Of a stretch of 34,308 nt of DNA, positions 1 through 34,308 are shown one piece after another. The number at the start of each line of letters is the position of its first letter. Within the stretch, counting starts at the first letter, position 1. The notes under the pieces were generated by a model. It made no database searches. It was not told the DNA's origin and was given only the letters and a program-made list of their open reading frames with translations. A program made the translations under genes and the position numbers. The DNA is from a virus, in the IMG/VR virus record IMGVR_UViG_3300035180_002049, positions 1-34,308 of that record; one strand, given 5' to 3'.

Positions 1-394
1 CTGGTACACAGCTCCGTCGACACCGCCGACAGCGGAGGCGATCGCCACGGCTGTTTTGACCGACGTGACTTCAGGTGATCTCGCTGCGGCCGGATCCCTG
101 GGGCACCTGGTGACGACCGCACCGAGCTGGTACACAGCTCCTTCGATACCGCCGACGGCTGGCACCATTGCGGCGGCGGTTCTCGCTGCGACTCCTACCT
201 TCGCATCTCAGGCCAGCGTGACGCTTCCGACGGTCGGCGATTGTCTTGCGGCGGCGTGGGTCGAAACGGTCGGCGCGGAGTCGATCAATTCCTCTGCCAA
301 TCCTCCGACCTGGTCGAAGCTTTGCCCTGATGGTGCGACGGTTTTCCGTGTGTTCAATCTGGACAGTGCCACGGCTCCGACGACTCGCACCTAA
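1..394 (+). CDS. C-terminal part of 42-residue-repeat tail protein (5' end at 33555)
   Basis: The reading frame is open from base 2 to the TAA at 392-394, so this is the 3' end of a gene entering from the left edge. It contains one good copy of the 126-bp repeat (23-148) and a degraded copy from 149, then a unique C-terminus. The same repeat occurs twice at the right edge, and joining 34308 to 24 keeps the frame (754+371 nt = 375 codons). P-T-A-x-x-I-A-x-A-V type repeats occur in phage tail or fibre-like proteins. Its place just before the tail terminator fits a virion surface or tail role, which is inference. A TTG at 56 is an internal codon, not a start. Confidence 0.75.
   Translation, partial: WYTAPSTPPTAEAIATAVLTDVTSGDLAAAGSLGHLVTTAPSWYTAPSIPPTAGTIAAAVLAATPTFASQASVTLPTVGDCLAAAWVETVGAESINSSANPPTWSKLCPDGATVFRVFNLDSATAPTTRT
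23..148 (+). repeat. 126-bp tandem repeat, third copy (diverged)
   Basis: It encodes a 42-residue unit beginning P-P-T-A-E-A-I-A. It differs from the two right-edge copies at only a few positions, around the GGATCC site and at its last codons. A further degraded copy starts at 149 with the same P-P-T-A opening. Confidence 0.9.
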
Positions 395-396
395 TC

Positions 397-900
397 ATGG
401 CAACGTCTCTTCTGATTCGAGGGCTACAAAGCGCAGCCCTTTTGATTCGTGGCCTGGCATCGAGCAGCTCGGCAACAACGGCGGCGGGATTCGAGGTCGA
501 CCTTCAGGCCTGGATCGTCGCGCAGCTTGGCCTGGCCGTTTACCCTGTCCACATTCCTCAGCAAATCGACCCCTCGGTTGAGGTTCTCCCTTGCTATACC
601 TTTGAGCTGATCACAGCGCACCACAAGAACGTTCTCAGCGGTCCGACGGGTGACGTTACGGGTACGTTTCACCTCAAAGCGCATTCGTTTTCCGCGACCG
701 AGGCCTTCCTCATGAAGGAAGCCCTGCGGCTCAAGCTGCAAAACTATCGAGGCTTCATCGGGGCAACCCGGGTCAAGGCCTGTAACCTTCACGACGAAGC
801 TTCGAACAACGTCACGCCACTGACTGAGAATGATCGCTGGAAGTTTGAACGATTGCTTGTATTCAAAATCTTTTATGTCGAATCCTTACCTCAACATTGA
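397..900 (+). CDS. Putative tail terminator / tail completion protein
   Basis: A 167-residue protein whose ATG lies two bases after the upstream stop. The region around residues 35-60, with a short hydrophobic helix, a Y-P-V-H-I-P motif and then a T-F-E-L strand, resembles DUF3168 / tail-terminator proteins, which cap the tail tube. The gene lies immediately upstream of the tail tube gene, the usual place for this protein. The first 30 residues contain a short internal duplication (LLIRGL twice) and may not be conserved, so a later start is possible. Family assignment rests on motif impression plus synteny. Confidence 0.6.
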   Translation: MATSLLIRGLQSAALLIRGLASSSSATTAAGFEVDLQAWIVAQLGLAVYPVHIPQQIDPSVEVLPCYTFELITAHHKNVLSGPTGDVTGTFHLKAHSFSATEAFLMKEALRLKLQNYRGFIGATRVKACNLHDEASNNVTPLTENDRWKFERLLVFKIFYVESLPQH

Positions 901-923
901 TTGATTGAAATTGGAGTTTTCTG

Positions 924-1343
924 ATGTCTAAGGCTGAAATTGGAGCAGGTGCAACATGCGGGTACAAGATTTCTCCCGCGACGACTTACACCTTGCTCGG
1001 CAATCTGATCTCGGTCGAAACCGACCCCAGCGTCGGCAAGGTGATGGTCGACTTCCTCAGTGCAACCGCGAAGTATAAGCTTCCGACGATCCTGGATTCC
1101 GGTGAAGTGACTGCCACGATTGCCTTCGACTCCACCGACTCTCAGCTCGCTGCAATGTGGACGGCGTTTACTGGTAAGACAATTTTCGCGCTCGAAATCA
1201 TCTTGGCGGGCGGTGGCAAGTTTGACTTTGCAACCGTGTTTCTCACTGGGATGCCGTTGTCAGGTGTCGAGCAAGAGTCTTCGCCTGAGATTGAACTCAA
1301 GTTTGAAGTCAGCGGCACAGTCATCTTTACCCCTGGCACCTAA
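924..1343 (+). CDS. Major tail tube protein
   Basis: A 139-residue beta-rich protein ending in a V-S-G-T-V-I-F strand, as in many siphovirus tail tube proteins. It would polymerise into the tail tube around the tape measure. The ATG at 924 follows a GGAG-like site. It lies between the tail terminator and the chaperone/tape-measure genes, the canonical order. Its length is short for the family but within range. Confidence 0.75.
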   Translation: MSKAEIGAGATCGYKISPATTYTLLGNLISVETDPSVGKVMVDFLSATAKYKLPTILDSGEVTATIAFDSTDSQLAAMWTAFTGKTIFALEIILAGGGKFDFATVFLTGMPLSGVEQESSPEIELKFEVSGTVIFTPGT

Positions 1344-1407
1344 TAACGAGCCTGGTGGGCCTTTTTGTAAACACCCCTTGTTTTACCTCTTGAATTGAGT
1401 GCCGAAA

Positions 1408-1743
1408 ATGACTCGTGAAGAATTGTTAGCTCAGACCGACGACGTGATCATCGAGCCTATCGACGTGCCTGAGTGGCGGGCGAAGCTCCACGTTCGGACG
1501 ATCACGGGCTCTCAGCGGGAAAAGTTCGAAGTTGCGTACGTCAACGATACGACGGATCGGACGGAAGCGCGGATGGCCTCGTTTTGCCTCTGTGATGAGC
1601 AGGGTGTTCGCATCTTTAAGGATGAAGACATCGACGCGCTCGACCGGAAACATCCGGGCGGGCTCCGTCGGATCTATAACGCGGGAATGCGTCTCTCGAA
1701 AGTCAGCGAAGACGAAATCAAGGGTGAGGTAAAAAACTCCTAA
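1408..1743 (+). CDS. Tail assembly chaperone (G-like, short form)
   Basis: A 111-residue acidic protein. The ATG at 1408 is preferred; an in-frame GTG at 1399 would add three residues. It lies between tail tube and tape measure, where tailed phages encode paired chaperones that coat the tape measure during tail assembly. The frame stops at 1741-1743, just after a slippery heptamer at 1731-1737. A -1 shift there would fuse it to the downstream frame ending at 2051. Function follows from synteny and the frameshift arrangement. Confidence 0.8.
   Translation: MTREELLAQTDDVIIEPIDVPEWRAKLHVRTITGSQREKFEVAYVNDTTDRTEARMASFCLCDEQGVRIFKDEDIDALDRKHPGGLRRIYNAGMRLSKVSEDEIKGEVKNS
1731..1737 (+). other. Programmed -1 frameshift slippery site (A AAA AAC)
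   Basis: Zero-frame codons are GTA AAA AAC TCC TAA, so the run A-AAA-AAC is positioned as X-XXY-YYZ for tandem -1 slippage, six bases before the stop. The -1 frame is open from the heptamer to 2051. This is the conserved arrangement of tail chaperone genes in long-tailed phages. Confidence 0.85.
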
Positions 1744-2051
1744 GCCATCCTTTCGAGGTCTACACCCATCGTCTCGCGGAGCGGCTTGGCAAGACACGCA
1801 AGCAGCTTCTGCGAGAGATGGACAGTGACGAGATATCGAAATGGATGGCTTATGATCGCATCAACATTGATGATTCGTGGCGGCAGAATGCCGAGCTGGT
1901 TTGGTGGCTTATCCAACTCTTGGGCGATGCCAAGCTCAAGCGACGTGTCAAGTATGAAGACTTGTTACCGCAACGACATAAACCTCCCAAGCCACGGCAA
2001 ACGGCTGAACAAATCAAGGCCGTACTGATGGGGTTCGTCACGAAAAAATGA
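1737..2051 (+). CDS. Tail assembly chaperone, frameshift extension (T-like)
   Basis: This is the -1 frame continuing from the slippery site. It adds about 104 residues, giving a fusion of roughly 214 residues. The sequence just after the junction (H-P-F-E-V-Y then a helix containing R-L-G-K-T, then W-M-A-Y-D) is typical of the second tail-chaperone segment. Coding identity begins well upstream of the first ATG at 1818, so a separate start there would delete the most recognisable part. The stop overlaps the tape measure start (ATGA at 2048-2051). Confidence 0.8.
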   Translation, partial: LLSHPFEVYTHRLAERLGKTRKQLLREMDSDEISKWMAYDRINIDDSWRQNAELVWWLIQLLGDAKLKRRVKYEDLLPQRHKPPKPRQTAEQIKAVLMGFVTKK

Positions 2052-4348
2052 GTGAAATTGCATATTTAGGCATAAGCACCTTCGTCGATAACTCGAACCT
2101 TGACGCAGGTTTTGGTGAAGCTGCGCAAAAGGCCGAGTCGTTTGATAAGGGCCTGTCCTCTCAGTCGATGCAAGGTCCGTCGATTTCCCCGGGAAAGCAT
2201 GACGGCGTCAGCTCGATGGTTCCTCAGATGGGCCAGATCGGGCTTTCGCTCAAGTCTGCTTTCACGGGTGCGATGGCTCCTCTGGTTGCGTTTGGCTCTC
2301 GATTCACAACGATGTTCGACGAGGTTGGCGGCACAATTACAAGGCTTGCCACTCGGCTTGACACTATGGTTCGTGCCGATCGAATCGAGGCCGATCTCAA
2401 GCGTGAAGCAACGGCTTTTAAGGTGGTTGGCGTCGTCGGTGCGCTCGCGGCGGTCAAGGTTGGCTTGGCGTTCTCGAACCCTGCCATTTATCTCGGTGCC
2501 ACTGTGCTCGGTGGTGCGTTCATGGCGGTGTTTCCTAAAGTCGCGGATTACGCTAATCGAGCGGCTGGCAAGATATCGACATTCTTTCTCATGTCCGGTT
2601 CGGTCATGAAAAAGACCCTGACTCAGCTTGAACATCTCAAGTTTCCAAATCCATTTCGACTCATCGGTTCTCAGGCCAAGCAAGCCACTACTGCAATCAA
2701 CGGCGTCAAGAATGCAGCGGTCGGTGGCACAAAGTCGCTCGGCAATCAAGTCTTGACCACGTTGGGCATTTTCAGCGCTCCGGCTGCAATCGTTGGTTTC
2801 TTCGGGGCGGGGATTAAGGGTGCCTCTGACCTTCGCGAAACGATGTCGAAAGTCGACACGGTTTTCAATGATTCGTCTGATCTCGTCAAAGCCAATGCCG
2901 ACAAGATGGCGGCAGCGTATGGGTTGCCTAAGAAGTCGATCCTTGATGCGTCGGCGGCGATTGGTTTGATCGGCAAAGGCGCTGGTCAAAGTGATAAGGC
3001 AGCGGCACAACTCGGAACGAATATGTCGAACCTTGCGGCCGACGCTGCATCGTTTTACAACGTTCCACTCGATGAAGCGCTGGGCAAAATCCGTTCCGGA
3101 CTGGTCGGTCAATCCGAGCCTCTGCTTGCCTTTGGCATCCAAATGAATGAGGCCAAGGTTGAGGCCGAAGCCATGCGGCTTGGGTTCGGCAAGGTTGGTA
3201 AGACTCTCAGCGACGAAGCAAAGACGGCAGCTCGTGCGAGTTTAATCACGAAGGGTCTCGCGGACGCGAGCGGCGACTTGGCGCGGACCTCTGGATCGAC
3301 GGCCAACCAATTCAAGAAACTTACGGGCGGCGTGGGAAACCTCGCAACCACGGTTGGCTCGTCAATGCTTCCGGCTGTCGATGTCGTTCTCGGTGGGTTT
3401 AACGCGATGGTATCGGGCATCGGTACGTTTGCCGAGCGAAACAAGGCTTCGTTTGAGGCAGTCGGCGAGTACGTCAAAAGTGCGTTTGCCAACTTCGGCG
3501 AGGGTGTCAGCAATGTTAAAGCCTGGTTAGGCACACTTCCCGAAGTGTTCACGTCTGTGTTTGGTGATAAGTCACAGATGATTAGCGACCTTGGCGCGAG
3601 CATCATGTCCGTTGCCGATGGTATCGGTATGGTCTGGCGCAACCTTCCTGCCTTTGCGGAAATCGCACTTATCAAGATTCGTGAGAAGTTCCTCAACCTC
3701 GGTGAGATGATTCACTGGACGATCGACAACGCTGGCGCTTTGGGATCTTATTTTGCCAACAATTTCTCCAAGCTTGTGACTGACGGGCTCACGTTCGTTG
3801 GGACCGGCTTCAAAAATCTAGCATTGAACATATGGAACTTAGGGAAAGCTGTTGTCGAGTTCATCAAAGATCCCACACAGGGTTTTCAGTTTAATTGGAA
3901 GGGTCTCACCGAAGGCTTTGTTGCGACGGCTGAACAGCTTCCTGAATTGATCAAGCCAGCGCTTACGAGCCTTCAGGCTGAGATCGACGCAAAGACTCTC
4001 GAAATTGGAACCAAAGAAGCCGAACGGGCCAAGGCAATTGCGGCCAAGGCCAAGCTCGATGCCTCGATCACTCCTGCCAAGCGTCCGATCGCGGGAGGTC
4101 CTGCGGAAGCGGCGAAAGAAGCGGGTCAACTCAAGCTCGCGGGAGCTAGTGAGCTGGGCTCGAAAGAGGCTTACAGCTCGATCGTCTCGGCGACTCGATC
4201 GACGCCTGGCGGGAATGCTCAGCAACGGGCGCAGGCCGACAACCTTGCTGAGCTGCGGAAGCAAACGGGCTTACTCGGTGGTTTGGCGGGTGCTATTGGT
4301 AATGCTGTCGCGCAAGCTGGTCAACCTAAAGTGGTGCATGCGTTATGA
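2048..4348 (+). CDS. Tape measure protein
   Basis: A 766-residue protein, the second longest frame in the window, directly after the chaperones. It has hydrophobic stretches at about 115-155 and 229-246. After about 250 comes the conserved tape-measure region (a G-A-S-D-L-R-E-T-M-S-K type segment, then repeated small-residue helices). A K/A/E-rich coiled segment lies near 640-690. Tape measure length sets tail length; this size predicts a tail of about 100 nm, which is inference. The start overlaps the upstream stop by four bases and the end overlaps the next start by four. One TTTCCCCGGGAAA site lies inside it at 2184-2196. Confidence 0.9.
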   Translation: MSEIAYLGISTFVDNSNLDAGFGEAAQKAESFDKGLSSQSMQGPSISPGKHDGVSSMVPQMGQIGLSLKSAFTGAMAPLVAFGSRFTTMFDEVGGTITRLATRLDTMVRADRIEADLKREATAFKVVGVVGALAAVKVGLAFSNPAIYLGATVLGGAFMAVFPKVADYANRAAGKISTFFLMSGSVMKKTLTQLEHLKFPNPFRLIGSQAKQATTAINGVKNAAVGGTKSLGNQVLTTLGIFSAPAAIVGFFGAGIKGASDLRETMSKVDTVFNDSSDLVKANADKMAAAYGLPKKSILDASAAIGLIGKGAGQSDKAAAQLGTNMSNLAADAASFYNVPLDEALGKIRSGLVGQSEPLLAFGIQMNEAKVEAEAMRLGFGKVGKTLSDEAKTAARASLITKGLADASGDLARTSGSTANQFKKLTGGVGNLATTVGSSMLPAVDVVLGGFNAMVSGIGTFAERNKASFEAVGEYVKSAFANFGEGVSNVKAWLGTLPEVFTSVFGDKSQMISDLGASIMSVADGIGMVWRNLPAFAEIALIKIREKFLNLGEMIHWTIDNAGALGSYFANNFSKLVTDGLTFVGTGFKNLALNIWNLGKAVVEFIKDPTQGFQFNWKGLTEGFVATAEQLPELIKPALTSLQAEIDAKTLEIGTKEAERAKAIAAKAKLDASITPAKRPIAGGPAEAAKEAGQLKLAGASELGSKEAYSSIVSATRSTPGGNAQQRAQADNLAELRKQTGLLGGLAGAIGNAVAQAGQPKVVHAL
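2184..2196 (+). repeat. Dispersed near-palindrome TTTCCCCGGGAAA, site 1
   Basis: Exact 13-mer inside the tape measure gene, encoding the S-P-G-K stretch. Same sequence as 10104-10116 and 24551-24563; related sites lie at 7875, 21668 and 30853. Confidence 0.8.
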
Positions 4349-5253
4349 GTATTGTCGGTGTTGACATCCTCGATGAATCGGGGGCGAGAACGGGCGATCA
4401 GAACGAAAAATACGAACGGACATATAAGGTTTCGTTTGCCGTTTTGTGCTCAGACATTTTGGATGATCCTCATACGGTTTTGAGTACGTTCACGTACGGC
4501 GGTTCGTCGCTTCCGATCGGTCAACAGTACCCAAGCGACACGAAGGCTTATTGCATCTCACGCGTTGCTGAGTATCAAACGCGGTGCCAAGTTGGTACGG
4601 GCGTCGGTTGTCTCTACAAGTTCACCGCGACTTACGGGCCCTGGAATCCTCTTGAGAATCTTGAGAATCCGCTCGACAAGCCAGTTCTGCCAATCATCGA
4701 AGGGCAGACATTTGAACACGCGATATATGTTGACAAAGACGGCAACCCGATCGTCAACAGCGCTGGCGACCCTTACGACCCTCCTCTGACTGAGGAAGTC
4801 GTTCACCTCATGATTCGATTCTCGAAGAACTACGCGACTCTTCCGGCGTTTTTCGGTTACTCGAATTACATCAATAACGCGACCTGGCAGACGTTTGCGG
4901 CGTACTGGGTCAAGTTCAATATTCCACGCGCTGAAGAGCTTCCTTCTCAGTACCTTGCTTCGACCTATTGGAAGTTTGACTTTGAGTTTGAAGTCAATCC
5001 AGAGACCTGGTTGCGGAAGGTTCCCAACGTCGGGTTTAACCAGCTTGTCAGTGGCACACTCAAACCGATCCTGATCGGTGGCCAACCTCCCACGATTCCT
5101 CAATTCTTGAACAGTTCGGGCGCCGTTCTCACGCCTCCCGTCACTCATACGAACTTGATCATCAATACATTTCATACCCGTCAAGAGACTGACTTTAACA
5201 CGGTCTTTGCGTCCTTCCCGACTGACCTGTTTGAGGTCTATGCAAGCCCATGA
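4345..5253 (+). CDS. Distal tail / tail-tip protein
   Basis: A 302-residue protein rich in aromatic residues and beta-type sequence, with no signal peptide or membrane segment. It follows the tape measure with an ATGA overlap, where siphoviruses encode the distal tail protein or baseplate hub. No catalytic motif is visible. The assignment as a tail-tip component rests on position only. Confidence 0.5.
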   Translation: MSIVGVDILDESGARTGDQNEKYERTYKVSFAVLCSDILDDPHTVLSTFTYGGSSLPIGQQYPSDTKAYCISRVAEYQTRCQVGTGVGCLYKFTATYGPWNPLENLENPLDKPVLPIIEGQTFEHAIYVDKDGNPIVNSAGDPYDPPLTEEVVHLMIRFSKNYATLPAFFGYSNYINNATWQTFAAYWVKFNIPRAEELPSQYLASTYWKFDFEFEVNPETWLRKVPNVGFNQLVSGTLKPILIGGQPPTIPQFLNSSGAVLTPPVTHTNLIINTFHTRQETDFNTVFASFPTDLFEVYASP

Positions 5254-5585
5254 GCTTCAATTCTCGCGACTCGAAGCGCATCGCTCGCAAGACTCGACGC
5301 GACGAAACAACCCCGATGTTTCGGGTCAATAATGCGCCTCGTCCTCGGTTGCAATGGATGGGCAAGCTTGGCCTTGTCACCTCGGGCGGCATCTCTGCGC
5401 GAAGTGGTACGGCTCTTGGATCCGGTTCGGTCGATCTTCAGTTTCTTGATGCTTCAGGCGTTTACTCGTCTGCCTCAATTACGGTCACGGTCTACTCGAT
5501 GTTTTCAACCTCGATTGCCTCGACGACGTTGGTCAAGCTCGGCCTGGTCGATGGTCAGTATGTTGTCGACACGGTGGCTTGCTGA
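5250..5585 (+). CDS. Small tail-region protein
   Basis: A 111-residue protein with a basic N-terminus (several R/K within the first 35 residues) and a beta-rich, Ser/Thr/Val-rich remainder. ATGA overlap with the upstream tail gene, and the next start overlaps its stop. No family is recognised. A structural role in the tail tip is plausible from position. Confidence 0.5.
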   Translation: MSFNSRDSKRIARKTRRDETTPMFRVNNAPRPRLQWMGKLGLVTSGGISARSGTALGSGSVDLQFLDASGVYSSASITVTVYSMFSTSIASTTLVKLGLVDGQYVVDTVAC

Positions 5586-6109
5586 TGTGCTACAAGCGCG
5601 GCAATCCGGGCCCGTGTACTCCACCACCTCCGCCTTCAGGCTGCGGCGCTTGCTCGGGTAGTCTTGGGACAACGTTTTCGTATTCGTTCACTTATCGACC
5701 TGTTAATACGGATCCGGTCGTCATCACTTATGGGCCTGGTTTTTCGATCACGTATCCTCCGACCTGTGCTCTTGAAACTGCTGTTACCATCAGCGGTACA
5801 ATCACACTCGACGAACCTTTCGGCGATTGTATTCGTGGTCATGTTGTGTTGCCTCTCAAGCTGCTCACTGTTCTTTTGTCTTCTCCTGTGTGCTATGACA
5901 CTGGCTCTGAGATGGTCCTAACGGTTACATGCTGTTCTACTTCATCGAGATTGTCGGCGAACATTACATCTCCTGGAACAATTCCTCTCGGCCACGTTGT
6001 GGTTCTCGTCGTTGATACCGATTTTGTTTCGTTTTCCTGTGGTCCCTATACATCGACCTGGCAAGCCACGGCAAACGATGAAACGTGTACGTTGGTGATT
6101 TCCGAATGA
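5585..6109 (+). CDS. Cys/Pro-rich beta-type protein, tail region
   Basis: A 174-residue protein whose ATG shares one base with the upstream TGA. The N-terminus has a polyproline run flanked by Cys-rich pairs (C-T-P-P-P-P and C-G-A-C). The rest is Ser/Thr/Val-rich with spaced cysteines, which suggests a disulfide-containing or metal-bound surface domain. No family is recognised. A TTG six bases upstream is a less likely start. Confidence 0.5.
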   Translation: MCYKRGNPGPCTPPPPPSGCGACSGSLGTTFSYSFTYRPVNTDPVVITYGPGFSITYPPTCALETAVTISGTITLDEPFGDCIRGHVVLPLKLLTVLLSSPVCYDTGSEMVLTVTCCSTSSRLSANITSPGTIPLGHVVVLVVDTDFVSFSCGPYTSTWQATANDETCTLVISE

Positions 6110-6453
6110 TCCGTTGTGTTCATTGCCCTGTGAGTGAAGCTCTCGAATGTCCTTCGCGGTTTCATGCTCGCTACTGCGAATTGGTCAATTCTGATCATCG
6201 CGATTATCACCCGGGCATGGCCTCCAAATTGGTTGCGATGTCGTTACCTGGTGAATCGGTTCCTCAGTGGAAAGCGAAGCGCCAAGCTCAAGCCTCGTGT
6301 CCATCGTTGGGCCCGTTGCTGAAATGCGGTTGTGATCAACTCTGGCGTTGCCTGGCCGGCAAGGGACGACCCTATTCGGGGCAACCGTTTGATGAAACCT
6401 ATGTCTCATTCTCAGAATGTGTTGATTGTCTCAAAGCGAATTCTCAACTATGA
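6106..6453 (+). CDS. Cys-rich small protein of unknown function
   Basis: The protein has 115 residues from the ATG that overlaps the upstream stop (ATGA). It carries many Cys/His (C-V-H-C, C-P, Y-C, then C-G-C-D near the middle and C-V-D-C near the end), so zinc binding is likely. It lies between tail genes and the methyltransferase in the same transcript. The family is not recognised. Confidence 0.5.
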   Translation: MIRCVHCPVSEALECPSRFHARYCELVNSDHRDYHPGMASKLVAMSLPGESVPQWKAKRQAQASCPSLGPLLKCGCDQLWRCLAGKGRPYSGQPFDETYVSFSECVDCLKANSQL

Positions 6454-7193
6454 CAAATGAATATCGTTTGATTCTTGGCGAAGCTCTCGACAATTTGCGC
6501 TCGATTGAAAGCGACTCGGTCGACTGTGTGATCGTCGATCCTCCATATTCCTCGGGTGGTTTCACTCGCGGCGATCGCACGGCGACCACTGCGTCAAAAT
6601 ATGTTTCAAGCTCCGTGCAGACGAAGCGTGTCAACTTTGACGGCGACTCGCGCGACCAACGGTCTTTCCTTGTTTGGTCTACCCTCTGGATTTCTGAGTG
6701 CTATCGCATCGTCAAGCCCTCAGGCTACTTTCTTTCGTTTACCGATTGGCGGCAACTTCCGACGATGTCGGACGCTATTCAGTGCGGCGGGTTCGTTTGG
6801 CGGGGCATTATCTCGTGGGATAAGGGGCGGGCAGCTCGTGCGCCTCATAAGGGATATTTCCGCCACCAATGTGAGTACGTCGTCTGGGGTACAAAGGGCG
6901 TGTCGGTTGCGGCCGATTGGGACGGGCCTTGGGATGGCTCGATCTCTTGTCCGGTTCTCCAATCCGATAAACACCACATAACGGGCAAGCCTACCGAGCT
7001 TATGAAAAGGCTCGTTGCTTGCTGTCCTCCTGGTGGTGTCGTGCTGGATCCGTTCATGGGCTCTGGCACAACCGGCGTTGCGGCGATCGCGACGGGGCGG
7101 AAGTTCATCGGGATTGAACTCGCGGACCACAATTTCGCGATTGCAACCGAACGCATCCAGGCGGCTCACCTTGCTCGGACGGTTGCGGCGTGA
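6450..7193 (+). CDS. DNA adenine N6-methyltransferase, beta class
   Basis: A 247-residue protein with the start chosen at the ATG overlapping the upstream TGA. The catalytic motif IV D-P-P-Y is at 30-33, and the AdoMet-binding motif D-P-F-M-G-S-G-T is at about 200-207, preceded by a H-x-I-T-G-K-P motif. Motif order IV...I defines the beta class, and DPPY favours N6-adenine over N4-cytosine. It would methylate phage and possibly host DNA, which could protect from restriction or alter regulation. No restriction enzyme neighbours it, so it looks like an orphan. The target sequence cannot be told from sequence. Confidence 0.9.
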   Translation: MTNEYRLILGEALDNLRSIESDSVDCVIVDPPYSSGGFTRGDRTATTASKYVSSSVQTKRVNFDGDSRDQRSFLVWSTLWISECYRIVKPSGYFLSFTDWRQLPTMSDAIQCGGFVWRGIISWDKGRAARAPHKGYFRHQCEYVVWGTKGVSVAADWDGPWDGSISCPVLQSDKHHITGKPTELMKRLVACCPPGGVVLDPFMGSGTTGVAAIATGRKFIGIELADHNFAIATERIQAAHLARTVAA

Positions 7194-8119
7194 CCGAGCT
7201 GCTACCGATCCAGCCGGCCAGCTCAGCCGGCCAGCTCGCAGCGGCTCAATTGTCGATCGACCTCTGCGAGGCTGTGCTTTCGGGTCGCAAGGCAACCACT
7301 CTGCGGGCCTACAAGGGCGACCTGAGAGACTTCGCGGCGTTTCTTGGCTATCAAATCGCCTCGAAGGCTCTGGACGCGTTTGTGTCGTTCTCGGGGCCTT
7401 ATGCCAACGCGGCGGCGCTGGCGTATCGGGCTCACCTTCTCGATCGCAAGCTTTCGCCGGCTACGATCTCGCGACGGCTCGCGGCATTGCGTACCGCGGT
7501 CAAGGTCGCTCGGATGCTCGGGCGGGTGGCGTGGGACCTGGAAGTCGAGTCTCCACGCTCGGAGACGTATCGAGACACCTCAGGCCCTGGTCGCGATGGC
7601 TGGAAGGCCGTGCTGGCGATCGCCAAGGAACGGGCCGTCACTCCTCGAGGCGTTCGTGACCTGGCTGTGCTCAGGCTGCTGCATGACCTGGCTCTGCGAC
7701 GGGGTGAAGTCGTCGGGCTCGACCTGGTCGACCTCGATCTTCGGCGCTCGATCGTCCAAGTGAAGGGCAAGGGCAAGAGCTCGAAGGCTCCGATCTCATT
7801 GCCGAAGCCAACGGCGGAAGCGTTGCGGGCGTGGGTGGTGTTGCGGGGTGATTCACCTGGTTCCCTATTTGGGATTTCCGGGGAATGGATTCGGCAGCTC
7901 GTGCGCGGTCTCGGTCGCGCTGCTCAGCTCGATCGACCCCTCCGGCCTCACGGCCTGAGGCACCAAGGGATCACACAAGCTCTCGACGCAACCGGCGGCG
8001 ACGTTCGGGCCGTCCGTCGTTTTAGCCGGCACGCTAAGCTTGAGACACTCGTTGTCTACGATGACAATCGGGCTGATCTCGCGGGCGACGTCGCCCGACT
8101 CGTCTCCGACGACGACTGA
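7190..8119 (+). CDS. Tyrosine recombinase (Xer/integrase-like), first copy
   Basis: A 309-residue protein with a GTG start overlapping the methyltransferase stop (GTGA). The N-terminal half is a SAM-like core-binding domain. The catalytic set is complete: R170 in A-L-R-R-G-E, a Lys in the G-K-G-K strand near 191-196, H254 and R257 in P-H-G-L-R-H, H281, and Y290 in V-V-Y-D-D. It sits at the end of the late-direction block, unusual for an integrase driving lysogeny. It might act as a resolvase or in excision. A minus-strand frame overlaps its last 255 bases. Confidence 0.9.
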   Translation: MTELLPIQPASSAGQLAAAQLSIDLCEAVLSGRKATTLRAYKGDLRDFAAFLGYQIASKALDAFVSFSGPYANAAALAYRAHLLDRKLSPATISRRLAALRTAVKVARMLGRVAWDLEVESPRSETYRDTSGPGRDGWKAVLAIAKERAVTPRGVRDLAVLRLLHDLALRRGEVVGLDLVDLDLRRSIVQVKGKGKSSKAPISLPKPTAEALRAWVVLRGDSPGSLFGISGEWIRQLVRGLGRAAQLDRPLRPHGLRHQGITQALDATGGDVRAVRRFSRHAKLETLVVYDDNRADLAGDVARLVSDDD

Positions 8120-8347
8120 GTAGTTAGGGAAAAGCTCTTTCCCAAATAAGGGCCCGTATCTGTGCACCACATCGGGCAAGCTCACTTTTCTGTAAGTGAT
8201 GAATTTTAGATCCTCAGGCGTAATCTCCAACGTTGGCCATTCGAACCAGGCCGTTCGGTCTCCGCCCGGTTTTGCCAAGTCGAAGCCGATGATTCGCGAG
8301 GCGGCGGCGATCGGCGATTCTCCAACCAGCTCTTTGTATTCATTCAT
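7865..8347 (-). CDS. Hypothetical protein overlapping integrase 3' end
   Basis: A 160-residue frame. The first 80 or so residues, outside the integrase, look like normal protein (W-F-E-W-P, F-I-T-Y-R-K and similar stretches). The C-terminal half is simply antisense to the integrase catalytic domain. It is the last gene of the leftward block. Either the tail is a real convergent overlap, or the gene was functionally shorter before a stop was lost. No family recognised. Confidence 0.5.
   Translation of the reverse strand: MNEYKELVGESPIAAASRIIGFDLAKPGGDRTAWFEWPTLEITPEDLKFITYRKVSLPDVVHRYGPLFGKELFPNYSVVVGDESGDVAREISPIVIVDNECLKLSVPAKTTDGPNVAAGCVESLCDPLVPQAVRPEGSIELSSATETAHELPNPFPGNPK
7875..7886 (-). 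repeat. Dispersed near-palindrome, site 2 (12-bp variant)
   Basis: Minus-strand reading ATTCCCCGGAAA, one base shorter at the centre than TTTCCCCGGGAAA and with one arm mismatch. It lies within the integrase gene, just inside the end of the opposing frame. Confidence 0.5.
8127..8143 (+). other. Inverted repeat GGGAAA-N5-TTTCCC after the integrase
   Basis: A perfect 6-bp arm inverted repeat eight bases past the integrase stop. It has no following T run, so it is a weak terminator candidate. Its arms resemble the dispersed TTTCCC/GGGAAA sites but in the opposite arrangement. Confidence 0.4.
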
Positions 8348-8414
8348 CGCGATTTCTCAGCTTCGGCCAAGTATCTCCGGTGTGACGTTAGTTGGTCGGT
8401 TGCGAAAAGAGCCA

Positions 8415-8750
8415 TTATCGCAACCGGGGATCGGGTCGGAACGGAATAACCGACGGGCCTGGTTTTGACGCGTTCGAATCCTCAGGACCGTGAACCAGCT
8501 CGTGATGCTCGGGGCAGTAATCGCGGGTCTCGGCCTCAAACCCGGCGACACATTCAAGACCGGGCAAGAGCGGGGCGACGTCGGGTTGTCTTCGGGCATG
8601 GTCGCTGCATAGATGTCGGTCGCACGTCTTGCCTTTGCTTGTGGGATAATCGCACTGATATTCCGAAACGAACTTGCAATGGTGGCAACGCTTTGGTTGA
8701 CGTCCAGAGATTCGGAGATGCGCCCACCCGTTACCCATTCTCATGAACAT
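8415..8750 (-). CDS. Small zinc-binding (treble-clef-like) protein
   Basis: A 111-residue protein. The start at 8750 is preceded by a GAGG site and overlaps the upstream gene by 20 bases; two further in-frame ATGs follow closely. It has C-H-H-C near residue 22, then G-K-T-C-D-R-x-L-C-x-x-H-A and a later Y-C-P-E-H-H. This spacing matches small Cys/His zinc modules common in phage accessory regions. Function is unknown; nucleic-acid binding is possible. Confidence 0.6.
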   Translation of the reverse strand: MFMRMGNGWAHLRISGRQPKRCHHCKFVSEYQCDYPTSKGKTCDRHLCSDHARRQPDVAPLLPGLECVAGFEAETRDYCPEHHELVHGPEDSNASKPGPSVIPFRPDPRLR

Positions 8751-9111
8751 GGCTTACCTCGATTGACCGCTCGTCCCCCTCGTTCATCAACGCATTCACG
8801 AATCGCACTGTCTTATAGCACTCATCGACGACGTCACGATAAGTTAGGATGTTCTGTTTCCAAAATTTCCGAAGCACCTCTTTGCTTGCGAACTTTTGGC
8901 ATTGGTCACACAAGAACAATGTCGCGTCGTCGATCGGCTCGCTATCAAGAGTAAACAGTACTTCGTTTCGTGCCTCATCGCATCGGCACGCCATGCACTT
9001 CTCGTCTGTTCGGTCAGACGCGAACGTTCGCCACTCGATTTCGAGTTTGAGCGAATCGTCGCATTGTAGACCTGTGCCCTCCCCTGCCACTGTCGACGCT
9101 TCCAAACTCAT
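8731..9111 (-). CDS. Hypothetical protein with two CxxC pairs
   Basis: A 126-residue protein starting at ATG 9111 with a GAGGGA site upstream. It has a C-M-A-C-R-C cluster at about 39-44 and C-D-Q-C at about 68-71, consistent with one zinc ribbon, followed by a helical C-terminus. Part of the leftward operon. No family recognised. Confidence 0.55.
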   Translation of the reverse strand: MSLEASTVAGEGTGLQCDDSLKLEIEWRTFASDRTDEKCMACRCDEARNEVLFTLDSEPIDDATLFLCDQCQKFASKEVLRKFWKQNILTYRDVVDECYKTVRFVNALMNEGDERSIEVSHVHENG

Positions 9112-9172
9112 ATTGAGAGTCCCTCATATTTTGGCTGATCGGATCAATTTAACACGACTGGGGCCGCGCAGG

Positions 9173-9592
9173 TTACGCGATCGACACCCCTTCACTCGTG
9201 TCCATTTCGTGCGACTGTACGTCTGTCGCGCTACGACGCGCGATAACGTAATCAGGCACATTTGCGAGGATCAACTGTGACACGTATGTGCCTGCTTTGA
9301 CTTTTCGCTCAATCTCATGGATCGCAAGTCGACGACACGCTTCGCCCGTCAGTGTGAAAGTGACACGAACGCGTGACTTGTCGGCAGCGACGATATCACT
9401 TGTGCGTTTTCGCTTTTTCACACTTGCACTTGTCGCACTTGTTGACATGCCGACGATTGCAGCGTCCGATCCGTCGGTCTCGAAGGCCACGTCTCCACCC
9501 TCAAGAATGGGCTCCCGATCGTCGGTAGGGGAGTGGTCATGGGAAGTGGTCGACCTTGGCTTATTGGCCTGTGCTCGCGTGCTTTTTGCCAT
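9173..9592 (-). CDS. Ribbon-helix-helix-like protein with disordered N-terminus
   Basis: A 139-residue protein. The first 65 residues are Ser/Thr/Asp-rich and probably disordered. Residues about 65-115 begin with K-R-K-R, then a strand R-V-R-V-T-F-T-L followed by two helices, the pattern of a ribbon-helix-helix DNA-binding unit. The 138-bp upstream gap contains two inverted repeats, so autoregulation is plausible. The fold is inferred from pattern only. Confidence 0.55.
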   Translation of the reverse strand: MAKSTRAQANKPRSTTSHDHSPTDDREPILEGGDVAFETDGSDAAIVGMSTSATSASVKKRKRTSDIVAADKSRVRVTFTLTGEACRRLAIHEIERKVKAGTYVSQLILANVPDYVIARRSATDVQSHEMDTSEGVSIA

Positions 9593-9629
9593 TGTGCTCA
9601 GCTCGTTTTGTCAGAGTGGTAGATTGAGC

Positions 9630-9653
9630 GCGGCCCACAATGCCGTGGGCCGC
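9630..9653 (-). terminator. GC-rich hairpin between minus-strand genes
   Basis: Perfect 9-bp arms GCGGCCCAC/GTGGGCCGC with a 6-base loop. It lies after the gene ending at 9731 and before the one starting at 9592. No T run follows on either strand, so it may be a processing or attenuation structure rather than an intrinsic terminator. Confidence 0.45.
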
Positions 9654-9664
9654 AAGTCAACTCT

Positions 9665-9702
9665 GGTGATGATATCGTCACAACGCGATTGAGATCATCA
9701 CC
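9665..9702. promoter_or_regulatory. Inverted repeat GGTGATGAT ... ATCATCACC, operator candidate
   Basis: Perfect 9-bp arms at 9665-9673 and 9694-9702, with a 20-base spacer, upstream of the minus-strand ribbon-helix-helix-like gene. The spacing (about three turns between arm centres) suits a dimer-of-dimers operator. The role is inference. Confidence 0.4.
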
Positions 9703-9730
9703 ACCAAATACGACACGCGGCAACATCCTG

Positions 9731-10096
9731 TTACACTCGCGGCTTTGTGTCGATTTCGACGGTCGACTTCTTTGCGCGACCGCTCATAAGTCGACACGCC
9801 ACCTTGTGCCAATGGATAATGAACTCGTTGCGAAAAGTGTTGTGCAGCAACAGTGCGACTTGTGGATCGTTGGCCGGCAAATACACCAATGAGAGTCTTC
9901 GCGCTGCATGAAGCGCGATCTCCCAGCCGTCGACGTCATCGCGCAGCAACAGGATGCCGTGACGGGCACCACGATAAAAAACGAGCCATTCTTCGAGTTG
10001 CTCTTTTGCCGTGTGACTGCGCTGAAAGGCTGAAATCGCCGACGATACTTTCATCAGTTGAAGGCTTATCGTCGGATGTTTGAGCTTGTATTGCAT
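9731..10096 (-). CDS. Hypothetical protein
   Basis: A 121-residue alpha/beta protein of unrecognised family; the middle is hydrophobic strand-like (G-I-L-L-L-R-D-D-V). The start at 10096 has a GGGGAAAG stretch seven bases upstream that belongs to the dispersed near-palindrome at 10104. That site could therefore act as the ribosome binding site or overlap the control of this gene. Confidence 0.5.
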   Translation of the reverse strand: MQYKLKHPTISLQLMKVSSAISAFQRSHTAKEQLEEWLVFYRGARHGILLLRDDVDGWEIALHAARRLSLVYLPANDPQVALLLHNTFRNEFIIHWHKVACRLMSGRAKKSTVEIDTKPRV

Positions 10097-10103
10097 TGTC
10101 GAC

Positions 10104-10116
10104 TTTCCCCGGGAAA
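10104..10116 (+). repeat. Dispersed near-palindrome TTTCCCCGGGAAA, site 3
   Basis: Exact 13-mer in an intergenic position, immediately 5' of the minus-strand gene starting at 10096. It is the clearest regulatory placement among the copies. Confidence 0.8.
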
Positions 10117-10179
10117 TATCAGGACGTTGCCTGGTTTGAAATGAAAGTCCTCAAAAGCGGTGCCTTAGCAAATAAATCT

Positions 10180-10389
10180 TTACGCGTTCACCTCCTCAGG
10201 TTTCACGCGTTCGAGCAGGTAATAACCGGAGATCCCCAAGACGAAAATCACGGCAAGGCCGTTGCGAGCGACGAAGGCTTCGCTCTTGGTTTCGGTCTTG
10301 AGGATCTCGCCATTGTCTCGGCGGACGGCAACCGGCGTCTTGGTCGGGTGCGACCGATTCCAGGCCTCGACCTGTTCGTGTGCGGTCAT
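10180..10389 (-). CDS. Small single-pass membrane protein
   Basis: A 69-residue protein with a polar N-terminal 40 residues, then one hydrophobic segment at about 44-60 (L-A-V-I-F-V-L-G-I) and a short charged tail. Its ATG overlaps the stop of the ParB-like gene (ATGA), so the two are translationally coupled. Function unknown. Confidence 0.6.
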   Translation of the reverse strand: MTAHEQVEAWNRSHPTKTPVAVRRDNGEILKTETKSEAFVARNGLAVIFVLGISGYYLLERVKPEEVNA

Positions 10390-11615
10390 GCTTCACCGCC
10401 TTCGGTCACAAGTCGAACCATGTCTGGCAAGATCACGCCTTCATATTTATTCATGACGGCTCGATCGATCCATGACACCCAACAAGAGCTTCCCTCCTCA
10501 TACACCAGCTTGCCGCGCTGGCCGATGATGTGGAGGCCAAACTTTCCGTCGTCGAAGATTTCGACGATATCACCCGGGAGCGGTTGCCGATCGGCTTGGA
10601 TGTCCGCGAATCGGGAAAGGGCAACGACCGCGTCGCTCATCATTTCGAGCATTGCGAAGACGTCTTTCCATCCTCGGCCCGATCCATTCATTCGGATCTG
10701 TGCAAATGTCCCCGGACGGCCTGGCACCTCGTAATTCCATTCCGAGAACGTCTCGTGCTTCCTCGGCTCTCTCCATCCAAAGACCGTTGAAGGGGCAAGT
10801 GCGACCGTGTTCTTTGCCTTGTCGGTCTCGGGTTTCGGCTCGATCGTTTCGGGCTTTGGCGTCATCATCTCAGATTTCGGAAATCGCTTTTTCTCCAACT
10901 CGATCGGGGTTTGTGGCGGCGCTTGCTCGATGAAGTTGGTTTGATCGGGCAAGACCTTCATTGCGATCAGGTTCTGCACTTCGGCGGCGACCTGGTCGCG
11001 GGTGAGGTCCTGGTCGATGGCGGCGGCGGCCAGTTCTTTTTGCTCGGCATAGGAGCCGAGTCGACTGAGGTGATAGGCGGACGCGGCGGGAAGTTTGCCT
11101 TTGCGGACGAGGTCTTGCACGTCCAAGCTCAGCTTCGTGAGCGCGATCGACTTTGACACCCTCTCAGGTTTGATGCCGAGTTCCTCGGCCAGTTGCTTTG
11201 ATGTCCATCCGTTGAGGGTCAAGGCCTCGCTGAATGCGTTCGCTGTCTCGATCGCGTCCATCTCTGCGCGTTGAATGTTCTCCGTCAATTGGATCAACTG
11301 GCGTTGATTCTTTGACGGTTTGGGTACCACGATACAATCCAGCGTTGGCAGCTCTGCGACGATGGCTGCGCGGTACCGACGTTCACCGATCAAGATAATA
11401 AAGAGTTTGCCGTCTTCATATACTTTGATAGGTTGCTGTTGCTTGATCGTTTTCAAGCTCTCGGCAAGCTCTGCGATGTCGACGGGATCGAAGTGTCTGC
11501 GGACTTGTCCAGGATCGGGCAGGATCTTGTCGAGCGATATCTTGCGGACCAGCTCGAAGCCTTCGCTCTTGTTCCACTTCGGCTCGCTCGCCTTGCGTTT
11601 GGTGACCGTGGCCAT
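10386..11615 (-). CDS. ParB-like DNA-binding/partition protein
   Basis: The protein has 409 residues from ATG 11615, which has a GAGGTGG site and overlaps the upstream TAA by one base. A longer frame to 11705 has no such site. The ParB N-domain motif G-E-R-R-Y-R-A-A is at 77-84, followed by T-E-N-I-Q-R at about 111 and a helix-turn-helix at about 138-162. These are the arginine patch and DNA-binding region of ParB/Spo0J proteins. The last 130 residues form an extra unknown domain. No ParA is present, so it may act in regulation or site-specific binding rather than classical partition. Confidence 0.85.
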   Translation of the reverse strand: MATVTKRKASEPKWNKSEGFELVRKISLDKILPDPGQVRRHFDPVDIAELAESLKTIKQQQPIKVYEDGKLFIILIGERRYRAAIVAELPTLDCIVVPKPSKNQRQLIQLTENIQRAEMDAIETANAFSEALTLNGWTSKQLAEELGIKPERVSKSIALTKLSLDVQDLVRKGKLPAASAYHLSRLGSYAEQKELAAAAIDQDLTRDQVAAEVQNLIAMKVLPDQTNFIEQAPPQTPIELEKKRFPKSEMMTPKPETIEPKPETDKAKNTVALAPSTVFGWREPRKHETFSEWNYEVPGRPGTFAQIRMNGSGRGWKDVFAMLEMMSDAVVALSRFADIQADRQPLPGDIVEIFDDGKFGLHIIGQRGKLVYEEGSSCWVSWIDRAVMNKYEGVILPDMVRLVTEGGEA

Positions 11616-12013
11616 TATGCCACCTCGCTTTCGAACAGGGTGGCCTGGCTCTCGACGGCTACGGGCGGTTTCTCCTGAAGGCTGACGCAACTCACAATCC
11701 TGCATCCCGAAGCCTGAGTTCGTGCCATTACAATCAAGAGATCGGGCGGCACGTGGACGCGTGCGATGCCTGCGATGTTGACGGCTTCGTTTTCAGGCAC
11801 TCTGAGGTTGCGCACCTCATGTTCGAAGTCGTATTGCCAGTGATCGGGCACCTCGATACACATTGTTGGTTCAGCGCAGCCTTCGACCTGATGCCACAAT
11901 GAAAGCTCATGCGATCGCGTGACAATAGGCTCATACGATGCGAGTTGGAACTCGCGAATCAACTTGCGACCGAAAAACAACTTATGTGAGCAAGTGAATA
12001 CGGGAATGATCAA
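11615..12013 (-). CDS. Hypothetical protein
   Basis: A 132-residue mixed alpha/beta protein with no recognised motif. ATG 12013 overlaps the upstream stop by four bases, and its own stop overlaps the ParB-like start, so it is the middle of a coupled gene set. It may be a partner of the ParB-like protein, which is speculation from coupling. Confidence 0.5.
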   Translation of the reverse strand: MIIPVFTCSHKLFFGRKLIREFQLASYEPIVTRSHELSLWHQVEGCAEPTMCIEVPDHWQYDFEHEVRNLRVPENEAVNIAGIARVHVPPDLLIVMARTQASGCRIVSCVSLQEKPPVAVESQATLFESEVA

Positions 12014-12435
12014 TTGACACCCCCTTTGCTCTCACCACCGAGCAACCGTTGGAGCAACCCATCGACCGTCGACTTCGGCGTCACGTTGGCCTTTTTCTCG
12101 GCTCCGATCGTGTTGTAATGGGCCAACATCTCGTTGGGTTGGCAGACGTGGTAGACCAGCACGGGCAAGACTGGCACCTGCATGTTGTTGGCCTTCGCTG
12201 GCCTTCCGTTGCGTTCGTGGCAGTCGATCGCGTGGGGCAAGTGAACATCGAACGTGATCAAGAGGTCTGGGATCTGAGTGTGGCAGACGACGATTTCTCG
12301 ACCACATTGCGGGCAATCGGCCACGCAACTTGACGTTACCTTTTGCAGATAATTGGGCATCTCGATTTGAGCAAACGCGTTGTCGGATGCTTCAAGATCG
12401 TCAAGCGTGAACACTTGCTTAGGCGTCGGTGTCAT
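12010..12435 (-). CDS. Hypothetical zinc-ribbon protein
   Basis: The protein has 141 residues from ATG 12435, chosen because AGGTG lies six bases upstream and the preceding stop ends one base before. A GTG at 12531 would extend it by 32 residues over the upstream gene but lacks a site. A C-P-x-C with a preceding C-V-A-D-C forms a likely zinc knuckle near residues 37-44. The central part is hydrophobic and His-containing. No family recognised. Confidence 0.5.
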   Translation of the reverse strand: MTPTPKQVFTLDDLEASDNAFAQIEMPNYLQKVTSSCVADCPQCGREIVVCHTQIPDLLITFDVHLPHAIDCHERNGRPAKANNMQVPVLPVLVYHVCQPNEMLAHYNTIGAEKKANVTPKSTVDGLLQRLLGGESKGGVN

Positions 12436-12436
12436 C

Positions 12437-12688
12437 TCAGGCACCTGCCTTTCGTGGGGCCATTTCGGAACGTCGATCGACCCGGCAAACATGGGGGCGA
12501 ACGTCGGCGAAATATCGGCCACCCATGACACGATTGGGGTAAACCATTTCCACGAGTAAACAAAGCTTCACGCTTTGCTCGGGATTGGTTTTGATTTCCA
12601 ACACTTTGCCCTGACATTGGGGGCAACCGTCTGGCACCCAATTCAGGTTAGTGTTTCTGAGCTTCAGGTTGACATTGGCGACACCCAT
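12437..12688 (-). CDS. Small CxxC protein
   Basis: The protein has 83 residues from ATG 12688, preceded by GGAG at a distance of 10. A longer frame to 12754 lacks a site. It has G-C-P-Q-C near residue 22 and further Cys later, so one zinc site is likely. The alternative frame from GTG 12531 overlaps its 3' third; a frameshift joining the two cannot be excluded. Confidence 0.4.
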   Translation of the reverse strand: MGVANVNLKLRNTNLNWVPDGCPQCQGKVLEIKTNPEQSVKLCLLVEMVYPNRVMGGRYFADVRPHVCRVDRRSEMAPRKAGA

Positions 12689-12746
12689 AGACGGGAATCT
12701 CCGTGCAAGGGAGCGAACGAACACGACCGGGGCAGCAACGAACAAC

Positions 12747-12770
12747 GCGGCCACCCGTTTGAGTGGTCGC
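12747..12770 (-). terminator. Hairpin downstream of second recombinase
   Basis: Arms of 8 bases pair with one mismatch around an 8-base loop, located between the recombinase stop (12828) and the next minus gene (12688). No strong T run follows. Weak terminator candidate. Confidence 0.3.
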
Positions 12771-12827
12771 GTTAAGAAGTGGTCACAGATTGACGTATCG
12801 CATTGCCTGAAAAGGCTGGCGAAAACG

Positions 12828-13772
12828 TTACGCTTTGGGCGGCTCGATACCCAAGTTGATTTTGTCGACCTGGTCGCGAATGGTCACCATGTCGAATCCA
12901 CGATATCCGTCGGTCGTCGATTTTCGTGTGTGCCCTGCGATCTTTTGCGTAGTCAGTTCGGGCACTCCAAAGCCAACGGAAAGCGTGATATGTGTATGCC
13001 TCAATGCAAGAAACGAAGCATCTTTGACTCCGGCTCGCTTGCCTGCGGCCTTCAGGAGATCCAACGGTTTCGACCCTGGTATCCCTCCCAACCACGGACC
13101 AATTCGAGTCGAGCCGGGGAAAGCCCATCGGCAATTGGATCTCGGCAGCCACTCGGATAAGATCGTCGTGGCATCGGTCGTCAATGGCACCTTGCGACGG
13201 CTGGCAACGGTTTTCAGTGGCCTTCGCTCGTTGGGGCGAATCACAAGTAAACGCTTGATCAAGTCGTAATCCGTGCAAGTCGAGGCCTGAATTTCCTTGG
13301 CTCTCGCTCCGGTGTAGTAAGTCGTTGCGGCCAGCGCGTAAAGCCTGTGAGCCTGCCACGACGACGACGCCTCGTCCCTGAGGCATGACAAGAGCGCTGT
13401 CACTTCCGCCAACGAAAGGTGACGTTCGTTGCCCTCTGTCAAATCGTCGTCGTGTGTCTCCAAGCGCCGAATCCAATCGGGCAGCCTGCGAAACGTGAAC
13501 GGATTCGCATCCATGTACTTTTGATCGCAACAATACATACAAATACGCTTTAGCCCTGCCAACAACTTCTTCTGAGTCGCGCAGCTTCGCGACGGGTGAG
13601 CGGCCATGAATTTGGCTACGGTCACTGGCCTGATTTGATCGGGCGAATCGATATCGATCCTCACCAGCTCGTCGAACACCTGCCTCAAAACCTTCCAGGT
13701 CGCTGGCGCAGCTAACGGCGGCTGATAGAGCAATTCGAGTTCGTCGCGGACTGTTTCGAGACAGGTCGTCAT
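12828..13772 (-). CDS. Tyrosine recombinase, second copy (likely phage integrase)
   Basis: A 314-residue protein with a core-binding domain to about 110 and a catalytic domain after it. R157 lies in T-G-A-R-A-K-E, a Lys near 187-194, R258 in L-A-L-R-H-T-H-I-T, H281 in A-G-H-T and Y290 in T-D-G-Y. The first His of the usual H-x-x-R box is replaced by Leu (L255). A tRNA-like 3' fragment, typical of attP, lies 130-180 bases upstream of its start. This makes it the better candidate for lysogenic integration. The function of the substituted active site is uncertain. Confidence 0.85.
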   Translation of the reverse strand: MTTCLETVRDELELLYQPPLAAPATWKVLRQVFDELVRIDIDSPDQIRPVTVAKFMAAHPSRSCATQKKLLAGLKRICMYCCDQKYMDANPFTFRRLPDWIRRLETHDDDLTEGNERHLSLAEVTALLSCLRDEASSSWQAHRLYALAATTYYTGARAKEIQASTCTDYDLIKRLLVIRPNERRPLKTVASRRKVPLTTDATTILSEWLPRSNCRWAFPGSTRIGPWLGGIPGSKPLDLLKAAGKRAGVKDASFLALRHTHITLSVGFGVPELTTQKIAGHTRKSTTDGYRGFDMVTIRDQVDKINLGIEPPKA

Positions 13773-13903
13773 CGTTCACCGTGGCTTGGGTATAGTGGGA
13801 GGAATGGGCAATTTTCCCACCCTCGAAACCATAGGCCACTTCCGATCGGTTGACAAATCGGAATCGACCTATCAAGCCATCGGCATAAAACCCTGACTTT
13901 ATC

Positions 13904-13953
13904 CCGTCGTTCTTCGGAACCGACGGTTGGGGGTTCGAATCCCTCCGGGTGTA
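13904..13953 (+). other. tRNA-like 3' fragment, putative attP core
   Basis: The segment holds a UUCG-capped hairpin (13904-13926, nine pairs and one bulged C), then a T-arm: stem 13929-13933 with 13941-13945 and loop TTCGAAT at 13934-13940. A 7-base acceptor-like strand and an A follow. No matching 5' acceptor, D-arm or usual anticodon loop is found upstream, so it is not a whole tRNA. Integrases that insert into tRNA or tmRNA genes carry such 3' ends in attP. The long hairpin would fit a class II variable arm or tmRNA. Confidence 0.55.
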
Positions 13954-13962
13954 CTCACCCCG

Positions 13963-13971
13963 CAAGGAGGT
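13963..13971 (+). promoter_or_regulatory. Perfect anti-16S-like AAGGAGGTG without a gene
   Basis: A full Shine-Dalgarno complement next to the tRNA-like fragment. The only nearby plus-strand ATG, at 14005, opens a six-codon frame, so no gene is assigned. It may be chance or part of the host-derived attachment segment. Confidence 0.3.
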
Positions 13972-14021
13972 GAATCCAGCCTCTGCTGCTCTATTCGGGG
14001 ACATATGCTCACCGTATACTG

Positions 14022-15149
14022 TTAGACAGGGGCGGGGAAGGTTTTCGGGCCGATGGGCAAGGATTCTTGGCGGAGTGCTTGCTCATCGGTTTTTTCGCTC
14101 AGGCCGCGCAGGCCTTTGACTGACCGACCGAAATTCATGGCGGGCCGATCGGTTCGCTTGGCGGCGGTGAACAGTTTGGCCAGCGTCTTCGGGTCGATCT
14201 CACCCGACGCGGCTGACTGCCAAAGCTGGCGGTGCCAGCTCACCGAATGATAATCCGCAAGCTCCTTCACCACCGACTCGACCACGGACGCGACCGCTTC
14301 GGGGCCGACTGGGCTCGAAAGTCGGTGAATCTTCTCGACCGTCGTCATCGCTGACTCTGCGGTCGGCTTCGGCGCGGGCGGCGGCTCGACCAGCGGCGGG
14401 TAAAGATCGGGGTGGGCTTGGGCGAGCTCGGCGAGAACGAGCAGGTTGAGAATTGCCGATCGGCCGCGATGGCTTGGTGAACGCTTGATCACAGCCGATT
14501 CGAGGGCCTTGCGTTCGGCTTCGGTCAGGCTGGCCAAGTGGGCGGCGAGACGAAGCTCGCGGGCCTCGGCGGTCTCGGTCGGAATGGCTGGGGCTTGGAT
14601 TGGCGGGGGCGTGGCATTGTGTACAGGCTGGCTGACAGGCTCTGGAATTTCAGGCGAATTGAGATCGTTCCGTAACGTTGTATTAATTCTCTTAAGACTA
14701 GATATGACAGGGGGTTGAATTCGAGGCGCGCCCGGCGCGCACCCTTGTTGACGACTGTCCACTACTTTGGATGCGCGCCGGCGCGCACCCTTTTCGAAGG
14801 TAGGTGTACGCGTGTCTTGGTTGAACACGTGGAACGAAAACCTGATCAAGCGAACAGTTCGCGACGGGTTTTCAATGGTGATGCCGGGGTAGGCCGTGGC
14901 AAGTTCGCAGAGGTTGCGGCGGAAGTTTCCGACCGAACACCCGTACAGAGAGGCGCATCGTGTAGAGGTGGGTGAGATAACCTCTGCGTTACCTTCTTGG
15001 CGGCGCAGTTGGAGCAAGATCGCAAGCGTCTTGCAAAGGTGGGCAGGCAGAAACACAGCGTCATCGGGGATGAGAAAGCCTAGCTTCTCAACCATCGACA
15101 AGCGGCGATCCGTCGGCGCACCCTGTTGAGGGTGGTCGTGCGAATCCAT
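14022..15149 (-). CDS. Large hypothetical protein, possibly DNA-binding/replication-related
   Basis: A 375-residue protein. Residues about 25-100 read as a winged-helix-like domain (a helix with L-C-K-T-L-A-I-L-L-Q-L, then S-L-Y-G-C-S-V-G-N-F-R-R and a strand pair). A Pro-rich linker lies at about 160-195, followed by a helical, Ala/Glu-rich C-terminal region. It is transcribed away from a 420-bp control region rich in inverted repeats, as replication initiators or regulators often are. No family is recognised; a replication role is only a guess. No good ribosome site precedes ATG 15149, and ATG 15095 is an alternative. Confidence 0.5.
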   Translation of the reverse strand: MDSHDHPQQGAPTDRRLSMVEKLGFLIPDDAVFLPAHLCKTLAILLQLRRQEGNAEVISPTSTRCASLYGCSVGNFRRNLCELATAYPGITIENPSRTVRLIRFSFHVFNQDTRTPTFEKGARRRASKVVDSRQQGCAPGAPRIQPPVISSLKRINTTLRNDLNSPEIPEPVSQPVHNATPPPIQAPAIPTETAEARELRLAAHLASLTEAERKALESAVIKRSPSHRGRSAILNLLVLAELAQAHPDLYPPLVEPPPAPKPTAESAMTTVEKIHRLSSPVGPEAVASVVESVVKELADYHSVSWHRQLWQSAASGEIDPKTLAKLFTAAKRTDRPAMNFGRSVKGLRGLSEKTDEQALRQESLPIGPKTFPAPV

Positions 15150-15495
15150 GGCACTCGGGTCTTCGGTTGGACTTATCGCGCTCAGATTCTTTGGCGGAGT
15201 GTGAGCGAGACAGTCGTGGTGAACAAATTGTCAGCGGGATGAATCAATCCCCCGGGGGCTTGCACCTCCCCGGGGGGGCGTACCATGTTTGCCTTGCGGC
15301 AAACCGGCCGTGCTTCCGTTGTATTGTCTGGGGTGCAAGCCCTGGTGTTCTCCTATGGGCAAGTGAGGCGCGCTTAAGTAGACGCGCTCTCGAGCTTGCG
15401 CTCACGGGAGCGATCGTGCGGCATTTGCGGATATGGGAACGGGTCCCGGACGCGCAAGGTCGAACGATAGACTAAGGAATACCTTTCGGATGATC

Positions 15496-15507
15496 GGCTT
15501 GCAAGCC
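15496..15507. promoter_or_regulatory. Palindromic operator GGCTTGCAAGCC over the -35
   Basis: A perfect 12-bp palindrome that contains the TTGCAA -35 element of the promoter at 15499-15528. Its half-site recurs twice upstream. A repressor bound here would block the promoter; the AT-hook protein downstream is one candidate binder. Confidence 0.55.
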
Positions 15508-15528
15508 CTAACTGGTTTCTGGTAATAT
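15499..15528 (+). promoter_or_regulatory. Sigma70-type promoter for the AT-hook gene
   Basis: TTGCAA (15499-15504), 18-base spacer, TAATAT (15523-15528), followed by an A/T-rich stretch and the gene start at 15570. Reasonable consensus match. Confidence 0.55.
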
Positions 15529-15569
15529 TTTTTAAGACTTCGAAATTCTTCAGCAGGGATAAACGAGCC

Positions 15570-15794
15570 ATGCAAATCGTTACACCCCCTATCAAGCGGA
15601 AACGTGGCAGACCCCGCAAGCCCGTCGAAAACAAGAGATCTGAGAAGCTTGCGGTTATGGTTTCGCCTGAGTATCGGGCTTGGGTAGACGGGGCGGTCGC
15701 TTATTATCGCACCAATCACCCCGATTTTTTTACCGACTCGATTGAGGCGTTTCTTCAGGGTCGGCGCTATCCGATTGCGCCTCCGCCACGCTGA
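15570..15794 (+). CDS. AT-hook small DNA-binding protein
   Basis: A 74-residue protein with the AT-hook core K-R-G-R-P-R-K-P at about 11-18. A strand/helix unit follows (E-K-L-A-V-M-V-S-P-E-Y-R-A-W) that resembles a small ribbon-helix-helix regulator. It lies directly behind a promoter overlapped by a palindrome, which suggests autoregulation. It diverges from the 14022-15149 gene, as early regulators often do. The AT-hook is seen; the regulatory role is inferred. Confidence 0.65.
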   Translation: MQIVTPPIKRKRGRPRKPVENKRSEKLAVMVSPEYRAWVDGAVAYYRTNHPDFFTDSIEAFLQGRRYPIAPPPR

Positions 15795-15856
15795 GAATCG
15801 GTTAGGTCGAAAATTCAACAAGTCAACACATATAGATAAGTGGAGCTTCCCCCCCC

Positions 15857-16918
15857 GTGGCTATCGTTGTTACCTGTCAGTGCGGCAAGTCGATTACGGT
15901 TCCTGATGAATTTGCAGGGCGAACGGGAACCTGCCGGGCCTGTGGGGCCAAGCTGGCGATCGGTGCTGCGCGAGTTATTGAGGTGGATGCGCCGGTACCT
16001 GTTGTTGTTGCGACAGCTCCTGCACCTGTGCCGGCTGTTGCGGCTCCTGCGCCATTGCCTCAACCGGTCCAGGCCGTGACGGTGCCTTGCTCGTTTTGTC
16101 ATGAGCCGATTCAACCTGGTGCGAAGAAGTGTCGGCACTGTGGGGAGTTTCTGGATCCGGTTTTGCGTGCGACTTTGATCAAGCCTCAGGTTGAGTCGAA
16201 GCCTGAGAAGCCTTCCAAGAAGGTGAAAAAGGAAAAGACGGAAGTCACTCAGATTGTCGTCAACAATGTCGTTGGCGGTTTCGTTACTGAAGCTCCACGT
16301 CGTATGGGTTGCCTGACGAAGATTGTTCTTGGCTTCGTGTTATTGATGATCTTGATGGCGATTTTGCCAAAAGCGCCCGTCAAACCTCCTGTGAATGTTC
16401 CTGCCAATGAGCCAGTGAATGTGCCTGCGGTTGCACCTCAACCGGTGCGTGCTCCGATCGAAGATCCGAACAAGCCGCAAGTTGGACCTGCGAAGTTCAT
16501 TGTTGGTGATCAGGCTCTCACGAAACACTTTGCACGCACGATAGGCAATGCCTGTGGGCTTGTTGTTGCCTATGAAGAGATTGCCGATTATCGAGCGGCC
16601 GAGTTTGCAGCCACGGATCCAAACAAGACAAAGCCTGGCCTTGGTGCGTTTTTTCCTGTGATGGTGCAAGAGGGTAGACTCAAGGTCGTCGGTGAAGGCG
16701 CAAGGGTTATTATTAGACAAGTTGATACCCTTGGATATTTAGTTGAAGTGATCGATGGCGAGTTTAAGGGAACCAAGGGCTGGTCGATTCCAGAGCAGCT
16801 TGTCCAGGCTCCGGTTGCTCCCGAAATCTCGATTGAAGAACGTGCCAAGGCGGAACGAGCACAAACGATCAAGAACAAGCAAGAATATAAAGCTAGGTTG
16901 AAGGGTACTGCGAAGTGA
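15857..16918 (+). CDS. Double zinc-ribbon, membrane-anchored protein (planctomycete type)
   Basis: A 353-residue protein with a GTG start and a GGAG 11 bases upstream. Residues 7-30 form a zinc ribbon (C-Q-C-G ... C-R-A-C-G) with the S-I-T-V-P-D-E-F-A-G stretch common in planctomycete proteins. An Ala/Pro/Val linker comes next, then a second ribbon at about 77-95 (C-S-F-C ... C-R-H-C-G). A Lys-rich patch and one membrane segment lie at about 151-170. The C-terminal domain (210-320) is unknown. Probably host-derived cargo; function unknown. Confidence 0.65.
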   Translation: MAIVVTCQCGKSITVPDEFAGRTGTCRACGAKLAIGAARVIEVDAPVPVVVATAPAPVPAVAAPAPLPQPVQAVTVPCSFCHEPIQPGAKKCRHCGEFLDPVLRATLIKPQVESKPEKPSKKVKKEKTEVTQIVVNNVVGGFVTEAPRRMGCLTKIVLGFVLLMILMAILPKAPVKPPVNVPANEPVNVPAVAPQPVRAPIEDPNKPQVGPAKFIVGDQALTKHFARTIGNACGLVVAYEEIADYRAAEFAATDPNKTKPGLGAFFPVMVQEGRLKVVGEGARVIIRQVDTLGYLVEVIDGEFKGTKGWSIPEQLVQAPVAPEISIEERAKAERAQTIKNKQEYKARLKGTAK

Positions 16919-16961
16919 TACAATAGCGATCGATCGAAGTACTCGGCCTGGGAGTGACGTT

Positions 16962-17786
16962 ATGCTCGAAACAAAACAGCCAATTGAGGAGGTTCCAACA
17001 AAGTCGGGTGAAGCCTCGTTTGAAATTGTTTTCGAGGGGAATGTCCATCCTCAGGATCTGTCGTTTTCTGACCTTGGCTCTGCGATCACAGCTCTTGGTC
17101 GACTTGCGTCTGGTGGGTCCGAAGATGGTGATGATCAGGTTGAACCAGCTAAGCAAAAAATGCACCTTGTTGGTGTTAGAGGCGGATCTGCTCACTATCT
17201 GTTATCGACGGAGAATGTCGATCGATCACGTGAGCAGTTGAGGCTTGCGGGTGGCTATTTTGATGATTTGCAAATCGATAGCCTGAACGCTCATGTGTTG
17301 ACGCCTGGTTCGATATTGTCAAAGCTCGCCTCGAAACTCAAGACAACGATTGTCATCAAAGTTCCGGGAGATGGCCCTGTTTTGGCGAGAATTGGGCCTG
17401 ATTTGTCAGAAGCGATCGATGCACAGTTTTTTACATCACCGTTAAAATTTGCAGCTCGTGTTGTGCGGGTTGGTGGTGCGTCTGGATCAAAGTGTGGGCT
17501 ACGGGTTGCATCACGTCGAAAAATGTTGATTTGTGTTGTTAGTAGTCCGAAAGTTGCCAGACAGCTTGGGGCATTGTTATATCAGAACGTGATTGTTAAA
17601 GGTACAGCGACCTGGATTAAGAGCACGATGACTCTCTACGGATTCTCAATCGTAGAAGTTCAACCAATGAAACGAACTAGAGCTGTTGAAGCTTTTCGGC
17701 TATTGCGTGCTGCGGGCGGGCATTACTGGGATGCAATCAAGGATGTAGAGGCGTTTCTGAACGGTGAAGAGGAACTATCTCAATGA
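16962..17786 (+). CDS. Partner protein of PIN nuclease, unknown family
   Basis: A 274-residue protein with a GGGAG site before ATG 16962. Alpha/beta, with a short acidic stretch near 52-58 and basic strands in the C-terminal half (R-K-M-L-I-C-V-V, K-G-T-A-T-W). No recognised motif. Its stop overlaps the start of the PIN gene (ATGA), so the two are translationally coupled. It is far longer than usual VapB antitoxins, so a classical toxin-antitoxin pair is not assured. The pair is visibly more A/T-rich than its neighbours, a sign of separate acquisition. Confidence 0.55.
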   Translation: MLETKQPIEEVPTKSGEASFEIVFEGNVHPQDLSFSDLGSAITALGRLASGGSEDGDDQVEPAKQKMHLVGVRGGSAHYLLSTENVDRSREQLRLAGGYFDDLQIDSLNAHVLTPGSILSKLASKLKTTIVIKVPGDGPVLARIGPDLSEAIDAQFFTSPLKFAARVVRVGGASGSKCGLRVASRRKMLICVVSSPKVARQLGALLYQNVIVKGTATWIKSTMTLYGFSIVEVQPMKRTRAVEAFRLLRAAGGHYWDAIKDVEAFLNGEEELSQ

Positions 17787-18343
17787 GTGACTCGCAAGTT
17801 ATTGGTATTGATACGATGTGTCTCATTTGGGGTGTAAGGGATCGGGAGCGAATTACCAGCGGCGATGCGAGCCAGAAAGAAAGAGATGGGTTAAGAAAGA
17901 CAAACATTCTTTTTGAGAATTGCGACAGCGCCGGGGCAAGTCTTGTAATTTCCTCCCTCAGCGTTGCTGAGTTATTGGTTCCTGTACCACGCGACAAGCA
18001 TGCCGAATTGATACAAATACTTGTTAAATTGTTCGATATTGTTGATTATGCTTATGAGTGCGCTAGTGACTCGGCTCTTTTGTATGCCAAGCATTCAAGT
18101 GAACTACGTACGGTTGGCAAGCCAGGTGATAGAGATCACATCAAGAATGATATCAATATTATTTCATCGTTTCGCAAATATGGCGTGCATTTGTTTTATA
18201 CGGACGATGGACGTGCTCGGACCATTGCGTCGTCCTTTGGTCTGAAGGCCTGCAAGCTTCCAGAGATGTCTGAGCGTTTATTTGACACCGGGCCGAGAGT
18301 GAAACGGACGAAGAAAAATAGGCGTAGGGACAACGAATCTTAA
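17783..18343 (+). CDS. PIN-domain ribonuclease-like protein
   Basis: A 186-residue protein. The PIN acidic set is visible: D10 in I-G-I-D-T, E63 in S-V-A-E-L-L, D123 in K-N-D-I-N-I-I, and D141 in Y-T-D-D-G-R-A. These coordinate metal in VapC-type RNases. The spacing matches small PIN proteins, though a charged insert at about 20-40 and a Lys/Arg-rich tail are extra. Coupled to the preceding gene. It may be a toxin, an antiphage or superinfection-exclusion effector, or an RNA-processing enzyme. Confidence 0.7.
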   Translation: MSDSQVIGIDTMCLIWGVRDRERITSGDASQKERDGLRKTNILFENCDSAGASLVISSLSVAELLVPVPRDKHAELIQILVKLFDIVDYAYECASDSALLYAKHSSELRTVGKPGDRDHIKNDINIISSFRKYGVHLFYTDDGRARTIASSFGLKACKLPEMSERLFDTGPRVKRTKKNRRRDNES

Positions 18344-18408
18344 GTAGTGATATGAATAGGTGAAAAAGTCAAAGACGTTCGATATGTTTGCTTTTGTGCG
18401 GTTGGTGC

Positions 18409-18436
18409 TTGTGTTTGCCATGGATGCCTGTATTTT
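18409..18436 (+). promoter_or_regulatory. Possible promoter of the HKD/P27-like pair
   Basis: TTGTGT, 16-base spacer, TATTTT, about 30 bases before the ATG at 18466. The 122-bp gap after the PIN gene and this match suggest a separate transcript. Weak consensus. Confidence 0.3.
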
Positions 18437-18465
18437 GTGGCTCTTTCCTTGTAGGAGTTTGAGCC

Positions 18466-19092
18466 ATGGCGGTACCTTCTTCGATTGCGGCTCGACGGAG
18501 TCGGGCGGTTGAGTCGTTTCAAACGGCGGCGGAATGTATTGGGGAGATTGTGCCGGGGATGGGGTTGTTTGCGGTTACGCGTGGGCAATTTTCGATGATT
18601 GATGCGGTGTTGGCCTGTCTGGATCAAGCCGGGCCCAGCCATGTTTCGCTGTGGACTTGGACAGTCGCGGAGTATGAAATCGAGTGTCTTGAACGGTTGC
18701 GGATTGATGGGCGGTTGCTGTCTGGTGTGCTTGTAATCGATCACGGGGCACGGAATAAAAACGCGGGGCTTATCGCGCAGTGGAAGAGCAGTTTCGGGCC
18801 TGAATCTGTGCGTTATGTTGTCAATCACTCGAAGATTGCGACGGTTCAAAGTGATCGGTTCAAGCTGCTTTTGCGTGGCTCGATGAACCTCAATTTCAAT
18901 CCACGGTTCGAACAATTCGATTTGACTGAAGGCGGGCTCGACTTTGATTTGGTGAAGTCGATCGAGGCCGAGCTGCCTGTGCTTGGAGACAAGTGCAAAG
19001 GGGAAGATGTGTACGCGGCCAGCAAGGTTGCCAACGCGTTCTCACCTCAGCAATTGAGCATGTTCAAAGATATCAAGGTCTGGAATAAATGA
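18466..19092 (+). CDS. HKD (phospholipase D-like) nuclease-type protein
   Basis: A 208-residue protein with AGGAG upstream of ATG 18466. The signature is H121-x-K123 in N-H-S-K-I-A-T-V, followed by D130 and the R-G-S-M-N-L-N segment at 137-143, as in the PLD superfamily. Only one HKD motif is present, so activity would need a dimer, as in Nuc-type nucleases. It is coupled to the next gene (ATGA), which resembles a terminase small subunit fragment. DNA cleavage or processing is plausible; the target is unknown. Confidence 0.7.
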   Translation: MAVPSSIAARRSRAVESFQTAAECIGEIVPGMGLFAVTRGQFSMIDAVLACLDQAGPSHVSLWTWTVAEYEIECLERLRIDGRLLSGVLVIDHGARNKNAGLIAQWKSSFGPESVRYVVNHSKIATVQSDRFKLLLRGSMNLNFNPRFEQFDLTEGGLDFDLVKSIEAELPVLGDKCKGEDVYAASKVANAFSPQQLSMFKDIKVWNK

Positions 19093-19349
19093 TTGACATC
19101 TTGGCTGAACTCGCGATCGACAATCCCAAGGTGCCAGCGGTTACTTTACAGATGTATGCCGATGCGTTGCGGTCATATGTCGAAGCGTCGAAGAACATCG
19201 AAGCCAACGGGTCTGTCTGTTCGCATCCTCGGACGGGGGCTCCGATCGATAATCCGTATTTGCGGGTGAGAGATCAGCAAGGGGCAGTGCTCAGAAAGAT
19301 GCGGGCGATTAAGGGAGATCGCGTTTTGAAAAGGCTCCTTGAGGATTGA
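19089..19349 (+). CDS. Truncated P27-family terminase small subunit-like protein
   Basis: An 86-residue protein. The centre reads A-N-G-S-V, then H-P-R-T-G-A-P-I-D-N-P-Y-L-R-V-R, the conserved helix-turn region of P27-type small terminases. It lacks the usual N-terminal DNA-binding half (family members are normally 120-170 residues). A complete P27-type gene sits at 24101, so this is a second, shorter member linked to an HKD protein rather than to a large terminase. Its role may be DNA recognition for the HKD partner, which is inference. Confidence 0.65.
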   Translation: MIDILAELAIDNPKVPAVTLQMYADALRSYVEASKNIEANGSVCSHPRTGAPIDNPYLRVRDQQGAVLRKMRAIKGDRVLKRLLED

Positions 19350-19381
19350 CCTGTCGATTGGGCACGGTTAGGATTTTGGAA

Positions 19382-19409
19382 GCGGTCGACCCGGGGGGGA
19401 ATCGACCGC
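19382..19409 (+). other. Hairpin with C/G-block loop
   Basis: Perfect 8-bp arms GCGGTCGA/TCGACCGC around a loop containing CCCGGGGGGG. It lies just after the P27-like gene and before the intrinsic terminator. Confidence 0.5.
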
Positions 19410-19418
19410 GAAGGGGCG

Positions 19419-19453
19419 CAGGATTGAGTTCATCTCGATCCTGTGGTTTTTTT
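19419..19453 (+). terminator. Intrinsic terminator after the HKD/P27-like pair
   Basis: A stem CAGGATTGAG/CTCGATCCTG of ten pairs (one T-G wobble) with a 5-base loop, then TGG and seven T. It ends the plus-strand accessory operon and abuts the stop of the opposing membrane protein gene. Confidence 0.85.
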
Positions 19454-19700
19454 ATGTCGATCGGTTTTCTTGTCCGCGCCGTACGGCGGCTTCGTATTCT
19501 TCCAGCGTTATGTTTGAAAGAATGGGTAAGACCGCGTACGAATTGAGCACGGACCCGAACAGGCCTACAGAGACGGCGGCCATTACGACGGCTGCGATCA
19601 TCAGGTCCGCGTTCTCGAATTTCATTGTCAGATAAAAGAACGGAAAGGCTGCGATCGTAGCAGCCATCACCGTTCCGAACGTGATGTCTTTCTTTGGCAT
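19452..19700 (-). CDS. Small two-helix membrane protein
   Basis: An 82-residue protein with AAGGA upstream of ATG 19700. Hydrophobic segments lie at about 9-25 and 32-57, then a charged 20-residue tail. Holin-like in size and topology, but it lies with recombination genes on the minus strand and not with the lysis-type block, so this role is doubtful. It could affect membrane state or exclusion. Confidence 0.55.
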   Translation of the reverse strand: MPKKDITFGTVMAATIAAFPFFYLTMKFENADLMIAAVVMAAVSVGLFGSVLNSYAVLPILSNITLEEYEAAVRRGQENRST

Positions 19701-19751
19701 TGCCTGGTTTTCCTTGGTGGTTTGGTTGGCGATCGCCGGATGTAATCAGGG

Positions 19752-20399
19752 TTAGGTTTTGCGCCTCAGGTCGTTGCCGGGGTTGTGTGTCATTAGGTGT
19801 TGGCGGAGTTCGTGGGCCTGGTCGGGTGTTAGGTCGTCGAAGCGCTCGATTCCCCAACGGTCAAGCATGTATTGAAATGCGATTGGGAAGATTTTGCGAC
19901 GTTCGGTCATACGTTTGAGATCCTCGCGCAAGGCGTTGCCTGAGTCGAGTGTGCGGGCGGGTTTGGCATTGTTGTTGACGTGTTCACTTGAAACGCGGAT
20001 CGATTGGCAAGGGAGCCCGAACTTGATGGCGGCGGCTTTGAGGGCTGACGCTTTGCGAAGGCGCAGGGAGTTGTGATCGAAGTAGCCTTGGTCTGTGTGT
20101 TGGGGGGCGGGGGCAATGCCTGTCCGGGTGGTTTGGTGCCAATACTCCTCGCACCACGGAACCGACACGGTTAACTCACACTGGATATGAGTATGTGAAA
20201 TGTTGTAGTGATCTGACCAACCGATCACGGAAAACAACGTGTTGAGGCGTTTGACAATTGCCGACTCTGTCACGTGTGAATATGTCTCTTTATTGGCGTT
20301 GGTGCGGCGAACACGCTCACCGTCTTTTTCGAGGAACGGCTTTGAGATTCGATCCTGCAAAGCTTTATTCAGTCGTTCCATATCAAGCATCGGGATCAT
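19752..20399 (-). CDS. Rad52-like single-strand annealing protein
   Basis: The protein has 215 residues from ATG 20399, which overlaps the upstream stop (ATGA). A longer frame to 20525 is antisense-like Pro/Arg sequence. The pattern V-x-x-L-N-x-L-F-S-V-I-G-W, a beta region, then A-S-A-L-K-A-A-A-I-K-F-G-L matches the Rad52/Rad22/Sak family core. Such proteins anneal single strands in phage recombination. No exonuclease partner is visible. Divergence is high, so the call is moderate. Confidence 0.6.
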   Translation of the reverse strand: MIPMLDMERLNKALQDRISKPFLEKDGERVRRTNANKETYSHVTESAIVKRLNTLFSVIGWSDHYNISHTHIQCELTVSVPWCEEYWHQTTRTGIAPAPQHTDQGYFDHNSLRLRKASALKAAAIKFGLPCQSIRVSSEHVNNNAKPARTLDSGNALREDLKRMTERRKIFPIAFQYMLDRWGIERFDDLTPDQAHELRQHLMTHNPGNDLRRKT

Positions 20400-21289
20400 T
20401 GTTTGGCTCTCTTGTTGTGGCTCTGGGCGAATGTCTTGGAAGTGGTCGGTTTGGTTGCGGCTGCTTGGAAGTTTGCGATTCGGGCGAGGAGCCAGTCGAG
20501 GGACCATGAGTCGCATCGAAGGCATATCGTGCCGGGGTTAAGGTTTTCGTGGTTGGTGGCGCGGTGTCGGCCCTTATCAGCGGGGGGGCTGTCAGGGCCA
20601 GCGTGAAAAGGTCGTTGTGGTGCTTCGCGGTGGTGGCCTGTGCAATGGTCGGGCGGTTCTCCTTCGGTCCATATGCTTGCGGATCCAGTGATGAGGATTC
20701 GAGGCCTGGGTGGTTCTGTGAGGATGCTGTCGGGGATGCGCGGGGCTCGTCTCGGTTCATCGAGCTGCTCACGCGCGGTGGCGATGTCGGCGGGGCTCAT
20801 TGCTCGATCGTCGGCGAGCTGCTCGAGCCTGATCTCAAGGTCGGTCGCGTTGCGGGCTCGTTTGGAGCGTTTGAGCTTGGGGCGGGGCTCGCGCGTGCCG
20901 ATACGTCGCCAGCTCACCAGCTCGCCGGCTTCGGTGCTTGTGAGCTTGAGGCCAGCGAAGGCGGCGCTCCAGGGGCTGAGGGTTGCTCTTGTGGCAGTCT
21001 CGGGCGCGTACCAAGTCGAAGCGAGTCGAGCCCTAGCAAGTCGGCTGAGCGCGAGGTCGATCACATAAATGTTGGTCTCGAACTTCTCGGCAAGTCGGTC
21101 TTGCCAGACGTTCACGTGTCCCAATCTGTAGGCCTGATCGATTAGGGCGAACCAAACGGCAGCGGCTTCGGGGCCAAGTGGGTTCAATAGCTCAAGGGCC
21201 TGGTCGACCTTGGCTTGGGGGAGCTGAGTCTCGGCGACAAGATCGGCAAGGCGCAAGACGATTGGCGGCGGATCGATTGTACATGTCAT
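20396..21289 (-). CDS. Winged-helix-like hypothetical protein upstream of Rad52-like gene
   Basis: A 297-residue protein. The N-terminal 110 residues are helical with a possible winged-helix (A-V-W-F-A-L-I-D-Q-A-Y ... V-I-D-L-A-L-S-R-L-A-R). A Lys/Arg-rich middle follows (R-P-K-L-K-R-S-K-R), then a Pro-rich stretch and a C-L-R-C-D motif near 258. Coupled to the Rad52-like gene, so a replication or recombination role is plausible. Family unrecognised. Confidence 0.55.
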   Translation of the reverse strand: MTCTIDPPPIVLRLADLVAETQLPQAKVDQALELLNPLGPEAAAVWFALIDQAYRLGHVNVWQDRLAEKFETNIYVIDLALSRLARARLASTWYAPETATRATLSPWSAAFAGLKLTSTEAGELVSWRRIGTREPRPKLKRSKRARNATDLEIRLEQLADDRAMSPADIATAREQLDEPRRAPRIPDSILTEPPRPRILITGSASIWTEGEPPDHCTGHHREAPQRPFHAGPDSPPADKGRHRATNHENLNPGTICLRCDSWSLDWLLARIANFQAAATKPTTSKTFAQSHNKRAKQ

Positions 21290-21416
21290 GTTGTCCGACC
21301 TGGGTGTGTGTACATTCGGTCTGTTTGTCCATCACTGGACCTATAAATGTACTACACTTATTTTGCCTAAGTTGCCTAGCTTGTTATTTTTCGGTGTTTG
21401 AAATCGGAGACATCTT
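21290..21416. promoter_or_regulatory. Divergent promoter region, HTH gene versus recombination genes
   Basis: The 127-bp gap separates opposite genes. It and its left edge contain GTACAT/ATGTAC three times (near 21287, 21310 and 21347), a small palindrome GTCCA-TCAC-TGGAC (21327-21340) and a TTGCCTA direct repeat before the HTH gene. It looks like a regulator-controlled divergent region. Confidence 0.5.
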
Positions 21417-21650
21417 ATGCGTCGGGGCGACATAGGGTTGACAAGACCACAAAAGGGGCATCATTTGACCGTGACGACCGACCACAGGATTCAACGCGAC
21501 AAGCTCGCGGCTCGGCGGCTCGCTCGCGGTTGGTCCCCTGAGCGTGTGGCATTAGCGGCTGGTATTTCGGTTACTCAACTGAGGCGACGTATGCGAACCT
21601 TCGAAAAGCAGAAAGCCCCAAGCGGGGTAGCTCGGGGCTGGGAAGTTTGA
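21417..21650 (+). CDS. Small HTH regulator
   Basis: A 77-residue protein with CGGAG seven bases before ATG 21417. The helix-turn-helix is at about 37-60 (W-S-P-E-R-V-A-L-A-A-G-I-S-V-T-Q-L-R-R-R). It is transcribed away from the recombination genes, the usual place of a Cro/CI-like or activator protein. Its small size is closer to Cro-like proteins. A dispersed near-palindrome lies between its stop and the opposing secreted gene. Confidence 0.65.
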   Translation: MRRGDIGLTRPQKGHHLTVTTDHRIQRDKLAARRLARGWSPERVALAAGISVTQLRRRMRTFEKQKAPSGVARGWEV

Positions 21651-21667
21651 CGACTTGCGTTGAAAGA

Positions 21668-21679
21668 TTTCCGGGGAAA
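21668..21679 (-). repeat. Dispersed near-palindrome, site 4 (12-bp variant)
   Basis: Minus-strand TTTCCCCGGAAA, within the longer palindrome GATTTCC-GG-GGAAATC (21666-21681). It lies in the 32-bp gap between two convergent genes. Confidence 0.6.
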
Positions 21680-21682
21680 TCG

Positions 21683-22132
21683 TCAGCGCTGGGGCGTGGC
21701 GATCGCGGCTTGATAGCTGGCGGGTGCGAGGATCGTCTGTGTGGTGGCCAAGGTCATCTTGCGAAGCCTGGGCTCTCCGAGGCGAGTGAGGCGTTCTCCG
21801 GCTGCTGCAAGGCCTCTGCGGATCGCGTTGGGCGGGACGATCACTTGAACCGTCTGCGGTGCAAGGGTGGTCGCGTAGGCGGCCTGGGGTTGCTGTGCCT
21901 GAGCTTGGGCGTAGGCCTGGGGGCTGGCCTGGGCTCTTTGCTCGGCGAGGGCTCGCTGGATCGCTCTGTCTACGATCGCGTTGACTTGGTCTTCAGTAAG
22001 TCCGGGCGCGCTGGCGGGCGTGCTCGGGGCAAACGGGTTGACCATCGGGGCGGCTGGGACGCGGTCATCGGCCTGGGCTTTGGCTCCGACTAATGACGCG
22101 AATGATAAGCCAATCAAGATGATTTTGAGCAT
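21683..22132 (-). CDS. Secreted/periplasmic small protein
   Basis: The protein has 149 residues from ATG 22132, which has AAGGAG eight bases upstream. A signal peptide covers about 1-20 (L-K-I-I-L-I-G-L-S-F-A-S-L, then A-K-A-Q-A). The mature part has a helical Ala/Gln-rich region with Q-A-Q-A repeats. Exported phage proteins of this type may act at the cell envelope. It diverges from the metalloprotease gene. Family unrecognised. Confidence 0.6.
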   Translation of the reverse strand: MLKIILIGLSFASLVGAKAQADDRVPAAPMVNPFAPSTPASAPGLTEDQVNAIVDRAIQRALAEQRAQASPQAYAQAQAQQPQAAYATTLAPQTVQVIVPPNAIRRGLAAAGERLTRLGEPRLRKMTLATTQTILAPASYQAAIATPQR

Positions 22133-22213
22133 GCTCGAAACTCCTTCGGAAGTTGACGTCACTTTGTTTATCGGTTCGATTCTCCTTTGACTCCACTCAA
22201 TCCATAAGCTCAA

Positions 22214-23005
22214 ATGAAAAGTAAGCAATTGTTAGTTTGCGGTTGCAAGGCAAGTGAGGTAGCTCCGGGAGTTGTCGCAAGGTGGCCTGTCGGTTTGACT
22301 GAAATCACATACTTTGAAGATATGGTTTTTGATGGGTTAACACGTGAGCAAGTGGCTACGTGTTATGATTTGGCGGTTGGTCAATGGGCGGCGTTAATTG
22401 GTCTGACTTTCCGACGTGTTGAAGATCCTGGTCTCGCTCGAATTGTGGCACGTAATGGGGAGATCGACGGGGCCAACGGCGTGTTGGCCCTGTCGGATCT
22501 TCCTTACGGGGCTTCGACCTGGTCGGTGATGAATCAGATTTTCGACCCGGCTGAACCTTGGTCGCAAGAAGACATTCACATGCTACACGGTTGCATGTGT
22601 CATGAAATCGGGCATGCTCTTGGATTGGAGCATATACCGAATTCAGGGGCATTGATGGACCCGTATATCGTGCCTGGTCGTTGGCGTCCTCAGGTTCCGG
22701 ATATTGCGGCGATTCAAGCGATTTACGGGGAACCTGTGGCGAAGAATTTGGGGCTGTCGGATGCTGAGCTTGTCGCGATCGGAGAGGAGTTTGCTCCTGT
22801 CGTTTGCTCGGCTTTTGCTGAGTCTTTGCGGGATTTGGCCAGCTCGATTGAGTCGTCCTTAGACGATTCCAATGTTCTCGATTGGTCTGTGGTGGAACGT
22901 CGGATCTTTGCGTTTTGGAACGAACGTCTTATCGATTTGCTCGAGGATATTTCGGTTGCCGATTATGTTCGGGTTTTGCGTGGGATAGCGACGGGGCTTT
23001 CGTGA
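22214..23005 (+). CDS. Matrixin-like zinc metalloprotease
   Basis: A 263-residue protein with the zinc motif H130-E131-x-G-H134-x-L-G-L-x-H140 and a Met-turn A-L-M-D-P at about 146-150, the signature of metzincins of the matrixin (M10A) family. There is no signal peptide. It heads a plus-strand cassette of small membrane proteins just before the HNH and terminase genes. Planctomycete walls contain protein and little peptidoglycan, so an envelope-cutting protease could serve lysis or entry, which is inference. The last 90 residues are helical and may be a separate domain. Confidence 0.75.
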   Translation: MKSKQLLVCGCKASEVAPGVVARWPVGLTEITYFEDMVFDGLTREQVATCYDLAVGQWAALIGLTFRRVEDPGLARIVARNGEIDGANGVLALSDLPYGASTWSVMNQIFDPAEPWSQEDIHMLHGCMCHEIGHALGLEHIPNSGALMDPYIVPGRWRPQVPDIAAIQAIYGEPVAKNLGLSDAELVAIGEEFAPVVCSAFAESLRDLASSIESSLDDSNVLDWSVVERRIFAFWNERLIDLLEDISVADYVRVLRGIATGLS

Positions 23006-23061
23006 TTACTCTTTTCATCGTGGCGATGGTTTCTCTGTATTTGTTGTTGGAGGATGCATGA
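23002..23061 (+). CDS. 19-residue membrane micropeptide
   Basis: GTG at 23002 overlaps the protease stop (GTGA) and the stop overlaps the next ATG (ATGA), so it is bounded exactly by its neighbours. The peptide is VITLFIVAMVSLYLLLEDA, one hydrophobic helix. Such tight packing on both sides argues for translation. A holin-like or anti-holin helper role is possible. Confidence 0.5.
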   Translation: MITLFIVAMVSLYLLLEDA

Positions 23062-23339
23062 AAGTCTTTCGTGGTTTGATTGCTCGTGTGGTTGGTTTTT
23101 TCGGGGCTGTGCAGGGCTCGGTTCGCGGTGTAATCAACGGTGAAGAGTTGGTTCGTGCAATCATTTCAGCTGTGTCGGCTGGGTTCTCGGTTCCGTCGGT
23201 TCTGGCTCTCGTTCCGGTGCTGATTAAGGATGTTCCCCTCGTCGTTCCTAGCCCGGCTGTGTCGGGGTTGCTGGTGGCGATTATTACGCTGATCGCTGAT
23301 CTCTACAGGCGTAAAGCGGCGGGCTCGGTTGCAACGTGA
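23058..23339 (+). CDS. Holin-like membrane protein
   Basis: A 93-residue protein with GGAGG before ATG 23058. Hydrophobic segments lie at about 8-24, 43-62 and 66-82, followed by a short basic tail (D-L-Y-R-R-K), which fits a small phage holin. It follows the matrixin gene and precedes further small membrane proteins. The assignment is by topology and position; no family signature is certain. Confidence 0.55.
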   Translation: MKVFRGLIARVVGFFGAVQGSVRGVINGEELVRAIISAVSAGFSVPSVLALVPVLIKDVPLVVPSPAVSGLLVAIITLIADLYRRKAAGSVAT

Positions 23340-23449
23340 TCTCGAAGTCTTGGCGGGTTGGGTTTCTCCATCTCGCGTTCACGGTTTGCTATGTCGGTCT
23401 CATACTCTGGATCATTCAAATCATTACGACTCGGCAACCTTTCAACTGA
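23336..23449 (+). CDS. 37-residue single-pass membrane peptide
   Basis: GTG at 23336 overlaps the upstream TGA by three bases (GTGA). One hydrophobic segment spans about 9-30 (V-C-Y-V-G-L-I-L-W-I-I-Q-I-I), between basic and polar ends. The frame fills the gap to the next gene almost exactly. Possible holin partner or spanin-like element. Confidence 0.5.
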   Translation: MISKSWRVGFLHLAFTVCYVGLILWIIQIITTRQPFN

Positions 23450-23455
23450 TGTTCA

Positions 23456-23686
23456 ATGGCTGTAATTGACGTGGACTTTGAGCGCGGATCTATGCGTGAT
23501 GCCTTTTTCGTATGGGGGCTTGGGCTCGGCGCTTATCTCACGTCGATCGGTCATTGGATACAGGGGCTCGTGTCGATCGGCCTTGGGATCTCGACCATCG
23601 TTGGTTGTGCTATCGCGTGCGTTAGGTTGCGGTGGGATTGGGTGGATCGGGCCAAGCGGCAGGCGGGAAGCAAACGTGCCTCGTAA
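23456..23686 (+). CDS. Two-helix small membrane protein
   Basis: A 76-residue protein with hydrophobic segments at about 17-34 and 38-56 and a basic C-terminus. It starts six bases after the preceding stop and overlaps the HNH gene by 11 bases. Holin-like in topology. The four small membrane genes together form one cassette. Confidence 0.55.
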   Translation: MAVIDVDFERGSMRDAFFVWGLGLGAYLTSIGHWIQGLVSIGLGISTIVGCAIACVRLRWDWVDRAKRQAGSKRAS

Positions 23687-23975
23687 GATCGCGACGTTTC
23701 GGCCCCATACCTTTGGCGGCACTACTGCCAAGCAAGACTATGAACGTGCCGAAGCTCGCCGCGCTGACAAGCGGTTCTATTCTGGGGCTCGGTGGATCAA
23801 GCTGCGTGACTTGTTTCGGCGTCGTCATCCTGTGTGTGCGACCGTTGGTTGTAATGCTCCAACGGCGCATGTCCACCACGTCATACCGCGTGACGTCAGG
23901 CCGGACCTTGCTTACGAGTGGGATAACCTTCAAGCCCTCTGTATCCCATGCCACAACGCCCAGGATCAACGATAG
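23676..23975 (+). CDS. HNH endonuclease
   Basis: The protein has 99 residues from GTG 23676, preceded by GGCGGGAAG. A zinc Cys pair C-A-T-V-G-C is at about 50-55, then H-V-H-H-V-I-P, a W-D-N-L-Q-A-L-C strand and C-I-P-C-H-N, the beta-beta-alpha-metal HNH fold. HNH proteins next to terminase genes aid DNA packaging in HK97-like phages. The conserved H-H and later H-N are present. Confidence 0.85.
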   Translation: MPRKIATFRPHTFGGTTAKQDYERAEARRADKRFYSGARWIKLRDLFRRRHPVCATVGCNAPTAHVHHVIPRDVRPDLAYEWDNLQALCIPCHNAQDQR

Positions 23976-24100
23976 ACACCCCGGGGGGGGTGATTTTGCT
24001 AGGGCCTTTCGGCTCCTAGACGATATGTAGATGCGCGCCTAATTACGGTTATTTCAATTTTCGATTTTGGCTCAATGTACATGTGTTTGAGCGTACAATA
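23976..24100 (+). terminator. Terminator hairpins and A/T-rich leader before terminase genes
   Basis: CACCCC/GGGGTG (23977-23992) is followed by ATTTT, a fair intrinsic terminator. A second hairpin CTAGG-GCC-TTTC-GGC-T-CCTAG lies at 23999-24019 without a T run. An A/T-rich stretch from 24040 may hold a promoter for the packaging genes, though no clear consensus is seen. Confidence 0.45.
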
Positions 24101-24541
24101 ATGGCAAGACGCGGACCTAAACCGAAGCTCAAGATTGCAGAAAGCGACGCGCGGACCGTCGGCAGGTCGACACCTCTGCGCGTTGTTGTGCCTCCTTTTG
24201 AGCTTGGTCAAATCTCTCGCGCGGAGTGGGATCGATACGCGCCGATTTTGGTGCGTGCGAAACGTCTTGATGAGATCAACTCGCCTGCATTTGCTTGTTA
24301 TTGCGAGGCTTTCGAGTTCTATACTCGGGCTCGTCAAGATATGGGGCTCGACGTCTCTCTGATTACCGATTCAGGCGGGACTAAGGCCAATCCCTCAGCG
24401 GCTCTTGCCCTCAAATCACTTGATACTATGCTCAAGTTCCTACGTGAGTTTGGGCTTACCCCTGCCACTTTGCGGACGTTGGGCGAATCATTGAAGGAAG
24501 TCAAAGTCGACCGGCTGACTGAATTCATCGCGAATGGATGA
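24101..24541 (+). CDS. terS: Terminase small subunit, P27 family
   Basis: The protein has 146 residues from ATG 24101, the M-A-R-R-G-P-K-P-K opening typical of the P27 family. A GTG at 24083 would add six residues. Helices with W-D-R-Y-A-P-I-L and A-F-A-C-Y-C-E-A-F lead to the conserved G-G-T-K-A-N-P-S-A-A-L-A-L stretch and F-G-L-T-P-A-T-L near the end. It recognises the packaging site and loads the large subunit. The next gene overlaps its stop (ATGA). Confidence 0.9.
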   Translation: MARRGPKPKLKIAESDARTVGRSTPLRVVVPPFELGQISRAEWDRYAPILVRAKRLDEINSPAFACYCEAFEFYTRARQDMGLDVSLITDSGGTKANPSAALALKSLDTMLKFLREFGLTPATLRTLGESLKEVKVDRLTEFIANG

Positions 24542-26271
24542 CAAAAAAGGTTTCCCCGGGAAAGTCGAAGGGCTCGTCAAGCTCATCGAAGCGATCGTCC
24601 CGAAAATCGAGCGACTCGGCGAAGCCCTCGAAGGCCTCCGTCAAGTCGAAAGCTCCACGGGTTCGCAAGGTTGCGGCCAAGTGGATTCGGGGAAGTATCG
24701 ACCTGGTTGCGATCAAGCAAGGTTGCTGGTTCGACGAATCGGCGGGCAAACGTGCTTGTGCGTTCATCGAAACCTTTTGCTGTCAGTCGCACGGGAAAGC
24801 CAAGGGCCAACCGATCAAGCTCGTTGCCTGGCAACGCGACTTCATCATGCGTCTGTTTGGCTGGAAAACGAAGGACGGCCTCAGGCGGTACAGACGTGCA
24901 TATGTCGAAATTGCCAAGAAGAACGGGAAGTCCACCTTGATTAGCGCTCTCGTCCTTTTCCTTCTGCTCGCCGATGGTGAAGGCTCGCCAGAGATCTACC
25001 TCAACGCCTGCGATAAAGACCAAGCCGGCATCGTGTTTCGCGAAGCTGCGCGCATGGTCAAGGCCTCTCAGGATCTCAAGTCACGTCTCAAAATCATCAA
25101 CTCGAAGGCGGATATGCGGATCCTCGACGAAGAGGGGGAAGGCGTCATTGTCGCCAACTCCTCAGTTGCGGGATCGAAGGACGGGCTCAACCCTTCCGGG
25201 TGCATTTTTGATGAGCTGCATCGCCAGCAAGACCGCGCCCTCTGGTCGGTTTTCGAGCATGCTGACGCTGCGCGTGATCAGCCGCTCACGATCTCGATCA
25301 CCACTGCTGGTGAGGCCCCCGACGGCGTCTGGTACGAGCAACGCGAATATTCTGAAGGTATCAACAACGGTGAGATCGATGATATCACTCACCTCGGGAT
25401 TATCTTTCGCGCTTTGCCTGAGGATGATCACGGCGACCCGAAGACGTGGCTTAAGGCTAATCCGTCGCTTGGCGTCACTCTGAAATATGAAGAGCTTGCT
25501 CGCAAGTGGAAAGAGGCGTCAAGAGATCCGGTCAAGCGGGCCAACTTTTTGCGTCTCAGGCTCAATATCATCCAACGTGAAGAGCTGCGTTTCTTCAACG
25601 TCGGCCAATGGGAAGCGTGCGGCGCGCCTGTGCAAGTCGAGCCTGGCTCGGCTTGCTGGTGTGGCCTCGACTTGTCGAGCACTAACGACTTAACTGCTTT
25701 GGTCGGGATCTTCAAAAATGATCTCGACGGCTTCGATGTGCTGGCCTGGTTCTGGTTGCCTGAAGACAACATCTTGGACCTTGAGCAGAAGCACAAACGA
25801 CCCTATCGAACGTGGGCCGATATGGGCCTCATCACTCTCACCGATGGTCCCTCGGTTGATTATCGATTTATCCGTCAACAGATTAACAAGATTGCAAAGC
25901 TTTACAGCCTGCAAAAGTTTCTTGCCGACCCCAAGTTCGCCTCTCACCTTCTCACGGAATTGCAGGAAGAAGACGGGCTCGAAGTCCACGCGATTCAACA
26001 GAACGTCATGGTTCTCGGCCCTGCGACGTTTGAGTTCAAACGCCTCGTTGAATCGAAGGCTCTCAGGCACGGTAGCAACCCGATTCTCGACTGGATGGCT
26101 GGCAACCTGGTTCCAGTGTACGACACGAACAATAACGTTCGTTTCACGAAGAAAAAACAGAAAAACAAGATCGACGGCATAGCAGCACTCATAAACGCCT
26201 TGGCTGGAACCATGGATCGACAATCCTCCAACGGCTCGGCCTATGACGGTGGCGGGATTTTGTTCTTATGA
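24538..26271 (+). CDS. terL: Terminase large subunit
   Basis: A 577-residue HK97-type TerL. The first 45 residues are a Ser/Lys-rich tail. The Walker A-like A-K-K-N-G-K-S-T is at 126-133, and Walker B I-F-D-E at 223-226 carries the catalytic Glu. The RNaseH-like nuclease has D378 in G-L-D-L-S-S and D546 in K-I-D-G. It pumps DNA into the prohead and cuts it at the end. Start overlaps the small subunit stop; end overlaps the portal start. Confidence 0.95.
   Translation: MTKKVSPGKSKGSSSSSKRSSRKSSDSAKPSKASVKSKAPRVRKVAAKWIRGSIDLVAIKQGCWFDESAGKRACAFIETFCCQSHGKAKGQPIKLVAWQRDFIMRLFGWKTKDGLRRYRRAYVEIAKKNGKSTLISALVLFLLLADGEGSPEIYLNACDKDQAGIVFREAARMVKASQDLKSRLKIINSKADMRILDEEGEGVIVANSSVAGSKDGLNPSGCIFDELHRQQDRALWSVFEHADAARDQPLTISITTAGEAPDGVWYEQREYSEGINNGEIDDITHLGIIFRALPEDDHGDPKTWLKANPSLGVTLKYEELARKWKEASRDPVKRANFLRLRLNIIQREELRFFNVGQWEACGAPVQVEPGSACWCGLDLSSTNDLTALVGIFKNDLDGFDVLAWFWLPEDNILDLEQKHKRPYRTWADMGLITLTDGPSVDYRFIRQQINKIAKLYSLQKFLADPKFASHLLTELQEEDGLEVHAIQQNVMVLGPATFEFKRLVESKALRHGSNPILDWMAGNLVPVYDTNNNVRFTKKKQKNKIDGIAALINALAGTMDRQSSNGSAYDGGGILFL
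24551..24563 (+). repeat. Dispersed near-palindrome TTTCCCCGGGAAA, site 5
   Basis: Exact 13-mer at codons 5-9 of the large terminase gene, encoding S-P-G-K, as at site 1 in the tape measure gene. Confidence 0.8.
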
Positions 26272-27515
26272 GTTCCTTCCTGTCTTCGGTTCGGCGTGGC
26301 TTTGCTGCGTTTCGTGAGTCTCGATCGATGGCTCCTCAGGGCACTGGGGCGTTTGTTGGTACCGGGCTCTCCGGGATCGCGGTGACTCCCGACAATGCTC
26401 TCACGCTTCTGCCTGCATTCGCTGCAATCAATATTCTCTCGACTGACACCGCGACCCCTCCGTTGCTGCTCTATCGCACTGACGAAAAGGGCGCGAGGAA
26501 GATCATTACGGGAACGGCTCTCAGTAAGATCACGGCGCGCACGCCGAACGGCGTCACCACTCCTATGCGGTTTCGTCAAGCCCTCATGGGTCACACCTTG
26601 GGCTGGGGCAACGGTTATGCCGAGATTCTTCGCGATTCTTGGACGGGTGAACCTTATGGCCTCTCCCTGCTTTCGCCTCGTCCTTGGGACACGTGGCCTG
26701 AGAGGGTGAATGGTCGACTGCTCTATAAAATCCAGCGTGGTACAAGGCAACTCTTGCCTGAGAATGTGATTCATATCGCGGGCCTCAGCTGGGACGGCCT
26801 GGTCGGTTACTCTCCGGTTGCGCTGGCTCGTGAAGCTATCGGCCTGGCTCTGGCGGCGGAGCGCTTTGGGGCCTCGTTCTACGGCAACGGCTCCCATGCT
26901 TCGGGCTGGCTCAAGTCGCCTAAGAAGCTCTCTCCGGAAGCAAGGCGCAACCTCCGCGAATCGTTCGAAGAGCAGCATCGCGGCACGGGCAACGCAAACC
27001 GTATCGGCGTTCTTGAGGATGGTCTCGAATTCGAGAAAAGCTCGATCGACCCTGAAGACGCGCAATTCTTGCTCACTCGCAAGTTTCAAGTCATCGAACT
27101 ATGTCGGCTCTATCGTGTTCCACCTCATAAGGTGATGGACTATGAGCATGCTCACCTGGCAAATCTTGAGCAATCCAATACCGACTATTTGATGACTTCG
27201 CTCTTCCCGTGGTGCCTGCAAATCGAACAGGAATTCGACCTCAAGCTCTTGACGACTCAGGAACGCGACAACGGATTTGCGTACGCTCATAACTTGCGAG
27301 CGTTCATGCGTGCTGATAGTGCGGCGCGTGCGGCCTACTGGGATTTGATGGCTCGCAACGGTGTTGTCTCACCCAATCAAATCGCGGCCGAAGAGGGCTT
27401 TGATCCGATTGAGGGCGGCGACGTTCACTTCTGCCCACTCAACATGACTGTACTTGCAAATATTGGCAAACCTTCAAACGACACACAAAAGCGATCGACC
27501 AATGAAGCCGCCTAG
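26268..27515 (+). CDS. Portal protein, HK97 family
   Basis: A 415-residue protein. The N-terminal region (P-A-F-A-A-I-N-I-L-S-T-D), the L-L-Y-R strand, G-N-G-Y-A-E-I near 109 and the clip/crown segment with V-I-H-I-A-G-L-S-W-D-G match HK97-type portals. It forms the dodecameric ring at the unique vertex through which DNA passes. Coupled to TerL by ATGA, and its 3' end overlaps the protease start by 14 bases. Confidence 0.95.
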   Translation: MSSFLSSVRRGFAAFRESRSMAPQGTGAFVGTGLSGIAVTPDNALTLLPAFAAINILSTDTATPPLLLYRTDEKGARKIITGTALSKITARTPNGVTTPMRFRQALMGHTLGWGNGYAEILRDSWTGEPYGLSLLSPRPWDTWPERVNGRLLYKIQRGTRQLLPENVIHIAGLSWDGLVGYSPVALAREAIGLALAAERFGASFYGNGSHASGWLKSPKKLSPEARRNLRESFEEQHRGTGNANRIGVLEDGLEFEKSSIDPEDAQFLLTRKFQVIELCRLYRVPPHKVMDYEHAHLANLEQSNTDYLMTSLFPWCLQIEQEFDLKLLTTQERDNGFAYAHNLRAFMRADSAARAAYWDLMARNGVVSPNQIAAEEGFDPIEGGDVHFCPLNMTVLANIGKPSNDTQKRSTNEAA

Positions 27516-28110
27516 CTCTCCAAAACTTACGTTTGAACGTCGTTTCCTTGCGATCTCGACCGAAGAACGCGCTGCCGTTCTGAAACCTGAGACGCGAACG
27601 GTTTGTGGCTATGCTGCCTTGTTCAACTCGCTTTCTGAAGACTTGGGGGGATTCCGAGAGATCATTCTTCCTGGTGCCTTCACGAAATCGATTGAAGATG
27701 GTGACATTCGTTGTCTTGTCGACCACGACTCTTCGAAGATTCTCGGTCGTAAAAAGTCTGGCACTCTCAGACTCAAGCAAGACGAGCGCGGCTTGTGGTA
27801 CGAAGCTGACTTGCCTGATACGTCGTACGCGAATGACCTGGTCGTCAGCCTCACGCGCAAGGATGTTGACGGCTCTTCCTTTGGTTTCCGTGCCGTGACT
27901 GAGCGTTGGGAAATGCGTGACGGTATGCCTGTCCGAATCCTCTCTGATCTCCATTGCTTTGACGTCTCGCCGGTGACTTATCCGGCTTATCTCGACACGT
28001 CTTCGGCTCTGCGTTCGCTTGAAGAATTTCGTTCGTCGCTACCATCGCCAAACGCTGATCACCAGAACAGGTTCAAGCGCGCGGCTTTGGCCTTCTTTTC
28101 CCTTGGTTGA
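27502..28110 (+). CDS. Prohead protease, HK97 (U35) type
   Basis: The protein has 202 residues from ATG 27502. An upstream in-frame start at 27454 lies deeper in the portal gene and is less likely. The motifs G-Y-A-A-L-F-N, I-L-P-G-A-F, the catalytic His in V-D-H-D, the catalytic Ser in G-S-S-F-G-F and S-P-V-T-Y-P-A-Y are all in family order. It cleaves the capsid delta domain and scaffold during maturation. Confidence 0.92.
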   Translation: MKPPSSPKLTFERRFLAISTEERAAVLKPETRTVCGYAALFNSLSEDLGGFREIILPGAFTKSIEDGDIRCLVDHDSSKILGRKKSGTLRLKQDERGLWYEADLPDTSYANDLVVSLTRKDVDGSSFGFRAVTERWEMRDGMPVRILSDLHCFDVSPVTYPAYLDTSSALRSLEEFRSSLPSPNADHQNRFKRAALAFFSLG

Positions 28111-28149
28111 AGTTCCTGGTTCCCCTATTTCATGATTAGGTTTTGATTT

Positions 28150-29556
28150 ATGACACTCGCTGAATTGCGTCGCCTTCGCGCGCAGAAACACACTGAAGGC
28201 CGAACTCTCGTCAATAATGCTGAAACTCGTGATTTGACCGACGATGAAAAGACCAAGGTCACCTCGCTTCAGACTGAGATTCGCTCGATTGAATCTCGTA
28301 TCGAGCAGCTCGAAAGCTTTCAGTCACCTCCCGGGCCTGGTGGCTCGGTCTCCGATCCTCTGGACCAACGGGACGCGCCGAACGGCAACGGCGGAAGCGG
28401 TCAGCTTCGTCGGTTTTCGTTGATGAAGTGCATTCGTGCTCTTGCTGGCCTTGAAGTTCTTTCCGGTCTTGAGCTGGAAGTCCATCAAGAATTGAGCAAG
28501 CGAAAAAATGAGGCGGCTGCCGATTTTCGCACTTCGGGCGCTGGTGTTCCGGTCGCTGCTGTGAAGGGTATTTGCATCCCGCACAGAAGCGGCGGGCTCT
28601 ATCGTGATGCCGGCGATATTTTGGACGAGACGCGGGCCATGCAAGCCGTGCTTCGCTCTCGTGCGAATCTGGCCGAGTATCGCGACTTGACCACCTCCAC
28701 CGGCTCGGGTTCGATTGCGGCCATTCTTGGAACCGACTTCATTGACATTTTGCGCAATCGCATGTTGATGGCTCAGCTCAAGGCGCGTGTCATGTCGGGT
28801 ATGACGGGCGGCTCTTTCAGCCTTCCCAAGAAGACGGTCAAGGGTACGACTTACTGGGTCACTGAAGGCACAGCTCCGACCAACACGAACATCACGATTG
28901 GCCAGGTCACTTTCAACCCTAAAACGGTCGGCGCTGTCACTGACTTGTCTCGTAAGTTCATGCTTCAGACGTCGCTCGATGCCGAAGGCATCGCTCGCGA
29001 CGATTTGCTGTCTGACTTGGCTCATGAAATCGACCGTGTTGGATTCAACGGATCTGGCTCTGGTGCTGAGCCTTTGGGCATCATGCAAGACGGGGCAATT
29101 ACGGTTGTTGCCATTGGCACCAATGGCGGCGCTCCGACTTGGGACAAGATTGTCGAGCTTGAAACACAGGTCAGTTTGGCCAACGCTGATGCTGACACGA
29201 TGGCTTATGTCACTGGCTCTCAAGGTCGTGGCATCCTCAAGCGTACTTTGCGCAGCACTGTTGCGAATTCCAAGTACATTTGGGATGACCTGAACACGGT
29301 CAATTCTTATGGGGCCTATGCTTCAAACTCGATTCCGGCCAATCTTTCTAAGGGCTCCGCAAGCGGCACCTTGACCTCGCTTTTGTTCGGCAATTTCGCA
29401 AGTTTGACCTATGCGCTTTGGGGCGGTCTCGACCTGATCGAAGATCCTTACACCAAGTCGAACGTCGGCGGTTTGCGTCTTGTTGCTCTTCAGGATCTTG
29501 ACGTTCAAAAGCGGTACACACAGTCGTTTGCAGTCTGCAACGATATGACCTACTAA
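28150..29556 (+). CDS. Major capsid protein, HK97 fold
   Basis: A 468-residue protein. The first 60 residues are a coiled-coil delta (scaffold) domain (L-R-R-L-R-A-Q-K, then R-S-I-E-S-R-I-E-Q-L-E). A Gly/Pro linker follows, then the HK97 body with the E-loop region, G-T-D-F-I-D-I-L-R-N-R, F-S-L-P-K-K-T and the P-domain. The protease just upstream would remove the delta domain. It follows the portal and protease in the canonical order. Confidence 0.95.
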   Translation: MTLAELRRLRAQKHTEGRTLVNNAETRDLTDDEKTKVTSLQTEIRSIESRIEQLESFQSPPGPGGSVSDPLDQRDAPNGNGGSGQLRRFSLMKCIRALAGLEVLSGLELEVHQELSKRKNEAAADFRTSGAGVPVAAVKGICIPHRSGGLYRDAGDILDETRAMQAVLRSRANLAEYRDLTTSTGSGSIAAILGTDFIDILRNRMLMAQLKARVMSGMTGGSFSLPKKTVKGTTYWVTEGTAPTNTNITIGQVTFNPKTVGAVTDLSRKFMLQTSLDAEGIARDDLLSDLAHEIDRVGFNGSGSGAEPLGIMQDGAITVVAIGTNGGAPTWDKIVELETQVSLANADADTMAYVTGSQGRGILKRTLRSTVANSKYIWDDLNTVNSYGAYASNSIPANLSKGSASGTLTSLLFGNFASLTYALWGGLDLIEDPYTKSNVGGLRLVALQDLDVQKRYTQSFAVCNDMTY

Positions 29557-29582
29557 GTCAAAAAACCATCGTGAAACAAGCT

Positions 29583-29600
29583 CGGGCCTTTTGGGGCCCG
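29583..29600 (+). terminator. Hairpin after major capsid gene
   Basis: CGGGCC (29583-29588) pairs with GGCCCG (29595-29600), 6-base loop, then GGCCTTTG. The T run is short, so it may reduce rather than end transcription and help keep capsid expression highest. Confidence 0.45.
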
Positions 29601-29644
29601 GGCCTTTGACATATTTCAAAATCACCACATATCGAGCTAAACAG

Positions 29645-29881
29645 ATGGATTATCCGGGCATCATCGACCAGGAAGACGATCCTTTTAAGTTCGTCCGTTT
29701 GACGGTCGACAACACTCTCCACCTTGACCGAACCAAGCCCAAAGGCTCGGTGATCAAGGTTCCTCCAGCGCGTGCAAAGTATCTCGTCGAAAACAAGTTT
29801 GCTGAGTTTTGCGTCGGGCCTGAGTCGGAACCTGAACCGGTTCCAGACGATCCGATCGAGCCCAAGAAGAAGCCGAAGTAA
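29645..29881 (+). CDS. Small head-region protein
   Basis: The protein has 78 residues from ATG 29645; a TTG upstream in the same frame lies in the capsid-downstream hairpin and is unlikely. Acidic middle, Pro/Glu-rich end (P-E-S-E-P-E-P-V-P), then a Lys-rich tail. Similar small proteins sit between capsid and connector genes in many HK97-type phages. No fold recognised. Confidence 0.55.
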   Translation: MDYPGIIDQEDDPFKFVRLTVDNTLHLDRTKPKGSVIKVPPARAKYLVENKFAEFCVGPESEPEPVPDDPIEPKKKPK

Positions 29882-29890
29882 CGCACTCGC

Positions 29891-30526
29891 ATGCTTACTC
29901 TCAACCTCGTAACTGCTCCTTCTGTCGAGCCTGTGACGTATGCTGAAGCCAAGGCATATCTCAGGCTCGAACATGATGCCGATCAGGCTCTCATAACGTC
30001 TCTGATTACCACCGCTCGCCGGCTGATTGAGAATCAAAAGGGCCGTTCGTTTGTTCGTACGACCTGGGAGCAGTATCTCGACGGTTTCCCTTACGGTGGC
30101 GGATATTTCAAGCGAGCTGAGCGCTACAATTACGGCAATCCCAATTGGCTTCCGAACACCAATGCGCAGCCGATCTCGGTACCACGGTCTCCGCTCTTGT
30201 CTGTGCGATCAATTCAGTATCTTAGCGCCTCGACAACTTGGCAAACTCTCGACCCCTCACAGTATCGCGTTGTTGCTGGCTCTCCTGGTCAGATTTTGCC
30301 GGTCTATGGTTCGCTCTGGCCGTTTCCACTGCCTCAGGATGCGTCTGTTCGCGTGAGCTTTGACGCGGGTTTTGGGGATGACGCTTCCTCTGTTCCTGAG
30401 ACGGTCAAGACCGCGATTAAGCAATATGTCGTCGCGCTGTACGAGAATCGCGGGGAAGACTCTGTTCCGATCCCTCAGGCCATTTCCTGGCTTCTCGATG
30501 ACGTTGACACCGGGATATACATGTGA
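29891..30526 (+). CDS. Head-tail connector (gp6/phiE125 gp8-like)
   Basis: A 211-residue protein. The N-terminal helical motif V-T-Y-A-E-A-K-A-Y-L-R-L followed by D-Q-A-L-I-T-S-L-I-T-T-A-R is the hallmark of phage head-tail connector 1 proteins. The later F-D-A-G-F-G and V-K-T-A-I-K-Q-Y-V segments match as well. It binds under the portal ring. Next gene overlaps its stop (GTGA). Confidence 0.88.
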   Translation: MLTLNLVTAPSVEPVTYAEAKAYLRLEHDADQALITSLITTARRLIENQKGRSFVRTTWEQYLDGFPYGGGYFKRAERYNYGNPNWLPNTNAQPISVPRSPLLSVRSIQYLSASTTWQTLDPSQYRVVAGSPGQILPVYGSLWPFPLPQDASVRVSFDAGFGDDASSVPETVKTAIKQYVVALYENRGEDSVPIPQAISWLLDDVDTGIYM

Positions 30527-30873
30527 GCAACCGCCAACGTATCGGCCTCATGCGTCAACGTTTGGTGCTCGAAAGAGTCACCTCCACCACGTCGCGACCG
30601 CTCGGTGAAAAACAGCCGAATTTTACAGCCGTCGGCACTTTTTTTGCCGAAGTGGTGCCGATGGGTGGCGATGAAATTGTCAGCGGTTCGCAGGTTCGGC
30701 CAACCTCTTTTTATCGTATCAAGATGCGTCAAGAAGTTGTCATAAGCTCAGCCGATCGATTCCGGTTTGAAGGGACTCAGCGCTATCTTGCGATCAAGAA
30801 TATCAACCGGGTGATGGAACGTAACGCGTACTATGAAATCATCGCCTCCGAAATTCCCGGGGAAAGGGCCTGA
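30523..30873 (+). CDS. Head-tail adaptor (SPP1 gp16 / head closure type)
   Basis: A 116-residue protein with a GTG start. The motif M-R-Q-R-L-V-L-E-R near the start, the mid-region F-F-A-E-V-V-P and R-I-K-M-R followed by Y-L-A-I-K-N-I-N-R fit phage head closure proteins. Position between connector and gp10-like gene agrees. The stop lies just beyond one dispersed near-palindrome. Confidence 0.85.
   Translation: MSNRQRIGLMRQRLVLERVTSTTSRPLGEKQPNFTAVGTFFAEVVPMGGDEIVSGSQVRPTSFYRIKMRQEVVISSADRFRFEGTQRYLAIKNINRVMERNAYYEIIASEIPGERA
30853..30865 (-). repeat. Dispersed near-palindrome, site 6 (one mismatch)
   Basis: Minus-strand TTTCCCCGGGAAT, 12 of 13 matching. It sits at the 3' end of the adaptor gene and 10 bases before the next start, where its GGGGAAAGG can also serve as ribosome site. 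Confidence 0.65.
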
Positions 30874-30875
30874 GC

Positions 30876-31253
30876 TTGGGCACTCGATTGAGCAAGGGTG
30901 ACGTTCGTAAGCTTCAAGCGGCCTTGCACGATTTCACGTTTAAGGAAGTCGTTTACGTTTCGCGTGATGCTTTGACTTCTTTGACACAGGCCGTGAAGGC
31001 CGATCTCGAAAGGTCTGGGCCTGTCGATTCGGGGCGGATGCGGGCCTCAATTGAGGTTGTTCGCAAGGAAGTCTCTGACGGTAAGATTTGGTACGCTGTC
31101 CGGATCAAGACACCCTATGCGGCGTCGGTCGTGTTCGGCAACAAAACCCGGGAAGGCTCGCATTTTGTACAAAAGAGCGTCGACACCTCGGGGCGTCTTG
31201 CTCTCAACCGAGCTGCGAATCAAATGAAAAGCAAGCTCTCTCACAAGTCATAA
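30876..31253 (+). CDS. HK97 gp10-like tail-joining protein
   Basis: A 125-residue protein with a TTG start following a GGGGAAAGG stretch. V-D-S-G-R-M-R-A-S-I, Y-A-V-R-I-K-T-P-Y-A-A-S-V-V-F-G and a C-terminal helix with A-L-N-R-A-A-N match the gp10 family that links neck to tail. Confidence 0.85.
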   Translation: MGTRLSKGDVRKLQAALHDFTFKEVVYVSRDALTSLTQAVKADLERSGPVDSGRMRASIEVVRKEVSDGKIWYAVRIKTPYAASVVFGNKTREGSHFVQKSVDTSGRLALNRAANQMKSKLSHKS

Positions 31254-31265
31254 GGTCAATCAAAC

Positions 31266-33551
31266 ATGTTCAAGCGGTTCGTGGTTGCCCTTGCGTTTTT
31301 GGCTTTTGCTCCTCAGGTCTTTGCTACGGCCTTCACTACTCAACGCTCTGGCAACTGGTCGGATGCTTCATCGACTGGCCCATGGTATGTCACGGGGACT
31401 GGGCTGCCTGCTGGTGGCCACGGAACTTCGGGCGTTCCTGGCGCGGCCGATACGATCGCGATTAACTATACGGTCGTGACGACCTCCACCTCCACGGCTG
31501 CAACTGGTTCGGCTGTTAGTATCAACGTTGGTTCCGCGATTGGCACCACGATACTAGACGGGCAAGTGCTTAAATTTGGATCTGTTATAGTCACGGTTAG
31601 CAATGGCGGGAGCAATGTTCCTGCGACCAACACGACGATTCCGGTTTCTTCTGTTCCTTCGACGATTGCCAGCGGCACTACCTGTAAAATCGGGCATGCT
31701 CTGACTGTCGACACAAGTCAGTCTATCGGCTCCGGCGCCACGATAGCGTTGGACAATTCTCAAGGGAATGCTAGCTCTTTTTATAGCACTTTGATTGTCA
31801 AAACCGGGGCGACTCTTACTCTCAATGGCGGTCTGTTTTCGGACGGCGACGAGGTCTTGCAAGCCGGTTCGAATATCCTTTTCAGTGGGACCGGGCCTTT
31901 TCGCTGGCATCATTACAATTCAGCCGCACCACCGAAGCTTAGGGCTCTGACAATCGCGGGGACGTCCGGCTCGCACTGCTCGGTCAAGGGGGCCTCGACT
32001 AGCTCTCGTTTTGGTATGACCGTCGGGGCCTCGTTTGGATCGGTTGCAATATCGTATTGCGATTTTCAGTACGGCGACACAAGCGCTTCTTATCCTGACA
32101 TAATCGCGGTGTACGGGGCTGAAACGTCTGTATCTGTCGATCATTGTACGTTCGATGCTGGTTATCGAGCGATTAGTTGCCTCACAGCACTCTCAGCAAC
32201 CACGAATTTCAGCATACAAACCAGCAAATTCACCGCCATGTCGAACACTTATCTCGGTGTTCGATCGGGATCGACTGCGACGGGGACGCGGTCGATTTAT
32301 GGGAACACTTTTGGCGGTGGCATCATATCGAACGCGGGTGGGTGGCTCAACTTTACGATCGATTCGAACGTATTCAACGCGACGGCCGCGACTGGTACAG
32401 CTTCAGTCCCTATCGTAACGGGCGCTCTCGGCAACTGGTCTTCATTACAAAATAATCTGCTGCGATTTCCGACCGTTGGGTCATCCATGTCGCAGCAAGG
32501 GCCAATCAGTAATAATCTGATCATATGCGACGATTCGACGAATCATGACCCCAACCTTATTCAAATCTTACAGACAATCTCGGGGACTGGTACGGTCGGG
32601 GCATTCTCTGGAAACGTCGCCCAGATCTATACCACAACTGGGAACTCTGCGATTTATTACTGTGCGACTGGTTTCAATCCAACCTCGTCGACGGTGATTC
32701 AAGTCTTGAACAATGTCACACTTGCGAATATCTCTGGAACCAATGTTGCATCGGGAAGCATCTTTAACTGCACAAAGATGAACTCGTTTACATCAGTCAC
32801 TCTTGATCACAACACTACCCACATTGGCGGCACAATTGCTGGCGCGTTCTGTATCGGTGATCCTTCAGGCACTGGCGTCGTATCGGCTGGTACGATTGTT
32901 TCGATGCGTGCAAATCTTTGCTATGCCACAGCAACCGCATCGGGCACCCGAAACGGAGTCGTCCTTTACGGGGAAACGGGGGTGGCAACCGATGCTTGCG
33001 CGGCGGCAAATTGCGATTATAACGGGGGCAATTATTTCTTGCCCTCGTCTGGCACCAACACCCCGACGGGGCGTGCTGGCTACATCAATCTCAATGGCGG
33101 GAGCATGTTCTCGTCGCCTTCCTCAGCCGGCGTTCACGATGTAAGTAGTACCGACAACTCGAAAGATCCTCAGTTTTTTGATTCCACGCGAGATGTTGCT
33201 ACAGCCTTCACCTCTTCCGGTTGCCTCAACCAAACATCTGTTGGAACCAAAGCCCAAAATTTCCAGCAATTTACGGTCTATGTCTCATCCCAAATTCAGA
33301 CCGACCCGACGATAATTTCACGCGTTGTCACGTGGATCAAGTCGGGTTTCGCGCCTAAGAATTCGCTCTATAACGTCACGTTTTCAGGTGACACAAATTC
33401 TGTCAAGAACATTGGTGCAATCCCGTTTGCTCATTCTGCTTTGCCAATTATCGACATGTTTATTCGCTTGAGACGTGCCGACGCTGCGTTAGATCACAAG
33501 TGGTTCGACATCTTGGATACTCGCAAACGGTCTCTATTAAAGGCAGCTTGA
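31266..33551 (+). CDS. Secreted beta-helix-like surface protein
   Basis: A 761-residue protein with a clear signal peptide (1-21: basic start, V-V-A-L-A-F-L-A-F, then A-X-A). The mature part is Ser/Thr/Gly/Asn-rich with many short strands, typical of right-handed beta-helices as in adhesins or depolymerases. An opening G-N-W-S-D-A-S motif and G-V-P-G-A-A-D-T recall surface domains. A signal peptide inside a structural operon is unusual, since virion proteins are not exported. Catalytic residues are not identifiable. It may be a phage-coded host surface protein. Confidence 0.65.
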   Translation: MFKRFVVALAFLAFAPQVFATAFTTQRSGNWSDASSTGPWYVTGTGLPAGGHGTSGVPGAADTIAINYTVVTTSTSTAATGSAVSINVGSAIGTTILDGQVLKFGSVIVTVSNGGSNVPATNTTIPVSSVPSTIASGTTCKIGHALTVDTSQSIGSGATIALDNSQGNASSFYSTLIVKTGATLTLNGGLFSDGDEVLQAGSNILFSGTGPFRWHHYNSAAPPKLRALTIAGTSGSHCSVKGASTSSRFGMTVGASFGSVAISYCDFQYGDTSASYPDIIAVYGAETSVSVDHCTFDAGYRAISCLTALSATTNFSIQTSKFTAMSNTYLGVRSGSTATGTRSIYGNTFGGGIISNAGGWLNFTIDSNVFNATAATGTASVPIVTGALGNWSSLQNNLLRFPTVGSSMSQQGPISNNLIICDDSTNHDPNLIQILQTISGTGTVGAFSGNVAQIYTTTGNSAIYYCATGFNPTSSTVIQVLNNVTLANISGTNVASGSIFNCTKMNSFTSVTLDHNTTHIGGTIAGAFCIGDPSGTGVVSAGTIVSMRANLCYATATASGTRNGVVLYGETGVATDACAAANCDYNGGNYFLPSSGTNTPTGRAGYINLNGGSMFSSPSSAGVHDVSSTDNSKDPQFFDSTRDVATAFTSSGCLNQTSVGTKAQNFQQFTVYVSSQIQTDPTIISRVVTWIKSGFAPKNSLYNVTFSGDTNSVKNIGAIPFAHSALPIIDMFIRLRRADAALDHKWFDILDTRKRSLLKAA

Positions 33552-33554
33552 CCC

Positions 33555-34308
33555 GTGAATCGCGAACTCAAAATATCCACAGCGGCAACGGTCATCCTTG
33601 GTCCGTTTTTGTCGATTGCCGATGGCGTTACCCCTGTCTCGACAGGCTTGGCGGCTCCTGGAACCCCGGCGGCTTACTACTACAAAAATGGCACGAAGAC
33701 AGCGGTCGACCTTTCGACCCTTTCGTGGACTTCAACGGGAAACGGGCAATTCTCGATCGTTCTCAGTTCGGGCATTACCGATACAGCGGGTTCGCTCGAA
33801 TTTTACATAATCGACGCGGCCAATTATGTTCCGTTGTTTGTCTGTTTCTCTGTGCTCTCAGCCGTTGCCTATGATGCAAAATACGGGTCGGGCAAAGTGC
33901 CTGCCTCTCTCGCCTCGGGCGATGTCACTGGCAATCTTCCTGCGATCGTCAACGCCTATGCCTCGGGTCAAGATCCTGCCACACTCGTGCTCACCACGCC
34001 TGCGAACAAGCTCGTGACGAACGTGTCGGGCTTTGTGACCTATTCGAACGCAGCTCCGCCGACAGCGGAGGCGATCGCCACGGCTGTTTTGACCGACGTG
34101 ACTTCAGGTGATCTCGCTGCGGCCGGATCCCTTGGTCACCTGGTGACGACCGCACCGAGCTGGTACACAGCTCCGTCGACACCGCCGACAGCGGAGGCGA
34201 TCGCCACGGCTGTTTTGACCGACGTGACTTCAGGTGATCTCGCTGCGGCCGGATCCCTTGGTCACCTGGTGACGACCGCACCGAGCTGGTACACAGCTCC
34301 GTCGACAC
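33555..34308 (+). CDS. 42-residue-repeat tail protein, N-terminal part
   Basis: GTG start three bases after the preceding stop. 251 codons reach the window end in an open frame; the rest is at 1-394, giving about 374 residues with the present copy number. The N-terminal 165 residues form a beta-rich domain of unknown family. Two identical 126-bp repeats follow. The copy number in the true genome may be higher because such repeats collapse in assembly. Position before the tail terminator favours a tail-associated structural role. Confidence 0.7.
   Translation, partial: MNRELKISTAATVILGPFLSIADGVTPVSTGLAAPGTPAAYYYKNGTKTAVDLSTLSWTSTGNGQFSIVLSSGITDTAGSLEFYIIDAANYVPLFVCFSVLSAVAYDAKYGSGKVPASLASGDVTGNLPAIVNAYASGQDPATLVLTTPANKLVTNVSGFVTYSNAAPPTAEAIATAVLTDVTSGDLAAAGSLGHLVTTAPSWYTAPSTPPTAEAIATAVLTDVTSGDLAAAGSLGHLVTTAPSWYTAPST
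34056..34307 (+). repeat. 126-bp tandem repeat, two identical copies
   Basis: Copies at 34056-34181 and 34182-34307 are identical base for base and encode the 42-residue unit starting P-P-T-A-E-A-I-A. A third, slightly diverged copy is at 23-148. Confidence 0.95.
34286..34308 (+). repeat. 23-bp terminal direct repeat with bases 1-23
   Basis: The last 23 bases equal the first 23. It reads as an assembly overlap of a circular or circularly permuted molecule, or as a repeat boundary, since it lies inside the 126-bp repeat. Confidence 0.85.

Follow-up and report, generated by a model that had tools for sequence, protein, structure and literature searches.

A matrixin-type metallopeptidase next to small membrane proteins: a candidate lysis cassette in a phage that likely infects planctomycetes

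The window analyzed here, i.e., the whole 34,308-base IMG/VR virus record IMGVR_UViG_3300035180_002049, represents a temperate tailed phage, as indicated by Pfam matches to a portal protein, an S78 prohead protease, an HK97-type capsid protein, an integrase, and ParB. Directly ahead of the packaging genes lies a gene for a peptidase of family M10 (the matrixins), followed on the same strand by four tiny ORFs with hydrophobic products, so that the gene order reads M10, four transmembrane (TM) ORFs, HNH, TerS, TerL, and portal (Table 1). Because the record begins and stops (1–394 and 33555–34308) within the same 126-bp tandem repeat, which belongs to one gene with a matching frame at both ends, the phage genome is probably near-complete, with little missing. 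The gene carrying this repeat probably encodes a tail protein. The cellular sequences closest to its TerL (~50% identity) belong to prophages in MAGs of Planctomycetales and Singulisphaera, which makes a planctomycete the likely host. An earlier reading of the locus, made from the sequence only, had started from a protein-rich, peptidoglycan-poor host wall; this premise is weak and outdated, as planctomycetes possess peptidoglycan sacculi that are sensitive to lysozyme (PMC4432640).

Table 1. Features of the candidate cassette and its flanks
Feature	Position	Strand	Basis or remark
Ala/Gln/Pro-rich secreted protein, divergent, beside the M10 start	21683..22132	−	Weak, low-complexity similarity to a protein of L008
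M10 matrixin metalloprotease, 263 aa	22214..23005	+	Pfam, PDB match, AlphaFold model, 16-sequence phage M10 alignment
19-aa hydrophobic peptide, GTG start	23002..23061	+	4-nt overlap with M10 stop; least certain of the four
93-aa protein, ATG start, two hydrophobic segments, holin-like	23058..23339	+	Clear Shine-Dalgarno GGAGG
37-aa single-TM protein, GTG start	23336..23449	+	4-nt overlap with preceding stop
76-aa TM protein, ATG start, basic C-terminal tail	23456..23686	+	Hydropathy, shuffles, codon-usage caller
HNH endonuclease	23676..23975	+	PF01844 7e-9; separates lysis slot from terminase genes as in HK97
Terminase small subunit (TerS)	24101..24541	+	PF05119 4e-15
Terminase large subunit (TerL)	24538..26271	+	PF20441/PF03354

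The M10 protein matched PF00413 with an E-value of 1.2e-14 (54.9 bits against a gathering cut-off of 24), MMP-1 collagenase in the PDB with an E-value of 6e-10 (phmmer), and, through its AlphaFold model, viral matrixins at 1.5e-11 (Foldseek). The catalytic domain of this model (residues 21–170) is confident, with a pLDDT of about 85–97. Both sequence motifs of family M10 are present, namely, an intact zinc site HEIGHALGLEH (HExxHxxGxxH; ligands H130, H134, and H140, catalytic E131) and the Met-turn ALMDP (M148), and the matrixin-like zinc protease proposed earlier is thereby confirmed, with Glu131 in place. Hydropathy analysis predicted no signal peptide, no TM segment, and no hydrophobic N-terminus, as expected of the cytoplasmic, signal-less enzyme of a holin–endolysin cassette. 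Alignment and Pfam searches found no PG_binding_1 prodomain and only an incomplete version of the PRCGxPD switch that mark MMP zymogens; the vestige of the switch is an aligned Cys9-Gly10, while its PD is gone. The C-terminus forms a helical domain (about residues 183–262) that matched a lipoprotein of record L085 at about 1e-4 in a 12-sequence set, with other pairs being weaker. It is suggestive only, but the helical domain of companion proteins (see below) may have become fused to the M10 C-terminus. As a single-sequence query, the M10 protein found no match in the viral collection under strict patterns, nor did tblastn detect one in 50,697 phage records. A role in capsid maturation was set aside because the S78 prohead protease is already present at 27454–28110.

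Further analysis of the four downstream ORFs revealed that each has at least one strongly hydrophobic segment and that the junctions from M10 onward consist of three 4-nt overlaps and then a 6-nt gap, after which the HNH gene overlaps by 11 nt. Among 2,000 dinucleotide shuffles, a chain of four hydrophobic ORFs arose in none and a chain of three in five, with TM segments called by hydropathy and signal peptides counted among them. A purpose-written codon-usage gene caller recovered the 93-, 37-, and 76-aa genes, while the 19-aa ORF lies below its size limit. The tightly overlapping run of tiny membrane proteins claimed earlier is thus borne out by the junctions and the shuffles. A solitary protease, with some or all of the tiny ORFs being non-coding, appears scarcely credible against the shuffling result and the codon-usage calls, even though two of the ORFs (19 and 37 aa) are very short and start with GTG, and the 93- and 76-aa proteins have no homologues in Pfam or PHROGs and match no holin family. 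A PHROGs search of the whole cassette likewise returned nothing. The divergent protein on the other side of the M10 start has a possible homologue inside the equivalent module of record L008, the similarity being weak and of low complexity.

Phage endolysins are usually seen as lysozymes, amidases, transglycosylases, or members of a few peptidoglycan endopeptidase families. A Pfam search of all plausible ORFs of the window identified no muralytic family and, hence, no canonical endolysin, in agreement with the sequence-only reading, which had recognized no lysozyme, amidase, or transglycosylase and had named a true endolysin in the window as a finding that would refute it. In targeted searches of 19 records (this virus, L008, and 17 M10-bearing records), Phage_lysozyme, Amidase_2, and SLT were absent and all matches to M23 and M15_4 fell below the cut-off, those to M23 lying in frames of 656–1492 aa; most of the environmental phage records may be incomplete. 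Pfam would miss a wholly novel muralytic family, and many genes of the virus have no Pfam match, which leaves room for the protease being an accessory lysis factor that loosens the envelope or cleaves a lipoprotein while an unrecognized muralytic enzyme, encoded elsewhere, does the main cutting. A precedent comes from a Listeria prophage, in which a metzincin and a TIMP-like lipoprotein (Mtz-Tim), encoded near the holin and lysin genes, sensitize cells to phage lysis (PMC8235301), and secreted or lipoprotein-like companions also adjoin M10 in L119, L121, L136, and L138. However, Mtz is secreted by itself and assists a true lysin (PMC8235301), whereas the phage M10s examined are signal-less and searches of the virus and the tested records detected no muralytic family; we therefore consider an accessory role unlikely.

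Upstream of its packaging genes, HK97 carries, in this order, holin, lysin, Rz, gp73, and HNH (gp74); judged by this arrangement, the M10 site of the virus corresponds to the HK97 lysis site. PF00413 was found in none of the first eight TerL relatives. In the TerL relatives L008, L084, and L086 (the latter two being Planctomycetales/Singulisphaera prophages), the equivalent slot holds a papain-like cysteine protease, small membrane proteins, and HNH-TerS-TerL; in L085, it holds a papain-like frame and then a membrane protein. A prophage in another genome of the same order (L166) combines papain, two TM ORFs, and TerS with an unrelated TerL and a different portal. The papain-like protease is not homologous to M10. 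Its assignment is based on motif conservation and weak matches to cathepsin K; a Foldseek search with its model, whose mean pLDDT is low (60.7), returned xylellain (4e-6) and cathepsins, which is supporting evidence for a papain fold rather than proof. Homologues of this protease occur between lysin A and the holin in Gordonia phage Lilbeanie (gp40) and overlapping an amidase gene in MW202816, and the lysis families among 94 neighbors of papain-like genes in environmental phages comprised LLH holin (twice), GH25, Amidase_2, M15, CHAP, and Tlde1. On this comparison, the slot behaves as a lysis slot with interchangeable unrelated enzymes. As for the same gene order in other planctomycete phages, a check proposed earlier, the slot and its small membrane genes do recur, but the enzyme there is papain-like and not M10.

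At 18466–19349, the virus encodes a possible phospholipase-D-like protein (HSK...N...E motifs, recognized by eye) and then a second TerS-like protein (PF05119, 7.8e-6); a similar pair adjoins HNH in L084 (6765–7606, minus strand).

A search combining an M10 pattern with alignment yielded 15 further distinct phage M10s, which are 22–39% identical to the virus protein. Across the 16-sequence alignment, the zinc site is kept in all, as is the cysteine of the switch, and the Met-turn shows only minor variants. Several relatives display the MMP zymogen layout, i.e., an N-terminal PG_binding_1 domain (L136, 1.3e-8; L119, 1.1e-6) with an RCGxPD switch, while L139 is about as short as the virus M10 yet retains CGVPD. 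No signal peptide or TM segment was predicted in the relatives checked. A small TM gene lies at most two genes away on the same strand at 15 of the 16 M10 loci, compared with a background of 43% (nominal P of 3e-5); six of these loci belong to one lineage (L127), and counting it once gives 10 of 11 lineages and a weaker statistic. In L121, the order companion-M10-TM-TerL-portal follows that of the virus with another type of terminase. Comparable sets of protease and membrane proteins recur in viruses that are not related to one another. In L138/G025, a Phage_r1t_holin gene (PF16945, 2.6e-16) lies 8 bp downstream of M10, and a search of 38 proteins of this record detected no muralytic family. 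We regard this r1t holin as the most direct support for M10 occupying the position of an endolysin.

Secreted or lipoprotein-like companions lie near the proteases in L121 (7357–7929), L119 (4424–5251), L138 (11696–12382), L136 (10892–11332), and L085 (5411–5920), and weakly share a helical domain. Similar pairs, in which a secreted helical protein precedes a signal-less M10, occur in planctomycete chromosomes (L167, 5796–7879; L168, 6416–8360), with no obvious phage genes seen nearby, so enzymes of this type are not confined to phages. Indeed, planctomycete genomes hold many M10 genes, and M10 searches across Planctomycetota returned host chromosomal M10s rather than prophages. Such genes and pairs would fit a cargo or effector protease of host type, acquired horizontally for surface remodeling, competition, or nutrient release and unrelated to the adjacent membrane genes, as would the trypsin-like protease (PF13365, 3.5e-10) and the CAP-like secreted protein that, at 978–1982 and 2655–3284, occupy the slot upstream of HNH-TerS-TerL in L017. 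We judge cargo to be quite improbable, given that the phage M10s examined lack a signal peptide, that M10 is tightly coupled translationally to the TM ORFs and adjoins a holin in L138, and that its position before the packaging genes is fixed in L121 and the virus. M10 domains also occur in tape-measure proteins: that of Arthrobacter phage Shambre1 matches phage M10, and a tape-measure-like protein of L123 (20–2347) contains an M23-like stretch and the M10 zinc motif HEIGHTLGLPH. A virion-associated protease acting at entry could be envisaged on this ground. The M10 product of the virus is, however, small, stand-alone, and unfused, and its gene lies apart from the tail genes and is coupled to membrane ORFs, which makes such a role highly improbable.

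Taken together, we consider 22214–23686 a probable phage lysis cassette of the holin–endolysin type in which the enzyme is an MMP-type metallopeptidase, at times replaced by a papain-type enzyme. The lysis role claimed earlier is supported by context, namely, the HK97-like slot, the holin beside an M10 relative, and the papain swap; we infer this role, the identity of the holin among the TM proteins, and the substrate alike. The matrixin, since it has no signal peptide, would build up in the cytoplasm, as canonical endolysins do. The holin would be supplied by at least one of the small membrane proteins, with the 93-aa protein as the likeliest candidate, and the remaining ones might be a holin regulator or spanin-like parts. 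Opening of the inner membrane by the holin would then give the metallopeptidase access to the envelope, where it would cut load-bearing peptide bonds, either in the stem or cross-link peptides of peptidoglycan or in proteins linking the envelope layers, and lysis of the cell would follow. The PG-binding domain of the relatives and the M10 motif that accompanies an M23-like stretch in the L123 tape-measure-like protein (compare Shambre1) favor a target close to the wall, although PG_binding_1 need not mean wall binding because the MMP prodomain is also PG_binding_1. The proposal that a protease replaces the muralytic endolysin is compatible with all scans; as for its substrate, peptidoglycan peptides could themselves be cut, considering that relatives carry PG_binding_1. 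More tentatively, there may be a class of tailed phages, at least some of them on planctomycetes, that lyse their hosts by a holin-released enzyme of MMP type, or of papain type in sister phages, which destroys load-bearing peptides or proteins of the envelope, without a glycosidase, an amidase, or a classical peptidoglycan endopeptidase.

Among open-licence papers, we found no phage M10 lysin, the nearest case being the Listeria accessory pair, and a survey of lytic proteins from prokaryotic viruses, published in 2025, mentions neither M10 nor matrixins nor planctomycetes in its main text (PMC12596118). If the lysis reading is true, collagenase-type or papain-type proteases in a recurrent lysis slot would represent new enzyme classes for lysis, offer a clue to what binds the unusual planctomycete envelope together, and provide lytic proteins open to direct testing in a phylum for which phage tools are scarce.

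Compared with holin–endolysin(-spanin) cassettes of the HK97/lambda type, the locus has the same place directly upstream of the HNH and terminase genes and the same pairing of a signal-less enzyme with small membrane proteins, but the enzyme is an M10 matrixin instead of a lysozyme, transglycosylase, or amidase, and none of the membrane proteins matches a holin family. With MMPs (M10A) and bacterial karilysin, the virus protein shares the catalytic fold, zinc motif, and Met-turn. Its M10 relatives resemble the zymogens of vertebrate and plant MMPs in keeping PG_binding_1 and the RCGxPD cysteine switch, whereas in the virus protein the prodomain is gone, the switch is reduced to Cys9-Gly10 without its PD, and the C-terminal helical domain is added. 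The papain-like peptidase of phage lysis cassettes (Lilbeanie gp40) fills the equivalent slot in close TerL relatives and sits among lysis genes, while belonging to an enzyme class that is non-homologous to the virus M10. Searching the Listeria phage A118/A500 stretches, we found no HExxHxxG protein, and the comparison with Mtz-Tim covers arrangement and secretion: the virus M10 differs in being signal-less, in having no same-strand lipoprotein partner beside it, and in the lack of a recognizable lysin. Nonetheless, Mtz-Tim likewise involves a metzincin that a phage encodes in connection with its lysis genes and that acts on the envelope and has a lipoprotein partner, and we view this pair as the nearest functional precedent for the proposed cassette.
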